64,000 nucleotides of DNA. Origin: Acidobacterium sp. S8. Lineage in GTDB: Bacteria; Acidobacteriota; Terriglobia; Terriglobales; Acidobacteriaceae. Every line of letters starts with the position of its first letter. Position 1 is the stretch's first letter. Both the position numbers and the translations under genes were made by a program. This document shows positions 1 to 64,000 of this stretch, piece after piece. The stretch covers positions 287,467 to 351,466 of the forward strand of contig NZ_LMUM01000028.1 of the NCBI RefSeq assembly GCF_009765985.1, read 5' to 3'. The notes beneath the pieces are model-generated. The model was given only the letters and a program-made list of their open reading frames with translations, was not told where the DNA came from and ran no database searches.

Positions 1-221
1 TGCGTACCAAAGCGGCGTACGCCCCTCTTCCAAAGGAAGACAAGCGACAGCGATAAGAGCAGCCAAACGATATTGAGGAGCAATTCCACGCTTACAGTGT
101 GATTGTACTTGAACAGCAGAATCGATTATGTGAACCGATATGAGAATAGACGGACGAAGGTTGACCTAAGTTCCTGCAGCTTTTATTATGTGAGGAGTAG
201 CGCAATCGCGCGGCATCTTAT

Positions 222-295
222 TGCCCCCTCGTTCAATGGTAGGACGGCTGCCTCTGGAGCAGCATATCGGGGTTCGAATCCCTGGGGGGCAACCA
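222..295 (+). tRNA. tRNA-Gln (anticodon CTG), CCA encoded
   Basis: The sequence folds as a full cloverleaf. The acceptor strands are 222-228 and 285-291 (7 pairs), the D arm is closed by GTTC/GGAC, the anticodon stem GCTGC/GCAGC carries the loop CTCTGGA, and the T arm has the TTCGAAT loop. The anticodon is CTG, which reads CAG (Gln). The discriminator base is A292 and CCA is encoded at 293-295. It lies about 200 bp upstream of a P4-type integrase, so its 3' half is the obvious candidate integration site. I saw no second copy of its 3' end in the window. Confidence 0.93.
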
Positions 296-331
296 AAACA
301 CCTAAAACCTGAACTTCCTTGCACCTCCCCG

Positions 332-355
332 AACATCCTCGCACGCGAGGATGTT
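332..355 (+). terminator. Rho-independent terminator of the tRNA-Gln gene
   Basis: A perfect 10-bp stem (AACATCCTCG at 332-341, CGAGGATGTT at 346-355) with a 4-base loop is followed by the T-rich stretch GTTGTTTTG. It lies 36 bases after the tRNA CCA end, as expected for an intrinsic terminator. Confidence 0.75.
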
Positions 356-502
356 GTTGTTTTGCAATAACATACAAGGTAATAGTGTGCGAGAGCGTTC
401 TAGGGCGTGCTACTACAGCCAGACTTTTATGTGGGGATTATTGTGGGGTACGATGAGCAAAAGTGTGGGGATCGAAAAACCCCACACCTTCGAGGGCTCA
501 TT

Positions 503-1807
503 ATGGGACTGACTATCAAGGAAATTGAAAACGCAAAGCCACGGGCCAAAAAATACAAACTGGCAGACGGTGGCGGGCTATGCCTTATCGTCAAACCGTC
601 CGGCGCAAAGCTCTGGCTTTGGCGGTATCGGTTCGATGGTATCGAGAAGAATATGTCATTTGGGGAGTACCCGCATGTCGGCCCCAAGGATGCCCGCGAG
701 CTTCACTTCGCTGCGAAGAAACTATTGGCTACCGGCGTCAATCCGATGGGCGAACGCAAAGCAGAGGCCGAAGCCAAGCGGGAGGAAACCAAGGCGCTCC
801 AGCGTGAAGCTGATAGCAGTTTTGAGAAAATAGCCCGACAGTGGTGGGCATGGTGGTCGATCGGCAAGTCTCCAAGGCACGCAGAGACTTTGATGAATCG
901 GCTTGAATCTGACGTCTTCCCCGTCGTCGGGCACTTGCCCATCGATGCCGTCCAAACGGCCCATATTCGGAACATCATGCTTACGATTGAGACGCGGGGC
1001 GCTAGCGATGTCGCCAAGAGAGCGCATCAGTCCATCGGGCAGATCTTCCGTTTCGCAATCGCGCGCGAACTTGCGAGCCGGAATCCCGCGGCTGACTTCA
1101 AGCCGCGAGACATATTGGCGGCAGCCGACTCAGAAAACTTCGCCCGTGTAGACGAGAAGGATTTGCCCGAACTGCTGGCGAAGATGGATGACTACAACGG
1201 AGACGCGCTCACACGCTTTGGACTCAAGCTTCTCGCCTACTGTTTTCCTCGCACAAGCGAGCTGATCGAAGCGCCGTGGACTGAATTCGATCTGGACAGA
1301 GCACGATGGGACATTCCTGCTGAGCGTATGAAGATGAAGACCCCTCACATCATTCCTCTTTCACGCCAGGCCGTCGAGGTACTTCGAGCGCTTAGGTTGC
1401 TAACCGGCAATGGCAAGCTGGTATTCCCAGGGGCCACGGACAAGAAGAAGCCCATGAGCAACAACACGCTCCTGTACGCGCTCTACCGGCTTGGATATCA
1501 GGGCCGCATGACGGGACACGGATTCCGTGGACTAGCTTCGACCATCCTCAATGAGAACGACTTTGACGATGAGCATGTAGATTTGCAACTGGCCCACATG
1601 AAGCGGAACAAGGTGTCCGCAGCCTACAACCACGCGAAGTATCTAAAACAGCGCACGGAGATGATGCAGTGGTGGGCCGACTATCTGGAAGCGCAGCTTG
1701 CTAAGGGTAGGAGAGCATTGGCCGCGCCTAGGCCCATTTCTTCGAGGAAGCCCACGCTTCGCGAAGAGCGGGCTGCGGCATCCGTTTCCTGCCTGGATTC
1801 AAAGTAG
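503..1807 (+). CDS. Tyrosine recombinase / P4-type integrase
   Basis: A 434-residue site-specific recombinase of the P4/bIL family that would integrate and excise a genomic island. Residues 1-85 form the DUF4102 arm-binding domain (MGLTIKEIENAK start), 105-205 the SAM-like core-binding domain, and 220-400 the catalytic domain. The expected catalytic residues are visible: Arg250 (FPRTSEL), His339 and Arg342 (HGFR), His365 and nucleophile Tyr375 (AAYNHA). I chose ATG 503 because GAGGG lies 6 bases upstream and homologues start at this motif; the frame is open further upstream to 407. It is next to tRNA-Gln(CTG), the usual target type for this family, and its 3' end overlaps the convergent AlpA gene by 80 bp. 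It appears intact although the cargo downstream is mostly broken. Confidence 0.93.
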   Translation: MGLTIKEIENAKPRAKKYKLADGGGLCLIVKPSGAKLWLWRYRFDGIEKNMSFGEYPHVGPKDARELHFAAKKLLATGVNPMGERKAEAEAKREETKALQREADSSFEKIARQWWAWWSIGKSPRHAETLMNRLESDVFPVVGHLPIDAVQTAHIRNIMLTIETRGASDVAKRAHQSIGQIFRFAIARELASRNPAADFKPRDILAAADSENFARVDEKDLPELLAKMDDYNGDALTRFGLKLLAYCFPRTSELIEAPWTEFDLDRARWDIPAERMKMKTPHIIPLSRQAVEVLRALRLLTGNGKLVFPGATDKKKPMSNNTLLYALYRLGYQGRMTGHGFRGLASTILNENDFDDEHVDLQLAHMKRNKVSAAYNHAKYLKQRTEMMQWWADYLEAQLAKGRRALAAPRPISSRKPTLREERAAASVSCLDSK

Positions 1808-2081
1808 TGGATCTTGACGTAAGGACACGCTCAGCAGCCCACTGCTTAATTTCTGATCTTACCCATGCGACTGTGCGCGGTCCAAATCGGACGGGAGACG
1901 GAAAACTGTTCGCACGGATCAGTGCGTAGAGGCTAGACTTCGATAGCCCCGTGACCAATTTCACGTCTGGTAGACGCAGGAAACTGACCTCTTCCAGAGC
2001 ATTTGGCAGCGCTGAGCGGCCAGCGTCCGTTCGCACGCGATCTGACGGTTTCTTAGGCGGGAGATTTTGGTCGGAGAGCAA
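1728..2081 (-). CDS. AlpA-family regulator / excisionase-like protein
   Basis: A 117-residue protein with a MerR-like winged helix-turn-helix at about residues 30-88 (FLRLPDVKLVTGLSKSSLYA, then a Phe-Pro segment and WVRSEIKQW). This is typical of AlpA, the CP4-57 prophage regulator that activates excision or island gene expression. It is encoded convergent to the integrase and overlaps its last 80 bp, so the two 3' ends are antisense to each other. AlpA next to a P4 integrase supports an integrative element anchored at the tRNA. The C-terminal 25 residues are basic and not part of the domain. The start is the first ATG of the frame; no strong ribosome site is visible. Confidence 0.85.
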   Translation of the reverse strand: MLSDQNLPPKKPSDRVRTDAGRSALPNALEEVSFLRLPDVKLVTGLSKSSLYALIRANSFPSPVRFGPRTVAWVRSEIKQWAAERVLTSRSTTLNPGRKRMPQPALREAWASSKKWA

Positions 2082-2337
2082 GCGGGACCTCCTGGGACAG
2101 GAATGACACCTTCCGGTGATAGTGCCCGTTCGATATGGCGCCGTCCAATACTTTATTGCGATGGATGGCTATGCTTAAACGAGATGGGGATTGCTGCGTC
2201 TCACTATTGCGCGTTCACCGGGTTGCCTTGGAGCACGCAACTTTTGTTAACCAATCTGGTACTAATTGAAGTGAAAGAAGTTCCGGGACAGAACTCCCGT
2301 TACGGCAGCACCACCGCTCAGTTGAGTTTCGGGGGGC

Positions 2338-2550
2338 ATGTCCATGAGTGTCTACGATCACCTTGAGTTCAAACACCTCAAGAGCATTGTCGCAATAGCG
2401 GAAGAGGGCACAATTACTGCCGCTGCCACACGCCTTCCGTTGGCTCAATCCGCTCTTAGCCGCCAAATCAACGATCTAGAAGACGCCCTTCACATTCAAA
2501 TCTTTGAACGCGATCGCGGCGGAATGAACCTCACTGCCGCGGGCGAATCA
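2338..2550 (+). pseudogene. LysR-family regulator, N-terminal remnant
   Basis: It encodes about 70 residues of a LysR winged helix-turn-helix domain (FKHLKSIVAIAEEGTITAAA, LAQSALSRQINDLE, then LTAAGE). The reading frame continues 13 residues to 2589, but these are antisense to the neighbouring alpha-galactosidase remnant and are not LysR sequence. The ligand-binding domain (about 200 residues) is missing. The junction lies near 2545-2550. A LysR C-terminal remnant occurs at 21.9 kb on the other strand and could come from a related or the same original gene. Confidence 0.8.
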
Positions 2551-3251
2551 CCATCGTCACGCACACGGCGACCTGCTATGCCTATTTGATCTTGGTCGAC
2601 TGCGATGATCTCGCGATTGGTGAGAATGTTGCGTGTGTCGTCGTCCATAGCAGCAATGTCGTTGCCCGCTATCAGCGGAGCCGCCATGATCGCCCATAGA
2701 CTGAACTGGCCGCGATACTCGGTTGTGCTCATGCCGCCATTGCCAATCTCCAGCATGTCTGGATCATTCCAATGACCTGGGGCTGCATAGCCGTACAATG
2801 GCTCCGTAAGATCGACGATGTTAACCATGCCCAGGCTCGTGCCTTTGCGCCCAGCCCAGGCATCGTAGATGTCTTCAGTAGTGCGCCATAAATTACCTAT
2901 CTTCTGCCCCCAGTCCCAAGGCATGGATTTATCGGTCATTGTTGGGCGATTCACACCCCAGTTGCAAATTGAGAAGATGATGTCGCGACCGGTAGCACGC
3001 AGTGCATCGGCCATCAGTGCGTAAGCTTCTTCGCTGTTACGTGTTCCAGTGAAGCACCGGTCGTACTTGAGATAATCCACGCCCCAACGCGCGTAAGTCG
3101 ATGCATCCTGGTACTCGTGGCCCTGGCTGCCTAGACGGCCACCGCATGTCTTGGTGCCAGCGTCAGAATAGATGCCAAACTTTAGACCTTTTGAGTGGAT
3201 ATAGTCTGCCAACGCTTTGATGCCCGATGGAAATTTCACCGAATCGGCCAT
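2547..3251 (-). pseudogene. GH27 alpha-galactosidase, internal remnant
   Basis: The frame encodes a continuous stretch of a GH27 (melibiase) catalytic barrel: KFPSGIKALADYIHSKGLKF, then YLKYDRC with the presumed nucleophile Asp, then GHWNDPDMLEIGNGG with the presumed acid/base region, ending at RRVRDDGD. The first 80-90 residues of the family (signal and the GWNSW region) and the C-terminal beta domain are absent. The 5' break at about 3250 meets a TonB-receptor remnant on the opposite strand, and the 3' break at about 2547 meets the LysR remnant. No internal stop is present, so the truncation appears recent. It is not expected to be functional. Confidence 0.82.
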
Positions 3252-3257
3252 GATGTT

Positions 3258-4350
3258 GCGATTGACCTATCCCAACTATGCAAAGGCCTCACTGTTGACA
3301 CCCAATAATCTGACTCCATCGCTGTTGTTATCGAGAGATGGAATTCCGGTTCCGACCGCTGAGACAGATGCTTCAGGCAACCTGGTTATTCCCGACAATG
3401 CAGTGATTCGCGGTGTCGAACCGGATTGGAGAGCGCAGAGCGTTGACCAGAAGACGGTGAACATTGAGCGAGAAATCCGCCCGGGGATGATTCTGGATAT
3501 CGGTTATATGAATGTGCGGGGACATCATAATTTGCACTCCTTGAATATCAACCAGGCACCTCCCTCAACAGACGCGAGCAATGATTATCAGACCAGCAGA
3601 CCGCTCTACAATCTCTACCCTGACCTCGGAGATGTGCCGATATCTGTTTCTCGGGCAAGCAGCTATTACGATGCATTAACCGTGCGCTTTGCGGCAAATG
3701 TGGGGCAGGATTTGAATGTGAATGCCAGTTACGCACATGGACGCAACTTTGCCGACGGGAACAACATTGACCAGACGAATATTCGCCAGTATTACGGACC
3801 AACACAGCAGGATATCGCGCATATCTTCAATGCGCAGGCCCATTATGCGCTACCGGTAGGTCGGGGCAAGACATACATGAGTCATGGTAGCCGGCTGGTG
3901 GATACATTGATCGGGGGCTGGGAATACTCTGCTCTGCTGCATATGCGAAGCGGTGTCCGGTTCGACGTTACATCCGCGGTGGGCACATTGAACAATGGCC
4001 AGTCGAATCGCCCCGATCGAATTGGCAACGGCACGCTGAGTCACCCTACTATTGATAAGTGGTTTGATACATCCGCCTTCGTAAATCACCTGACAGAAGG
4101 AACATATGGAAATGCCGGAATCAATCCATTGCATGGTGACGATCAGATACAGCTCGATTCTTCTCTGGAAAAGACTTTTGCTCTAGTAGAAGGCACGCAA
4201 TTGGAGTTCCGGATCGATGCGTTTAATACCTTCAATCACCCGGATTTCGGTACACCCGACTCGGTTGTGGGAGATGGCTCGGAAGTGCAGGTGTCGTCAA
4301 CTTCCGTGGATAACAGACGTCTGCAGTTCTCACTTCGTTTTTCGTTTTAA
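3258..4350 (+). pseudogene. TonB-dependent receptor (Oar-like), C-terminal remnant
   Basis: About 360 residues of the C-terminal beta-barrel of an acidobacterial Oar-like outer-membrane receptor. Typical barrel features are visible: YYDALTVRF, HIFNAQAHYALPVGRG, GGWEYSALLHMRSG, EFRIDAFNTFNHPDF and a final LQFSLRFSF ending in Phe. The signal peptide, carboxypeptidase-regulatory domain, plug and more than half of the barrel are missing. The remnant starts abruptly next to the GH27 remnant near 3250. The frame is open, so loss by deletion rather than point decay is likely. Confidence 0.82.
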
Positions 4351-4439
4351 CTGAAGGATCTTCGCGTCATAGCCCATAGAACAAAGGCGATGAGCGTTGC
4401 AAAAGGATGAAATGAGTTTGTCGGAAAACGGAAATCTGT

Positions 4440-4785
4440 ACGCGGCTCCTGGTGATCGGAGCCAGAGGGTTCCTGGGAAGCTTTATCACCCGTAGCAGCA
4501 GCCGGTATCAAGTCGTGCGAGCCGACCGGACGCGTGAGAGCGGCGAAACCGATCTGGTGGTGGATGTCGCGGAGGCTGCGAGCGTGCGGGCTGCGATAGA
4601 TGAGGTGCAGCCCGACGCAGTGCTATTGCTGGCGGCGATCTCTGATATCGATCGCTGTCAGCGAGAACCCGAGCTGGCAACGGCGGTAAATTTGCATGGT
4701 GCTGAACATATCGCCAATGCCTGCGCGTGTAACGGAGCACGGCTCTTATTTACTTCGACAGGCGCTGTTTTGATGGTCTTAAAAT
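4440..4785 (+). pseudogene. NAD(P)-dependent sugar epimerase / RmlD-like reductase, N-terminal remnant
   Basis: About 110 residues of an extended short-chain dehydrogenase. The Rossmann start reads RLLVIGARGFLGS (glycine-rich GxxGxxG type), followed by the acidic cofactor-binding region, DAVLLLAAISDIDRC and LLFTSTGAV. The expected ATG is ACG at 4440, so the start is lost or the GTG at 4452 is used. At 4769 one T appears to be missing: restoring it gives STGAVFDGL, as in intact relatives. The sequence then switches to an ABC-permease remnant near 4785. The YxxxK catalytic part is absent. Confidence 0.7.
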
Positions 4786-5328
4786 CGCTTCATCAATGGC
4801 GCGCAAATCTGGATTAACGGTGACATGAGCCGGCTGGAGCCTCAGATGCGGAAGGTCTTTGCCGAGGTCGATCCCAACTTCGCCATTATCAGCATCCATC
4901 CGCTGCAGGAGCAGATTGATGTGCACTATGACCAGCAGCGCACGGTGGCTGAGCTGAGCACGCTCTTCGGCGGCCTTGCCATCCTCCTTGCTTCGATAGG
5001 GCTTTATGGAGTGATGGCTTATGCTGTTGCTCGCCGCACTGTAGAGATCGGGGTACGCATGGCCGTGGGCGCAACACGCTTTAACGTAATCCTGCTGGTG
5101 CCGCGGGCGGCTTTTGCGCAGGTGGCGCTTGGCCTCGTGCTGGGGCTCACGTTATCCTTCGTCGTCGGTCGGATGCTGCACTCAACCCTTTATGAAGTGG
5201 GAGAGGTCGATCTGGCAGCACTGGGAATTGCCACCGCCATCTTGCTTATGAGTGCGCTGCTTGCGAGCTTTATTCCTGCCCGACGCGCAGCGAACGTGGA
5301 GCCCGCAACGGCCTTGCGCACGGACTAA
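4784..5328 (+). pseudogene. MacB/FtsX-type ABC permease, C-terminal remnant
   Basis: About 170-180 residues of the end of an orphan MacB-like permease. They comprise the last part of the periplasmic core (MSRLEPQMRKVFAEVDPN), then three membrane helices with LLASIGLYGVMAYAVARRT and EIGVRMAVGA, ending in ASFIPARRAANVEPATALRT, the signature C-terminus of the family. Coding similarity extends 5' of the ATG at 4825 to about 4784 (RFINGAQIWINGDM) before a stop. An intact relative is at 40955-43558 in this window. At least 600 N-terminal residues are missing. Confidence 0.8.
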
Positions 5329-5491
5329 TCGGGTCACCCGAGTGGTGTCAAAAATCATTTGAGAAATGACGGCACCAAGGCACGCAGCAACGATCCAAGT
5401 CTCTTGCATCCGGCCAATCCGGCCAGTACATTCGCGATCCGTTTCCAGGAAACCGGATTTCGACCGCCATGATCGACCAAAGATTGGTTGT

Positions 5492-5782
5492 CTATGCAAG
5501 CTTTGCCTTTTCCCAGGCTCGTCCGCCGTTTGATAGCAACAGTGACAATGCGCTCGACCTAACACCAATGTTCATTTGATCCATGCTACTCACCCTTTCT
5601 GCCATCTTCTTTGCAGGTCTGGCAAACACGCGGATATAGATATCCTCTGCCAATTCCACGGACTCCGAGACAGCATCATGAAATGGAATTACCCTGACGT
5701 TCACTTGCTGTTCTCTCGCTAGCCGAATGCCAGCTATCATGCAAGCGCCAAGATAAACCATTCCTCGGTTGATTCGCGGCAT
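5492..5782 (-). CDS. Hypothetical small protein
   Basis: A 96-residue frame with protein-like composition (MPRINRGMVYLGACMIAGIR, then RVIPFHDAVSESVELAEDIY). I recognise no domain, signal peptide or metal motif. There is no strong ribosome-binding site before the ATG at 5782. It lies just after the gene-remnant cluster and may itself be a leftover. The regular alternation of hydrophobic and charged residues in the first 65 residues favours a real protein, but this is a weak argument. Confidence 0.35.
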   Translation of the reverse strand: MPRINRGMVYLGACMIAGIRLAREQQVNVRVIPFHDAVSESVELAEDIYIRVFARPAKKMAERVSSMDQMNIGVRSSALSLLLSNGGRAWEKAKLA

Positions 5783-6162
5783 GTTGCGCTAAGGGTCAAA
5801 CACGACCAGACCTCTGCGCCCACTGCTGGAAATCGAAGGACAGCTTGTCTCTAAATATATCGGCTGGCAGGTATCGGCGCTTTCATGGCAAAGTGGACAC
5901 AACGATCCAAGTGTTTGGCATTGTTTGATATGGTGCGGCGATGTTCTCTGCGCAACATTTGCAGCTAATCACGAAATCGTGCAGCCGGGGTATTCACATC
6001 CACACCTTTCCTGAACTTGGACAACGCTAACGTGTTAGATCGTGTCGGAACGGCCCAATGTAAATACCGTTAAGATAGTGTCATGACGACAGCAACTCGA
6101 ATTGATATCGCCGTCCCGTTTCTCTTTGCCATGGCTTGTCAACCTCGGTATATTCGGTCGTG
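5783..6162. other. Intergenic region, no gene recognised
   Basis: About 380 bp without a convincing reading frame. The upstream control region of the secreted protein at 6163 should lie at its right end. A short CTAAC-GT-GTTAG inverted repeat near 6028-6039 is the only structure seen. Confidence 0.4.
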
Positions 6163-6957
6163 ATGGTTAAGCAGAGACGCGGCGTGCTTCGTCTGATACT
6201 CGCGGCCATCGCATGCCTCCTGGTATGCAATGGCGGTCAGGCGCAACAATCGCGATTTGATTCTTTGCCGGATGCGCCATCTCAAACCCAAGCACCGACG
6301 ACAACACCACAGACGGCGAATCCAATACAAGGCGGCGTAGAGATCTTTAAACTACTGCAGCAGAAATCTCTGGTGTTTCCTGACCTCGCCACCAACGGAG
6401 GACAGTTGAGTAGTCGGCAAAAGTTCGAGTTGGCAGCAAACAACAGCATCGCACTGTCGACGATTGGAGCAGCCGCGATCGGAGCAGCGTACGGACAGGC
6501 GATCAATAGCCCCTCGGGGTATCACCAGGGCGCGGAGGGGTACGGGAAGCGCTTCGGGGCAGACATGGCTCGTGCCACATCGGATAACATGTTCGGAACC
6601 TTTCTATTGGCGTCTGCTTTGCATCAGGACCCGCGATTTTATGTAAAAAAGAATCTGTCGTTTAAGCAATCTTTGGAATATGCAGCCGTCAGGCTGTTCA
6701 TCACGCGTAGTGACTCCGGAGAGAGGGAAGTCAATTATTCGGGTCTGATAGGCCCTCTGATGGGCGAAGGACTCGCCAATGCCTACTACCCCGACGAAAA
6801 CCGTACTGTCGGCAGCACCTTCACACGCTATGCTTCCGACCTGGGATGGAAATTCGGCGGGAATCTGCTACGTCAATACTGGCCGAGTATTAACAGAAGG
6901 CTGCGACTTGTGCCGGAGTCTTCGCCGACCAGTGGGGCAGCCGGGAACAATCCCTGA
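6163..6957 (+). CDS. Secreted conserved hypothetical protein
   Basis: A 264-residue protein with an N-terminal signal peptide (KQRRGVLRLILAAIACLLVC, cleavage probably after GGQAQ). A low-complexity Pro/Thr/Gln linker follows at about residues 32-55, then a conserved domain with small-residue-rich helices (STIGAAAIGAAYGQAI) and a Tyr/Asn/Gly-rich second half. Similar secreted or outer-membrane-associated proteins of unknown function are frequent in Acidobacteria, as far as I recall the family style. I chose ATG 6163 over the upstream TTG at 6136 because the signal peptide begins right there. It is a single gene, separated from neighbours by more than 300 bp on both sides. Confidence 0.7.
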   Translation: MVKQRRGVLRLILAAIACLLVCNGGQAQQSRFDSLPDAPSQTQAPTTTPQTANPIQGGVEIFKLLQQKSLVFPDLATNGGQLSSRQKFELAANNSIALSTIGAAAIGAAYGQAINSPSGYHQGAEGYGKRFGADMARATSDNMFGTFLLASALHQDPRFYVKKNLSFKQSLEYAAVRLFITRSDSGEREVNYSGLIGPLMGEGLANAYYPDENRTVGSTFTRYASDLGWKFGGNLLRQYWPSINRRLRLVPESSPTSGAAGNNP

Positions 6958-7281
6958 CGACACTTCGCCGTTCTCAAGGGTGCTGTAAATCTAAGTCCTG
7001 AACGAGATACCACCGTAACGGTGTAGCGGCTTGGATTCGCGACAATCAATCGAATGCAAACTTCGGAAACTCAATGAGTGCGCAATCTCAAACTCACTCA
7101 TCACAAATAAGATCAAGACTCATAAGGAAGATCAAAAGTCCGCTGCAGTCTTTCTTTTCTGTCGTGTGCTGAAGGCAGCGGAGCTTTTGCTCTCCTCGGT
7201 AATCAATCCCTGCGACTTGGGTTGCACCCCCCAAATCGATAAGCGAGCCTCATCTGGGGTGTGCTTTATGCCTTGATACCA
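6958..7281. other. Intergenic region between convergent genes
   Basis: 324 bp between the secreted protein and the 3' end of gadB. The short open frames here have no protein-like character. A weak inverted repeat (CCGCTGC near 7141 with GCAGCGG near 7175) could contribute to termination, but its loop is long. Confidence 0.4.
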
Positions 7282-8691
7282 CTAACACTTGGCTACAGAT
7301 GTCTTATGCGAATCGTGCAGCTTCGGAGGCGTGGCGTTACCCCCGTGCATCTCGAGAAATTCGCAAGCTCGTTCGATGTCGTCTGCCAGAATCTCGACTA
7401 CGGTACGGTTCAGATGTGGACGAACAACAATTCGCAGACTGTTGATCTCCTGGGCATCGGGAGGCATCGAATAGGCGGCCAGAATCCAGCCACGTTCTCG
7501 CACCTTATTCGAAATATCGAACTCGTTGTAACGTGTCACAGACTTATCGAGCGTTAGCGCAACCACCGGTATGCGCTGCGTCTTGTTCATGATCTGGAAC
7601 TTTCCGTTCTTAGTCAGACGATCGCGCAGATACTGAGCGTGCTCGAGGGCGTGTCTCATGATTCGAGTGTAGCCTTCGCGTCCAAGGCGCAGGAAAGCGT
7701 AGTACTGCACAAGAATCGTAGCCGAACTTTTGCTGAAATTCAGGGTGGCAGTCGGAGCTTCCCCACCGAGATAGTTCACGTAGAAGACGAGGTTTTCATT
7801 GAAGACTTTGCGGTCTCTGAAGATGATCCACCCAAGGCCAGGCGGTACCAGTCCATATTTGTGTCCTGAAGCATTGATTGATTGGACTCGCGGTAACCGG
7901 AAGTCCCACTTGTAGTCCGGATCGAGGAATGGGTTTACGAAGCCACCAGAGGCACCGTCGATATGCATCGGGATGGAGACGCCAGTTTTCTTCTCATACG
8001 CATCGAGCCAGTCATGAATTTCTTGAATGTCATCATCCTCACCCGTGAAGGTTTGTCCGGCTATAGCCACGACGCAGATCGTATTTTCGTCAACGTACTT
8101 GTCGAGATATTCAGCTGTGAGGCGATAGTTGCCAGGCTTTAAGGGAACGATTCGAGGTTCGACATCGAAGTAGCGCAGAAATTTCTTCCAGACAATCTGT
8201 ACATTGCCACCGGTCACCATGTTCGGTCGGCTGGCGTCCTTTCCGGCCTTCTGCCGTGCCTCGCGCCAGTTCCACTTGTGCGCCAAGCCGCCCAGCATGC
8301 AGGCTTCAGAGGATCCGATCGTGGCGGCGCCATAGGGCTCGGCATCCTTAGGTCCGTTCCACAAGCTGTGGAGCCAACGAACGCAGACGAATTCGGTGTC
8401 CTTGGTGTGCGGGTACATGTCTGGATCGGCGAAGTTCCGAAACGACCCAGAAGCAAAGATTTCGCGAGCTTCGGGCTCTGTGAATGTTGTTACGAAAGAG
8501 GAAAGGTTGAGCATCGGGTTCGCGTCGGTCCAGCACTCACTCTGCACGATTGCGTGGGCAGCCCTAGCTGACATGCCCTCAGAAGGAAACTCTTTTGGGA
8601 TCGGATAGTTGAATTGATCAAAGGGCGTCTCTTTCTCAGGACTATGAGGGAGGTGCGCGGCTTCCGAGTGCGGCTTGACTGAGGTTGCCAT
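7282..8691 (-). CDS. gadB: Glutamate decarboxylase
   Basis: A 469-residue PLP-dependent decarboxylase converting glutamate to GABA and CO2 while consuming a cytoplasmic proton. The length matches bacterial GadB (about 466). The PLP-binding Lys278 sits in SINASGHKYGLVPPG, with the cofactor-contacting Asp245 in HIDGASGG. The C-terminus carries histidines (LHDSHK), comparable to the pH-gating tail of enteric GadB, but this functional parallel is inference. An AAGGAG site precedes the ATG. It is the last gene of a five-gene operon with asdA, two AspT-type antiporters and a porin. No GadC-type Glu/GABA antiporter is present, so one AspT-like protein may serve it. Confidence 0.95.
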   Translation of the reverse strand: MATSVKPHSEAAHLPHSPEKETPFDQFNYPIPKEFPSEGMSARAAHAIVQSECWTDANPMLNLSSFVTTFTEPEAREIFASGSFRNFADPDMYPHTKDTEFVCVRWLHSLWNGPKDAEPYGAATIGSSEACMLGGLAHKWNWREARQKAGKDASRPNMVTGGNVQIVWKKFLRYFDVEPRIVPLKPGNYRLTAEYLDKYVDENTICVVAIAGQTFTGEDDDIQEIHDWLDAYEKKTGVSIPMHIDGASGGFVNPFLDPDYKWDFRLPRVQSINASGHKYGLVPPGLGWIIFRDRKVFNENLVFYVNYLGGEAPTATLNFSKSSATILVQYYAFLRLGREGYTRIMRHALEHAQYLRDRLTKNGKFQIMNKTQRIPVVALTLDKSVTRYNEFDISNKVRERGWILAAYSMPPDAQEINSLRIVVRPHLNRTVVEILADDIERACEFLEMHGGNATPPKLHDSHKTSVAKC

Positions 8692-8797
8692 TTCTTAGTC
8701 TCCTTTGTGTTTTTGCGACAATCCTGAATAAGGAATTGTTGTTGATACATCACACTTCATACATCGATTTCCGTGAACACCAACTGCTGCCGCTCTC

Positions 8798-10507
8798 TCA
8801 CTTGCGCAGAGAATGCATGATGGCCACCATGACAGGACCCCAAATCGTGAGCAGGATATTCCCGATTGCGTACGGAACGGTGTAGCCGAGTGCACCGATA
8901 TTGCTTCCGCTGGCTTCTCGCAGCGCATTCAGCGCAGGCGTGCAGGTCTGCGCACCGGTTACGCCTGCAAGGACCATCAACGGGTTCATCTTGAAAATCC
9001 ATCGGCCCATGATCATGCCGACCAGCGGGGGAATTGTTGTTACGACCATGCCCCCGAAAAAGATGCTGGCGAAGAAGCCGCCGCCACGTTCCATATATGC
9101 CTGGACCGCGTGGGGCCCGGCTCCCAAGCCCACGATCGCAATGAAAACGATCAGGCCGACGTCCGCGAGAACGCGCTGTGCCGCCTCTGGGATCGAACCG
9201 AATACGGGATAGTGACTCCTAGCCCAGCCCGCGAAAAGCCCAACCACAAGTATCGAACCCGCAGTGCCTAATCCCAGGGGAACTCCATTAACATTGAATG
9301 TAAGCAACCCCAAAAGAACTCCGCACGCGATTCCTGCTGCAACAAAAGTGAGGTCGGTCTTTGTCAGGTCAGCCTCGATGTAGCCGAGCCACTTCCCGGC
9401 ACGCTCTACATCCTGGGGTGAGCCAACAAGCCGCATGACATCACCCCGTTCCACCTTAATGCCCATGTCGCGCGGCATCTCCTCTTCACCTCGATTGAGA
9501 GATGCCAGATACACTCCGCGTGCGGCTTGCCGATCGGCGGCCATCTCACGAAGTGTCTTTCCCACTGCGGATCCTTTTGTCACTACAACGGTTACAGATT
9601 TCAAGGGGGCCGCTAGTGCTTCGAGATCATCGGACTCTGGTCCAATCTCTCGATCCGCATTGGCAAGCATCGCGCGCAGACCAGCAATGACGAGCAGGTC
9701 GCCAATCTGTATGCGAGTTTGAGGCATGGGCGAGATCAATTCATCCCCACGTTTTAAGCGTTGAACAGATAAACGACCGACCGCGTATCGTTCTTCGAGT
9801 TCGTCGATGGTGATACCTGCTATGGAAGAGTTTTCGACACGGTAGCCACGAAAGGCGAAGCGACTGCCTACGAGAAGGGGACTGGCCGCCGCTCCACCGC
9901 CTGATAGCTGAGCCTCCAATATTTTCGCGTCATCCCTCAGATTCGCTCGCATCATCATCGGACCGAAGACGCTGATAAAAAGAATCAGTCCCAGATCCCC
10001 GAAACCATAGCAAATGGCGTCAGCTAGAGGAGCATTTCCAGAAAGCTGTGCCTTGATTTCGTCGGAAACCGGTAGCGCGGCAATAGCGTTCAGCCCGGTT
10101 CCCAACGCTGCCGATTGTGTCAGGCTGCCGGACAGCAAACCCACGGAGATGCCTTCATCAAACTTAAGAACGGACGCCACCGTAACCGCTGTCGCCAGCC
10201 CAGTGATGGCCATCGTGATTGCCAGGATAATCTGCGGAATCGCTTCCTTGCGCAGGCTCCCGAAGAATCGCGGGCCGACCGAGTAGCCGACGGAAAACAA
10301 GAAAAGATAGAAAAATATCCAGCGTAGTAGTTGCGGGAACTCAGGCTTGGCAAAGATGCCAATCACGATGCCGGCAATAAGGGAGCCGACAACCGAGCCA
10401 AGGCTAAAACCCTTTATGCGGACGCGACCGATCAACGTGCCGAAAAAGATGGTGACGAAAAGAGAAAGTTCTGGAAATCGATGGAGCGAGGCCGTGATTT
10501 CCTGCAT
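8798..10507 (-). CDS. AspT/YidE-family amino-acid antiporter (first copy)
   Basis: A 569-residue inner-membrane transporter of the aspartate:alanine exchanger family. Residues 1-185 form about five membrane helices (including RWIFFYLFLFSVGYSVGP), 205-375 contain two cytosolic TrkA-C/RCK_C-like regulatory domains (ENSSIAGITIDELEE and GKTLREMAADRQAARGVYLA), and 385-569 form the second helix bundle with GAQTCTPALNAL. The two halves are inverted copies, as in AspT. AGGAG lies upstream of the ATG. It sits 106 bp upstream of gadB and 58 bp downstream of the porin gene. By analogy it exchanges an incoming acidic amino acid for its decarboxylation product; pairing with GadB (Glu/GABA) is inferred from position only. 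Confidence 0.88.
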   Translation of the reverse strand: MQEITASLHRFPELSLFVTIFFGTLIGRVRIKGFSLGSVVGSLIAGIVIGIFAKPEFPQLLRWIFFYLFLFSVGYSVGPRFFGSLRKEAIPQIILAITMAITGLATAVTVASVLKFDEGISVGLLSGSLTQSAALGTGLNAIAALPVSDEIKAQLSGNAPLADAICYGFGDLGLILFISVFGPMMMRANLRDDAKILEAQLSGGGAAASPLLVGSRFAFRGYRVENSSIAGITIDELEERYAVGRLSVQRLKRGDELISPMPQTRIQIGDLLVIAGLRAMLANADREIGPESDDLEALAAPLKSVTVVVTKGSAVGKTLREMAADRQAARGVYLASLNRGEEEMPRDMGIKVERGDVMRLVGSPQDVERAGKWLGYIEADLTKTDLTFVAAGIACGVLLGLLTFNVNGVPLGLGTAGSILVVGLFAGWARSHYPVFGSIPEAAQRVLADVGLIVFIAIVGLGAGPHAVQAYMERGGGFFASIFFGGMVVTTIPPLVGMIMGRWIFKMNPLMVLAGVTGAQTCTPALNALREASGSNIGALGYTVPYAIGNILLTIWGPVMVAIMHSLRK

Positions 10508-10565
10508 GCGTTTCTCCTCTGCTCGGCGGATGATCTCCCAGAGTTCCGCAGTGGACCTTCCTATA

Positions 10566-12059
10566 TTACTTTTTAGGGCTCGGGCCTAAATTTACAAAGT
10601 TGTACTTCGCGCTGAACTGAATGCGAGGCGCATTACCCGACTGCCCGTCCTTTAACACTTGCCAGCCATATAGAAACTCTGCGCCTACATTAAAAGATCC
10701 GATCGGATTCCAAATCAGGTTGGCAGCCGAGTAGTCGCTTTTATGGTAGGTTGAGCCGGGTTGGAAGTCCGTGTTCTCTACTTGAGCAAATCCGTAAACT
10801 ACGCTCGAACGGACTGACTTCGTCCAGTAGTGTTGATAGGCTCCAAAGACGCCAACTTCCGGCGTTGCTCGTAAATGAGGGTCGTCTACTGAAATTACAG
10901 CGGCATCAATGCCCAGTCCTGAGGTGTCCTGAAGATACCGGGCGATCCCGTGTCCATAGGTTCCTTCAGCGATCAGGTTGTCCTTGCCAAAGGTCTTGAC
11001 AGCTCCTGCAGCGTTGATGCCCCAGGCAAAGACGAAATCCGTTTTAGTATTTGTCCCCGTTCCCACCGCCGCTCCGACTGAACGGAAAATCGATGACACC
11101 TGGAAATGGCCAGCCGGGAACTCCTGCCGGAAGCGAAGGGCGCCATCCGGGCTGGGCGCACTGGGCTCGGATGAGAAATTGGGTGTCGTAAAGGACACAT
11201 CAGAGCTGGGCTTCTCCACCGAAACATAGAAGCTCCCGTCCTTGCCCAGGCCGAATCCATATCGGAACTGCGGATTGCGGATGTTGACCATCGAGTTGGG
11301 ACCCTCGAAGTCGAGAGTGTCAGGAAAGGCATCTGGATCCATGAAATTTGTAAAAGTCTGGCCGAGTAGGAAGTTGTTGGCCTGCCCATAGGCGTGACGC
11401 AGTCGCGGCGTTGTCGCATTCGTTCCGAAAAGATCTCCCTCGAAATAGAAGCGCACATCGCCAAACTTTGAGGCCGGGATTACAAAGTCGAGCGTCAAAC
11501 GTGTTGGACGAATCGAGATGGTCGCATTATTCACGCCGGCCGGAGCGGGTATGGGAATCGTCGCCGGAATGAACTCGTCGGTATTTCCCGCAGGTTTAAG
11601 ATCGTAAATGAAATCGCTCTTGGCGTAACCACCGATCTTCATCATCGTGCGCGTCCCAGGCAAAAAGAAAAATCCGTGATATTTCGGATCAACAGGTATG
11701 TTGTTCAGGCGCGCAGCTGCGAGGGGATCTTCTGAAAATGTGCGGTAGTCGCGTGTCTGCTCTCCGATTTGGCCGGAGACTGGCCCCGTAGGCATTGCCT
11801 GTACAGTTTGAACCGTGCTTTCCTCAGGCGGTACAGTCGCCGCCGGCGTGGCTGGGGGTGGAGTCGCCGGAGCGTTCGCTGATGAGGTCTCCATTGCGTC
11901 AAGTTTCGATTCAATGACGCTCATCTGCTTCCGCAATTCATTGAGTTGCTTCCGCAACTCTTCCACTTGTGTTCCGTTAGCTGAGGTCTGAGCGTGACCG
12001 AAAGCCGAGGCGAGCAAGACCAAGAGACCGAAAGACCTGACGAGCTTAATCGGATCCAT
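10566..12059 (-). CDS. Outer-membrane porin (DcaP-like) with N-terminal coiled coil
   Basis: A 497-residue exported protein. The signal peptide ends at GHAQ (about residue 24). A coiled coil at about 30-58 (VEELRKQLNELRKQMSVIES) could form a trimer stalk, and a Pro/Ala/Thr linker runs to about 90. A predicted beta-barrel follows, starting at MKIGGYAKSDFIYDL and containing RLTLDFVIPA and VRFYFEGDLFG, and ending with FSAKYNFVNL. This matches DcaP-type porins, which favour anionic small molecules. Inside the decarboxylase/antiporter operon it is a plausible entry route for glutamate and aspartate. GAGGAG precedes the ATG. The substrate is inferred from context. Confidence 0.85.
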   Translation of the reverse strand: MDPIKLVRSFGLLVLLASAFGHAQTSANGTQVEELRKQLNELRKQMSVIESKLDAMETSSANAPATPPPATPAATVPPEESTVQTVQAMPTGPVSGQIGEQTRDYRTFSEDPLAAARLNNIPVDPKYHGFFFLPGTRTMMKIGGYAKSDFIYDLKPAGNTDEFIPATIPIPAPAGVNNATISIRPTRLTLDFVIPASKFGDVRFYFEGDLFGTNATTPRLRHAYGQANNFLLGQTFTNFMDPDAFPDTLDFEGPNSMVNIRNPQFRYGFGLGKDGSFYVSVEKPSSDVSFTTPNFSSEPSAPSPDGALRFRQEFPAGHFQVSSIFRSVGAAVGTGTNTKTDFVFAWGINAAGAVKTFGKDNLIAEGTYGHGIARYLQDTSGLGIDAAVISVDDPHLRATPEVGVFGAYQHYWTKSVRSSVVYGFAQVENTDFQPGSTYHKSDYSAANLIWNPIGSFNVGAEFLYGWQVLKDGQSGNAPRIQFSAKYNFVNLGPSPKK

Positions 12060-12146
12060 GACTAATCACTCCTCACCACATCTGGCCGTAAAACTGGACC
12101 GGCACTAGAAGTGGCTGTCCAGAGCTGCAGCCTGCCGTTAGTGACA

Positions 12147-13868
12147 TCACTTCATCATCAGAACGATGACGACGCCCCAGATGATCAGCAACGTGTTTCC
12201 TACCGCGTAAGTCACCGTGTAACCGAGCGCCGGCGTCTTGCTTTCCGCGGCTTCCTGAATTGCTCCAAGTGCAGCCGTCGTTGTGCGAGCTCCGGCACAA
12301 GCGCCAAGGAGAAGTGCCGCATTCATTTTAAAAATGTACTTGCCGACCAGCAGGCCGATGATGAATGGCAGCGTGGTTACCACCACGCCCGCGAAGAACA
12401 AGCTCAACCCATTCTGCTGCAGCCCCCTCACGAAGCCTGGTCCAGACGTGAGGCCAACAACAGCGATGAATGTATTCAAGCCAACGTTGTTAAAGACCCA
12501 TAGAGCTGGACCGGGAATCCGACCAAAGGTGCGATTTACGCTGCGCAGCCATCCGCACACCAGCCCCGCGATCAACGCGCCGCCACTGGTGCTTAGGCTA
12601 AGTGGAACCCCACCAACGTGAATCGTGATAGCACCGACAAGTGCGCCCACTACGATGCCGATACCCAGAAAGACCATGTCGGTGTTCTCGGTAGCCCGAT
12701 CAGCGTAGCCAATGACCTTCGCCGCGGTTTCTACTTCCCGCTTGGCCCCCACAAGCGTCAAGACATCGCCTCGATCTAGTTCTGTGTTAGGACCATACGG
12801 CATCTCGATTCCACCACGCATGAGCTTGCGCAAAAACACGCCCCTCCCTTTCTGGCCTAGTGGAGACTCCATGATCTGCCGCAACGTCTTCCCCCCCAGC
12901 TCCTTATTCGTGAGAACCACATCCAACCTCTCGCCCGGAAAGTCGAGAAGTTCCCGGTCGTTCACCTCCGGACCGACCTGGTGATCATGCAGCAGCACCG
13001 CCTCCCGATGGCCCACAACTGCAATGACAGCTCCTTCTTGCACTACTGTGTCCGTTTCAGCAGGAGAGATTATTCCACCCTGGCGAATCTGCTCAATGAA
13101 TACGCGGCTGGGTGATTCTGCGGGTGTGGTTGTCGCACGGTACTGTGCGGCAGTTGCTTCGATGTCGGAGACCGTTCTTCCTATGAGCTTCGGATTGGTA
13201 ACCTGGTACGCCCGAGCCACAACACCTTGGTAGGCAGAAATTACGCCCGGCTCCATTTCTCCTGCGCCCATCTCGGCTTCCAGTTCCTTAGCAGCTTTGG
13301 GCAAATCGACACGAAGGATCTTCGGCCCCAACGTAGCCAGGAACCATGCGGACCCGGCTGTACCGAAGATGTAGGTAACCGCATACGCCACTGGCATGAC
13401 GTCGATGAGCGCTTTCTTTTGTTCAGGTGAAATGGCAAGTTGGTTGATGCTGTCTGTCGCCACGCCCAGCACGGCGGAAATCGTACAAGCACCTGACAGT
13501 AAACCTGCTGCGAGGCCGACATCGTAGTGGAGAAGCTTAGCAACTACAAACGTGGAGAGCAGGCATGCCACGCACACGATGACCGCAAAGATCACTTGTT
13601 GCAGGCCGCCGCTTCGCAAGCCGCGGAAGAACTGCGGTCCTACGCCATAGCCCACCGCGAACAGGAACATAAGGAAGAACACCGACTTCACATTCGACGA
13701 CATCACAATGTTCAGTTGACCGACCAGAACGCCAGCCAGGAGCGTGCTGGTCACAACGCCGAGGCTGAAGCCTTTGAACTTCCACGAACCGACCCAAGCG
13801 CCAACCGCGAGGACTAGGAATAAAGCAATTTCAGGATGGTCACGCAGATTGCCCACTAGCCATTGCAT
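12147..13868 (-). CDS. AspT/YidE-family amino-acid antiporter (second copy)
   Basis: A 573-residue paralogue of the transporter at 8798-10507 with the same plan: about five N-terminal helices (FFLMFLFAVGYGVGPQFFRG), two RCK_C-like cytosolic domains (LIGRTVSDIEA and GGKTLRQIMESPLGQ), then a second helix bundle with GACAGARTTTAALGAIQEAA. I chose ATG 13868 (MQWLVGNLRDHPEIALFL) because GGAG lies upstream and the paralogue begins the same way; the frame extends 17 residues further. It is 108 bp downstream of asdA, which matches the aspartate decarboxylase-AspT pairing known from Asp/Ala cycles, so aspartate:alanine exchange is the best guess. Confidence 0.88.
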   Translation of the reverse strand: MQWLVGNLRDHPEIALFLVLAVGAWVGSWKFKGFSLGVVTSTLLAGVLVGQLNIVMSSNVKSVFFLMFLFAVGYGVGPQFFRGLRSGGLQQVIFAVIVCVACLLSTFVVAKLLHYDVGLAAGLLSGACTISAVLGVATDSINQLAISPEQKKALIDVMPVAYAVTYIFGTAGSAWFLATLGPKILRVDLPKAAKELEAEMGAGEMEPGVISAYQGVVARAYQVTNPKLIGRTVSDIEATAAQYRATTTPAESPSRVFIEQIRQGGIISPAETDTVVQEGAVIAVVGHREAVLLHDHQVGPEVNDRELLDFPGERLDVVLTNKELGGKTLRQIMESPLGQKGRGVFLRKLMRGGIEMPYGPNTELDRGDVLTLVGAKREVETAAKVIGYADRATENTDMVFLGIGIVVGALVGAITIHVGGVPLSLSTSGGALIAGLVCGWLRSVNRTFGRIPGPALWVFNNVGLNTFIAVVGLTSGPGFVRGLQQNGLSLFFAGVVVTTLPFIIGLLVGKYIFKMNAALLLGACAGARTTTAALGAIQEAAESKTPALGYTVTYAVGNTLLIIWGVVIVLMMK

Positions 13869-13976
13869 AGTTTTTCTCCGAGACTTTCTCTCACTGGCCC
13901 CAAGGAGCGGAAGAACCAATTACTTCTGGCGCCGCATTCGATACTGTTCCAAACGTTAAGGCGCAGCTGACCGTTG

Positions 13977-15626
13977 TCATGATGTCTCTTGCGCTTTCCA
14001 TGCATCGACAGCTGCCTGAACTACGGCCGCAAGCTGCTTCCCGATTTCCGGGTACGCATCATCAGGCAAGTTTGCCAAAGACACGCGTACCGACCACTCT
14101 GGCCCCGCGAAACCGCTGCCATTCATCAAAACCGTCGAATACCTCTCTGCGAGTGCGAAGAGTACATCGAAGGGGTGATAATTCTTCCGAAGGAATTCCA
14201 TGAACTCCGGACCGTGCATTTTTTCGGCCCACACCATAAGATCGAGCGTGGTGTAGTATTCCGAGTGATTCGGATCCTTCGGCATTTCAAGTCCCATGCC
14301 ATCCCACAGCGCCTGTCTCCGTCGATGGACGATCTGCTGTGTCAACTTCTTGTACCGGTCTTCCTTGTCAAGCAACGCGAAAAGTGAAAATAGAGTCATT
14401 TGAACCTGTTGGGGAAGCGAGAGCCCCGCCGTGTGGTTTAGCGCCACGCACCGGCTATCCGCCACCATGCGGTCAATGAACTTGATCTTCTCGGGTTCCA
14501 GAGTGAGTGGACTGTAGCGAGTATTGAGCTCGTCGCGCTGCGCAGCGGACAGGTTGGCTATCATCTTGTCGAAGACATTGTCCTGATGGATAGCAATGAC
14601 TCCGAGCCGCCATCCGGTGCATCCGAAGTATTTCGAGTAGGAATAAACACCGATCGTGTTGTGAGGCACATTCGCCATGAGCGAGCGGAATCCGGGTACG
14701 AAAGTCCCGTACACATCATCCGTAACGATCATCAAATCTTGGCGCTTCGTCTGAATTAGTGTCGAGAGCCGACTCATCGATTCGGCGCGCATGGCCACCG
14801 AAGGAGGATTGCTGGGGTTCACAAAGAACAGGGCTTTGATGGAAGGGTCAGTCAGTTTGTCAATTTCTTCGTCGGGGTACTGCCAAGTATGGCGGCCCTC
14901 CTGCGTAACCTCGTTCGCGTTGACTTCGACGACGTCGAAATGGAAGCGATCCAAGTGAGCGATCTCGATGTAAGGAGTAAACATCGGCAGGGCCAGGGCA
15001 ACCCTGTCACCGCGATGCAGGAGATGATTCACCATCAGGGAATCAAAGATGTAGCACATGGCGGCGGTTCCGCCTTCCACCGCGAAGATGTCATACTTGC
15101 CGGCTGGCGGTTTCCCCGCGCACATCTCCTTGACTAAGTATTCGTGTACCACCCGTTCGGCATGCACCAGCATCCGGTCCGGCGTTGGATATTGGTCGCC
15201 AATGATTCCGTCAACCAACTCGTGCACGAATGCATCTGGATCGAAGCCCAGTTCGCTGGCGCCATACTTGACAGCGGAAGTGAGCAGCCCGACACCCAGG
15301 GCCTTGTCATGTCGCTTTGCGAAGTCTGCCAGACGGCCCGCGATGCCAGGCTTTTGTGGCATGCCACCAAGATCGGGCAGGTCCCACGCTCTTTTTGCTT
15401 CTTCTATGGCGAATTGGCCAAGAGTGAAGAAGGCATCGCGCGGCGTTGTGGCGATCCAGTTAGGATTACCACGCCCTGCATTCAGCATCGATCTCGCGCT
15501 ATGCTGGGCGGTGTCACCAGCCACCTGAATTACCTTATCTTTCAATTCGAAAGGGCTGAGCTTTTCGAATTCCTTCTCCTGCTCGAGAGTGACAGAAAGT
15601 CGACGGATATTGCCGCTGGCAGACAT
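13977..15626 (-). CDS. asdA: Aspartate 4-decarboxylase (bifunctional aminotransferase)
   Basis: A 549-residue class I PLP enzyme that removes the beta-carboxyl of L-aspartate to give L-alanine and CO2, consuming a proton. The length and an insertion-rich N-terminus match aspartate 4-decarboxylases rather than ordinary aminotransferases (about 400 residues). The PLP lysine is Lys332 in YSYSKYFGCTGWRLG; FFVNPSNPPS and DDVYGTF are also typical of the family. I chose ATG 15626 because GGAAGGAG precedes it. It is the first gene of the operon asdA-aspT-porin-aspT-gadB, and any promoter should lie in the 287 bp up to 15914. Confidence 0.92.
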   Translation of the reverse strand: MSASGNIRRLSVTLEQEKEFEKLSPFELKDKVIQVAGDTAQHSARSMLNAGRGNPNWIATTPRDAFFTLGQFAIEEAKRAWDLPDLGGMPQKPGIAGRLADFAKRHDKALGVGLLTSAVKYGASELGFDPDAFVHELVDGIIGDQYPTPDRMLVHAERVVHEYLVKEMCAGKPPAGKYDIFAVEGGTAAMCYIFDSLMVNHLLHRGDRVALALPMFTPYIEIAHLDRFHFDVVEVNANEVTQEGRHTWQYPDEEIDKLTDPSIKALFFVNPSNPPSVAMRAESMSRLSTLIQTKRQDLMIVTDDVYGTFVPGFRSLMANVPHNTIGVYSYSKYFGCTGWRLGVIAIHQDNVFDKMIANLSAAQRDELNTRYSPLTLEPEKIKFIDRMVADSRCVALNHTAGLSLPQQVQMTLFSLFALLDKEDRYKKLTQQIVHRRRQALWDGMGLEMPKDPNHSEYYTTLDLMVWAEKMHGPEFMEFLRKNYHPFDVLFALAERYSTVLMNGSGFAGPEWSVRVSLANLPDDAYPEIGKQLAAVVQAAVDAWKAQETS

Positions 15627-15913
15627 AAATTTCGCTCCTTCCCACAACTTTCATAGGAGGCTCAACAGATGGTGAAACTTGTTTAGAGTGGTATAAGCGC
15701 AACAGATAAACAACTGCATCTTTTGACAGGTACTTCTCTCGTCCCTTGGCAACTTGTACAGGTACGAGGTTCAACAGACCGCCATCCACAGCCCTGTTGC
15801 GACCCGCCGCTAAGAACTTTCGCGCCTCTCAATTAGGAAGATCATCCGAACGTGCCCCGCTGAACGGAATCTATGTACCGGTATTTTCAGGAGTTGTGCG
15901 AAAGTGAGAACAC

Positions 15914-16327
15914 TCAGGTTTTTCTTACGTGACTGGAAGAAATAAAGACCTGGCCGGCTAGAGCCTGTTCTATCGCTGCTATCAAGTCCGAGTAGATTCT
16001 GGTTTTGAAGATACAGCCTTGGGCATGAGATTCGAACGCCGCTGAGACATACTCATCGCTTTCATGCGCTGTGAGAAAAAGAATTCTGGTTTTACAACTC
16101 ACTCGCTTAATACTCCGCGCAGCCTGAAAACCGTCGATTCCCGGCATAGTAATGTCCAGTACGGCGAGATCGGGCATCAGATCGCTGGCGGCTTCCACTG
16201 CAGTCTGCCCGTCTTTAACAGCTGCGACCACCCTGAACCGCGAACTGATCAGTCTGGAAACAATATCCAAGATCCGCTGATTATCGTCAGCCAGTAAAAC
16301 TGTTGGACGTTGGTCTATCTTGTCCAT
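15914..16327 (-). CDS. Single-domain response regulator (receiver)
   Basis: A 137-residue CheY-like receiver with no output domain. The acidic pair Asp14-Asp15, phospho-acceptor Asp58 (VLDITMPG), Thr86 (FLTAH) and Lys108 (IFKTR) are all in place. It is divergent from the LuxR-type regulator at 16707 and near the NarL-type kinase at 17378, so it may act as a phosphate sink or a protein-interaction output for that kinase. It also lies directly upstream of the asdA operon on the same strand, but the 287-bp gap makes co-transcription uncertain. Confidence 0.88.
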   Translation of the reverse strand: MDKIDQRPTVLLADDNQRILDIVSRLISSRFRVVAAVKDGQTAVEAASDLMPDLAVLDITMPGIDGFQAARSIKRVSCKTRILFLTAHESDEYVSAAFESHAQGCIFKTRIYSDLIAAIEQALAGQVFISSSHVRKT

Positions 16328-16706
16328 AGGCGTCAGAAATCGCTTTCAATTTATGTTGAGCTATTAAATTTCAACAGATCTCGGACGAGCCTGCTACTGG
16401 CGATAACAACAGATCCCAATCTGTATGGTTATGATCTGTCAATTCTTACGGGAAGAAAGCTCTGGTATCTCTCACATCTGAGCGTATTGTCTTTCGCAGG
16501 CCAACGCAGATTTACAAGACCGTTCATGGCGTTTTTGACGATTCGTAGATGTAATCGCTTAGTCCAGATGCTGCACTCCGACTTCATGATGGATGCCAAT
16601 ACCTGTATTTCTTGACAGTAGTTGAGATGGAAACTCTGTGCTTGCATGGTTGATATCACCGGTGTGGCAGTGTCGGGCCAGCAGCTCTTCATGCAGGAGG
16701 TCGGCC
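16328..16706. other. Divergent intergenic region between two response regulators
   Basis: 379 bp that must hold the promoters of the receiver gene (leftward) and the LuxR-type regulator (rightward). An AGGAGG ribosome site at 16695-16700 belongs to the latter. I could not identify a confident promoter or operator, and the small open frames look random. Confidence 0.4.
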
Positions 16707-17345
16707 ATGCAGAAACCGAAAGTCCTACTGGCAGACGACCACAGTCTCATTGTTGCGGCACTCGGGAAGCTCTTGGAACCCGAATTTGAAATTGTCGGCA
16801 CCGTCTCTGATGGACGCGAGCTTTTACTCATAGCACCAAAATTGAAACCTGACGTGGTGGTGATCGACCTCAGCATGCCGTCGCTGAATGGTATGGATGC
16901 GGGGCAGCAGCTCAAGAAGGCCATGCCCCTGATCAAGCTGATTGTCCTCACCATGAGCGAAAATTCTGAACTCGCGGCGCACGCACTTGCGCAGTGGGCC
17001 TCCGGATATCTACTCAAGAAATCGGCGGGACCCGAGTTGGTAATTGCGATTCGGGACGTCTTAAGGGGCAAGCCTTACGTGACACCGAAAATGGCGCAGG
17101 GTCTGGCGGAGGAGTTTGTCCGCAATCCTCGTCCGGACCACGTAAGGACCTTGACGTCACGTCAGCGCGAGGTACTACAGCTGGTGGCCGAAGGGCACAC
17201 TATAAAGGAAATTGGAACGATCCTCCACATTGCGCCACGGACGGCAGCTTTTCACAAGTATCGAATTATGGAAAACTTCGGCATCCACACAAGTGCGGGG
17301 CTTGTGAGATTTGCGATCGACCAGAAAGTTTTGATCGAACCTTGA
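16707..17345 (+). CDS. NarL/LuxR-type response regulator
   Basis: A 212-residue two-domain regulator. The receiver is at 1-120, with Asp10-Asp11, phospho-acceptor Asp54 (VIDLSMPS) and Lys105 or 106 in YLLKKSAGP. The LuxR DNA-binding domain is at about 145-208 (LTSRQREVLQLVAEGHTIKE, then TAAFHKYRIMENFGI). I chose ATG 16707 because AGGAGG lies 6 bases upstream and the receiver starts there; the open frame extends 23 residues upstream. It is convergent with the sensor kinase, with 32 bp between stop codons. The helix-turn-helix linker has Ala-Phe (TAAFHKYRI) where Val is commoner, so target recognition may be unusual. Confidence 0.92.
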   Translation: MQKPKVLLADDHSLIVAALGKLLEPEFEIVGTVSDGRELLLIAPKLKPDVVVIDLSMPSLNGMDAGQQLKKAMPLIKLIVLTMSENSELAAHALAQWASGYLLKKSAGPELVIAIRDVLRGKPYVTPKMAQGLAEEFVRNPRPDHVRTLTSRQREVLQLVAEGHTIKEIGTILHIAPRTAAFHKYRIMENFGIHTSAGLVRFAIDQKVLIEP

Positions 17346-17377
17346 GTTGTAGCCGACAAAGACCCCGATAGTATTGC

Positions 17378-20152
17378 CTAGCGCGCTTTTGCCATAAGGC
17401 TTGCCTGGTGCACTTCCGCCTCGGCGATAATTTCAACTCCACCACCCAATGCTGCATTCACCTCAAGCCGTCCTCCTATCATTTGCAGCCGCTCTCGCAT
17501 ACTTGCCAGTCCTAAGCCCGTTCTCGGCGCCGTAGAATCGAATCCCACACCAAAATCTCTGATCTCCACTCGGATGACCCCATCGGGATTTAACAGGCGG
17601 ACGGTGGCTCGATTCGAGCCGCTATGCTTGACAGCATTGTTCAAGGCTTCCTGAGCAATTCGATAGAAGCAGAGGGTAAATTCCTCGGGCAGCGCCGCGG
17701 ACACCTCGCCAGCGGCGAGTTCCACGTGCAGTTGGGAGTGTGTCGAATAATGAGTGCACAACTCCCTCAACGCAGATTTGAGACCGAGATGTCGCAGAGT
17801 AGAAGAATGTAGCCGATGGGACATATCGTGAACGTCAGTTGCCAGTTCATCCGCTTCGCGGAGAATGTCAGATACTGCTGCATGCTCAGCTGTTAATTCC
17901 GCCGGTAAACAGTGATTTAGTATGTTCATCTCCACCAGCAGAGCTGCCAAACGCTGCCCGACATCGTCATGCAGCTCGCGCGCAATCCGCTGCCTCTCCT
18001 GCTCCTGAGCCTGGATGAGTCTTCCGGTGAGGTTGTGTAGCTCGTGATGCGCCTGCTCCAGTTCGCGCTCAGACTCTTTACGGGCAGTCATATCATCCAC
18101 CATGGCAATCACGAGCGGGGTGGGCTGCCCAGCACTCTTCAGCATTGAAACATTCAGACGTCCCCAGATTCGGGTACCGTCCTTCCGCATATGGAGTCTC
18201 TCGATCTGATAACTTTCCCGGCAACCCACTAACAGCTCTTCAAACAGTATCCTGTCCTCCTCCTCGTCAGACCCGGTCAGTTGCGCGTAATTCAAGCCTC
18301 GCATCTCTTCGTCCGTATACCCGAGCATGGAAGACAAAGCGGGATTTGTGTACAAGAGACGGCCCTCGGTGTCCTCCAATGCGATTCCAATTGACGATTG
18401 CTCGAACAGGTGGCGAAACCTCTGCTCACTCTCGCGCTGCTGCTCTTGCGCACATTTGCGGCTCAACGCACTGCCTACAATATTCCCCAACACACCAAGT
18501 CGACTTATCAGTGAAGCGGGCCATTCCCGTTCAACCACAAAGCAAATCAGAGCGAGCACTCCTTTGCCTGAGGTGATCGAAGTCGAAGGTATGAGAGCAA
18601 CTGAGCGCACCCAACGTTCCGTGAAATAGTGCTGGTCACAGCTGGCTTCTGCCGGGAGATTTTCTATGCCGGTCGCTGTCACGACTTCTCCACTCAATAA
18701 GCGCGCTGTACACCAGGGCAGTTCCGCGCGCGAGAAAAAGCATGGTTCTTCTGGAATGCCTGTACGAGAAACGGAGTAGATTTGGGTTACTGGCAAATTA
18801 GCCTCCGGAATCACAAACCACGAAACTCTGTCGATCCTTTCCGCGGCCAGAATTCCCGATAGACCGCTTTCTATCTCAGCCTCTACCCGGTCGGCTGGAC
18901 AGTCCGACAATTTTGTTGCGAGCTCCGAAGCAACGAGTTCCAAGCTATACAGCCTCGCCAGAGAGGATCGCGCTTGTTTCCGCCGCTTCCTCTCCAGAAG
19001 GAGCCACACAATCAGAGCAGATTGCGCGAGGACGAAAATAATTGTGCCTATGATGGGCGCGCTGTATCGCTCCCAGAACGATATCTCACGGAACAAAACA
19101 ACACTGCCTGAAGGCAATCTTGTTTCAGCCAGCTGCCAACGCTGCATCTGCCTCCAATCCATAATGATATGGCTAGGCGTGAAGTGTTTCACAGGCAGGC
19201 TTTGAACCGATTTCCCTTTCAGAATCCGCAGACTCCGCTCCGCCCCCTCTCGGGCATTTTGCTTCATCGCCATAATACTGCCGCCGACAATTCCGAGACC
19301 TGTCTGTGTCTCCAGAACTCCGTAGACTGGCGCATTGGCGGCGGCGCTAATTGCCGGACAAACCTCCGTTGGAACGTAAGTGTCCCCGTTCGCATCCTGG
19401 AGAATCTGAGTGTAGATAACAATGCTATGAGGCGGAAGCTGTCTCAATCGGGTAAGCAATCGCTGCAATGGATCGCCAACGAGATAGCTAATCTCAACCT
19501 TGTTGGCGAAGGGCTGAAATGCACGTTTTGCAGAACGGAGATTGATACCTTCGTCAACGGAAACACCTGACACATAAAAAACATGACGAGTGTCAGGTTG
19601 TAGGCGCAAAGCGAGGGCTAAAGTGCCTGAAAAATCAAGACTGCCGGTGACTCCAGTGGAGTTCGGCGGCAACGTTTCCGGGAGTTCATCCGATTCCACC
19701 ATAAAAAAGACCACCGGAATTTGCGGCCATAGTTTGTCGCTGTAAGCGCAGAGGAATCGGAGTGCAGTTTGACCCACTGCCGCAATAAGATCAATTCGTT
19801 GAGTGGAGTACTTTTGGCGCAGAATATCGGCGAGGGCAGGATACTGGGTCCCTAGGCGATAGGTTTCCGTATATTCCTCGAAGTATTGAATATCCAAAGC
19901 TTGATCAGAGCTTAGAACTTGCCTTAGCTCTCGATCGGAAAGCGAGTTCATGGCAAGGTCCCGCCATCCATCATGAAGAATCAGTACATTCTTGGTCTTG
20001 TGCTCCTGCAATCCAAGGCAGGGCGAGACGCAAACGAGGATGAGGAACAATAGCCGCGCCAGGGCAACTATCCACTTCGCGACGATTCCACTCCCATGAG
20101 AACCACTGACTGCCGACATCGACCCACGCGTAACTGGTGTCAACATGTTCAC
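17378..20152 (-). CDS. Sensor histidine kinase with ABC-substrate-binding-like sensor, GAF and PAS domains
   Basis: A 924-residue membrane kinase. In order: a signal/anchor segment (about 25-48), a periplasmic ABC_sub_bind/TrpX-like sensor (about 55-335, with VLILHDGWRDLAMNSLSDRE and FVLAQS near the end), a transmembrane helix (about 362-385), a GAF domain (about 400-570), a PAS domain (about 585-700), a HisKA_3 dimerisation domain with phospho-acceptor His728 (RELHDDVGQR), and an ATPase domain with the N-box EALNNAVKHSG and GLGLASMRERL. It is a NarL-family kinase and almost certainly phosphorylates the regulator at 16707. ABC-type periplasmic sensors often bind small organic ligands. The ligand is not identifiable here. 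Confidence 0.92.
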   Translation of the reverse strand: MNMLTPVTRGSMSAVSGSHGSGIVAKWIVALARLLFLILVCVSPCLGLQEHKTKNVLILHDGWRDLAMNSLSDRELRQVLSSDQALDIQYFEEYTETYRLGTQYPALADILRQKYSTQRIDLIAAVGQTALRFLCAYSDKLWPQIPVVFFMVESDELPETLPPNSTGVTGSLDFSGTLALALRLQPDTRHVFYVSGVSVDEGINLRSAKRAFQPFANKVEISYLVGDPLQRLLTRLRQLPPHSIVIYTQILQDANGDTYVPTEVCPAISAAANAPVYGVLETQTGLGIVGGSIMAMKQNAREGAERSLRILKGKSVQSLPVKHFTPSHIIMDWRQMQRWQLAETRLPSGSVVLFREISFWERYSAPIIGTIIFVLAQSALIVWLLLERKRRKQARSSLARLYSLELVASELATKLSDCPADRVEAEIESGLSGILAAERIDRVSWFVIPEANLPVTQIYSVSRTGIPEEPCFFSRAELPWCTARLLSGEVVTATGIENLPAEASCDQHYFTERWVRSVALIPSTSITSGKGVLALICFVVEREWPASLISRLGVLGNIVGSALSRKCAQEQQRESEQRFRHLFEQSSIGIALEDTEGRLLYTNPALSSMLGYTDEEMRGLNYAQLTGSDEEEDRILFEELLVGCRESYQIERLHMRKDGTRIWGRLNVSMLKSAGQPTPLVIAMVDDMTARKESERELEQAHHELHNLTGRLIQAQEQERQRIARELHDDVGQRLAALLVEMNILNHCLPAELTAEHAAVSDILREADELATDVHDMSHRLHSSTLRHLGLKSALRELCTHYSTHSQLHVELAAGEVSAALPEEFTLCFYRIAQEALNNAVKHSGSNRATVRLLNPDGVIRVEIRDFGVGFDSTAPRTGLGLASMRERLQMIGGRLEVNAALGGGVEIIAEAEVHQASLMAKAR

Positions 20153-20196
20153 CTTCCCGCGTCACATTGGATTTGGCTTACATTTGAATCGGTTTC

Positions 20197-20301
20197 CTAG
20201 AATCCAAATTTAAACGCCAGCTGAATCAGGCGCGCACTCATTGACGTGCCATTGATGACACCAAAAGTAGGCAAACTAAAGTTCGTATTGGATTCGCAAA
20301 T
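20197..20301 (-). pseudogene. TonB-dependent receptor, last 34 codons only
   Basis: Reading leftward from 20301, a 34-residue stretch ending at the stop at 20197 (NFSLPTFGVINGTS, then SARLIQLAFKFGF) matches the C-terminal strand and final Phe of acidobacterial TonB-dependent receptors. An in-frame stop lies directly upstream, and I found no further receptor sequence before it. It is a decayed tail of a lost gene, or the end of a deletion. Confidence 0.55.
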
Positions 20302-21132
20302 TCAACTGTGCCCTGGTTAATCAGGTGAACTGCCATCCCAGACAGTCCGGTTCCGGTCGGCCCAATGGTCACACCCGTAAGCGCGCCAATTGACGACGTC
20401 TGGTCGAAATTAAGTCCAGAAAATCCATGAATAATCGCAGGGATCGGAGCCGCAATCGCGCAGCCAAACCGCCTTTGATTCCAACGTTCGCACCAGCCAA
20501 AAAAGCTCGCAACGAATCTGCGGGCTGCGCTCAGACGAGTGTGCGCGCTTGCCGTTTCCGGTTCGGCATTTCGGGAGCTTCCGGATTCAAGGCACTCCAT
20601 GGCCACAGGACCCTCCAACAAAAGGGTGCTACTGATAAATCTGGCCCGCTGGGGAAAAGCACTTCAACCCACAGCAATCAACCCTCGGAAATGTGATTCG
20701 AATATTGCATTCCGCAATGGAAGCAACTGTCAGGACGGGCATTACCGACCAAGTCTCCCATCGCCGATCATCTGTAGCAGCTTCGACCTTGGAACTAGAT
20801 CTTTTAACAGATCCTTTTAGACCTTCGCTGGTAACTTTAACAGTTGTACGGAAACGACCAAAATTATACCGTACGGGCAATAATAGTGGCCTGAACGTGA
20901 CGTTGAACGGCCTTAAGCGCCCCGGGCAGAGTGCATAACGGCTCATCAATCGCTGAATTGAGGAGGCTTCTAAAACCCTACCATTTTCATAGGTCCCGAT
21001 GCGTATCTGCATCATCGGCGAGCGATTAGGCTTTTGTGAAGAACCCACTTATCAACCGGTTGTCGAATCGTTCTTAGACGAGAAAAACGAAAGCGACCGG
21101 CAGATTCATCGGATAACCCAAGGAACAGCACA
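20302..21132. other. Intergenic region, no intact gene
   Basis: About 830 bp with several medium open frames on both strands (for example 20301-20621 on the minus strand, with NFDQTSSIGALTG) but none with a start signal and recognisable domain together. It may contain further decayed coding sequence. The promoter of the secreted protein at 21133 should be near the right end. Confidence 0.4.
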
Positions 21133-21651
21133 ATGAAAAAGCCTTTCTTTGCATGGTTGGCATTAAGCGGAGCCATACTGCTTATCCAAACTTCGGCATT
21201 TGCACAGTCCGGCGGTACACAAGCAAGTGCTGGCCAAAACTCCCAGGATTCGATCGACAAGAATATTGACCTGCTACGAAAGGACATTCGATCCCAGAAA
21301 AAACAGATCATCGCCGCCAACGTGCCGCTCACTGACGCCGAGGCGCAGAACTTCTGGCCGGTGTATGACCAATACACTGCCGAATTGGTGCAGATAAACA
21401 ACGACAAATACGCACTCATCAAAGAGTATGCAAAGAGCTACGACACTATGACCGATGCGCAGGCAGATGATTGGACCGGGCGCATCCTGAAACTGGATGC
21501 AAATGTAGCGGCATTGCGGCAGAAGTACGTGCCAATCTTTCATAAGGTATTGTCCCCGAAGAAGACTGCTTTATATGAGCAGGTGGAGCGCAAAACGCAA
21601 ATGCTGATCGATGTCCAGATCTCTTTGCAGATTCCACTTGTTCAGCCGTAG
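21133..21651 (+). CDS. Small periplasmic protein (Spy/CpxP-like in style)
   Basis: A 172-residue exported protein. The signal peptide covers 1-25 (LALSGAILLIQTSAFAQS). A Gln/Ser-rich linker runs to about 40, then an all-helical domain of about 120 residues with heptad-like repeats (IDLLRKDIRSQKKQIIAANV, LTDAEAQNFWPVYDQYTAEL, KKTALYEQVERKTQMLIDV). The LTDAEAQNFWP segment resembles the LTxxQ-like motif of Spy/CpxP envelope-stress chaperones, but the match is loose. The ATG follows AAGGAACAG. It is a stand-alone gene and its role is not known. Confidence 0.75.
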   Translation: MKKPFFAWLALSGAILLIQTSAFAQSGGTQASAGQNSQDSIDKNIDLLRKDIRSQKKQIIAANVPLTDAEAQNFWPVYDQYTAELVQINNDKYALIKEYAKSYDTMTDAQADDWTGRILKLDANVAALRQKYVPIFHKVLSPKKTALYEQVERKTQMLIDVQISLQIPLVQP

Positions 21652-21668
21652 GTGTCCGATATCTAGCA

Positions 21669-21788
21669 GTGCAACCAACGATTGCGGACAGTGTCAAGGC
21701 AACCCAATCCAGCTATTTGAAGTCTTACAATGCTCTCATCGGTATCCTGGTGGGGCTAATCCTCGGATTGACCTTGTTCTATGAGTAA
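21669..21788 (+). pseudogene. Possible C-terminal membrane-anchor remnant
   Basis: A 39-codon stretch beginning with GTG and ending in TAA at 21788. It encodes a helix with small polar residues followed by a clear transmembrane segment (NALIGILVGLILGLTLFY). It resembles the C-terminal anchor of a chain-length-determinant or similar membrane protein, but the family cannot be fixed. It lies between the secreted protein and the LysR remnant, in an area of broken genes. It could also be a small membrane protein in its own right. Confidence 0.25.
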
Positions 21789-21862
21789 GTAGGTGGCTCA
21801 TCCCTATACCGAATCGTGACCACACCACCCAATGAAAGAGATTATTGATCGACAGAGATCAC

Positions 21863-22140
21863 TCATGACAAACGAAGAAGGTGCTGGCCAGAAATTGCTT
21901 CGGGCTTATTGTGGGGAACGACCTTCTTAAGGAATGTACGTCCGAAGTCGTTAATAAGACGTGACGACTGGTCGGAACGAAGGACGAGATACGAAGACAC
22001 TTGAAGTGATGGATGGAGCAATGGCCGTACGGCGATGCCTTGGCCCCTGAATTGTTCCGCAATCGCTTTTGCAACGAAGGCCACTCCAAAATTTTCGCCC
22101 ATAAGGCGGACTGACTCCAAAGATTTGCATAGCGATGAAT
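21863..22140 (-). pseudogene. LysR-family regulator, C-terminal remnant
   Basis: About 90 residues of a LysR substrate-binding domain: SLESVRLMGENFGVAFVAKA, VRPLLHPSLQVSSYLVLRSD and SSRLINDFGRTFLKKV, ending at a stop at 21863. The DNA-binding half and most of the ligand domain are missing. Upstream it joins directly to a pectate-lyase-like N-terminal remnant near 22140. The first remnant cluster (2338-2550) carries a LysR N-terminus of the same general type, so the two could be halves of one split gene or of two relatives. Confidence 0.7.
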
Positions 22141-22626
22141 TCAGCATATAGAGCTGTTGGTATTGAGCAGAAACGGCTTTCCATCTTCGCTGCCACGGCC
22201 CGCATCGACAAAAAGCGCGGTTCCGTCGTCCCCCGGCTTCGGTTGCCCTTTGTCCCTGAGCCCATTGTGCGAAGGGACGCAGGTGAAGGAGCCGCGAAGT
22301 GTCACTCCGTCAGGAATGTTGAGCTCTGCGCGAAATAGATATCGCCCTGGTGGAGCATAGACTGTGCCTCCGCCTGCTTTATAAACCGTATCCAGTGCGT
22401 GTTGGAAGGCTGCTGTGTCGTCGGTCGACGCGTCTCCGCGAGCACCGTGATTTCTGACATCTACAGCAAAGGGCACAACTCCTTCTGTTTTGCCTTCCGC
22501 ATGCGCTGATCCCGGCATCTCCAGAAATGTTGCCATGCCTGCAGCCGCCCCTAGGGATAGGAGACGACGACGTGATGTTACCTTCTCGCCTTGCAATATC
22601 GTCTCGGCTTCATTATGAGAATTCAT
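22141..22626 (-). pseudogene. Pectate-lyase-superfamily (Tat-exported) protein, N-terminal remnant
   Basis: About 160 residues of a secreted right-handed beta-helix enzyme. A Tat signal (SRRRLLSLGAAAGMATFLE) is followed by the Pectate_lyase_3 opening VDVRNHGARGDASTDDTAAF and TVYAPPGRYLFRAELNIPDG. ATG 22626 is preceded by GGAGATAAAG and is the likely start. The sequence breaks off after LNTNSS at about 22141 and continues as LysR sequence. The catalytic helix is absent, so it should be inactive. Confidence 0.78.
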
Positions 22627-22690
22627 CTTTATCTCCAAATCTCTAGTCTCAGTTTGCGTAATTTTATTTTTGCTTCAGACAATTCCCGGA

Positions 22691-22801
22691 TCATTGGTCG
22701 ATTTGCTTGATAAGAACGACGGACCGTGCTGGAAGCTTCATCCTCACATGCAGTATTCCCATTTCGTCTGATCGAACAATTTGCTTCTCCGTGGCTTCCG
22801 G
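22691..22801 (-). pseudogene. C-terminal tail of a glycoside-hydrolase-like protein
   Basis: Reading leftward, a short frame ends in MKLPARSVVLIKQIDQ before the stop at 22691. The pattern of a Leu-Pro-x-x-Ser-Val-Val-Leu strand close to the C-terminus is typical of the terminal beta-sandwich of several glycoside hydrolase families. An in-frame stop lies just upstream, so only about 36 codons remain. The family is not identifiable and the call is tentative. Confidence 0.3.
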
Positions 22802-23136
22802 CTAACTTCCGCAGCAGGGCCCGATATTTGCAGAAACTACGAAGCCAGATTCTGCCCGGACTGCATTTCGTCAGCTTGAAACCGTACCTGATCAAGCACG
22901 CAAAGCCTATGGGGCGATAAAGGGGTTCTGGCAACGTTAGAAGTCTGCATAACGGTGGAAGACTTGGCACTGAAATCAGTAGGTTAGAATCTAAAATCGC
23001 TTTAACGGTAGGCAACGACGCGAGCGACTGCTTTCTTTCAGTTTGGCGAGATTCTCCTCTACGAATTTACGAACCCACGATACCTATATCTATTATGTGG
23101 AGCGCAAAAAACGACGAGGAGATCCGTTGCGGGCTT
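22802..23136. other. Intergenic region downstream of the GH3 gene
   Basis: 335 bp with no gene recognised. GCAACGTTAG at 22931-22940 matches ten bases of the 13-bp motif found upstream of the GH3 and GH92 genes. Confidence 0.4.
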
Positions 23137-25509
23137 TCAGGGACGCAGGAGAAAGCGTTCGCTCAACGATGCTTCCGAGGAACCACCAGTCCAAACCGTA
23201 TAATTTCCCGGCTCGACTGCCCATTTTTTCTCCACATTCCACACCGCTAGCTGCACCTGCGGAATGCGAAAAACGACGGTTTTCGTTTCCTGAGGCTTGA
23301 GGTGTATCCGGGAAAATCCCTTCAGCGAACTCCTCGGGGTTTCGACACTGCTCACATCCTCTCGAAGATAAATTTGCGCTACCTCGTCACCTTCGCGGCC
23401 TCCTGTATTCGTTACGTCAACGGTCACCTTGACATTTCCACCGCTGCCGGGCACCGGAGGCTGCACAGCGAGGTGATCGTAGCGAAATGTTGTGTAGCTA
23501 AGGCCGAATCCGAAAGGGAAGAGCGCCTTTCCGTCGTTATCGACATACTTATAAGTGCGCGACGGGTGGCTGTTGTAGAACATCGGTAGCTGGCCGACGC
23601 TCTCGGGGAAAGTGATGGTCAGACGTCCTGCTGGATTGTTTTCTCCAAACAGGGTTTCCGCGATCGCCCTGCCACCGAACTCGCCGGGATACCATGCCTC
23701 GAGGATCGCAGGCACCTGTTGTTTGGCCCAGTCAATCGTCAGCGGCCTGCCGTTTTCAAGCACAAGGACCACGGGCTTTCCGGTCGCCACCACAGCTTCC
23801 AGCAATGGCTCCTGATTTTCCGGCAGGTCCAGCCTGGACCGGTCGAAGCTCTCGCCGGAGATTCCCTGCCACTCCCCGAGTCCGAGGATGACCACGTCCG
23901 CATCCTTCGCCTCCGCTACGGCCGCTGAAATGTCTTTGCCCGCGTCAAATGTTATCTTCGCCTGCGGAACTAGCGTTTTAATGCCGGCCAGCAAACTGAT
24001 GTGCTCGCCGTTTTCTTCTTTTTCATAGTCACCATAGCGCGCCACATTGGCGTTCGGGCCGATCACCGCGATGCGTTGCACCGTTTTCGAAAGCGGTAGC
24101 AGATGGCCCTCGTTCTTGAGCAGGGTCATGGACTCGCGGGCCGACTCAAGCGAAAGCGCCAAATGCGCCGGGGAGCGATAGGCGCGCGCATCGAGCGAAG
24201 GATCGACATAGGGATGATCGAAAAGCCCTAGAGCAAACTTTACCCTCAAGACAGAACGCACGGCCCGGTCGAGGTCGGCCTGCGATAGAGAGCCCTCGTG
24301 CACGCAGTCGATCAGGGCCTGTTGGAAGACCTTATGATCGAAATCGTAAAACTGCATGTCGACGCCGGAGCGGATGGCCATGCAGGAAGCGTCCTTCGGC
24401 GATGCTGCGACATGGTGCACCTTATACAGGCGCTGGATCGCGCCAAGGTCGGAGAGCACGAATCCCTGAAAACCCCACTCGTCTCGCAGTATGGTTCTCA
24501 ACAGGAATGGGTCGGCGGTGACCGGTATGCCGTCGATCTCATGATAGGCGGCCATGGTCGCCATCGCGTGCCCTTCACGGAAGGCCGGCTCGAACGATTT
24601 CAGCATGACACTGCGCAACTCGCGCTCGCCGATGTGAACCGGCGATGTGTTTGTCCCACCCTCGGGAGAACCATGTCCGGCGAAGTGCTTCGGTTCTGCG
24701 ACGACGGTATGGTCGGTGCTCAGGCTTTCACCCTGCGCTCCGCGCACGTAGGCAAGGCCCAGCTGACCGGTCAGATATGGATCCTCGCCGAAATCTTCTT
24801 CGATACGGCCCCATCGAGGTTCGCGTGCGAGATCGAGCACAGGACCAAGAATCATGTCGACGCCATTGGCGCGAGCTTCCGACGCAATGGCCGCGCCGGT
24901 CTGTTCAGCAATCTCGGGGTTCCAGGTGGCAGCAAGATTGATCGGCGCGGGAAAAACGGTTCCTGTGTTGTAACCGTGCAGGCCCTCTTCGATGAACATT
25001 GCCGGTATACCAAGGCGGTTATGCTCAATGACCCACTTTTGGGCGGCATTTGCCTGCTCCGGCGTCGGATAGAGATCGTGAATTCCGCCGACACCCAGAT
25101 TTCCCCATACACTCTGCGCCTTCGCCGGAAGAAAAACAGCATCCGCAGAAGCGTGGGTATCGTCGGTGTGCTTATCGACGATATCTTTCGCGCCCGCATA
25201 CAAATCCAGCTGCCGTACTTTTTCTTCCAGCGTCATCCGACCAATCAGGTCGTCCAACCGTTTTTCGATCGGAGCGTTGGACTGCCGGTATACGGCGCCT
25301 TGTCCAGGTATTGCAGATGGCTGACTTTGGGCAAAGACGAGAGAAACCGAAGAAATCAGCCCGAAAAAAAGAAAGAAAATACACCGTGCTGCCAAGGCTT
25401 TTCTTCCTGGGCTGCGGAAAAAACGTCTGCCGATTCCGCCATCTTCATGCAATAAAAATCCGCTCTCCCGTACACAATCGCATCCGAACATCTTCCCTTC
25501 GTATTTCAA
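23137..25509 (-). CDS. Secreted GH3 beta-glucosidase / beta-xylosidase
   Basis: A 790-residue exported glycoside hydrolase that would release terminal beta-linked glucose or xylose. Residues 1-61 are an N-terminal extension with a signal peptide (CIFFLFFGLISSVSLVFAQS). The GH3 barrel is at about 80-390 with KHFAGHG and nucleophile Asp354 (GFVLSDLGAI), the GH3 C-terminal alpha/beta domain at about 430-650 (ESARESMTLLKNEG), and a fibronectin-III-like domain at about 690-765. The first 35 residues before the signal core are unusually long, so the true start may be later at a GTG or TTG. It is divergent from the regulator at 25770, which probably controls it. Confidence 0.92.
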   Translation of the reverse strand: MKYEGKMFGCDCVRESGFLLHEDGGIGRRFFRSPGRKALAARCIFFLFFGLISSVSLVFAQSQPSAIPGQGAVYRQSNAPIEKRLDDLIGRMTLEEKVRQLDLYAGAKDIVDKHTDDTHASADAVFLPAKAQSVWGNLGVGGIHDLYPTPEQANAAQKWVIEHNRLGIPAMFIEEGLHGYNTGTVFPAPINLAATWNPEIAEQTGAAIASEARANGVDMILGPVLDLAREPRWGRIEEDFGEDPYLTGQLGLAYVRGAQGESLSTDHTVVAEPKHFAGHGSPEGGTNTSPVHIGERELRSVMLKSFEPAFREGHAMATMAAYHEIDGIPVTADPFLLRTILRDEWGFQGFVLSDLGAIQRLYKVHHVAASPKDASCMAIRSGVDMQFYDFDHKVFQQALIDCVHEGSLSQADLDRAVRSVLRVKFALGLFDHPYVDPSLDARAYRSPAHLALSLESARESMTLLKNEGHLLPLSKTVQRIAVIGPNANVARYGDYEKEENGEHISLLAGIKTLVPQAKITFDAGKDISAAVAEAKDADVVILGLGEWQGISGESFDRSRLDLPENQEPLLEAVVATGKPVVLVLENGRPLTIDWAKQQVPAILEAWYPGEFGGRAIAETLFGENNPAGRLTITFPESVGQLPMFYNSHPSRTYKYVDNDGKALFPFGFGLSYTTFRYDHLAVQPPVPGSGGNVKVTVDVTNTGGREGDEVAQIYLREDVSSVETPRSSLKGFSRIHLKPQETKTVVFRIPQVQLAVWNVEKKWAVEPGNYTVWTGGSSEASLSERFLLRP

Positions 25510-25588
25510 ATTGTTTCGAGCCTCTCATTGCAGCATCGATTTCTGCGTAATTTCTCGCCCCATCAAATTAACGAATTCAGCACGAAGC

Positions 25589-25601
25589 CGCAACGTTAGG
25601 C
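25589..25601 (+). promoter_or_regulatory. Candidate operator box, GH3 upstream region
   Basis: CGCAACGTTAGGC, centred on AACGTT, about 80 bp upstream of the GH3 start. The identical 13 bases occur inverted at 27353-27365 before the GH92 gene, and a 12/13 match is at 38226-38238. Binding by the regulator at 25770 or by a LacI-type protein is inference. Confidence 0.4.
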
Positions 25602-25769
25602 GCATTTGTAACGTGCGCATATGTGATGGAAAATAATACGCTTATCCGAATGATGTCAGGCTAACGGTAGATACACTCCACGAACGAAATGCGATTCGGC
25701 CATGCATGCCGCGGCTTGCGAACGCTTCTTGGAAAGGAGTGCTAGAATTACTTTTCGCTGAATTCCACT

Positions 25770-27194
25770 ATGTCTCAAGCCCATCAGAATGAAGCCAGAA
25801 CGATAGAATTAGCGAAAATCGCTGGGACTGAGGAAGACATCGCGCTCATCCAGCAACACGTAAAGGAAGTCGTCGAAGGGGCCGCATTCAAGGGAAGCCA
25901 TCGAAGCGGACAATTTCTTAAATACATCGTCGACCAGGCGATCGCCGGTCATTTCGAGTCCCTTAAAGAACGTGTCATCGGAGTCGAATTATTTGGACGT
26001 GCTCCTTCCTATGACACGGGCGATGACGCTATTGTGCGTGTAACAGCGAGCGACGTGCGCAAGCGCCTTCTACAGCATTACGGCCGATATGGCTCGATTT
26101 CGCAGTTCCGCATCAGCCTGCCGCTGGGATCTTACATTCCTGAAATATGGCGCGATACACCTCCTGTAGCCGGTTCGCCACATCAGGAAGCCGCACATGA
26201 AGTCCAACATCCGCATTCCGAGGCAGTAACACATCCGAATGGCCACATCGTTTCTTCGGAAATATCTGTTCCTGCTCCGGCTCCTCTCACGACCATTGCA
26301 GACCTGAATCAGAAGAAGCGCCGGCGATGGCTCGCTGCGTGCCTGGTTCTCACAATCGCTAACGTAGCGCTGTGGGGCATCCTCTGGAACCACTTTGCCC
26401 GCAGGAGAACCGAAGCGTCTTCCACGCTTCCATGGTCCGTGCTGTTCAATTCTCCGCACGCCTTGCAACTCATCACCAGCGATCCGGATATCGGCGAAAT
26501 ACAGGGATATACCGACCAGCAGATCTCTGTGTCCGACTACGCCAACCACAATTACATTCCGAATCCAGATAAGTTGACGCCCGGGATATCTCAGCTTTGC
26601 CAGATCCTGCTGCGTGGGAATAAAGCTTCGTTGGTGGATACGCCGATTGCCGTCAGCATCGCGGAACTCGCGCAGGCCAATTCGAAGAAAATTGAAGTCC
26701 ATCCCGCGCGAAGCGTACAGCTTCCCAACCTGCAGACCGATGATAATTTCGTCCTTCTCGGGAGCCCGCGCTCGAATCCATGGAGCACTTTTTTCAGCGA
26801 TCAGCTCAATTTCCGCTTTGTCTATGACAAGAATTCCGGACAGGAAATCATTCGCAATCTACACCCGCGACCACACGAGCAAGCTCAATATGTACCGACG
26901 GCTCTTGGATGGGCCACCGGCCAGTCGTACGCTATCGTCGCTCTGGTTCGCAATCCCGATCAGAATGGGCAGGTGCTTCTGCTTGGGGGAGCCAATGCTG
27001 AAGGCACGGAAGCTGCGAGCAAGCTTGTGACCGACCTTCCTCGCCTGACAGCCGCGCTTGGAGACTGCGGTATTCCTCCCGGTGGCGCGCTACAACACTT
27101 TGAACTGCTCTTGCGATTGAACATGATGACGGGGTCTCCTACCAACGTCAACGTCGAGGCATGCCACATTTTGCCCGATAGTGCCGCCCATTAG
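25770..27194 (+). CDS. Membrane-anchored regulator of acidobacterial type
   Basis: A 474-residue protein. The N-terminal domain (about 20-135) carries FLKYIVDQAIAGHFESLKER, VIGVELFGR and AIVRVTASDVRKRLLQHYG, a conserved block found at the start of many acidobacterial signalling proteins and probably DNA-binding. A transmembrane helix at about 186-208 (WLAACLVLTIANVALWGILW) follows, with an extracytoplasmic C-terminal domain of about 265 residues. This layout (cytoplasmic N-domain, one helix, external sensor) resembles ToxR/CadC-type regulators. It lies between the divergent GH3 gene and the co-directional GH92 gene and likely regulates both. The sensor ligand is unknown. Confidence 0.75.
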   Translation: MSQAHQNEARTIELAKIAGTEEDIALIQQHVKEVVEGAAFKGSHRSGQFLKYIVDQAIAGHFESLKERVIGVELFGRAPSYDTGDDAIVRVTASDVRKRLLQHYGRYGSISQFRISLPLGSYIPEIWRDTPPVAGSPHQEAAHEVQHPHSEAVTHPNGHIVSSEISVPAPAPLTTIADLNQKKRRRWLAACLVLTIANVALWGILWNHFARRRTEASSTLPWSVLFNSPHALQLITSDPDIGEIQGYTDQQISVSDYANHNYIPNPDKLTPGISQLCQILLRGNKASLVDTPIAVSIAELAQANSKKIEVHPARSVQLPNLQTDDNFVLLGSPRSNPWSTFFSDQLNFRFVYDKNSGQEIIRNLHPRPHEQAQYVPTALGWATGQSYAIVALVRNPDQNGQVLLLGGANAEGTEAASKLVTDLPRLTAALGDCGIPPGGALQHFELLLRLNMMTGSPTNVNVEACHILPDSAAH

Positions 27195-27352
27195 GATTAT
27201 CGGGCTTTGTATGCGACCTTTCTGATTCTCTCTTTTCCTGCGGCCTCACCCGTAAATACTGCACGCGATGCACAACAGGTATCTACCGTTACGCCCGCCA
27301 ACGGTCTGTTTTCTCTCATTTTTCATATAGATACAGCAATGTTACGAGTCCT

Positions 27353-27365
27353 GCCTAACGTTGCG
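27353..27365 (-). promoter_or_regulatory. Candidate operator box, GH92 upstream region
   Basis: GCCTAACGTTGCG on the plus strand is the exact reverse complement of the 13 bases at 25589-25601. It lies 115 bp before the GH92 start and downstream of the regulator stop codon. A chance 13-base match between two sub-300-bp regions is unlikely. Confidence 0.4.
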
Positions 27366-27479
27366 TCGACCGCATGCCGTCTCATAGATTGTGAAAGAAG
27401 TAAAAGCCAATATCGTATGGTTTGCGTCGCGATATTGACATGGACAACGCCATGAGGCGAGGGAACAGGAGAATCCAAA

Positions 27480-29807
27480 TTGATTTCCAGAAGAGGTTTT
27501 CTTGCGGGCAGTTCGGCTCTCGCTTTGCATGGCCTCAAAAAGCTTCGCGGCGCTTCGCACCATGCGGTACTCCCACAGCATCCTCAACCCGATCCTGAAG
27601 GTGTTGCGCGCTTTGTAAAGATCGCGATTGGAACCGGCGGCCACGGACACACCTATCCGGGCGCAACGGTTCCGTTCGGCATGGTTCAGCTCAGTCCGGA
27701 CACTTATAACCAGGGATGGGACTGGTGCTCCGGATACCACTATTCCGACAACTCCATCATGGGCTTCAGTCATACACACCTGAGCGGCACCGGTATCGGA
27801 GACATGCTCGATGTTCTTCTGATGCCCTGTACGGGAACGGTGAAAACGATTCCCGGCAGCCGTGAAAATCCCGATGCGGGTTACCGTTCTCGCTTCTCAC
27901 ATGACGAGGAAGTTGCCGTGCCCGGATATTATTCGGTACTTCTGCGCGATTATCAGATTCGCGCCGAACTGAGCGCGACCGCCAGGGCGGGCATTCACCG
28001 ATATACCTTTCCGGCGAGTGACAGCGGTCACTTTGTTCTCGATCTGGATCACGGCTACGCCACCGGCCCCGACAGCGTTCTATGGGCGAACATAAAAATA
28101 GTAGGCAACGATACGATCGTTGGCGGACGCAGCACAGCACGCTGGGCCAAAGGACGTGAAATTTATTTTGCTATGAAGTTTTCCCGGCCATTCGACAGGG
28201 TCGAGGTGCAAGCGGACGGCAGGAATCTGCAGGACCTCCACGAGGAAGCCAAAGGAAAATCTCTCAAATGCGTACTCCACTATGCGACAAAAGCCCGGGA
28301 AACGATACTGGTCAAGACTGGTATCTCAGGTGTAAGCGCAGAAGGCGCGTTACGCAACCTTGAGGCGGAGATTCCCGGATGGGACTTTGACGAGGTGACT
28401 GCTCAGGCTCTTCATGAATGGGAACAGGCGCTGTCGAAAATTAGAGTCGAGGGCGGAACGCAAAAGCAGCGAGAGATCTTCTATACCGCGCTCTATCATT
28501 CCCTGCTGGCTCCCACCCTTTTTGACGATGTGGACGGCAGCTACCGTGGCATGGACGACGCAGTCCATCAGCTTCCACCGGGCGCTCACAATTACAGCAC
28601 CTTCTCGCTTTGGGATACCTACCGCGCGGCACACCCGCTGCTTACACTCGTCCAGCAGGAGCGTGTGCCTGATCTCGTAAATTGCCTGATTCGCATGGCA
28701 CATGAAAGCCCTGTAGGCATGCCGGTGTGGCCGCTGCAGGCGAAAGAAACCGAATGCATGTCCGGCTACCATTCCGTGGTAGTGATAGCCGAGGCTCTGC
28801 AAAAGGGCTTCCCCGGAATCGATGTTCCTGGCGCGTATGCTGCAATGAAAAAACAGGCGCTGGAAAGCAACTACAAGGGCCTTCCTTTGTATAGAAAGCA
28901 TGGCTACATTCCGTGCGATCTGGAAGCGGAATCCATGGGTAAAAGCATGGATTATGCGTATGATGACTGGGCTGTAGCTTATGTAGCCCGCGTCGCAGGC
29001 GAGCAGAAGGATGCTGGTTTTCTCCTGGAGCGTGCGCGCAGCTATGCCAATTTATATGACAAGGAAACGGGCTTCGTGCGTCCACGCCTGGCTAATGGCA
29101 TGTGGGCAGAGCCGTTTGCGCCGAACGAGATGGGGCACTCACGGAAGTGGCGCGATTTCACTGAGTCGAATGCCTGGCAAGCGACCTTTGCGGTACAGCA
29201 TGATCCTAAGGGGTTGGCCGACCTTATGGGCGGACGTGAAATGCTGCTGGAAAAACTGGACGGCATCTTCAACGCCAGTTCCGTTATGCCTGCCGATGCG
29301 CCAGACGACATTGCTGGACTCGTCGGACAATACGCGCACGGAAACGAACCAAGTCATCACATCGCCTATCTTTATGTGTATGCCGGCGCCCCTTACAAGA
29401 CGCAGGAACGCGTCCGCAGCCTGATGGAAACGATGTATGACAACAAGCCCGATGGCCTCGCCGGGAACGAAGATTGCGGGCAGATGTCTGCGTGGTATGT
29501 CATGAGCGCTGTGGGCTTCTATGCGGTGGATCCAGTGAGCGCTAATTACGTTTTCGGCACGCCGCTGTTCGACAGGATGACTATCGATATGGGAAAAGAC
29601 CGTCAACTTATCCTTGAGGCGAAACGAGCCTCGGCAAACAGCCAATATATCGACTCCTTGAGATTCAACGGCGAACCGTATACCCGGCTTTGGTTCAGCC
29701 ACTCTTCCATCGCGCGAGGCGGCCATATCGAGTGGCAACTAACGGACCGGCCTAATGAAAGCCTCGGCTCCAAAGCTGAGGCCTCCCCACCGTCCATGAC
29801 CACATAA
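27480..29807 (+). CDS. Tat-exported GH92 alpha-1,2-mannosidase
   Basis: A 775-residue GH92 enzyme, expected to remove alpha-mannose from N-glycans or fungal mannan with calcium. The Tat signal is SRRGFLAGSSALAL at the N-terminus. Family blocks follow: GTGGHGHTYPGATVPFGMVQ, GFSHTHLSGTG, SLWDTYRAAHPLLTL, DDWAVAYVARVAG, GNEPSHHIAYLY and DCGQMSAWYVMSAVGFY. The start is a TTG at 27480 with AGGAG 7 bases upstream, and no ATG is near the signal peptide. Eight bases separate it from the next Tat-exported gene, so they form an operon. The last codons contain a near-perfect hairpin (GCCTCGGCT/AGCTGAGGC). Confidence 0.92.
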   Translation: MISRRGFLAGSSALALHGLKKLRGASHHAVLPQHPQPDPEGVARFVKIAIGTGGHGHTYPGATVPFGMVQLSPDTYNQGWDWCSGYHYSDNSIMGFSHTHLSGTGIGDMLDVLLMPCTGTVKTIPGSRENPDAGYRSRFSHDEEVAVPGYYSVLLRDYQIRAELSATARAGIHRYTFPASDSGHFVLDLDHGYATGPDSVLWANIKIVGNDTIVGGRSTARWAKGREIYFAMKFSRPFDRVEVQADGRNLQDLHEEAKGKSLKCVLHYATKARETILVKTGISGVSAEGALRNLEAEIPGWDFDEVTAQALHEWEQALSKIRVEGGTQKQREIFYTALYHSLLAPTLFDDVDGSYRGMDDAVHQLPPGAHNYSTFSLWDTYRAAHPLLTLVQQERVPDLVNCLIRMAHESPVGMPVWPLQAKETECMSGYHSVVVIAEALQKGFPGIDVPGAYAAMKKQALESNYKGLPLYRKHGYIPCDLEAESMGKSMDYAYDDWAVAYVARVAGEQKDAGFLLERARSYANLYDKETGFVRPRLANGMWAEPFAPNEMGHSRKWRDFTESNAWQATFAVQHDPKGLADLMGGREMLLEKLDGIFNASSVMPADAPDDIAGLVGQYAHGNEPSHHIAYLYVYAGAPYKTQERVRSLMETMYDNKPDGLAGNEDCGQMSAWYVMSAVGFYAVDPVSANYVFGTPLFDRMTIDMGKDRQLILEAKRASANSQYIDSLRFNGEPYTRLWFSHSSIARGGHIEWQLTDRPNESLGSKAEASPPSMTT

Positions 29808-29815
29808 GCTGAGAC

Positions 29816-31066
29816 ATGATGGAAAGACGACGCTTTTTGATTTCTGCTCTTGCTCTATCCGCTGCATCGCTGGCGAACAAGGCACCGGGATTGTCGCTTG
29901 GCGCGCATAAGGCTTCGCACCGCCGTAATTACAACTTTCATAGAACGATTTCAAGAGAGGTGCTCGACAACTATCTCTCCCGATCGATCTCAATGGAAGG
30001 CCTGCTGAATGGCCGAGGCGATCTGACGGACGACATTCGCATGCTGGCGAGCGCTGGAGCGAAATATATTGGCCGCAGCATCTGCTTATGGGCCAAGGAA
30101 GCTGAGCTGATAGATAATCTTGAACGAGCGCGACGGCAGCTGCCGCAAGTGCACGCCGCCGATCCGGAGATGGTGCTTGAGGCGTGCATCTTTGAAATCG
30201 TCACAACCCAGGTGGAACAGGTGCCGGTGCCGGATTGGGCTTTCGCTGCGCTGGGACAGCCGATTGAGAAGCGAAACTTCCGCTATGCAGACATCGCTTA
30301 TGCGCAGGGACCGCGCAAAGATCAGTGGGGCGTTGGCTCGTCCGTACCCGATGTGAGCCGCCCGGAAACGAAGCTCTGGTTTTATTTCCTGGCGCGATCG
30401 TATATCGACTTCGGGGTTGAGGGGATCCATTTCGGGCAGGCCGAGATCATGAACGGCAATGATCCTGACCTCGCCCACTGGGAACAGGTCTTCACCCTGG
30501 TGCGCGACTATGCATCGAAACATGCGCGTCGGCGTATGGTTCTCTGCAATGCCCATGTCCCCAGCGGCGGTCTGGTGCGTAACGGCAAACTATTGCTGGA
30601 TTTTCACGCTTTCCCGCTGCGCATTATGGAAATGCCCGATCAGCCGGAGAAGGCAATCCTGAAGATTGGCTTCTCCGATGGTATCTATGGACGGAGCAAA
30701 GGCGGCGTCACTTATAGCGGCTGGTCCTGCGAGCATCTTCCTTATCTGGTGGAATTAGACAACTGGGGCGCCAGTAAGCATCCAGGGCAATCGCGGCAAG
30801 GGGGCAACTGGGTCTGGGGCTACGATGAAATTACATGGTTCGCGCACCAGAACAAACAATATCGCAGCGACTGGCTGCACTATGCCTGGAACTGGGTGAG
30901 GAAAATAGATCCTAACGGCTACCTGGAAATGCCGGGTAGCCGGACGATGCGGTCGCCGCTTGATCACCGCAACTGGTATTACGCCAATGCTCCCAGCGCA
31001 GCCGTACCGGATGGTCTTGGCGACGAAGTTGCCATTCGCGCTATCTGGTCGGCTGACCAATCATAG
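29816..31066 (+). CDS. Tat-exported protein of unknown function, possible novel glycosidase
   Basis: A 416-residue secreted protein directly behind the GH92 gene (8-bp gap). The N-terminus MERRRFLISALALSAASLA is a Tat-like signal. The body is rich in Trp, Tyr, His and acidic residues, with blocks such as YFLARSYIDFGVEGIHFGQA, ARRRMVLCNAHVPSGG and GGNWVWGYDEITWFAHQNKQ. The regular alternation of strands and helices and the acidic residues at strand ends suggest a TIM-barrel hydrolase-like fold. I recognise no named family. The second ATG at 29819 could also be the start. Context points to glycan degradation. Confidence 0.7.
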   Translation: MMERRRFLISALALSAASLANKAPGLSLGAHKASHRRNYNFHRTISREVLDNYLSRSISMEGLLNGRGDLTDDIRMLASAGAKYIGRSICLWAKEAELIDNLERARRQLPQVHAADPEMVLEACIFEIVTTQVEQVPVPDWAFAALGQPIEKRNFRYADIAYAQGPRKDQWGVGSSVPDVSRPETKLWFYFLARSYIDFGVEGIHFGQAEIMNGNDPDLAHWEQVFTLVRDYASKHARRRMVLCNAHVPSGGLVRNGKLLLDFHAFPLRIMEMPDQPEKAILKIGFSDGIYGRSKGGVTYSGWSCEHLPYLVELDNWGASKHPGQSRQGGNWVWGYDEITWFAHQNKQYRSDWLHYAWNWVRKIDPNGYLEMPGSRTMRSPLDHRNWYYANAPSAAVPDGLGDEVAIRAIWSADQS

Positions 31067-31618
31067 AGTTATTTGAGTCAAAACATTCTTGGACAGCGTT
31101 TGCGAGGCTGGACACCGTGCCATGGACTTTTATCGGATCTCCTCAGGTACGCGACTACGTAATTTCGAGCTTCTCGTGCGCCTCAACAATATGCCAGTTC
31201 AACCAGAACGATCGATATAGCGGACTGCCCCCGGCTCTCGATTCTCAAAGCCAGCTAGCTTTTGGCAGCTCATCTGGTCGGCGCAGCTTCCCACCCAGGC
31301 TGAACCTCACTCGTCGTGGCTGATCCGTCTTTGCTCATCGGACCTTCAGTTATGCTGCCAGCATCCCGAGGTGGCTACCGTTACGTGTGTCCCGCCCGAA
31401 ACTGTCCAGCCATATCAAAGAGATACGGCATAGTTAGGAACCGTCTCTAACCTTGCCAAAGCATCTTCCCACCGCCGTAGTGTGATCCGTGGAATGAAAA
31501 GCAGGAGATCGAATCACCGCTTTGACTCGATTCGACAGCAGGATAGCCATTTGTTTCCGGTCACAAATCGCTCCCTGCCGACTATTGCTGCACTTTGTAA
31601 GAACCCACGGAGGTCAGG
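31067..31618. other. Intergenic region upstream of the TonB receptor
   Basis: About 550 bp with no convincing gene. It should contain the promoter and a long leader for the receptor at 31619. No riboswitch or clear operator was recognised. Confidence 0.4.
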
Positions 31619-34600
31619 ATGACACAACGAAGAAGTTGGCTTAAGCGCTTTCATTTGAGTTTCGTGCTCATTACAGTATGTTGCGCGAGTGTGTTGAGCT
31701 TTGCGCAAAGCGATCGCGGCAGTATATCGGGAATCGTCACCGATCCATCAGGCTCCGGAATACCGGGGGTCAAGATCACCGCTACCAATATCGCAATGGG
31801 CACGCAGAACTCTACTGTCACGACTGAATCAGGAAACTATACGATCCCGCAATTAGCCGCAGGCGAATACTCTGTGACGGTAGTTGCGCCTGGGTTTGCT
31901 GAGCTGATCCACACCGGAATTACGGTTTTGGTTGGGCAGACAGCACGTGTCGATTTGAAACCGGGTGTTGGGCAAGTCACGTCGACGGTTACGGTGACAG
32001 CGGATGCTCCTCTGCTCCAGACAGAGAGTGCACAGAACAATGTCCAGGTCACCACGAGGGACCTCAATGAGCTTCCGATCAACATTACCGGTATCGGAGC
32101 TGTGCGCGACCCGATGGGTTTTGCCGCTTTGGTGCCGGGAACCATCGCGGGCGGCTGGAACGATATCCACATCAGCGGCTCGCCCGCGACGACCTACCGC
32201 GTCTTTATGGACGGACTGGATGACACCTCGGCGGTAAAGGGCGCGATCTCCGATGAGCAGCAGCCCTCAGTCGAATCGCTCGGGTCAGAATCCGTGATGA
32301 TCAATAACTATTCCGCTAAATTTGGTCAGTCCGGCGGCGGAATCTTCAATTACACCTCGAAATCAGGCACCAGGAGACTGCATGGGTCGGCCTTCATGTA
32401 CCTCGAGAATGAGGACCTGAACGCCGGACAGCCCTTCAACTACACCCCAAGCGGCGAGAAATATAACCCGGCGCAACGGCAGCTTGACTTCGGCGGTTCT
32501 TTCGGCGGACCGGTGGTGATTCCTCACCTTTACGACGGCCGCAACAAAACTTTCTTCTTCTTCGCGTACGAGGAATACCACAACACGCAAACGCTCAACC
32601 AGGGAACCATCACGGTTCCCACGAACGCCTATCTGAATGGCGATCTGAGCTCTCTCCTGCTTGGTCCCATTGTCGATTCCAATGGGGCCCCTGTCCTCGA
32701 TTGTCTGGGTCGGCCGATGATCAATGGCGCAGTGTACAACCCGGCGACGACCAGAGTAGCAACCTGCACGGATGGCTCAACCAAAACGGTCCGGGATCCG
32801 TTCCCGAATAATTTTATCGGCGCGCCCAGCACATGGGATCCGGTGGCCCAGAAGGCTCTTGCTTACATGCCTACTCCCTCCGGGTCTACTGCCAATGCGC
32901 TGACCAACAACTATCCCAATTTGCAGCCGAACAACAAGTACCAGTACCTGACGAGCATCAAGATCGATCACTCGATCGGTGAGAAGTGGCACTTCTCGGG
33001 TTATTACATTGCCGAGTATTCCAACAAAGACAATGCTGCTAACGGCATAAACACCGCGGGAGGCTCGACCCGCTGGAATATGACGCCCGCCCCGCAGATA
33101 TATCTCAACGCGGACTATACGGCCACGCCGAATCTGGTGCTGCACGCCGGATTCGACTTTACGCGTCACAACGCCCTGCAGAATTCGGCGGTGCAGGATT
33201 TCAAAGCGTCAACTCTCGGGTTGAACACGGCGGCAAATATGCCAGGCGGCGCTGCGAATACTTTTCCGATCTTCTCCGGGCTTACCGTCAACCGTCAGAG
33301 TGTTCCGCAACTGGGAATAAACAACGCGCCGTTTATTGACAATAACTGGTACAACACTGAGTCCGCGATCTGGGTTCACGGCCGCCATGTTTTCGAATTA
33401 GGCGGCGATTTCCGTCATCAGTCGTTTGGCACTCACAACGACCTGTCGGCCGGGTCTTACGGTTTCTCTGCCGATCAGACGTCTCTGCCGTCGTCCCAGG
33501 GCCAAAACCTTTATGGAGCGAGCCTCGGCGACGGTTTCGCGAGCTTCGTTCTTGGCCAATTGAGTGGCGCAAGCATCGGGAACGATAACATTCAGTGGTT
33601 TCACCGTCTGGAAGGCGGGCTTTACGTGCTGGACACCTGGAAGCTCACGCGCAACCTCACAGTGAACTATGGACTGCGCTGGGATCTCGAACAGATGCAA
33701 CGTGAACAACATGACCGGGAAACGCAATTTAGTCCCACTGTCGTGAATCCGTCAGCTGGCGGCCTGCTGGGTGGAACCGAATACGAGGGATATGGGCAAG
33801 GACGTTGCAACTGCATTTTCGAGAAGTTCTATCCCTGGATGGTTCAACCTCGCCTTGGTATCAGTTATCAACTGGATCCAAAGACCGTACTCCATGCGGC
33901 GACCGGACTTTACTCTGGCCCGCAGCTCTTCATGAACGAAGAGATCTACAGCAACCAGGGATTTGGCTTTAACCAGGTGTTCCTGACCAGTCCTTCGTAT
34001 GGCATTGCCGCTGGACAGCTTTCTAATGGCATACCGTACTCCTCGGCTGCTCTGACAGCTACCGACTTCGACCCTGGCGCCTATCCGAACATCGGTCAAC
34101 TCAACTCGCCCCCGCCGTTCATTGTTCCCAACAATGGTCGTCCGCCACGTTTCCTGCAATCAACCGTTTCCATCGAGCGCGAGATTGCAAACAGCCTGGC
34201 GCTCAAAATATCCTACCTCAGTAACCGCGGTGCCTGGCTCAACTCCGACGGGCTCACGAATACTATAAACGAGCTCACTCCTACGGTCCTCTCACAGAAA
34301 TATGGTTTAAATGTTGCCAACCCAAACGACTTCAATCTGCTGACGCAGCCGATCTCTTCTCCTGCCGTGGCGGCAAGAGGCTTCGTGGCTCCGTACTCCA
34401 CTTTCCCGTCTGGAGCCACACTGGCCCAGGCATTACGGCCATTCCCGCAATTCGGTAATATTGGCGACTACTACGAGCACAATGGCAATTGGTGGTATGA
34501 CGCGCTTCAAATCCAGGTTACCAAACGTCTCAAGAACGGATTGTCGGGTGGTCTCGGTTACTCTTGGTCGAAGAATCTGGGAACCATCACCAGTACTGGA

Positions 34601-35293
34601 ACTTACACCGTGGCGATGCCGGTACAGGATCCCAGCCAGCCGGCCAAGAACGCAAAATCCTATGTGGCCATCGACCAGCCGCACATGCTCAATTTTTACT
34701 TCAATTACGAGGTGCCGAGATTCAGTTTTGCGCAAACGGGCTGGAAGCGCCTGCTATTAACCGGCTGGACAACTGATGGAATTTTCCATTACCAGAGCGG
34801 TTTTCCGATACAAACACCGAATTCGACGAGCCCTCTAACTTCTGTGACGTTCGGTAACGCAGTCTGGGCGAATCGCGTTCCAGGTCAGAAGCTCTTCCTG
34901 CACAGCCTCAACAGCCACAACGTCGATCCCCACACTACGTTCTTTCTCAATCCCGCTGCGTGGGCAGAGCCGGCCCCCGGAACCTACGCTACTTCCAAGC
35001 CTTTCTATGGCGATTATCGTGGTCCGAGATATCCAAACGAACAGTTGGGCTTCGGCAAGGTCATCCCTCTTAAGGAGGGGCTGAAATTTTCGCTCCGCGC
35101 GGATTTCTTCAATGTCTTTAATCGCTGGGCGTATCCTAACCTGAATAACACGTCAAATCCTTTTCAGACTCCTCAGTATGCGAGCGACGGAAGCATTTCC
35201 AACGGTTTCGGCTTCTTCGGAGATGGCATCTCCGGCGCGGGCGGCAACTTTGCTCCGAGAAGTGGCGAGTTCGTCGCGAGAATCGAATTCTAG
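31619..35293 (+). CDS. TonB-dependent receptor, Oar-like
   Basis: A 1224-residue outer-membrane receptor for energy-dependent uptake of a large substrate, probably an oligosaccharide. The signal peptide is at about 1-30 (ending SFAQSD), a carboxypeptidase-regulatory-like domain at 32-112 (GSISGIVTDPSGSGIPGVKI), the plug at about 120-235 (ELPINITGIG), and then a long beta-barrel with VNYGLRWDLE, QLGFGKVIPLKEGL and a final VARIEF. The length is typical for this acidobacterial class. AGGTCAGG lies before the ATG. A perfect palindromic terminator follows. The ASPIC/UnbV and TPR genes downstream are a usual partner set, but the substrate is unknown. Confidence 0.92.
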   Translation: MTQRRSWLKRFHLSFVLITVCCASVLSFAQSDRGSISGIVTDPSGSGIPGVKITATNIAMGTQNSTVTTESGNYTIPQLAAGEYSVTVVAPGFAELIHTGITVLVGQTARVDLKPGVGQVTSTVTVTADAPLLQTESAQNNVQVTTRDLNELPINITGIGAVRDPMGFAALVPGTIAGGWNDIHISGSPATTYRVFMDGLDDTSAVKGAISDEQQPSVESLGSESVMINNYSAKFGQSGGGIFNYTSKSGTRRLHGSAFMYLENEDLNAGQPFNYTPSGEKYNPAQRQLDFGGSFGGPVVIPHLYDGRNKTFFFFAYEEYHNTQTLNQGTITVPTNAYLNGDLSSLLLGPIVDSNGAPVLDCLGRPMINGAVYNPATTRVATCTDGSTKTVRDPFPNNFIGAPSTWDPVAQKALAYMPTPSGSTANALTNNYPNLQPNNKYQYLTSIKIDHSIGEKWHFSGYYIAEYSNKDNAANGINTAGGSTRWNMTPAPQIYLNADYTATPNLVLHAGFDFTRHNALQNSAVQDFKASTLGLNTAANMPGGAANTFPIFSGLTVNRQSVPQLGINNAPFIDNNWYNTESAIWVHGRHVFELGGDFRHQSFGTHNDLSAGSYGFSADQTSLPSSQGQNLYGASLGDGFASFVLGQLSGASIGNDNIQWFHRLEGGLYVLDTWKLTRNLTVNYGLRWDLEQMQREQHDRETQFSPTVVNPSAGGLLGGTEYEGYGQGRCNCIFEKFYPWMVQPRLGISYQLDPKTVLHAATGLYSGPQLFMNEEIYSNQGFGFNQVFLTSPSYGIAAGQLSNGIPYSSAALTATDFDPGAYPNIGQLNSPPPFIVPNNGRPPRFLQSTVSIEREIANSLALKISYLSNRGAWLNSDGLTNTINELTPTVLSQKYGLNVANPNDFNLLTQPISSPAVAARGFVAPYSTFPSGATLAQALRPFPQFGNIGDYYEHNGNWWYDALQIQVTKRLKNGLSGGLGYSWSKNLGTITSTGTYTVAMPVQDPSQPAKNAKSYVAIDQPHMLNFYFNYEVPRFSFAQTGWKRLLLTGWTTDGIFHYQSGFPIQTPNSTSPLTSVTFGNAVWANRVPGQKLFLHSLNSHNVDPHTTFFLNPAAWAEPAPGTYATSKPFYGDYRGPRYPNEQLGFGKVIPLKEGLKFSLRADFFNVFNRWAYPNLNNTSNPFQTPQYASDGSISNGFGFFGDGISGAGGNFAPRSGEFVARIEF

Positions 35294-35317
35294 CGTCCAT
35301 TCAGCCAAACTCTAACG

Positions 35318-35347
35318 AACAGGCCAGATGAATTCATCTGGCCTGTT
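35318..35347 (+). terminator. 30-bp perfect palindrome behind the TonB receptor
   Basis: Arms AACAGGCCAGATGAA and its exact reverse complement meet at an EcoRI-like GAATTC centre without a spacer. As RNA it gives a long stable hairpin 24 bp after the stop codon. No U-tract follows, so it may act as a bidirectional or Rho-assisted terminator or an mRNA-stabilising end. Confidence 0.65.
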
Positions 35348-35463
35348 AACTTGCACGAAAGTGTTTTGTACGGACAACATGTAGCAAAATTGGTATCCAA
35401 GAAAAGGATGGGTGTTATGGAGCTGACTGGTGCAACCCCACCTGGAATGATTTGTGCGGAAGA

Positions 35464-37173
35464 ATGAAGTTGGCAATCACGCGACGTAACTTTCTAACAG
35501 GCTTGGCTGCTCTAAGTTCGGGAACATTGGACTCCCGGGCATTGTCGCTATTGCGCACTTCTTTTCAGGATGCCGAGCACGATTCCGAGAAACCTCGGGA
35601 GCAATATTTCGAGACATGGACAGCACAGAAAACAGGAATCACCTGGAAACACGACAATGCACTCTCGAGACTTCGCTATTTGCCAGAATCCATGGGGCCG
35701 GGGGTGGGTATATTCGACTACGATAATGACGGCTGGATGGATCTGTATTTTGTAAATAGCGGTCCTGCGGATTTCTTTCAGCCTGCAAAACCGCTACGCA
35801 ATGCTTTGTACCACAACAACCGCGACGGAACCTTTACCGATGTGACGGAAAAGGCAGGAGTGGCGGGAAGAGATTTCGGCATTGGCGTTGCAGCCGCCGA
35901 CTACGATCGAGACGGATGGACAGATATCCTGGTAACAACCTATGGACGGCTGATTCTCTATCACAACAATCATGACGGAACCTTTACAGATGTGACCAAA
36001 GCCGCAGGCCTGGATGAGCCGGGCCTGTTCACCAGCGCTGCCTGGTTTGATTCTGACAACAATGGCCTGCTCGATTTGTTCGTCTGTCACTTCGTAAAGT
36101 ACGGCAAATCGCTGGAACAGGATTGCAGCGTAAACGGGATTCGCCACTATTGCTATCCAAAGACATATGAAGCTTGGGCGAGCCGTCTCTATAAGAACAA
36201 CGGCGATGGAACCTTCACCGACATAAGCGCTCCTTCCGGGATTGGGAAGTATTTGGGGAAGGCCTTTGGGGTTGTCGCGACTGACATCAACAACGATGGC
36301 CTGCTGGATCTGTTTGTTGCAAATGATTCCGTTCCCAACTTCCTGTATCTGAATAAGGGAGGCGGCAAGTTTGAAGAGATCGGTTTCCAGGCGGGTGTGG
36401 CATATAGTGCGGATGGTGCGGCGCGCTCGGGCATGGGCGTAGACGCGGCCGATTTTGATGGCGACGGCCGGGAAGATCTTCTCGTCGCTAATATTAGTCG
36501 TGAACGCGATTCTCTATACCGCAATACCGGGCACAATACATTTGTGGATGCAGCCGGCGCGACTGGACTAGGCATGGCGACTGCGATGTATACGGGGTGG
36601 GGCTGTCGCTTTGTCGATTTCGATCTGGATGGAAGACAGGATTTGATTTTGGTCAGTGGACACCCGGACGATCTCATCGAATCGGTCAACAGCAGCTTGC
36701 AGTATCGAGAGCCTCTTTTACTTTTTCACAACAATGGCAATGGGTTTGACAATGTCAGTGCTGCAGGTGGTCCGGCCTTCAAAGAGTCGTATGCAGCCAG
36801 GGGGCTTGCTGTGGGAGATCTCGATAATGACGGGCGTGTCGATATGGTTGTCGGGATCAGTGGCGGAGCTCCCCTGGTCCTTCACAATGTAGTTAGCAAT
36901 TCAAATCGTTGGATCGGTCTGAGTCTTACCGGACTTACAGTGGGCGCCAGGATCACGTGGTCGGTCAACGGAGCTGAGCACAGTATTTTCAAGCGAGGCG
37001 GTGGAAGCTATCTCTCTTCCTGTGATCCGCGCGATGTATTGGGCCTGGGCGCGGCGGAATATGCCGACTGGATTCAGGTTCGATGGCCCGCGGCCATCGG
37101 ACGCACAGACCGCTTCGAACATGTGCGCGCTGGCAAGTACTACTCCTTGTCGCCTGGGGGGAAGCTTCTATGA
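35464..37173 (+). CDS. ASPIC/UnbV FG-GAP repeat protein (CRTAC1-like), Tat-exported
   Basis: A 569-residue secreted beta-propeller. The Tat signal is ITRRNFLTGLAALSSG. At least seven calcium-binding FG-GAP/VCBS repeats are marked by DYDNDGWMDLYF, DYDRDGWTDILV, DSDNNGLLDLFV, DINNDGLLDLFV, DFDGDGREDLLV, DFDLDGRQDLIL and DLDNDGRVDMVV. The C-terminus (about 480-560) is the ASPIC/UnbV domain with GGGSYLSSCDPRDVLGLG. I chose ATG 35464 because GGAAG precedes it and the Tat motif follows. Its stop overlaps the start of the TPR gene (ATGA). The family is exported and often linked to TonB receptors; its molecular function is not established. Confidence 0.9.
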   Translation: MKLAITRRNFLTGLAALSSGTLDSRALSLLRTSFQDAEHDSEKPREQYFETWTAQKTGITWKHDNALSRLRYLPESMGPGVGIFDYDNDGWMDLYFVNSGPADFFQPAKPLRNALYHNNRDGTFTDVTEKAGVAGRDFGIGVAAADYDRDGWTDILVTTYGRLILYHNNHDGTFTDVTKAAGLDEPGLFTSAAWFDSDNNGLLDLFVCHFVKYGKSLEQDCSVNGIRHYCYPKTYEAWASRLYKNNGDGTFTDISAPSGIGKYLGKAFGVVATDINNDGLLDLFVANDSVPNFLYLNKGGGKFEEIGFQAGVAYSADGAARSGMGVDAADFDGDGREDLLVANISRERDSLYRNTGHNTFVDAAGATGLGMATAMYTGWGCRFVDFDLDGRQDLILVSGHPDDLIESVNSSLQYREPLLLFHNNGNGFDNVSAAGGPAFKESYAARGLAVGDLDNDGRVDMVVGISGGAPLVLHNVVSNSNRWIGLSLTGLTVGARITWSVNGAEHSIFKRGGGSYLSSCDPRDVLGLGAAEYADWIQVRWPAAIGRTDRFEHVRAGKYYSLSPGGKLL

Positions 37174-37949
37174 TTCTGCTTCTCGCACTGCAACTCGCAG
37201 TCGGCGCAGCACAACATTATGAGAACGCCAAACAGGATTTTGCCCAACGGAAATTTTCCGAGGCCGTTAGCGAAGTTGATGCAGCCCTGCATGAGAACCC
37301 ATATATGGTTCCGGCCCTGGTCCTCAAGGCTCGGCTAGCCACCTTTGCGCATCGTCCGGATGTTGCCAAGAGCTGTCTCATCACGGCCATCACAGCCGAT
37401 CCAACATCCGAAGAGGCGCAGTTCTTTCTTGGGGTGTTTTACTACATGCAAAACGATTTCAAATTGGCGATCTCACCGCTGCAGACAGCCCAAACCCTCT
37501 CTCCTGAAAATCCACTGCCCGTCTTCTATCTTGCGATGACCCATGAAGCTATGGGACAAGACGCCAACGCCTTGAAGCTCTACCAGCAGGCAGAGAATCT
37601 TTCCCCGCAGAAATCGGCGCAAACCGCGTCGATTCTTGTGGCATACGGCAGGTTTCTACTTTCACAGGGCCGCAACGAGGACAGTATTGAAAAAGATCGA
37701 CGCGCCGTTGAGGCAGACCCTGACTCTCGCGATGCACACTATGAATTGGCAAAGGGGTTGGATCGCGATGGAGATCCCAAGAATGCCGCACTCGAAGGAG
37801 AACGAGCCCTGACTCTGCCAGCGCTCGGCACCAGCGATGCCCAGATCCATTTTCTCCTGGCAAATGTCTATCGGAAATTGAATCAACCTGATTTAGCAAA
37901 GGCCCATTTGGAGAAATTCCAGGCTGCTCCCCAGACAGCTCGCAGGTGA
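37170..37949 (+). CDS. TPR-repeat protein
   Basis: A 259-residue protein with an N-terminal hydrophobic segment (MILLLALQLAVGAA), probably a signal or anchor, then about six tetratricopeptide repeats: KQDFAQRKFSEAVSEVDAAL, FLGVFYYMQNDFKLAISPLQ, YLAMTHEAMGQDANALKLYQ, ELAKGLDRDGDPKNAALEGE and LANVYRKLNQPDLAKAHLEK. The ATG overlaps the stop of the ASPIC/UnbV gene by one base (ATGA), showing translational coupling. The open frame extends 29 residues upstream, but those overlap the previous gene. It is likely a periplasmic scaffold partner of that protein. Confidence 0.88.
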   Translation: MILLLALQLAVGAAQHYENAKQDFAQRKFSEAVSEVDAALHENPYMVPALVLKARLATFAHRPDVAKSCLITAITADPTSEEAQFFLGVFYYMQNDFKLAISPLQTAQTLSPENPLPVFYLAMTHEAMGQDANALKLYQQAENLSPQKSAQTASILVAYGRFLLSQGRNEDSIEKDRRAVEADPDSRDAHYELAKGLDRDGDPKNAALEGERALTLPALGTSDAQIHFLLANVYRKLNQPDLAKAHLEKFQAAPQTARR

Positions 37950-38372
37950 GTTGTGCTTCGTCAGAGTGCACTGTGGAATGGCGCCGATAAAAAATGAATT
38001 GCTTCGTCTACCCGATTTCCTGATTGGTCTAATGTTCGGAAGCGCCGGCCAGAAGACGACACGCCGACACATTGATGTCGTGTGGCTAACCCCGATATCG
38101 TATTCGGCGCGGCAGAAGCTCGAAATCGCGCAAAGATCTCGAATGCGCCTCTTCGCAGTGCTCGAGAGCTTTGCTGAAACGTGGCAGATTTGCCTTCGCT
38201 ACATTGTCATAGCTATGAAGAGCTGCGGAACGTTAGGCACTGAAAAGGTAACCTAACAAAGGTACAAATCAGCGTTGCTTATACAAAGCTGAGGCCGGAT
38301 TCGGTTCAATTAGCTGGATTTAGGCAAAGCAAAATCTTTTGTAAATTGGTTGAGGATTGTCATCCCGGTATC
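37950..38372. other. Intergenic region upstream of the MFS gene
   Basis: About 420 bp with no gene recognised. It contains the 12/13 match to the GH3/GH92 box at 38226-38238. The short frames present show no protein-like features. Confidence 0.4.
38226..38238 (+). promoter_or_regulatory. Third near-copy of the GH3/GH92 box
   Basis: CGGAACGTTAGGC differs from the GH3/GH92 box at one of 13 positions and lies 135 bp before the MFS start. It may be coincidental. Confidence 0.25.
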
Positions 38373-40088
38373 ATGGTAATCGTTCATTCCCAGTCCACTA
38401 ATCCTCTAATGCCTCTGCCTCCCGTTCCCAATCCGCCTCCAGTCACCGCACCCGAGCCGGCCAAATCTGTCACAGGTTTCGAGCCTTTGCAGTCGCCGCT
38501 CTTTCGCAAACTTTGGATCGCATCCACCATCTCAAACCTTGGTGGATGGATGCAGGACACCGCCGGTACCTGGTTGATGACTGTTCTCACGTCATCCCCT
38601 CTCCTCATTGCCCTCATGCAAACAGCGGCCAGCCTGCCTGTAGTAGTGCTGGGTCTGTTGGCGGGTGCAACTGCGGATATTTTCGATCGGAGAAGACTCC
38701 TCATTTTCTGGCAGGCCTGGATGCTCACTGCCGTCGCGCTACTCAGCCTACTCACTTTTTTCAATGTTATTTCGCCATGGGTGCTCCTGATCCTCACGTT
38801 CCTGCTCAACATAGGAACGGCAATGAACAGTCCGGCTTGGCAGGCGATAATGCCGGAATTGGTGCCGCGCGAGCAACTCCCCGAGGCAGTCTCGCTCAAC
38901 AGCGCTGGCTTCAACCTGGCTCGTGCCCTCGGTCCCGCGCTTGGAGGTCTGGGGGTCGCTGCTTTTACCCGCGCAGATACAGGGGCGGCTTCAGTCTTCC
39001 TTCTGAATTCACTCTCGTTCGTGGGAGTCATTCTCGTTCTCTATCAGTGGAAGCGCAATCCACTCTTCAAAAGTGCGCTGCCGGCTGAGCGCATCTTCGG
39101 ATCCATGCGCGCCGGACTTCGCTATATCCAGTACACTCCGTCGTTGAAGGCGACTCTGGCGCGCGCATTCATCTTCACCATTTTTGTTAGTGCTGTGTGG
39201 TCGCTTCTCGCAGTCGTAGCGGCGCGCGTGCTGCATCAAGGTGCACTGGGTTACGGAATCCTGAACGGCAGTATGGGACTCGGTGCGGTTATAGGCGCCA
39301 CAAGCCTGCCACGTGTACGCCGCAAATTCTCGGCAGACATGATTATCACGATGTCGACTGGCGTCTTCATCGGAACTTTGCTGGTACTCGCCTTCGTCCA
39401 CTATGCGTTGATCATCATTGCAATGCTGTTGTTCGCCGGCTTTGCCTGGACCAGCACCATGTCCACTTTGAATCTTGCCGTACAAGTGTTAGCTCCAAAC
39501 TGGGTACAGGCACGCGCGCTCGGCATTTACCAGATGGTGTTTTCAAGTGGCATGGCGATCGGCAGCGTGATCTGGGGGATGATAGCCGAACATATTTCGA
39601 CGCCAGTTTCTCTCACCAGCGCCGCCATCGGCCTGCTCGTGACGATACCCATTGGCAGCCGCTTGCATGTGCTACGTGGAGAGCAGCCTGACCTGACCCC
39701 CTTTCGCTCGAAATTCTTGCCCCCGCAACTCTCCATCGAGCCGGAGATGACTGACGGCCCGGTGCGTGTCCTCATTGATTACTTGGTCGATCCGAAAGAC
39801 TATAACGCATTCGTCCATGCTATTCACGAACTCAAGGATATCCGGCTGCGTGACGGCGCCATTCGCTGGGGCATCTTTCAGGATGCGGACAATCCTCGTC
39901 ATCTCAATGAGACATTCGTCATGGAATCATGGATCGACTATCTACGCCAGCGTGAACGCTTCACAGCTTCGGATCGGACGATTAGAGATCGCGTGGTCAG
40001 TTTTCACCGTGGCGAAAATCCGCCCCGCATTACGCATACGCTCTATGCCAAGGAACGCGCCGAATTCAAAAGCGACAATTCATCATGA
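38373..40088 (+). CDS. MFS transporter (MFS_3/enterobactin-exporter-like) with C-terminal ABM-like domain
   Basis: A 571-residue major-facilitator protein. A Pro-rich cytoplasmic N-terminus (about 1-35) precedes about 12 membrane helices (SPLFRKLWIASTISNLGGWM, the A-loop DIFDRRRLLIFWQAW, and ILNGSMGLGAVIGATSLPRV). From about residue 455 a soluble extension carries VRVLIDYLVDPKDYNAFVHA and MESWIDYLRQRERFTASDRT, resembling a ferredoxin-like antibiotic-monooxygenase (ABM) fold. MFS_3 proteins with this tail occur widely in bacteria; the tail's role is unknown. I chose ATG 38373, though ATG 38409 is possible. The substrate is unknown. Confidence 0.85.
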   Translation: MVIVHSQSTNPLMPLPPVPNPPPVTAPEPAKSVTGFEPLQSPLFRKLWIASTISNLGGWMQDTAGTWLMTVLTSSPLLIALMQTAASLPVVVLGLLAGATADIFDRRRLLIFWQAWMLTAVALLSLLTFFNVISPWVLLILTFLLNIGTAMNSPAWQAIMPELVPREQLPEAVSLNSAGFNLARALGPALGGLGVAAFTRADTGAASVFLLNSLSFVGVILVLYQWKRNPLFKSALPAERIFGSMRAGLRYIQYTPSLKATLARAFIFTIFVSAVWSLLAVVAARVLHQGALGYGILNGSMGLGAVIGATSLPRVRRKFSADMIITMSTGVFIGTLLVLAFVHYALIIIAMLLFAGFAWTSTMSTLNLAVQVLAPNWVQARALGIYQMVFSSGMAIGSVIWGMIAEHISTPVSLTSAAIGLLVTIPIGSRLHVLRGEQPDLTPFRSKFLPPQLSIEPEMTDGPVRVLIDYLVDPKDYNAFVHAIHELKDIRLRDGAIRWGIFQDADNPRHLNETFVMESWIDYLRQRERFTASDRTIRDRVVSFHRGENPPRITHTLYAKERAEFKSDNSS

Positions 40089-40326
40089 GGTGACTCAGAA
40101 CCATGGCAATTCTGGATCACTGTTTTGATGCGATATCGTCTTTGATTGAAACCGGCGCAACGCTTCGAGAAACTTGCGGGAATGTCCTGGAAACGAAGGC
40201 AAGCAAAGAAGCCATGGCTGCTCATAAGGATCGCAGAAACCAGCCCGGCGTGTTTGCTAAACCGCTTTCTTCTTTGCTCTTCCTTCACCAGCGCTGGTTT
40301 CCCGGATTCGGGGACTAATCGACTCT

Positions 40327-40360
40327 TCGATGAGTGACTTGGCGATTTACCACTCATCGA
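40327..40360 (+). terminator. Inverted repeat behind the MFS gene
   Basis: TCGATGAGTG at 40327-40336 and CACTCATCGA at 40351-40360 are exact reverse complements around a 14-base loop. There is no T-run. A separate 14-bp ATGC tandem lies at 40447-40460. The 240-bp MFS-side and 220-bp PadR-side flanks carry no recognised gene. Confidence 0.45.
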
Positions 40361-40580
40361 GGCAGCGGCTACGAGTCAATTACATCCATCTGTCCGAGAT
40401 GCCGGTTTTTCGGCAACTTGCCAGAGGCATAGCCGACCGGGGGTGAATGCATGCATGCATAGTCCTCTTTACTGCTACTCAACATCCTCTATTGACGTGA
40501 TTGCTCTACGCGCAGAAGTGACGATCGAGCATCTCTGTTCATGTTGACATCCGACCCGAGCGGTGCAACACTTGGGTCGG

Positions 40581-40952
40581 ATGCCTTCCCAAAAAAATAC
40601 CGATGCCCGTATCGCCCTTCTGCAGGGAACGCTGGACCTGCTCATTTTGAAGACTCTCGTGTTGGGGCCGTGTCATGGCCAAGGGGTGGCGCGGTTGATC
40701 CAGCGCCAATCGGAAGAGGTTTTCTTTGTAGATCATGGTTCGCTCTATCTGGCGCTGCAGCGGCTTGAAGACAAGAAATGGATCAGCGCCAAGTGGGGCG
40801 TGAGCGAGAACAACCGCAAGGCGCGGTTCTATTCGTTGACGGCGAAGGGTCGCGAGCAACTCGTCGAGAAGACGACGGAGTGGGAGCGGTTGACGAGGGC
40901 GATGGGGCTGATTCTGGGCGGGAGCACGGCGCCGGGTGGCGAGGAGGCTTAG
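40581..40952 (+). CDS. PadR-family transcriptional regulator
   Basis: A 123-residue winged helix-turn-helix repressor: [20 protein letters not shown], then [30 protein letters not shown] and [14 protein letters not shown], followed by a short helix. This compact form is the PadR type found directly upstream of acidobacterial orphan MacB permeases. Here only 2 bp separate it from that gene. I chose ATG 40581 over the upstream start at 40563 because homologues begin near this point. It likely represses its own two-gene operon and responds to an unknown compound. Confidence 0.92.
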
Positions 40953-40954
40953 AG

Positions 40955-43558
40955 ATGTTCAAGCACAGGCGTAGCACAGAGGATTTCTCGGAGGAGATCA
41001 AGGCGCACCTGGAACTCGAAGCCGATGAACTCCGACGTGAAGGCTTTAGCGACGATGAAGCGCGGCGGAAGGCGAGGGTCGAGTTTGGCAATGTTCCTGC
41101 GGCGCAAGAGCGTTTCTATTTGAAGAGTCGAATCGTGTGGCTGGACAATCTGGGGCGCGATCTTAAGTATGGGTTTCGCCAGCTGATGAAGAATCCGGGC
41201 TTCGCCGCGACCGCGATCCTCGTGCTTGCTCTGGGCATCGGCGCGAGTGTTGCGATCTTCGCTTTTGTGGATGCCGCATTGATCAAGCCGCTGCCATATA
41301 AAAGCCCATCGCGGCTCGTCAACATGTTTGAGAGCAATCAGACCGGGCCGAGGTTCCATCTGTCCTATTTGGATTATCTGGACTGGAAGAGACTCAATCA
41401 CGTCTTCAGTTCGATGGCGGAGTACGAGCAGGACGACCTTATGTTGAACACGTCCACAGGCACGCAACAAGCCAACGGAGCGCGGGTGAGCGATGGGTTC
41501 TTCCGGACGCTTGGGGTGATTCCGACGCTGGGTAGAGATTTCTATGACGGCGAAGATATTAAATCGGCTTCCGGTACGGTGTTGCTGAGCTACGCTGCGT
41601 GGCAGAAGTGGTTTGGTGGAAGGGCAGACGTAGTTGGGCAGACGGTAACTCTGAATGGGACTTTGGCGAGCGTCATCGGAGTGTTGCCGCGCAACTTTCA
41701 TTTTGCTCCGGCGGGACCGGCTGAATTCTGGCTGACGATCGATCCATCGAGTAACTGTAACAAAAACAGAGGTTGTCACAATTCCTTTGGAGTCGGCCGG
41801 CTCAAAGAGCGAATCTCCGTCACTGCGGCTGACGCGGAGATGAAGGAGATCGCGGGGCAGTTGCAAAAGCAGTATCCCGATTCGAATCTCACCCGCGACG
41901 CGCTGATCCTACCTCTGACAGACGTGATCGTTGGTGACATTCGCCCAATTCTGCTGGTGCTGTTGTGCGGCGCAGGTTTGTTGCTTTTAATTGCCAGCGT
42001 GAATGTTGCGAGCCTGTTGCTGGTGCGTTCCGAAAGCCGGAAACGAGAGATTGCCGTGCGCGGTGCTCTGGGGGCGACGCCGGGGCGGTTGATTCGCCAA
42101 TTCATGGCGGAAGGTTTGCTTCTGGCGGCGAGTGGCAGCGTGCTCGGTATCGCATCTGCCTATGCCGCCACGCAGATTCTCCTGAAACTACTTCCGCCGG
42201 AGAGGCTCGCGGAGATGCCCTATTTGTCTGGAGTTGGGCTGGACGTTCGAGTAGTGCTCTTCGCTGGCGCAATTTCATTGCTGGCTGGCGCGATATTTTC
42301 TCTTACCCCGATGCTGCGGCTGTCATTGGTGACCGTGCAGCAAAGCCTGGCGGAGGGAGGACGGACAGGCGCGGGTGTCGTGTGGAGGCGCTTCGGCGCA
42401 AACCTTGTCGTCATCGAACTTGCCACGGCCATGATGCTGCTGGTGGCTGCCGGTTTGCTGGGCAAGAGCTTCTACCGGCTGTTGCATGTGGAGATGGGTA
42501 TCCAGCCGGAGAATCTGGCTATGTTACAGATCTGGGGACCAGCCTCCAGCTACGCGAAGGATCCGCAAAAGGTTGCGATGGAACGGCAGGTCTTGAGCAA
42601 GCTTGCGGCTATCCCAGGAGTGAAATCGGTTGCTGTCTCGAGCGATCTGCCAGTCGGGGATGGTGATGGTATCAAGGCGATCGGAATCGTCGGTAAGCCG
42701 AACCTGGGAGATTACAACGAAGTGAATGACCGGGAGGTGAGTTCCACCTATTTCACGACCCTGCAGGCACGGCTGTTGCGAGGCCGATATTTCACTGAGG
42801 CGGACGACGCCTCCCGGCCAGGGGTAATAATCATCAACGAGACGTTCGCAAAACGCTACTTCACGGGAGAGAATCCGTTAGGAAGCCGCATTAACTTCGG
42901 CGATGTGAAGTCTGTGCTGGAAATCGTCGGCGTCGTGGATGACATTAAAGAAGGGCCGTTGGATATCGCTACTCGTCCTGCGATGTATATGCCCTTCGCC
43001 CAGAGCCCGGACAATTCCTTCTTCGTCATCGTGCGCACGTCGCAAGATCCGAAATCCCTGCTACCTGCAATGGAGACCTCGATTCATGAGGTAGATCCCA
43101 ACATTGCCACTCATAACGGCGTGACCATGACCGACCACATTCGCGACTCGCCGGCAGCCTATCTGCACCGTTCCTCGGCGTGGCTGGTGGGAGGCTTTGC
43201 CACGATGGCACTGTTGCTTGGAGTGGTGGGGCTGTATGGAGTGATTGCATATTCGGTAAGCCAACGGACGAGGGAGATCGGCATCCGGATGGCGCTTGGC
43301 GCGCAACGCTGGTCTGTCCACCAGATGGTTTTGCGAGAAGCGGGTTGGCTCACCACTACCGGAATCGCAATTGGAGCGGTTTGCTCGTTGGCTGCCGCCA
43401 CACTCTTACGTGGTTTGTTGTTCGGGATTCATCCATGGGACCTTCCAACTTTGGGGGGAGTAGCCGCAGTTCTAGGCGTTTCGGCCCTCCTGGCAAGCTA
43501 TATTCCCGCTCGCCGCGCAGCATTGGTCGATCCGGTGATCGCGCTGCGTACTGAATAG
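40955..43558 (+). CDS. Acidobacterial duplicated orphan permease (MacB/FtsX-like)
   Basis: An 867-residue inner-membrane permease with no ATPase gene alongside. Residues 1-65 are the characteristic cytoplasmic lead ([18 protein letters not shown]). A first helix at about 82-105 is followed by a MacB-type periplasmic core (about 105-330), an FtsX helix set (about 335-480), a second core (about 500-715) and a final FtsX set ending [20 protein letters not shown]. The two halves are a tandem duplication. Immediately preceded by padR, it fits an efflux or stress-responsive export operon. A truncated relative is at 4784-5328. Confidence 0.92.
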
Positions 43559-43599
43559 ACTGGCGGTGGTGAATCTCGAGGTTGTCTCTAAATCAAATC

Positions 43600-43886
43600 G
43601 CCGAAGCTCGCTTTGAGCAAATCTGATCTCGAAACGCGAGTTAGCCTGAAGTTATTATTCGCAAGAACGTCGTAGCTGGTCCTTGGCCATTTTAAGGTCG
43701 ATCTTCTACCAACGTTTTTAATCGTGGGTCGTTCATCGCCCACTTGAACTGGAGCGAATGGTAAACAGAAGCCGACATTTCGGTACTAATCCTGCTTTTG
43801 CCGTCTAAGTCATTGACCACTGCCGAGTTGGCCGTGATCTCCCGGAACTCTGAACTCCATCCCAAACGGCGCAAGTTCTGAATCAA
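43600..43886 (-). pseudogene. Possible DUF421/YetF remnant
   Basis: A leftward 64-residue frame from 43886 ends FKWAMNDPRLKTLVEDRP before a stop. Further on, another frame reads NNFRLTRVSRSDLLKA. Together these resemble the soluble domain of DUF421/YetF membrane proteins (a lightly conserved 'VEGRPxxL ... NLRRxRxSxxDLL' pattern). If correct, it is a frameshifted C-terminal part of a lost gene. It abuts the broken methyltransferase gene. The call rests on motif memory only. Confidence 0.28.
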
Positions 43887-44551
43887 TAGACCCCCGGAAT
43901 CAGCCGCCAGGTTCGCGCGACGTAGGCATCGTATTCGGCTCCGAAGTGTGCCCTCAAAAGGCGCTCTTCGGAGTGAATGCGTGGGATGAGCGGCATCAAC
44001 AGTAGCAAAGCAATTACAACGCCGGACCAGCCGCGAAACGCAGCCCCCATCCCAGCATGTTGATAATCATTCCCAGGTAGCTGGGGTTGCGAACAAGGCT
44101 GTAAATGCCGTGTGTTTCCAGCCTATGGCCCGACTGGATGGTCACCAACCCACTGAACCGCGAACCCAGCACAAAGACCGGCCACAGTCGCAGTGCTCCG
44201 CCGAGCACATACAGAATCACGCCTATCCAGCGAGTTGTTTCTCCGTCGATGGTCCACAGTCCAAGCCGATCTGTATAGGGCGGCAGGATGGCGCTGGTCA
44301 ACGCGATTAGGCCGAGGGCGACGAAGACCCAGCGGTTGGCGCGATCCTCCTTTTCGCCGGAACTCAGGTTTAGATTGCCGAAAGGGTGCGACAAACATCA
44401 TCCCTAGGGTGGCTACCGCTAACACGATCAGTGCCGGATGGCTGAAGAACGCCGTCCATCCACCGAGTACGATCATCGCCAGCCCGAATTGCACGGTTCC
44501 AGCGATGAGGCTGAAGACAAGTACTCTTGCGGGAGTCAAATGGCTTTTCAT
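43883..44551 (-). pseudogene. Isoprenylcysteine carboxyl methyltransferase (ICMT)-like gene with two compensating frameshifts
   Basis: A multi-helix membrane methyltransferase of the ICMT/PEMT type, expected at about 220 residues. The first part (from ATG 44551) reads VFSLIAGTVQFGLAMIVLGG. An extra A in the AAA near 44371 shifts the frame, after which the middle reads NLSSGEKEDRANRWVFVALG and the catalytic-type SLVRNPSYLGMIINMLGW. Near 44025 one base is missing, and the original frame resumes as RIHSEERLLRAHFGAEYDAY, ending VARTWRLIPGVY at 43883. The two shifts cancel, so just two base changes would restore a full protein. It is divergent from the GbsR-type regulator. Confidence 0.8.
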
Positions 44552-44595
44552 GATCGGGAACCTCCTCTGTTATCGCTCAACGAGCATGCATTTAG

Positions 44596-44619
44596 TATAT
44601 TCGGGATATGCCGAATATA
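44596..44619. promoter_or_regulatory. Palindromic operator overlapping the regulator start codon
   Basis: TATATTCGG at 44596-44604 and CCGAATATA at 44611-44619 are perfect 9-bp inverted arms around a 6-base spacer that holds the ATG of the GbsR-type gene (44608-44610). It lies in the 56-bp divergent gap with the methyltransferase gene, so the regulator probably represses both directions and its own translation start. Confidence 0.7.
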
Positions 44620-45072
44620 AGAAATAAAGAACCGCAACAAATCCGTCACCGCTTTATTCAGGGCATGGCCGACCTTCTTGTGCCCCTTGGGGTTCCGCAG
44701 ACCGCGGCACGGCTATACGGGTACTTGCTGCTCAGCGATGCCCCAGTCAGTTTGGACCGCATCGTGGCTGACCTCGAAATCAGCAAGAGCACGGCAAGCG
44801 TTGCGGCGCATCTCCTGGAGATGTATACCCTGGTCCGCCGGAGCGGCCAGCGCGGCACCCGCAGGGCATTGTTCGAGCCATCGGACGACTATAGCGGAAT
44901 GATCAATGCACAAAAACGATCACTGGAACGATTGGCAGCTTTGATTAAGGAGGGCGCCCGAAGTTCGTCCAGCAGGAAAACGCGCGAACGTCTAAGAACT
45001 ATGGCCGAGTTTTACCTTGCGAATCGCGACGCAATGGAATCGGCGCAACGAGAGTGGTCGGCGCGAAAGTGA
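44608..45072 (+). CDS. GbsR/MarR-type transcriptional regulator
   Basis: A 154-residue winged helix-turn-helix protein. The DNA-binding part (about 20-95) reads FIQGMADLLVPLGVPQTAAR, SLDRIVADLEISKSTASVAA, then VRRSGQRGTRRALFEPSDDY for the wing. A helical dimerisation tail follows (EKTRERLRTM-type). This is the GbsR branch of the MarR superfamily, whose members often respond to small solutes. The palindrome at 44596-44619 covers the ATG, which points to strong self-repression. The divergent partner is the ICMT-like gene. Confidence 0.85.
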   Translation: MPNIRNKEPQQIRHRFIQGMADLLVPLGVPQTAARLYGYLLLSDAPVSLDRIVADLEISKSTASVAAHLLEMYTLVRRSGQRGTRRALFEPSDDYSGMINAQKRSLERLAALIKEGARSSSSRKTRERLRTMAEFYLANRDAMESAQREWSARK

Positions 45073-45088
45073 GGAATGCTCCTGCCGG

Positions 45089-45355
45089 TCAACAAAGATT
45101 CAGCTCCCGATTCGCAGAGGGAAGCCAGTTTGTGGTGACCGGATCTCTCGCACCTGGATTTCCGTTGGCGTGAAAAGGCAACGCGCTGATTGAGCAGGTG
45201 CGCAGGAGGGTTTCTAGCTGTTCCATACGTATGGTCGCCCAACCTCCCCCAATCCGCCCCGAGGCAGTCAAAATGGGAGTTCTGTCCGGAATGGTGGTGA
45301 CACGCCCAGAACTCGAAGTTTTGAGTAGTTCGGCTTTGCTGAGTGCAGTGGCGAT
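45089..45355 (-). pseudogene. Unidentified decayed coding fragment
   Basis: A leftward frame of about 88 codons from 45355 to the stop at 45089 has a protein-like sequence (SKAELLKTSSSGRVTTIPDR, ILTASGRIGGGWATIRMEQL, ending NRELNLC) but no start signal near its beginning. It looks like a C-terminal remnant. The family is not recognised. It fills most of the 385-bp gap between the regulator and the hydrolase. Confidence 0.3.
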
Positions 45356-45457
45356 TTATCGTCAACTGGGTGCGTTCAGGTAGTCCAATATGTAGTTGAT
45401 GATGGAACACCGGGAACAGGTGCTGCGTAGGTACTGGAACAAGGAGTGGACAGCCCT

Positions 45458-46468
45458 ATGTCTCGTCGCAGTTGTTTAGCTGGTTCTGTGCTGCTCGCTT
45501 TCCTCGCGGCTGTTCCCCTTCATTCGCAGAGCTTAGCCGTCTGGAGAGACCCATCACCACACACTACGCGATTTGTAACCGTAGACAAGGACGTTCGGTT
45601 GGAAGTGCTCGATTGGGGCGGTTCTGGCAGGCCGATCGTTCTACTCGCCGGGGGCGGCAATACGGCTCACGTTTTCGACGATTTCGCGCCGAAGCTCACG
45701 GATCACTACCATGTCTACGGCATTACCCGGCGTGGGTTCGGCGCCTCCGGTTATTCAGCAACGGATCACCCGGCTGATCGCCTCGGCGATGACGTAATAG
45801 ATGTGATTGACGCGCTCAATCTGGACAGACCTATCCTCGTGGGACATTCGATCGCTGGGGTGGAGTTGAGTTCAGTTGCAAATAGCCATCCACATCGAGT
45901 TGCGGGACTGGTCTACCTGGACGCCGCGTATTCTTACGCATTTGACGACGGTAACGGAGGGAGCATTATGGAAATCCAGAAACTCCAGGGACCTCAACCT
46001 CCGCCGCCCAGTAAAAGGGATTTGTCCAGTTTCAGTGCATTGCAGAAATATTATGAGCGCGTGAACGGATTCCGCTTCCCCGAAGCAGAACTCCGCGCGC
46101 AGAGGGAATCCACTTCTGATGGAGGCGTGGGAAAACAACGCGATCTTCCTGGTACCGCCTTGTTCATGCCACTGATGACGGGCACGAAGAAATACACTGC
46201 TATTCCGGCCCCGGCACTTGTCATTTTTGCAAACCCGCACAGCCAAGGAATGTGGGTTGACGAAAATACAGATCCTTCGGTGCAAACCGCAGCCAAGACT
46301 TATTCCACTGCATTGGAAGCTCTAACGGAGAGGCAGGAGGAGTCGGTGAAAAATGGCGTGCCCACGGTGCATGTGATTACACTGCCATGTGCGAATCACT
46401 ATGTATTTCTGTCAAACGAGGCTGAGGTGCTGAAGGACATAGGTGCTTTTCGCGCTAGTCTGCGTTAG
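45458..46468 (+). CDS. Secreted alpha/beta hydrolase
   Basis: A 336-residue exported hydrolase. The signal peptide (SCLAGSVLLAFLAAVPLHSQ) covers about 1-26. The fold begins VDKDVRLEVLDWGGSGRPIV, with an oxyanion-type LLAGGGNTAH, the nucleophile elbow VGHSIAGVEL carrying the catalytic Ser, and a C-terminal CANHYVFLSNE with the likely catalytic His. An acidic member lies around LVIFANP onward. I chose ATG 45458 because AAGGAG (45441-45446) fits it, whereas the GTG at 45446 overlaps that site. It is a single gene; the substrate (ester, lactone or epoxide) is unknown. Confidence 0.87.
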   Translation: MSRRSCLAGSVLLAFLAAVPLHSQSLAVWRDPSPHTTRFVTVDKDVRLEVLDWGGSGRPIVLLAGGGNTAHVFDDFAPKLTDHYHVYGITRRGFGASGYSATDHPADRLGDDVIDVIDALNLDRPILVGHSIAGVELSSVANSHPHRVAGLVYLDAAYSYAFDDGNGGSIMEIQKLQGPQPPPPSKRDLSSFSALQKYYERVNGFRFPEAELRAQRESTSDGGVGKQRDLPGTALFMPLMTGTKKYTAIPAPALVIFANPHSQGMWVDENTDPSVQTAAKTYSTALEALTERQEESVKNGVPTVHVITLPCANHYVFLSNEAEVLKDIGAFRASLR

Positions 46469-46820
46469 CTGCGAAGTACGATGGAGCAGTCCGCATCTCA
46501 AAGAATTCCATTCCAGATTTCTCAGTTGACGCTATCAGGCCAAAGCACTCATTGAGGTTTCAACCTGCGCTATACACGGCTAACTAATACTGGCATCGAG
46601 CCACGCCTGGGCTGTTCCACGCTACTTCAGCGATGCCTTTGAGTGATCAAGCTACGGGGAACTTGCCAACCAGTCGATTAGCATTACCGATTGGAGCAAG
46701 ATCCGAGCTAAGTGATATACGTATTCCCGACGTCGAAATTTGAATAGATTGCGTCTCAAACTGAGAAGGTTCCGTCCTCCTCGGAGCTCAAAGAATTCTT
46801 TGCAGCAGGTCAGGATAAGA
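46469..46820. other. Intergenic region upstream of the GH54 gene
   Basis: About 350 bp with no gene recognised. It should contain the promoter of the arabinofuranosidase gene. A frame from 46740 runs into it, but its first 27 residues are basic and lack signal-peptide character. Confidence 0.4.
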
Positions 46821-49800
46821 ATGAAAAAGAGAATCGATTTTGTGCTTACGCTCGCACTTACGATTGTTGGCACCACCTTCGCGATGGCGCAACAGTCTCC
46901 TGCGGGTGGCGTCGTTCCTCCAGACAGGCCTCAAGGCTCGTGCGACATTTACGCGGCTGCCGGTGACCCATGTGTCGCGGCACATAGCACTACCCGTGCG
47001 TTATATGCGACCTATAACGGCCCCCTCTACCAGGTTTTGCGCCAATCGGACGGTAAGACCCTGGACATTGGCGTTGTCCAGGCTACTGCTACGCAAGTGC
47101 CGGATCCCGGCGGATACGCGGACGCAGCCGCACAGGATAAATTCTGCGCCGATACCTATTGCTGGATCAGCATCATCTACGACCAATCTCCCAAACACAA
47201 CGATTTAATTCAGGCTCCCCGTGGCGGATTCAGCGGCACGGCCTTGGGCGGCTTCAACAACCTTCCTATTGCCGATATGGCGCCAATTACGATCATGGGG
47301 CACAAGGTCTACGGTGTCTTCATCGAACCAGGCATGGGACTTCGCCAGAACAATGTGAAAGGCACCGCAGTCGACGACCAGGCGGAGGGGCAATACTGGG
47401 TCGTCAGCGGGAAGCATTTCAACGCCGGTTGCTGTTTCGACTACGGCAATGCCGAGATTGACAGTCGCGATGATGATAACGGCACTATGGAGACCCTCTA
47501 CTTCGGTAACGCCACGCCGTGGTACAGCGGAGCTGGTGACGGGCCGTGGATCATGACCGATCAGGAAAATAATCTTGTCGGGTGCGTCAACGAGGATGGG
47601 ACCAAAGGCTGTCCCAATTTACCGAGCATCCCCTGGCGCTTTGTAACCGCAATCGGTAAAGGAGAACCACACCATTGGACATCCATGGGTGGTGACGCGC
47701 AAAAGGGCGTTCTGTCACTCATGTTCGATGGGCACCGTGTGAATCCAACCTACGACCCGATGCGCAAACAGGGGGCGATTCTCCTGGGCAACGGGGGTGA
47801 CAATAGTGTCGGTTCACAAGGAACGTTCTATGAAGGAGCGATGACTGCGGCTGGCACGTTCCCATCGAACGCTAGCGACCAGCTTGTCCAGGCAAACATT
47901 GTGGCTGCTAGATACGATGTGGCTCCACTTAGTCTGGCTCCGGCTGCGACAGCAAAAACGCATGCAGGCCCGCAGACCTTTACTCCGGGATCCTCGCGAG
48001 ACTTCACCGTGACATTCACGAATACAACAGGTGCGCCCGCATCGGACATTTCATTGAGCATCGCTGTACCTAGCAAACAGTGGACTGCTGTCGTTTCAGG
48101 CACGAACGAAAAGTCTAAGACGTTCGCTCAACAGATCGCTCCAGGTGCGAGCGTGAGCGAGACTTTCACAGTCACCTCAGCGTCAGCAGCCTTCAACGGT
48201 GATCTCGTCGGCCATGCATTGTGGATGAATTCGACCAATGGCAGAAAGCAGGTTGAAACGGCGGTTGAAAAGATTCGTAATGCAAGACCAGTCAAAATCA
48301 ACGAGTTTCGAGTTAACTCAAGCGCTCCCGGCAACCCGACAGATTCATTTATCGAACTCTACAACGCAGGTTCTCAAAGCGTCGATCTCTCCAACTGGAC
48401 ATTGACCGAGCACCCAGCCCACCAGGCAATCTTCTCGACGGTAAAGATCCCGGCCGGAACGAAGCTTGCAGCCGGTGGCTTCTACCTGCTCGGGCTCTCT
48501 AACTCGGGGCTGGCGGTTCCCGCACACGCAGGTGACAGCACCATCCATGTCAGAAACACCGACGGAATGTCGGTCGGCGACACGATCAACATCGGCATCG
48601 GCTCCAGTATGGAAGCGCGCAAGATCGCAAGCCTGGGGACGGCTGTCAGCAACCATACAACGTTGTGGCAATCGCTTCCCGAAGAACCAGTGATCGCGAT
48701 TCCTGCCGGCTCGACCAATGTGCCGGTTGAAGATGCATCTGGCTTTGTCATTGGTCAGAAGATTGCGCTTGGCTATGGCTCTACCTATCCGATCGTTGCT
48801 AATACTAGGGAGCAGTACGAGATTGCGACAGTGACGGCAGTTGGTAAGCCTGGCACACAAGCATATCTGGCGATGGAAGCACCTGCGGGAGCCACCAACA
48901 TCCAAGTGACGTCCCTCACAAATATCTCCACCGGTGACAAGATCAGGTTGGACATTGGCAGCGTTGGTCACGGGATCGAAACCGTAACGGTGGCCCATGT
49001 CGGTACAGCAGCGAATCAGACCAATCTCTCAGCTCCTGCGAGCGCCGGAGCAACCCGGATCAGCGTGCGCCGAGCGGAGGGTTTCGCCGCAGGCGACAAG
49101 ATCACAGTCGGTACGCCAGCAAGCCAGCAAACCGTTACCGTTACCGCTGTGGGCACCCCGGAATCGGATGGTACGCCCATCGACTTCACACCCGCCCTTG
49201 CCAAACCTCATGTAGTCAGTGAATGGGTGGTATCTCCAGGAACCGGCCTGGACCTGGCAGCTCCCTTACGGTTTAATCATGCGGCCAACCTGCCGTTCAG
49301 CGATCGCGGCACGGGAATCAGCTTCCAGCCAGCAACTGCCTTTGCCCATTCGAGCAACGAGCCAGTCCAGGCGCTCGGGACAGGCATAACGCTGGATAGA
49401 CCACTGACCAACGATCACGCGATCCACGCGGCCGTACGCGATGCCGCAGTAAAGACCGCCGGATACCAGGGTATGCCAACGCCCAACCAGTGGTTCGGCG
49501 GACCGGAATTAACCACGAAGTCTCCGCAATTCGGCCGTACTCTCACCGTCGAAGAAGGCAGCATCATACTACGCGATCCCTCGGGCGTGGTTGCCGACAG
49601 CCTTAACTATGGAGGCCTTGTCGATCCATGGGCCGCAGAAGGGGATCAGGCTGTCTCAGGAACTCAGTTAAGTGGCTGCTACGCCCCGGCACCTGGCTCA
49701 GTTTTCAACCCCTGGTCGACGGTTGTGGCGCCTGTTGCCATCAATACAAGCGCGGGACGGTTTCCTGACGGCGCCGATACCGACAGCAACTGTGCAGATT

Positions 49801-50288
49801 TTTCAACGCAGGCCGCTGCCTCTTTGTCGGCTACGTCGGCTGTGGGTGCAACGAACATCAAGGTCGCCAGTACGGAAGGCTTCCGTCCAGGCCAGACAGT
49901 TCATATTGATTCTGGTGCAGATACTGAAACTGCCGTCATCGCCGCGGTTGGAACGGCAGGTGCCACGACGGTACGCACTTCCATTGATGCTGGAGCAACT
50001 CTTCTGCCTGCCGTAAGCGTGACTGGCTTTGGTAAAGGCCAAACAATCACGATCGACGAAGGAGCAAATGCTGAAACGGCTGTTGTTTCATCGATCAGGG
50101 CCCGTGGTGCCGCCACCATTACCGTCGTCGCACCCCTCGCTCGTGCTCACACGGCAGGCGCTCAGATCTCGGGTAGCGGCATCAGCCTCATCACTCCACT
50201 AACTCGGACTCATACCAACGGAGCGCAGGTTTCCGATAGCGTTCCAACTCCCGGCGCGCCGAACCAATATAGCGGTAGAAATCATTGA
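46821..50288 (+). CDS. Multidomain GH54 alpha-L-arabinofuranosidase with split lamin-tail domain and repeats
   Basis: A 1155-residue secreted enzyme, expected to release arabinofuranose from arabinan or arabinoxylan. The signal peptide covers 1-24. The GH54 domain is at about 38-368: CDIYAAAGDPCVAAHSTTRA, the Cys-pair and presumed nucleophile region NAGCCFDYGNAEID (Glu212), and presumed acid/base Asp292 (GGDAQ). A NEW3-like beta domain at about 380-485 follows. A lamin-tail domain starts at 491 (VKINEFRVNS) and is interrupted at about 566-895 by Ala/Gly-rich repeats (SGF.xGxKI type with ...ETVTVxxVGT), then resumes at 905-995. More such repeats fill 1000-1140. Most fungal-type GH54 enzymes are about 500 residues. 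ATG 46821 fits the signal. Confidence 0.88.
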   Translation: MKKRIDFVLTLALTIVGTTFAMAQQSPAGGVVPPDRPQGSCDIYAAAGDPCVAAHSTTRALYATYNGPLYQVLRQSDGKTLDIGVVQATATQVPDPGGYADAAAQDKFCADTYCWISIIYDQSPKHNDLIQAPRGGFSGTALGGFNNLPIADMAPITIMGHKVYGVFIEPGMGLRQNNVKGTAVDDQAEGQYWVVSGKHFNAGCCFDYGNAEIDSRDDDNGTMETLYFGNATPWYSGAGDGPWIMTDQENNLVGCVNEDGTKGCPNLPSIPWRFVTAIGKGEPHHWTSMGGDAQKGVLSLMFDGHRVNPTYDPMRKQGAILLGNGGDNSVGSQGTFYEGAMTAAGTFPSNASDQLVQANIVAARYDVAPLSLAPAATAKTHAGPQTFTPGSSRDFTVTFTNTTGAPASDISLSIAVPSKQWTAVVSGTNEKSKTFAQQIAPGASVSETFTVTSASAAFNGDLVGHALWMNSTNGRKQVETAVEKIRNARPVKINEFRVNSSAPGNPTDSFIELYNAGSQSVDLSNWTLTEHPAHQAIFSTVKIPAGTKLAAGGFYLLGLSNSGLAVPAHAGDSTIHVRNTDGMSVGDTINIGIGSSMEARKIASLGTAVSNHTTLWQSLPEEPVIAIPAGSTNVPVEDASGFVIGQKIALGYGSTYPIVANTREQYEIATVTAVGKPGTQAYLAMEAPAGATNIQVTSLTNISTGDKIRLDIGSVGHGIETVTVAHVGTAANQTNLSAPASAGATRISVRRAEGFAAGDKITVGTPASQQTVTVTAVGTPESDGTPIDFTPALAKPHVVSEWVVSPGTGLDLAAPLRFNHAANLPFSDRGTGISFQPATAFAHSSNEPVQALGTGITLDRPLTNDHAIHAAVRDAAVKTAGYQGMPTPNQWFGGPELTTKSPQFGRTLTVEEGSIILRDPSGVVADSLNYGGLVDPWAAEGDQAVSGTQLSGCYAPAPGSVFNPWSTVVAPVAINTSAGRFPDGADTDSNCADFSTQAAASLSATSAVGATNIKVASTEGFRPGQTVHIDSGADTETAVIAAVGTAGATTVRTSIDAGATLLPAVSVTGFGKGQTITIDEGANAETAVVSSIRARGAATITVVAPLARAHTAGAQISGSGISLITPLTRTHTNGAQVSDSVPTPGAPNQYSGRNH

Positions 50289-50801
50289 GATGGCCAAAAC
50301 TTGGACCTTTATGAACGGATCGCGTTGAGCAAATTTTTATGTTTTGAGTTCAGCGGTAGGGCCTTCTCGGTGGCTATCAGTCTGCCGGGCGACTTCGGGT
50401 TACCTCCTCCATGTATCGATGCCTAAGCTGGAAATGCGGTGAGTGAAATCGCTATGGTTAGCCCCAGCAGAGAACTTTTTCATGAGCAACTCCTAGACGC
50501 GGCATTCAGTCGCGCTGTAGAGCCTAAACTGCCAATTCTAAAAATTTAAAGAGAGAATTTTTTTCTCCATGAGTTCACGGCAGTTCCAAGCTTTGCGGAA
50601 TATCCATTAGGGTAGGATCCGAGAGGATCAGCACGGAGCTTGGTCGAATTCACCATGCGCAAGACGGCGCGCTGAGCCGAGTTGCTGGATGCTATCAGCT
50701 TTAGGTGCCTTGCTTTTCTCCCCTCCGACGATAGAGTGCGATACGGTCGCGCAGTCGTTGCAATGCAACTGAGGCAACGTCCTCCCCGCTCACCGCCGAG
50801 G
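50289..50801. other. Intergenic region, no gene recognised
   Basis: About 510 bp between the convergent GH54 gene and the zinc-finger protein. No coding sequence or clear terminator was seen. Confidence 0.4.
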
Positions 50802-51056
50802 CTATCTCAGTCCAATCTGGACCTTGTATGGAGAGTCCTGAACTCGGATGCTATTCGAATCTCCAGTTTTTTTAAGCTCTAGAATGCTGCCGGTGAATTC
50901 GGCAAAACATTCCGAACACGAAGCCACATGCAAACATGCCGGATGGTCGGGTGGCAGTCGTTCCTCTGCAAGCGCCATCGTTACCTCTTCTCCCGGACAG
51001 TCAACGCGTTGAGGATTGAGGAAAGCTCCTAGAAAGAACTGCCTAATTAAATCCAT
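50802..51056 (-). CDS. Small zinc-finger anti-sigma-like protein
   Basis: An 84-residue protein with a His-x3-Cys-x2-Cys pattern (LHVASCSECF) preceded by an acidic region, as in the zinc-binding anti-sigma (ZAS) fold but without a membrane helix. Its start overlaps the last 10 bp of the upstream sigma-like gene, so the two are translationally coupled. Typical anti-sigma factors are longer. It may be a minimal partner, or the remainder of one. The ATG at 51056 is preceded by AAGAG. Confidence 0.55.
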   Translation of the reverse strand: MDLIRQFFLGAFLNPQRVDCPGEEVTMALAEERLPPDHPACLHVASCSECFAEFTGSILELKKTGDSNSIRVQDSPYKVQIGLR

Positions 51057-51418
51057 TCTCTTGTGAGACCTTTTCGAAATGGATATCTCATTCTCTTTTC
51101 CTTTGGAAAATTTGCTGCGGTATCAAGGCATCCCGCGAGCCGTTGCCGCACCCGCTGAATAGCCTTCGTGGCGGCTTCGGTGCTGATCCCAAGAGCGTGA
51201 GCTACGTTTTTAGGGCCTGCATCAAGTTCGGTAAGGAGGATCAATATGAATCGATCGCGATCACTCAATTGCGTTCGAAGTTGCTGGAACAATACAGCCC
51301 GTTCTATGTCGGCTTCGAACGATTTCGCTGCAACGCCAAGTTTGTCGAGTTCATGCAATGTCATTGAGATTTCGTTCGCGGCCCGGGCTTTCATCAAGTC
51401 ACGAACTCTGCCGTGCAT
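51047..51418 (-). CDS. ECF-like sigma factor fragment with region 4 but without most of region 2
   Basis: A 123-residue frame carries the sigma-70 region 4 helix-turn-helix: LSDRDRFILILLTELDAGPK, HALGISTEAATKAIQRVRQR. It is preceded by a helix that corresponds to the end of region 2 (MHGRVRDLMKARAANE). Regions 2.1-2.3, which contact core polymerase and the -10 element, are missing. An in-frame stop lies 13 codons upstream of the ATG, so no longer version exists. It may be a truncated gene, or a region-4-only regulator with the small zinc-finger protein as partner. Confidence 0.65.
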   Translation of the reverse strand: MHGRVRDLMKARAANEISMTLHELDKLGVAAKSFEADIERAVLFQQLRTQLSDRDRFILILLTELDAGPKNVAHALGISTEAATKAIQRVRQRLAGCLDTAANFPKEKRMRYPFRKGLTREWI

Positions 51419-52071
51419 GGCAGAGTAGGGGTAGCGCCTCGGCGATTTTAACTCCCCTTATTTGCTTCCCATGATCTTTGCCAAGCGTTCCGCCGCATTA
51501 CCGAGGAGTGCCGTATCAATATTAGGAAACATGGTTATCGCGGATGAGATGAAGCTGTGATTTCGCATAGCAGCCTGTCGCCCTAAAGTGGTAGACCCAG
51601 AATGCATCCTTAGTGGTCAGATTTTAGGCCCATGAGAATTTTAAGTCGAGTAAGACTTAAGGGAGGCACCTAAGCCTAGTTTCGGGCCATAATACCGAAG
51701 GACAAAAGTTCGGACAGAGCTGCAGGTTGTGATATCGCCTGAGTAAATCTGCTTAGTTGACCAGACGGGGAAGGTGCCAATCGATTTTCCTATTTGTGTT
51801 TTGATCGTTCACCCAGTAAATAACCTGAAGATCTATGTCAATCGTTCCAGCCGAGTCAATTTAGCTCATTCCAAGTGAGGGATTCTTGGGGCCAAGTTGC
51901 AATAATGGTTCTAGCCGGACGTGCCGAGGACTTTTGATAATGCTGGTTATCAGAAACTATCCGGAGTATAGTGCCGAGGTGTCGAAACAAAGGAGGAAGT
52001 CCCCGATAGATGGCGTGACAATTGAGCAGAACGCGGGTTCATGCGCGGACTATGCAGGGGCTTGGATCACT
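51419..52071. other. Intergenic region with an inverted repeat
   Basis: About 650 bp without a recognisable gene. TTAAGTC-GAGTAA-GACTTAA at 51641-51660 is a perfect 7-bp inverted repeat. The frame of the next gene is open from 51886 but has no coding features there. Confidence 0.4.
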
Positions 52072-53274
52072 ATGAGCTTAGAAAAAAATCGTAAAGCACT
52101 TCATGAGGCGATCCTTGATCTCGACCTAAACGATGACGATCAGGGGAAAGTCGCGGCAACCACTGTCATCCGGCAGGACTGGGGGAAGGCAGAGCGCCTG
52201 ATCAAGGAGTGGTGGAGCGCCTACAAAGCTTGGGAAAGCGCCGACACCTTCAATCAGGCTGTTGCGGAACATCGAATGACGATGCGGTCGTTCAGCGGGG
52301 CTTTTGACAAACTGCTGAATAAGACGGGACCGATGAACATAGCCTCCGAAGATAGGTTCTATGCCAACTCTGATCGTCAACCTGTCGCGGGACCTCCCGC
52401 AGGGGCAACATGCCACAAAGAGAAGTTCAATGCGATCGTCGACCCGAAGCCGACAGGCATGGGTTGGACCGTCCGCAACCCCAAACCACCGGTAGTGTAC
52501 GGCGCTCCTAATCGCGGGATCAACACCACGGCGTTTATGAAGCCGGCGAATTTCAAGACCCGCAAGCTGAAGTACCAACTTGGCCTCCACGATCTCAGTG
52601 TAAAACTGGTGATACCGGGCCGTAAGTGGTACGCTGCGGCCCAGATCAAAGAGCCTGAGAGGATCAAGAATCTCGAGGACAAGGGCGTCAAGGCCCAGAG
52701 CCACCACAGCGGACCAGGGAAAGCGTACTTCTGTTTTCTACCCCTCTCGAAGCCGGAGGATCAATATGTGATCTACAAACTCGTTCGATATGCGAAGGCA
52801 CTCAGGATGGAGATTCCGGAGCTGTACGAGTTGATCCTCGGGTATCGCAGCGAGATGACGCGCGTGAAACTGGCACACGGCTTCGACATGGGTACTGGTT
52901 ACATCGCGGTGGAGACAAAAGATCCCACCGACAATATCCCGTACAAAGTGAGCTACAGCATCGGAAATGCGGCCAAGGAAAGAAGAGCAGAGCCCGGTGC
53001 GATCGGTAAAGTTAACGAACCCGTCAACAGCGACCTTATTCGTAAGCGACAGCAGGCTTATTTCAAACACAATGCAGACGTCGCAATGCTTGGGAACGAG
53101 ATCGTAATCGCGATGCGCGAGCACGCAGGCTCGTTCCCGGTCTACGCCTTTTCTACCGGCGCCGAGTTCACTTGCTTCACTATCCGAGAAGACGGCACAG
53201 CCGATTGCAACTCTGATGGCACACCAAAGCCCAACGGCAAAACCATCACCGAGCAAGGAGTTGCCAGTTTCTAA
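52072..53274 (+). CDS. Orphan protein of unknown function
   Basis: A 400-residue soluble protein (start MSLEKNRKALHEAILDL chosen over an upstream frame from 51886). An acidic helical N-terminal part (about 1-80) is followed by a mixed region with VVYGAPNRGINTTAF, LGLHDLSVKLVIPGRKWYAA, RYAKALRMEIPELYELILGY and GEIVIAMREHAGSFPVYAF-type blocks. There is no signal peptide, transmembrane helix or motif I recognise, and no metal or nucleotide-binding signature. Charged and aromatic residues are well spread, consistent with a real globular protein. It stands alone between long gene-free stretches and next to a recombinase remnant, as cargo of a former mobile element might. Confidence 0.65.
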   Translation: MSLEKNRKALHEAILDLDLNDDDQGKVAATTVIRQDWGKAERLIKEWWSAYKAWESADTFNQAVAEHRMTMRSFSGAFDKLLNKTGPMNIASEDRFYANSDRQPVAGPPAGATCHKEKFNAIVDPKPTGMGWTVRNPKPPVVYGAPNRGINTTAFMKPANFKTRKLKYQLGLHDLSVKLVIPGRKWYAAAQIKEPERIKNLEDKGVKAQSHHSGPGKAYFCFLPLSKPEDQYVIYKLVRYAKALRMEIPELYELILGYRSEMTRVKLAHGFDMGTGYIAVETKDPTDNIPYKVSYSIGNAAKERRAEPGAIGKVNEPVNSDLIRKRQQAYFKHNADVAMLGNEIVIAMREHAGSFPVYAFSTGAEFTCFTIREDGTADCNSDGTPKPNGKTITEQGVASF

Positions 53275-53288
53275 ATAGCAGCAACAAG

Positions 53289-53302
53289 AACTGACGTCAG
53301 TT
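53289..53302. other. 14-bp perfect palindrome
   Basis: AACTGACGTCAGTT lies 15 bp behind the orphan gene's stop. It may be a regulatory or termination element, but no T-run follows it. Confidence 0.35.
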
Positions 53303-53325
53303 AAGAAACAAGATAAACCGGATTA

Positions 53326-53457
53326 TCACGCCGTGTTGGCAAGCAAGATTTGGAATCGTTCGTTGACCGCTTCTTTGAACTTCTGCCGGCAGCCGATGTA
53401 TCGTTCGGTCGTCTGCACGGACGCGTCAAAGGGGTGCCGACAAACTATGTCACATCC
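53326..53457 (-). pseudogene. Tyrosine recombinase, C-terminal remnant
   Basis: A leftward frame of about 43 codons reads DASVQTTERYIGCRQKFKEA and ends at a stop at 53326. The HP...TTERYIG pattern is the catalytic-Tyr region of site-specific integrases. The catalytic Tyr is the one in TTERYIG. Nothing upstream matches the rest of the enzyme before it breaks off near 53460. It marks an old integration or transposition event beside the orphan gene. Confidence 0.55.
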
Positions 53458-53618
53458 ATTTGGATAAAGGTTTCAGTGGCCCGCACGAGCATGAGCGACG
53501 TGCTTTCTGGTTAAAGAAATGGCAAGTCCAACTTCACGATCCTGACCAGCCCATTCGTGGCGGCAGCCATGCCAGCAAAGTCCAAGAGCTGAGCGTACAC
53601 CCTGTAGCAGGATCGATT

Positions 53619-54545
53619 CTAGGAAGACTTGCTTGGTGGCACAATCGGCAGACCCGCTGCTCGCCATGCATGAAATCCACCGACCATATCCGTCGCGCGC
53701 CAGAGTCCGAGATCCTGCAGAGTTGTGGCCGCGAGGCTTGAGGCATAGCCCTCAGAACAGAACACGATCACCTGTAGGTCGTGATCAGTCGCGACAGCCA
53801 GCCGCGCACTGGAACCCGGGTCAAACCGCCACTCGAGCACGTTACGTTCGACAACCACCGCTCCCGCGATACTGCCCTCGCTCGCGCGCTGGCCCTCGGG
53901 ACGAATATCGACGAGAGTCGCCTCTGCTTTGACCATCGCCTCATAGGTCTCATTCGGAGATAGTCGTCGCAGCCGGGTACGTGCCGCTGAAAGCACGTGC
54001 TCAATGCTCACTACACCGGTCCGGTTTCCGGATTTCCGGATTTGCGCGTTCCACTCATCATCGAGCGTCTCTGCCCGCTCAGACCCGCCGTCACGCGGAA
54101 CCAGTCGACTTCCATCCAGCTCATACTCGTTCATCTCATTGAGTGGAGGGGAGTATGCGTGAATGCTGATGGCTGGCGCGAGGGAGACGTTACGAACGTC
54201 ATGCGCGTAGTCGGGGCCGAATGCGCGCGGCTTGCCCGGATGTATCACGCGGGTCCGCTCATCAACACAATGCTCCTCAAGAATCCCGGTTGCCACAACG
54301 AAAGCTCCCGATGATGGACCGTGATCGTGGAAGCCGGTGGATTGTCCTGGCATCCAGCTGATCACCCAAATGTCATAGTCGGGACCGTGATATAGGCGCT
54401 CATACCAGCGCCGTTCGGCACGCAGCCGAACCCGGTCCATCCATCCATCAGACGACGCGAAACGCGCAACGAAGCTGGCGAGTTCCTCAGGCGTTCTCGA
54501 GCCCGCGCCGGATAGGTCCAGAACATCATTCATACTCTGATTCAT
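53619..54545 (-). CDS. Cysteine dioxygenase fused to rhodanese
   Basis: A 308-residue bifunctional protein. The N-terminal cupin-type cysteine dioxygenase (about 1-160) has the iron ligands His73, His75 (GFHDHGPSSGAF) and His115 (DYAHDV), with a Tyr in HAYSPP near the active site. It would oxidise cysteine to cysteine sulfinate. The C-terminal rhodanese (about 190-305) has DIRPEGQR and the active-site Cys263 in VIVFCSEGYASS. I chose ATG 54545 because GGAGGG precedes it. The gene upstream (54560) ends 14 bp away and is probably in the same operon. Such fusions are known in some bacteria and link cysteine oxidation to sulfane transfer. Confidence 0.9.
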   Translation of the reverse strand: MNQSMNDVLDLSGAGSRTPEELASFVARFASSDGWMDRVRLRAERRWYERLYHGPDYDIWVISWMPGQSTGFHDHGPSSGAFVVATGILEEHCVDERTRVIHPGKPRAFGPDYAHDVRNVSLAPAISIHAYSPPLNEMNEYELDGSRLVPRDGGSERAETLDDEWNAQIRKSGNRTGVVSIEHVLSAARTRLRRLSPNETYEAMVKAEATLVDIRPEGQRASEGSIAGAVVVERNVLEWRFDPGSSARLAVATDHDLQVIVFCSEGYASSLAATTLQDLGLWRATDMVGGFHAWRAAGLPIVPPSKSS

Positions 54546-54559
54546 GCTGTGCCCTCCGG

Positions 54560-55009
54560 CTACTCCGGTTGATTCAGGTTGACCCGATGAATAGGGAGAT
54601 CCCAATGGTTCGCAGTCAGCTCCCATCGTCGGTTTTCGTCCCGTTTAAACGCTGCCTGGTCGGGAAAAAGCTGCTTTCCGACCTCCGCCTCGGATTGTCC
54701 AAGTGGCGCGTCGTGCGACGCCCGGGTGATGACGACGCGATAGTCCCAACGTGATTCTTCGCTCGTGTGCAGGCTTGGTGTCCAGACCGTGTAATCGAGC
54801 ACATACCCAAGCTGCTTCTGCCGCTCAAGGATGGCAAGCTGATATTTGCGGAAAATCTGAAGCCACTCGTCCTCGAAGCCATACCGGACTCTGTAAACCC
54901 ATTCCACCGTCTCCGGTTTCGAATGGCTGGTCTGGGCGGCGATAGGGAGCGAAAGAATTCCCAGAAATGAGAGCAAGAAGATGCGCTTAGTGAAAGCAGC
55001 GAATTGCAT
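54560..55009 (-). CDS. Secreted hypothetical protein
   Basis: A 149-residue exported protein with a signal peptide (RIFLLSFLGILSLPIAAQTS) and a mature domain rich in Trp, Tyr and Arg: VEWVYRVRYGFEDEWLQIFR, YVLDYTVWTP and DYRVVITRASHDAPLGQSEA. The pattern recalls the beta-alpha-beta units of dimeric ferredoxin-like proteins. It is 14 bp upstream of the cysteine dioxygenase-rhodanese gene in the same direction. I chose ATG 55009 because a GGAGAG site precedes it. I recognise no function. Confidence 0.7.
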   Translation of the reverse strand: MQFAAFTKRIFLLSFLGILSLPIAAQTSHSKPETVEWVYRVRYGFEDEWLQIFRKYQLAILERQKQLGYVLDYTVWTPSLHTSEESRWDYRVVITRASHDAPLGQSEAEVGKQLFPDQAAFKRDENRRWELTANHWDLPIHRVNLNQPE

Positions 55010-55591
55010 AAGATCTCTCCATAGCTGAACGGTCGCAAACAAAGCGCGGAATTGGATATCTGCCTGTCGACGGACACCACGCGCTAACGATTGCGGATTT
55101 CGGATGAGCTTTGGAGAAGGCGTTTCAGGAATATCTGAGAATGTCGCGGCTCACCCAACGAAAGGCTGGTCGCAGCGACAACAATGGAACAAAGGAAACG
55201 CCATGACTTGACGCTAGCATAGCTCGAAGAATCGGGTCAATGTTTGAGCATCGGCCGGCGCTATGCCTTTGAGCAGATTCCAGCAATTCGCTGCCGGCGC
55301 CCAGCCAGAGGCAATAAGTCAACCGGGTTGATCCGCCCATTGCATTGCCGATCCGTCCGTCTTTGGTCCGCGATAATGACTCATTGGCAGCGGGCTGTCA
55401 CGCAAAAGTCTGAATCGCCGAAAAATTGATGACGCCGCTCCATCCGTGCTTTAACGATCCCCGCGACATCCTTATGGGTAAACCAAGTCGGCATCTGATG
55501 ACCAATTTGTTCGCACACTTGCGATATTTTTTCGCCACGAATGGAAGAGAACGGCGGACAACCTCTATGATTGCAATTGGAGGACTGTCGG
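55010..55591. other. Intergenic region between divergent genes
   Basis: About 580 bp that must hold the promoters of the CDO operon (leftward) and the AhpD-like gene (rightward). A GGAGG site at 55579-55583 belongs to the latter. No intact gene is recognised; a small minus-strand frame at 55125-55340 lacks a clear fold. Confidence 0.4.
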
Positions 55592-56497
55592 ATGGCTACT
55601 GTAAAGCTCTGGACCGATGAGGAGGCCACAGCTGTCCCAGTCGTGAAAGCCGTATTCGACGATATACGCGCTACGCGAAAGTCAGATTTTGTGAATAATT
55701 TCTGGCGCGCTCTCGCGAATCAGCCTGCCATCCTTGAGCGAACGTGGGCAAGTGTCAAACAGGTGATGATTGAGCCCGGAGCGCTCGATCCTCTTACTAA
55801 AGAGCTGGTCTATATAGCGGTATCTATGGCGAATAGCTGCAGCTATTGCGTCCACTCGCACACGGCCTCGGCACGCGCCAAAGGTCTCTCCGATGAGCAA
55901 TATGCTGAATTCCTGGCGGTTCTCGGCATGGCAGCCGAAACGAATGCCCTGGCCAATTCACTGCAGATCCCCGTAGATAAGAGTTCCTTATCGGCTAAAT
56001 CCGGCCGTCGATCCGAAAAGAAAATTCATCTACTGTCATACCTGTGTGCGTCAAACCCAACGGAGCCGTCGTTCTATTGGTCATCGATATGGTGCTGGAT
56101 CTGCTCACGGAGTTTTAATCGCTGGCCAACCGCGCCTGATACCGTCGCGCTTTCATCCGGTTGCCGCAAATCTTCATATCGCACCATCGCCGCGTGTGGT
56201 TCTTGCTGGTGTCTAGAAAGAGCCATCGGCAGGTATCGCTGGCGCAGCAGCGGAGCCGCTCGGCCTGCTCCGACAGAAAGAACTTCTCTCCCTCTTGCGC
56301 CAGCAGCCACAATGGAGCAGATAGTTCTTCCCGCTTCGGCCAACTCCACGCCAAGCGCCTCCCATCGTCGCCCAGCAGCCGTGCCGCGTTGGCACGATGG
56401 AAATACTTTTGCAGCAAATGAACCTCATGCTTCCGCAGTTCTTCCTCGGTCAGTAACGCGTAACCCACGCCGGCTAAGGCCTCGCGCAACTCCTTAA
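55592..56497 (+). CDS. Carboxymuconolactone decarboxylase / AhpD-like protein with run-on C-terminus
   Basis: The first about 130 residues are a complete AhpD-like peroxidase-related domain: PVVKAVFDDIRATR, a long helix, then SMANSCSYCVHSHTASA with the redox CxxC, ending near ANSLQIPVD. This matches the normal end of the family. The frame then stays open for about 165 further residues, which are the antisense of the CGNR gene (56115-56732) and have no protein-like pattern. The usual stop was probably lost by a small deletion or base change near 55985. ATG 55592 is preceded by GGAGG. The 5' part is well formed; the 3' part is probably meaningless. Confidence 0.8.
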   Translation: MATVKLWTDEEATAVPVVKAVFDDIRATRKSDFVNNFWRALANQPAILERTWASVKQVMIEPGALDPLTKELVYIAVSMANSCSYCVHSHTASARAKGLSDEQYAEFLAVLGMAAETNALANSLQIPVDKSSLSAKSGRRSEKKIHLLSYLCASNPTEPSFYWSSIWCWICSRSFNRWPTAPDTVALSSGCRKSSYRTIAACGSCWCLERAIGRYRWRSSGAARPAPTERTSLPLAPAATMEQIVLPASANSTPSASHRRPAAVPRWHDGNTFAANEPHASAVLPRSVTRNPRRLRPRATP

Positions 56498-56732
56498 CCT
56501 GCTCGAGAACTCGTCGGCGCTCTGCTTCCACACCTGCCGCTCTTCTCAGCCTGCGAATCTGCTCCGCGGTGAGCAGCCCGGCCTGCTGGACAAAGCGTAG
56601 CAGATCGTCATAGCTCACCAGCAGTTCATCCGGCCCGCTCTCGCGGAAGCGGTTATCGAGCGTATTCACCAAGTCCAGGGCCGTGTTTCCGGCCAGCAGC
56701 TGAAATTCTTTGACTGGCTTGTGAGGCTTCAT
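56115..56732 (-). CDS. CGNR zinc-finger regulator (DUF1470/ABATE)
   Basis: A 205-residue regulator. The N-terminal stress-type domain (LLAGNTALDLVNTLDNRF) and helical middle are followed by the C-terminal zinc finger: CCASDTCRWLFLDTSKNHTR and RWCDMKICGNRMKARRYQA, with the CGNR signature. Proteins of this family are thought to be transcription regulators. It is divergent from the EamA-type transporter (72 bp between starts). Its 3' half is antisense to the run-on tail of the AhpD-like gene. Confidence 0.9.
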   Translation of the reverse strand: MKPHKPVKEFQLLAGNTALDLVNTLDNRFRESGPDELLVSYDDLLRFVQQAGLLTAEQIRRLRRAAGVEAERRRVLEQVKELREALAGVGYALLTEEELRKHEVHLLQKYFHRANAARLLGDDGRRLAWSWPKREELSAPLWLLAQEGEKFFLSEQAERLRCCASDTCRWLFLDTSKNHTRRWCDMKICGNRMKARRYQARLASD

Positions 56733-56784
56733 AACATCTAACCCCCTAAACTTATTTTACAGGTGAAGAAACTCCAAGTATAGT

Positions 56785-56815
56785 TATAACCATCTATAGA
56801 GCATATGGTGGTTAT
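56785..56815. promoter_or_regulatory. Possible operator at the CGNR/EamA divergent promoter
   Basis: TATAACCA at 56785-56792 and TGGTTATA at 56808-56815 are inverted 8-bp arms that flank the EamA start codon (56805). They may bind the CGNR regulator. Confidence 0.3.
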
Positions 56816-57700
56816 ATTGGTCACAGCCCCGGTCACCCGCAGGCGCATTGACATCCGGATCATCTTGGCGTTCCTCGCCATTTACGTCATCTGGGGATCG
56901 ACCTTCCTGGCCATCCGCACCGCCGTGCTGCTGGTACCGCCATGGTTTTCGGCTGGGATCAGGTTTTTTACTGCCGGCGTTATCCTTTACGTCTTCGTTC
57001 GTCTGCGAGGCGCCGAAGCTCCATCGCTGCGCGAGTGGCGAAGCCTCGCCATCATCGGCTTTCTGATGTTTTCCGTCACTTACGGAGCGCTCTTTTGGAG
57101 CGAGCAATACGTCCCTTCGGGGATCACCTCCGTACTCGAATCCACCTTGCCACTTCTCACCGTTCTGTTCGAAGTCTTTGTCTTCCGCCAACAAAGGTTT
57201 CGCTGGCGTGTCATGTTCGCCGTCACAATCGGATTCGCCGGAGTCGCGCTCATGCTGCTCCGCGATGGTGGTCCGGGCTTGCCCATTCTTCCCTGCTTCA
57301 TCATTCTCGCTGGCTCCGCGGCCTGGTCGCTTGGCTCGGTGCTCACCAAAGCCCTGTCGCTACCGCGATCTCGTACCGTCACCGCCGCAGCTGAGATGAT
57401 GCTCGGCGGCTAATTCTCTCCGCAGTTGCAGGCGAATTGCGCCCTTTTCCCGCGTTTCCGGCCAAAGCCATTTTTTCGCTGGTTTATCTCATCACCGCAG
57501 GATCGCTCATCGGTTTCACCGCCTTTGTCTGGCTGTTGGGCCGTATGCCCGCCAGTAAAGTTGCTAGCCATGCCTATGTGAATCCAATCGTGGCCCTTGC
57601 CCTCGGTCACTTCCTCGCATCGGAGCAGCTCACCCTCCGAACTCTGTTCGGGGCGGCCCTGGTCATAAGTAGCGTCTTTCTCACCATGAGGCGAGAATGA
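56805..57700 (+). pseudogene. EamA/DMT-family transporter with a frameshift
   Basis: A ten-helix drug/metabolite transporter of about 300 residues, interrupted once. The first part (56805-57413) carries the first EamA repeat (LAIYVIWGSTFLAIRTAVLL and ALFWSEQYVPSGITSVLEST) and ends at a stop after AAAEMMLGG. Inserting one C in GGCGGCTAATT near 57411 turns this into GGLILSAVAGEL and joins the second repeat (SLIGFTAFVWLLGRMPASKV, YVNPIVALALGHFLASEQLT), ending at 57700. So one base seems to be missing. It may be a recent mutation or a sequence error. The CGNR regulator is divergent. Confidence 0.85.
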
Positions 57701-57747
57701 GCGCTCACAATGCATCTTTTTGAATACGAATGCATACCCGGCTCAGA

Positions 57748-60700
57748 TCAAAAAATAATTTTCAATCCAAATTGTGTATTGAAAGGCTCTCCTGGCCCAA
57801 TGCCCGGGGCACCGTTGTAATCGCCAATCGTGTCGGAAATGATACCGAAGCCATCGCCGACTGTATTCGAGGGTGGAGCAAGATTCTTGCGATTGAAGAC
57901 GTTAAATAGCTCCGCGCGGAACTGGATTTTGACCCATTCTCCGATGTTGCCTGTCTTGAAAACGGAGAGGTCAACATCCTCAAATCCCTGCCCAAAGAGT
58001 TGATTGCGCCTTGAAGTTCCGACGAACGTGCCCGCCGGCCCATCTGCAAAGGCAGCAGGATTGACCCAGGTTACCTGCTGATCCGCGAACTTGTGACTAA
58101 CGCCCGCATAAGGATCACGCAGTACCTGTACCGCACGCTGGTAGCCCTCGCCTGTTCCTGAGTTGTCGCTGGAACTCAGTACAGAAAACGGCTCTCCGCC
58201 ATGAAGTGAGACAAGACTGTTTACCTGCCAGCCATGCGAAAGCCAATGTGGTCCGGAAGATAATCCGGGCACATCGTAGATGAAATAGGCACTGAAAGTG
58301 TTTCTGACGTCGTAGTCACTGTTGCCATAATCTCCCTGAATATTCGTGCTGTCTTGTGGAAGCACGTTGCGCCATTGAGTGCCTTCATCCAGGCTATGGC
58401 CCCATGTATAGGAGGCTTGAGAACTAAGCCCATGCCAACTCCTCAGACGCACTACGGCTTGCAGCGCGTTGTAATTGGAGTTGCCGGCGCTGGCCGCCTC
58501 GTTAATAGCGCCGTAGTTTGGAAATGCAGAATAGTAGGGCCGACTGATCTGTTGGGTATACGCATCTACATTTGCTCCTGCAGAATTGAACGCCGGTTGA
58601 TTGATGTCCCGCAATAAAATCAGCTTCCTGCCTGCACTTCCCACATAACCAAGCTGCGTAACTACTTTCGACCCGAAGCTCTTCTGGATATTCAAGCTGT
58701 AATTCACATCGTGAGGATTGCGGAGATTTTGATCTACGGAGAAGAGTCCGCACGGGCTGACATTATCAGATGTGACGATGCAAGCGGTTTCGGGATCGAC
58801 GCCCGTTGGAGCGAGCAATTGGTCAGGCACGATCACTTGCGTTGGAATACCAAGTGTCAGGACAGGACTTGGGCCTGCCGGATTTCCCTGCAAACCAACG
58901 GCTCCGCCATTGCCAGGGTTCTGGGACAAGAAGATATTCAGATTTGGAGTATCAAAAAACAGTCCGACTCCGCCCCGAATCACTGTGTTGCCATTGTCCT
59001 CTGGCTGCCAGGCAAAACCTAAACGCGGGCTCAGACTAATATAGTCCGCTGGATAAACCGAACCGATACCAGCGCCTTGAAAGACAATACCACCCTTGTC
59101 CGGAACAAAAACCGAGAGGTCCTTGGTGTCATTGTGCAGCGGACCCTCGTAGTCATACCGAATGCCATAGTTCAGGTTGAACTTATGAGAAAGCTGCCAC
59201 GCATCCTGGCCGAAGAGAGCAAACGTGTTTACGAACACCTGACGCTCTGGATCTCCACGGGCAATCGTACCTCGATCAAGATATCCGCCGAGAAAATCCG
59301 CCAGGATAAGAGTATTGGTGTCCGCATTCAAGTCACTTGGAGTTGGCGCAGTTGCCCACGGTCCACGCTGGCCGGAGAAGGTAAATGTGCCACGTTGATT
59401 TGTGTGATAGAACTCGTCCAACTGCACTTGGCGAAATTCGCCGCCAAACCGGAATTGATGCGCGCCGACCGTCCATGAAAGTGCGTCCGTTATGTGGCCA
59501 GTGATATCGTTACGGCCCAGCGGCGGAGTAAGTCCGACTTCTCCAAGTTGCGAAGTCGCCTGCTGACCGAGCTTGATTTCGGGCGCTCCAAGAATGCTAG
59601 CGCCAGTATTGAAGCCGAGTGCAATTGGATCGAAATCGGTATTGAAATCCAGAAATACCTGATTAAAGTAATTCACACCGACAAGAACCTGATTTGTAAT
59701 CGTAGGTGAGAGTTGTGAGTTCACAACGATCGCATAGTTCTGAACATGTGTCGGTGCGGTCTGATAATACCACTGCAGTTGCGAGCCAACCGGAGCCGCG
59801 GAGTTTCCCTCACCTGAAAACCAGTGAAATGAAATACTGTTGTGATCGTTGATGTTGTAATCCGCTTTGATGATGCCGTTGTAGCTATAGCCATCCTCCG
59901 GATCGGAGCTGCTGTAATTGTTTGGAGATGCTGGTCCGTTGAGTGCGTTTGCTGGCCAAAGCGTGTTCAGCAGCGCTTGGGTGGCAGTATTGATCGGCAC
60001 ATTGTGCTCAGTGAGTAGAGCAGAAGCCTGTGCCTGGTAGGCGAGGGAAGGTTGCGTGGACCTGCCTGAAAGTCCTATGACAAACCTCTGCTTCTCAAAA
60101 GCTCCAAAGAAAAACAACTTGTCGCGAAGGATCGGGCCGCCGAAAGATCCGCCGACGTTATAGTTGCGAACTTTCTGTTTCGTGTCCTGGAATGGAGAGC
60201 CCGCTCCGAAGAACTCGTTCCGGTTGAAGTAATATGCGGTGCCATGGAATTGATTTGTGCCTGACTTTAGGCCGAGGTTGACCGTGCCACCAGGATTGCG
60301 CCCCGCTTCCGGAGCGGACTGCGTTTGCACGGAAAAAGACTCGACCGCATCGACGGGCATTATCACACCGGCTATACCTGAGACACCACTTTGATTCACA
60401 GCTGGGATGTTGTGCCAAGCGTCATTGTTATCTACACCGTCGATCTGCCAGTTGATTTGATTGGTTCGAGTACCGTTCAGGGAACCGTCTGTGCCATTCG
60501 CCGAGTACCCTGCAAAACCAGGCGTCAGTGCAAGCAGTTGAGTAAAGTCTCTGCCATTTAGCGGAATATCCTGCACCGACCGTTCTGCAATTGTGCTGGT
60601 CTGCGTAGGAGACGTCGTATCCAGAGCCAGAGTGGAAGCAGATACTTCTACTGTCGTATTTTGCGAGGCGGGGGAAAGCTTGACTGGCAGGCTATAGACC

Positions 60701-61017
60701 GCCCCCGCCGATACGGGGACCCTGTTCGTCTTCACCGTTTCAAAACCTGGCGCTGAAACAGTGATGGTATAGCTGCCCAGCGGTAGGTCCTGGAAAGTGA
60801 ATTCGCCTGCACTGGAAGAAACGGTTTGATGCAATTGCCCGGTGCCATCATTAACTGCCTGCACACTAGCACTAGAGACGGTTGCTCCTGAAGCATCCGT
60901 CACGATGCCACTGATTCCACCTCGAAATGTTTGCGCGTTTACTGGGAATGCCCAAATCGCGAACACTGCGACAGTGATAGTAATGTCCCGCAACCATTGC
61001 GTCATTCGTAAGTGCAT
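57748..61017 (-). CDS. TonB-dependent receptor, Oar-like
   Basis: A 1089-residue outer-membrane receptor. The signal peptide is at about 1-29 (ending FPVNAQT), a carboxypeptidase-regulatory domain at 32-112 (GGISGIVTDASGATVSSASV), a plug at about 120-240 (RSVQDIPLNGRDFTQLLALT and WQIDGVDNND), then a long beta-barrel with LNYGIRYDYEGPLH, VKIQFRAELFNVFNRKNL and a final TQFGLKIIF. CGGAGG precedes the ATG. It is probably an uptake receptor for a sugar or peptide, given the SMP-30 lactonase and GH36-like genes on the other side of a 988-bp divergent region. Confidence 0.93.
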   Translation of the reverse strand: MHLRMTQWLRDITITVAVFAIWAFPVNAQTFRGGISGIVTDASGATVSSASVQAVNDGTGQLHQTVSSSAGEFTFQDLPLGSYTITVSAPGFETVKTNRVPVSAGAVYSLPVKLSPASQNTTVEVSASTLALDTTSPTQTSTIAERSVQDIPLNGRDFTQLLALTPGFAGYSANGTDGSLNGTRTNQINWQIDGVDNNDAWHNIPAVNQSGVSGIAGVIMPVDAVESFSVQTQSAPEAGRNPGGTVNLGLKSGTNQFHGTAYYFNRNEFFGAGSPFQDTKQKVRNYNVGGSFGGPILRDKLFFFGAFEKQRFVIGLSGRSTQPSLAYQAQASALLTEHNVPINTATQALLNTLWPANALNGPASPNNYSSSDPEDGYSYNGIIKADYNINDHNSISFHWFSGEGNSAAPVGSQLQWYYQTAPTHVQNYAIVVNSQLSPTITNQVLVGVNYFNQVFLDFNTDFDPIALGFNTGASILGAPEIKLGQQATSQLGEVGLTPPLGRNDITGHITDALSWTVGAHQFRFGGEFRQVQLDEFYHTNQRGTFTFSGQRGPWATAPTPSDLNADTNTLILADFLGGYLDRGTIARGDPERQVFVNTFALFGQDAWQLSHKFNLNYGIRYDYEGPLHNDTKDLSVFVPDKGGIVFQGAGIGSVYPADYISLSPRLGFAWQPEDNGNTVIRGGVGLFFDTPNLNIFLSQNPGNGGAVGLQGNPAGPSPVLTLGIPTQVIVPDQLLAPTGVDPETACIVTSDNVSPCGLFSVDQNLRNPHDVNYSLNIQKSFGSKVVTQLGYVGSAGRKLILLRDINQPAFNSAGANVDAYTQQISRPYYSAFPNYGAINEAASAGNSNYNALQAVVRLRSWHGLSSQASYTWGHSLDEGTQWRNVLPQDSTNIQGDYGNSDYDVRNTFSAYFIYDVPGLSSGPHWLSHGWQVNSLVSLHGGEPFSVLSSSDNSGTGEGYQRAVQVLRDPYAGVSHKFADQQVTWVNPAAFADGPAGTFVGTSRRNQLFGQGFEDVDLSVFKTGNIGEWVKIQFRAELFNVFNRKNLAPPSNTVGDGFGIISDTIGDYNGAPGIGPGEPFNTQFGLKIIF

Positions 61018-62005
61018 TTTCTGACCTCCGTAAAAATGAGAAAAGATCTCTGGCTAGTCACCCTACTCAGATCGTCATTTTCTGAGCAAAGCTAAGCGTC
61101 AGACGCTGTCCAGAGGCCGGGCTCATGCCAGATACTCAGGCTTGGACAGAGAAGAAACATCGCCGAAAACAGACTCTTTGACCTTGCAAAGCAGACTCGA
61201 ATGACGACGAATACATGTAGTCTCCGACGTATAGCAAAACAATGCACAGCGAGGAAGATACGCAACCCAAATGCTGGAAAAAAATTAGAACGATTTCAAG
61301 AAACGCACTGGGCAGGTCTTATGCGAGACGAAGACAACAGGAAAGGCGGGATGTAACTTGCTTCAACATTGTCCGAAATTCAAAATAACGCAACTGCGCT
61401 TCGTTTTGCAATACAAACCAGAAATTGCTCGCGGGCTTCGATGCGATAACAGGATCGAAACGTAGCTCACGGATATCACCTAACTTCCGAATTCGGCCCT
61501 CTGTTCACGATCACACTGCCCCAGTTGATATGCAGTAGCGAAATGCCAAGAAATAGAGGGGTTTGTTCGCCAAGGAAGCACAAAACTGCCTCCTGCGGCC
61601 GGAGAATGAATGATCCTAAATAAAGAGAACAATGCGCCTGTCTTAGGTAGGAAAATGAGGGAGAATCCGGGAGCGTAGGTTGAGTCAGGGCGCCACACAG
61701 GATCAAGACGACCAGAAAACGCGGAAGATTCGCATTGCGTTCCCACTGAATCCTACCTTGCACGAATCGACTTCCTTGCCTTGGAAACCGAGAACTCGGT
61801 TCCCGCGCTGGTTGCTCTCGCGCCCACACGTTACGGAAGCGGCGACCGAGCGTATAGACCGGGACGACATCGTTGCCGACCTCGTTCGAGATCAGGATCC
61901 CCTTGCGGGTATTTTCCGTCAAACTATTTGCCACAATTCCAATTGGTATGATAGGTTAACACCCCTAAAGCATATCAATCACTAATTGCATGAACGGGGC
62001 AAGGC
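61018..62005. other. Long divergent intergenic region
   Basis: 988 bp between the TonB receptor (leftward) and the SMP-30 gene (rightward). The two largest open frames (61476-61934 minus and 61680-61985 plus) overlap antisense and show no recognised domain or start signal. CCAATTGG at 61938-61945 and a GGTTAAC nearby could form part of a control site for the SMP-30 operon. Confidence 0.4.
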
Positions 62006-62884
62006 ATGAGTTGGGGTGAAATTGAATGTGTGCAGCAGGCGAATGCACTCTTGGGCGAAGGACCCACGTGGAGCAGCGCTGAAGACGTGCTTTATTGGGT
62101 GGACATCAAACGGCCTGCAATCTTTCGTTGGGATCCTATGCGTGGCCAAACGGGCCTCTGGCCGATGCCTCGACCAGTAGGGTTCGCTTCACCGACGCAA
62201 TCCGGCGGCATGGTATTCGGAGACACCGAAGGATTGGGTTTTCTCGATCTCCAGACGGGAGAGGTCACACGCATCGGTGATCCTGAAAACCATCTTCCCC
62301 AGAACCGCTTCAATGATGGGAAAGTTGATCGCAGTGGCCGCGTCTGGGCAGGCACCATGAACGAGAAAGGCCCCGAGCCCACTGGAAGTCTCTATCGGCT
62401 CGATCCAGATGGCTCTATCAACCAAACGGCAACTGGGTTTGTATGTTCCAACGGATTAGGTTGGAGTCCCGACAATCGCACCATGTATTTTACCGATTCC
62501 ATGGTCCGCACTATCTGGTCCTACGAATTCGATCTGGCGACTGGAACGCTCGGGGAGCGTCGAGTATTCGCTACATTGGCAGCGACTGACGGCTTTCCGG
62601 ATGGACTGACCGTCGACAGCGAGGGTTTCGTCTGGTCTGCTGTCTGGGACGGTTGGCGCATCCTCCGCTATGCGCCCGACGGCACCATCGAGCGCACAAT
62701 ACGCATGCCAGTGCAGAGGCCGAGCAGTTGCATGTTCGGCGGCCTCGACCTGAAAACGTTATATATCACCTCGGCTTGCGTGGAGCTTGGCTGGAATGCG
62801 CTGAAGAACGGACCGCTCGCGGGCTCGCTTTTTGCCCTTTCGACGGATGTAGCTGGCCTGCCGGAAGTGCCCTTCGGCGGATGA
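62006..62884 (+). CDS. SMP-30/gluconolactonase-family lactonase
   Basis: A 292-residue six-bladed beta-propeller that would hydrolyse a sugar acid lactone, acting in the cytoplasm (no signal peptide). Metal-site residues are visible: Glu18 (LLGEGP), Asn149 (CSNGLGWS) and Asp199 (GFPDGLTV), with Asn103 (RFNDG) close by. The layout VWAGTMNEKGPEPTGSLYRL and TMYFTDSMVRTIWSYEFD is typical of the family. It is followed 17 bp later by the Tat-exported GH36-like gene, suggesting an operon for sugar breakdown. The ribosome site is weak (AAGG). Confidence 0.92.
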   Translation: MSWGEIECVQQANALLGEGPTWSSAEDVLYWVDIKRPAIFRWDPMRGQTGLWPMPRPVGFASPTQSGGMVFGDTEGLGFLDLQTGEVTRIGDPENHLPQNRFNDGKVDRSGRVWAGTMNEKGPEPTGSLYRLDPDGSINQTATGFVCSNGLGWSPDNRTMYFTDSMVRTIWSYEFDLATGTLGERRVFATLAATDGFPDGLTVDSEGFVWSAVWDGWRILRYAPDGTIERTIRMPVQRPSSCMFGGLDLKTLYITSACVELGWNALKNGPLAGSLFALSTDVAGLPEVPFGG

Positions 62885-62901
62885 ATGGACGAGGAGACAA
62901 A

Positions 62902-64000
62902 ATGAATCGCAGAGATTTGGTGAAGCTCGGCGTCGCGCAGGCGGCTATGGTCGCAGTGCCAGGCGGCGTAGTTGTGCAAACAGCTGCTCAGGCCACTTCT
63001 AAAAATGCTGAAAGCGTAACAGTGAGCAATGCTCAATTTCAATTAACTGTCACGCCGAGTGAGAACCTACAGTGCCGCCTGCTCCATGTTCCTACGGGCA
63101 GAGTCTTGGCAGAAGACGCCTATTCTTATTCTTTCGGAACCCCTGTTTTCTCCCGAGTGCAGAAAGAGGGAAACTCTTTGTTGCTTCAAGGCAGCATCCC
63201 TAAAACAGGCATGATGATTCAGCACCGATTTACGGCGGATCCTGCGAACCCATGGATCGAGGAACAACTGGGACTTAGCAATCACGGGGATATTCCTCTC
63301 GATCTTCATGATGTTCGAACAGGATTCGTGCTCCCGGTTCCATTGCAGGGAAAGCAGGTGCCGGCGAGTTGGGCTGGATTTAAGTTCACTGCGGTCCCTT
63401 TCAGAAGAGACCCAGCGGGGCATGATGAACAATATGCAGATTTCACTTTAAACCAGGTGTTAAGCGAGCAGTATTTTTGTGAACTATGGTGGGATGAGAC
63501 TACTGTCACCTCAGCTTTTGCATCGGAAGCGTGGGCATGGACCGATGGTAAACAAGGATTTCTGATTACGAAATACAGCCCGGGGGGATTGGAGCTTGCC
63601 CTCTTAGATCGTGTAATTATCTCTCCGGGAAAGCCAGGCTTGCGCTGGGGAGGCGTCGGCATTTATCGCGGAAATCCTGAACATGGAGCCTGGCTGCAAC
63701 CGGGCGAGTCCCATCGCTTTGGGGCTACACGTATCAGTGCATATAAAGGCGACTGGCAGCAGGGCTATTACACTTTCCGCGCAGAGATGGAACAGCGTGG
63801 ACATGGTTGCCCACCAGGATTCAACGCGCCCATTCATTGGAACGAGATCTACGACAATAAATTATGGTGGTTGCCGGGCGATCAACAGGATGATCCTGCG
63901 ATGCGCAAAAAATATTACTCACTAGACAGCATGAAAGAAGAAGCTGCAAAGGCTAAAGAGATTGGTTGTGAGGCGTTGTACATGGACCCCGGATGGGACA
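62902..64000 (+). CDS. Tat-exported GH36-like alpha-galactosidase (partial, runs off the window)
   Basis: The gene is open from ATG 62902 to the end of the window (366 codons). A Tat-like signal NRRDLVKLGVAQAAMVAVPG is followed by a beta-sandwich domain (about 45-290, with GLSNHGDIPLDLHDVRTGFV and LRWGGVGIYRGNPEHGAWLQ). A linker leads to the start of the catalytic barrel, with EEAAKAKEIGCEALYMDPGW, the opening strand motif of GH36-type enzymes. The catalytic Asp residues lie beyond the window edge. GAGGAG precedes the ATG. Confidence 0.75.
   Translation, partial: MNRRDLVKLGVAQAAMVAVPGGVVVQTAAQATSKNAESVTVSNAQFQLTVTPSENLQCRLLHVPTGRVLAEDAYSYSFGTPVFSRVQKEGNSLLLQGSIPKTGMMIQHRFTADPANPWIEEQLGLSNHGDIPLDLHDVRTGFVLPVPLQGKQVPASWAGFKFTAVPFRRDPAGHDEQYADFTLNQVLSEQYFCELWWDETTVTSAFASEAWAWTDGKQGFLITKYSPGGLELALLDRVIISPGKPGLRWGGVGIYRGNPEHGAWLQPGESHRFGATRISAYKGDWQQGYYTFRAEMEQRGHGCPPGFNAPIHWNEIYDNKLWWLPGDQQDDPAMRKKYYSLDSMKEEAAKAKEIGCEALYMDPGWD

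What the first reader, a model, noticed from the sequence alone, without database searches (positions are those of the whole stretch)
46821..50288. Lamin-tail domain split by inserted repeats in a GH54 enzyme
The lamin-tail domain begins at residue 491 and resumes near 905. Between them lie about 330 residues of Gly/Ala-rich repeats of 60-75 residues (pattern: ATxIxV, GFxxGxxI, ETxTVxxVGT), and more follow to the end. At least six copies are visible. The repeats are nested inside a domain instead of attached to an end. They could bind a polysaccharide or the cell surface. I know no described arabinofuranosidase of this build.
Basis: partly seen in the sequence, partly recalled or inferred. Interest (0 to 1): 0.6.

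Follow-up and report, generated by a model that had tools for sequence, protein, structure and literature searches.

The report
Arabinose-trimming enzyme with nested barrel domains
A secreted bacterial enzyme that should trim arabinose from plant polysaccharides carries six small barrel domains planted in two loops of an immunoglobulin-like domain; this odd build is shared by relatives from several bacterial phyla, and what the barrels do is still untested.

Summary
The 1155-residue protein is a secreted GH54 alpha-L-arabinofuranosidase (catalytic domain 41-365), then a NEW3 domain, then a lamin-tail domain (LTD) interrupted twice: after residue ~564 (four repeats plus a hairpin block, ~324 residues) and after ~997 (two repeats plus hairpins, ~143 residues). 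PTPGAPN at the C-terminus closes the LTD. Joining the pieces extends the Pfam LTD match from profile position 70 to 108 of 109; none of nine shuffled controls passes 75. AlphaFold2 models are confident. One repeat unit (R4) folds as a small barrel like the 'rider' of phage K1 lyase, phage tail and coat insertion domains, and a GH110 enzyme's barrel. The build is not a one-off: of the 80 best loci kept from 213 relatives, 74 hold an ORF matching over 1000 residues of it, from six named phyla. The parts list (GH54, NEW3, LTD, internal repeat) is already in print (PMC8155123, passages seen); I found no account of the nesting or the barrel fold in the open-access papers searched. Most likely role: an accessory arm in place of CBM42 that holds substrate or shapes the enzyme surface. 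That role is inferred, not shown.

The parts
46821..46892 (+). Predicted signal peptide (residues 1-24, ...AMA|QQ), judged by eye
   Evidence: sequence; poorly conserved N-terminus before the GH54 domain
46941..47915 (+). GH54 catalytic domain (residues 41-365); nucleophile E249 (= E221 of AkAbfB), acid/base D327 (= D297, recalled), adjacent C204-C205
   Evidence: PF09206 1.8e-121; 6sxt 2e-102 by sequence, Z 45.9 by structure; E249, D327, C204, C205 invariant in 77 rows
47982..48203 (+). NEW3 / NPCBM_assoc domain (residues 388-461)
   Evidence: PF10633 25.9 bits, cut-off 24.4
48276..48509 (+). Lamin-tail domain, part 1 (residues 486-563)
   Evidence: PF00932 48.4 bits, profile 5-74 of 109
48513..49484 (+). 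Insert 1 in the lamin-tail domain (residues 565-888): R1-R4 plus hairpin block
   Evidence: AF2 model of 562-893 pLDDT 90.9, pTM 0.82
48516..48656 (+). Repeat R1 (566-612)
   Evidence: 77 of 77 rows at 60% coverage
48696..48860 (+). Repeat R2 (626-680) with a loop extension (GYGxTYP...ExYE)
   Evidence: 77 of 77 rows; aromatic positions
48867..49016 (+). Repeat R3 (683-732) with conserved GHGIETV
   Evidence: 73 of 77 rows; in the paralogue rows the aligner splits one repeat over R3 and R4
49023..49190 (+). Repeat R4 (735-790); the unit whose barrel fold was matched (730-807)
   Evidence: 47 of 77 rows at 60% coverage
49227..49439 (+). Hairpin block (803-873), three GTG units with invariant H820 and nearly invariant H843
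49485..49811 (+). Lamin-tail domain, part 2 (889-997)
   Evidence: extends the Pfam LTD match to profile 108 of 109 when joined to part 1; no match on its own
49812..50240 (+). Insert 2 in the lamin-tail domain (998-1140): R5, R6 and hairpins
49818..49961 (+). Repeat R5 (1000-1047)
   Evidence: 77 of 77 rows
49968..50105 (+). Repeat R6 (1050-1095)
   Evidence: 76 of 77 rows
50241..50270 (+). Lamin-tail domain, closing segment with PTPGAPN (1141-1150)
   Evidence: T1143, P1144, G1145, N1148 in 90% or more of 77 rows; 4q1z alignment ends at 1147; that such a motif closes LTDs is recalled

Best explanation
This is a secreted retaining GH54 alpha-L-arabinofuranosidase of a distinct bacterial subfamily. 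In place of the CBM42 of fungal AbfB it has a C-terminal arm: a NEW3 domain, then a lamin-tail domain. Two loops of that lamin-tail domain carry short tandem arrays of rider-type beta-barrels (four and two) plus beta-hairpins. Shown by computation: catalytic residues kept, six homologous repeats, the LTD interrupted twice, one unit's barrel fold, and the arm shared across phyla. Inferred: all six units share that fold, and the arm acts as a CBM-like accessory arm that keeps the enzyme on arabinose-decorated polysaccharide and shapes the approach to the active site, with the conserved R2/R3 loops and the hairpin block as the contact surface.
For: GH54 domain and kept catalytic residues. AbfB/CBM42 not among the Pfam matches at E up to 1. 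LTD interruption: 48.6 to 55.5 bits and profile end 70 to 108 on joining; nine of nine shuffled joins stop at profile 71-75. Models pLDDT 81.6 / pTM 0.82 and 90.9 / 0.82. Barrel fold of the R4 unit: tail tube 9n71 Z 11.9; K1 lyase Z 11.2, 76 residues, rmsd 2.0, chain 139-229; GH110 8yk3 Z 8.3; P22 coat Z 8.1; the repeat's sequence profile also has 9n71 as its best, non-significant PDB hit (0.014). In K1 lyase the rider joins both carbohydrate sites and stabilises the trimer (PMC8822698, passages); in GH110 small barrels mediate dimerisation and a helix of one folds along the active-site wall (PMC7939477, one passage). Conserved non-core-type residues in insert 1: W616 94%, Y656 86%, Y666 95%, H717 95%, H820 100%, H843 99%. 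The array is kept as a unit: same-position identity 0.54-0.71 across 15 proteins against 0.29-0.43 between positions within one protein.
Against: No binding data; no ligand site was computed; coordinates and PAE were not given to me, so exposure of the conserved residues and contact between arm and catalytic domain are unknown. Foldseek itself has no PDB match for the insert at E 0.001 or better (best 1.3e-3), and the aligner's notes warn that Z below about 13 can be a common arrangement in repeats. The rider sequence profile is below its cut-off. Only the R4 unit, lacking in 30 of 77 rows at the coverage used, gave the listed fold rows. Fixed copy number fits a structural role as well as binding. 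The two paralogue rows printed lack the R2 loop extension.
Confidence: 0.45

Rival explanations
1. The barrels are a structural and oligomerisation scaffold: they stabilise the protein or pair subunits, and do not bind sugar themselves.
For: Rider mutations lower thermal stability and riders bridge subunits in K1 lyase (PMC8822698, passages); small barrels contribute to the GH110 dimer (PMC7939477, one passage); copies are individually conserved by position.
Against: Conserved histidines, tryptophan and tyrosines in the insert go beyond what a barrel core needs; that they are exposed was not checked.
Confidence: 0.35
2. The arm attaches the enzyme to the cell surface or to a matrix of the producing cell.
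For: Secreted, long beta-rich arm; rider-like modules also occur singly in prepilin-like proteins of the same phylum.
Against: No sortase, PEP-CTERM or transmembrane anchor seen at the C-terminus (by eye); relatives with the arm come from several phyla.
Confidence: 0.15
3. The inserts are neutral decoration: barrels that spread by duplication without function.
For: R4 falls short of 60% coverage in 30 of 77 rows.
Against: The hairpin block, R2 and R3 (mean share of the commonest residue 0.77 each) are as conserved as LTD part 1 (0.77) and more than NEW3 (0.70); the array predates the divergence of these proteins.
Confidence: 0.05

Closest known systems
GH54 AbfB of Aspergillus kawachii (1wd3, 6sxr-6sxt)
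   Same: Catalytic domain over its whole length, nucleophile, acid/base and adjacent cysteines
   Different: AbfB has a C-terminal CBM42 (recalled; AbfB + CBM42 in all Fungi members in PMC8155123); here NEW3 + LTD with nested repeats instead
Bacterium I GH54 sequences with LTD, NPCBM_assoc, RICIN and RPT1 (PMC8155123)
   Same: Much the same parts list, in a group that includes Acidobacteria, Verrucomicrobia, Proteobacteria and Actinobacteria; RPT1 (a SMART internal-repeat label, recalled) presumably marks these repeats
   Different: The passages read give no nesting, no fold and no family-wide conservation; I did not match accession numbers
Rider domain of Klebsiella phage K1 lyase (7w1c/7w1d, PF24149)
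   Same: Barrel fold of one repeat unit; also inserted into a host domain; in a polysaccharide-active enzyme
   Different: One copy in a beta-helix turn; sequence profile match below cut-off; here tandem arrays in an LTD
Barrel domains of GH110 galactosidases (8yk3; PdGH110B)
   Same: Small barrel carried by a glycoside hydrolase, fold match Z 8.3 to 8yk3
   Different: Host is a beta-helix catalytic domain, not an accessory domain
DUF4876 protein BT_1938 (4q1z)
   Same: 165 residues between 453 and 1147 align at Z 13.6, rmsd 2.8, 18% identity
   Different: Whether it holds a lamin-tail fold, and its own layout, were not examined

Membership tests
GH54 | Catalytic domain profile PF09206 over cut-off | tested here: met
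   405.6 bits against 25
GH54 | Catalytic nucleophile and acid/base residues | tested here: met
   E249 and D327 align with E221 and D297, counted by hand in the alignment (D297 as acid/base is recalled); both invariant in 77 rows
GH54 | Arabinofuranosidase activity | not testable with these tools
   No assay
Lamin-tail domain (PF00932) | Profile score over cut-off | tested here: met
   48.4 bits against 34.3
Lamin-tail domain (PF00932) | Complete domain once inserts are skipped | tested here: met
   profile 5-108 of 109 when joined; 0 of 9 shuffled joins reach beyond 75. 12 of 12 joined rows match LTD, but the profile span was shown only for this protein
Lamin-tail domain (PF00932) | Lamin Ig fold | tested here: inconclusive
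   Confident model; the structure row spanning the interruptions is 4q1z, not a lamin
NEW3 / NPCBM_assoc (PF10633) | Profile over cut-off | tested here: met
   25.9 against 24.4 bits
K1-lyase Rider (PF24149) | Sequence profile over cut-off | tested here: not met
   12.8 bits in insert 1, 23.4 in relative L099, cut-off 27
K1-lyase Rider (PF24149) | Barrel fold, inserted in a host domain | tested here: met
   7w1d_D Z 11.2, 76 residues, rmsd 2.0, for the R4 unit only; the other five units were not searched alone
Carbohydrate-binding module | Demonstrated sugar binding | not testable with these tools
   No assay; AbfB/CBM42 not among Pfam matches at E up to 1
FliMN_C / SpoA (PF01052) | Profile over cut-off | tested here: not met
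   18.2 (whole protein) and 20.9 (insert 1) against 23.8; relative L099 totals 29.9 but no single stretch passes, so summed weak repeats

The most novel reading that the evidence does not exclude
The rider-type barrel is an unnamed insertion module that bacteria plant into unrelated hosts (lamin-tail domains, minor pilins, G8/CEMIP-like proteins, pectate-lyase-like helices). In this GH54 subfamily two loops of one Ig-like domain grow barrel arrays that together grip polysaccharide, making a new CBM family with a new two-fingered geometry.
Probability: 0.2. Interest if true: 0.62.

Novelty: new variant of a known kind. Interest (0 to 1): 0.42.

Why it matters
It turns a puzzling repeat region into a defined, testable accessory arm in a whole GH54 subfamily that should act on plant arabinose side chains. 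It also links that arm by fold to phage depolymerase, tail and coat insertion domains. If the barrels bind sugar, they would be a new CBM family: in this protein the Pfam and NCBIfam scans covered the repeats with no family over its cut-off.

Tried and rejected
Rejected: chance low-complexity repeat (controls; insert 1 composition equals the protein's). Rejected: one-off insertion in this genome (74 of the 80 kept loci hold an ORF matching over 1000 query residues). Rejected: recent repeat expansion. Not supported: a conserved operon partner. Of seven neighbouring window ORFs only the MacB-like one has matches, in 2 of 80 loci; many loci have less than 6 kb of flank, so the test is partial. 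Rejected: SpoA/FliMN_C identity. Mobile-element context was not searched.

Led nowhere or weak: NCBIfam, none; PDB by sequence with the repeat profile, best 0.014 to tail tube 9n71 over half a unit; PDB by sequence with the joined-LTD profile, best 0.19, nothing credible, and with the joined window sequence, best 0.42; PHROGs, 0.021 and 0.039, the latter a distal tail protein; tblastn of residues 562-1155 in 50,697 phage records, no match at 0.01; plasmids, a full-length relative of that stretch in Novosphingobium sp. P6W at 47% and one 22% fragment; Foldseek on viral models, 28 matches at 0.001 or better, mostly long poor superpositions; paper searches for 'rider domain'. No lamin entry is among the listed fold rows; that is no evidence of absence. 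In one search rows 6-50 except 46 are low-identity matches mainly to the catalytic domain. PMC7315648 was opened for GH54 passages only and says nothing there on domains. PMC6083626, listed for lamin tail domain and arabinofuranosidase, was not opened.

Dropped rows: of 80 loci, six (L044, L047, L052, L067, L075, L081) gave no ORF covering over 1000 query residues and were left out; four loci gave a second paralogue, so 78 ORFs. Alignment A1 holds this protein and 76 of those 78; I left out L003 and L011 as close copies. Of 14 joined-LTD rows made, 12 were aligned; L056 and L076 were left out. Of 41 GH54 matches, 30 were held as loci (29 and this genome's own, L112) and all 30 were classed; 11 were not. 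In one search five loci from the minus strand were first read on the wrong strand and then read again; one search had the same fault and was redone.
Full report
What is there. The ORF from ATG 46821 to the stop ending at 50288 codes for 1155 residues. Pfam finds the GH54 catalytic domain at 41-365 (1.8e-121), NEW3 at 388-461 and the lamin-tail domain at 488-567, the last covering only profile positions 5-74 of 109. By sequence, the strong PDB matches are AbfB structures, over residues 38-445. The AbfB nucleophile E221 (position named in the title of 6sxr) aligns with E249 and the acid/base D297 (recalled) with D327, counted by hand; both are invariant in 77 aligned rows, as are C204 and C205. 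A signal peptide is apparent by eye.

The repeats are real. Profiles built from the family columns of one copy find most or all of the other copies in this protein, well above 200 shuffles, with a few weak pairs: R1 on R2 0.16, R3 on R2 0.031, R3 on R6 not found; the best shuffle hit of any profile is 0.071. The six cores lie at 566-612, 626-680, 683-732, 735-790, 1000-1047 and 1050-1095. A block with three GTG motifs (803-873) follows R4, and hairpins follow R6. Gly+Ala is 0.24 in insert 1, the same as in the whole protein, and 0.31 in insert 2.

The lamin-tail domain is interrupted twice. Part 1 alone scores 48.6 bits and ends at profile 70; joined with 892-1000 and 1139-1155 it scores 55.5 bits and ends at 108 of 109; the second part alone has no match. 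With slightly different cut points the true join scores 55.3 bits and ends at 108, while nine joins with shuffled second parts score 46.8-48.3 and end at 71-75. Twelve of twelve joined rows (this protein and 11 relatives) match LTD, though the span was shown only for this protein. In the closing PTPGAPN (1142-1148), T1143, P1144, G1145 and N1148 are kept in 90% or more of rows.

Structure. AlphaFold2 on 77 aligned sequences gives pLDDT 81.6 and pTM 0.82 for the whole protein; 960-973 and parts of the catalytic domain are below 50. Residues 562-893 alone give 90.9 and 0.82. I had no coordinates or PAE. In the second-look alignment one solved structure, 4q1z (DUF4876, Bacteroides), aligns 165 residues between 453 and 1147 at Z 13.6, rmsd 2.8. 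Residues 453-566 number 114, so at least 51 aligned residues lie beyond the first interruption, and the last is in the closing motif. That 4q1z holds a lamin-tail fold I did not verify, and the range gives first and last residue only.

Fold of the repeat. The unit at 730-807 (R4 with its closing strand pair) matches 9n71 phage tail tube (Z 11.9, 73 residues, rmsd 1.5, 29% identity), K1 lyase 7w1d (Z 11.2, 76 residues, rmsd 2.0, 24%), Chi tail tip 8vjh (10.8), phi92 tailspike 6e0v (9.3), P560 depolymerase 7vul (8.9), GH110 8yk3 (8.3), P22 coat 8i1v (8.1) and, lower, many EF-Tu entries at about 7. Against this: plain Foldseek has no PDB match at 0.001 or better (best 1.3e-3, the same 9n71), and the tool warns that Z under about 13 may be a common arrangement for repeats. 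The sequence profile of the repeat has the same entry, 9n71, as its best PDB hit, not significant at 0.014. The matched K1 lyase stretch, 139-229, lies in the part the authors call the rider (they mutated K154, K167, T213 and H215 there): a barrel-like fold of two three-stranded sheets and a short helix in a turn of the beta-helix, similar to the P22 I-domain, taking part in both carbohydrate sites and in stability (PMC8822698, passages). In GH110 two small barrels surround the beta-helix and contribute to the dimer, and a helix of one folds along the active-site wall (PMC7939477, one passage). The other five copies are assigned this fold by sequence homology, not by fold searches of their own.

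The build is a shared subfamily. A scan of genome contigs found 213 relatives and kept the best 80; 74 of the 80 give an ORF matching over 1000 query residues and four of those loci carry a second paralogue. In 77 rows R1, R2 and R5 are kept in 77, R6 in 76, R3 in 73 and R4 in 47 at 60% coverage. The two paralogue rows printed have one repeat where most rows have R3 and R4, split by the aligner. Copies at one position are on average 0.54-0.71 identical among 15 sampled proteins, while copies within one protein are 0.29-0.43 identical. The array was thus set up before these proteins diverged and has not been homogenised since. The tree holds Acidobacteriota 43 rows, Bacteroidota 14, Planctomycetota 6, Pseudomonadota 5, Verrucomicrobiota 3, Gemmatimonadota 2 and ungrouped 4; it needs 8 changes of phylum where 5 is the least, which is no proof of transfer, as labels are the submitters' and many rows are bins. 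In the window's own family 35 of 200 genomes have GH54. Of the 30 GH54 loci held, 20 have catalytic, NEW3, LTD and R1 profiles and 10 match only the catalytic one of the seven profiles tested; some of those 10 are long, with other C-terminal parts. The window's genome has one GH54 gene. In eight genomes of relatives searched with the repeat profile every listed match lies in a frame of 1095-1206 residues, the size of this enzyme.

The module elsewhere. In 247 Acidobacteriota genomes 17 have a repeat match at 1e-4. Three (G000, G203, G242) are this enzyme or, in G242, a fragment of it. The other 14 have single internal copies: prepilin-like proteins in nine, G8/CEMIP-like proteins in one genome (four frames, two read), pectate-lyase-like helices in two, a protein with a HEXXH stretch in one and a multihaem protein with PKD domain in one. 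Pfam was run on seven of these proteins: L085, L089, L093, L094 and L098 have matches at or over cut-off, L087 has one below it, and L096 none; the other names are by eye. In this sample the module is always planted inside a host.

How it may work. The catalytic step is that of GH54. The arm takes the place of CBM42. Conserved residues in the insert that a barrel core would not demand (W616, Y652, Y656, Y666, H717, H820, H843) and the precedents of K1 lyase and GH110 make a substrate-holding or cleft-shaping arm the first choice, at about 0.45. A stabilising or oligomerising scaffold is a close rival at 0.35. Nothing here tests binding.

What is in print. PMC8155123 lists the combination ArabFuran-catal, RICIN, LTD, NPCBM_assoc and RPT1 in Bacterium I GH54 sequences and speaks of such sequences as not yet characterized (passages). 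The eight searches made showed no title or abstract start describing the nesting or naming the barrel in such enzymes. Only open-access papers were searched, most were seen as listings, and PMC6083626 was not opened.

Noticed in passing
L085, L086, L087, L088, L090, L091, L092, L095, L098: Single rider-like modules sit inside prepilin-like proteins of nine Acidobacteriota genomes, after the N-terminal hydrophobic helix (Pfam N_methyl at cut-off for L085 and ComGF over cut-off for L098).
   Followed up: partly
L089, L105 (G187): G8 + CEMIP beta-helix proteins carry one module between the two domains (Pfam for L089); G187 has four matching frames.
   Followed up: partly
L029, L046, L050, L060: A second, shorter paralogue of this GH54 enzyme lies near the first; the four rows form one fully supported group, and the two rows printed lack the R2 loop extension and have one repeat in place of R3 and R4.
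   Followed up: partly
L083, L103 (G203): Two of the copies in one genome seem to leave frame soon after the start of R6; may be a sequencing or assembly error.
   Followed up: no
window 53619-54626 (-): Cysteine dioxygenase-type cupin joined to a rhodanese domain.
   Followed up: no
window 51886-53274 (+): 462-residue ORF downstream of the enzyme with no Pfam match at E up to 1 and no match in the 80 loci.
   Followed up: no
window 27480-29807, 31619-35293, 57748-61017: A GH92-type gene and two outer-membrane barrel proteins with carboxypeptidase-regulatory domains.
   Followed up: no
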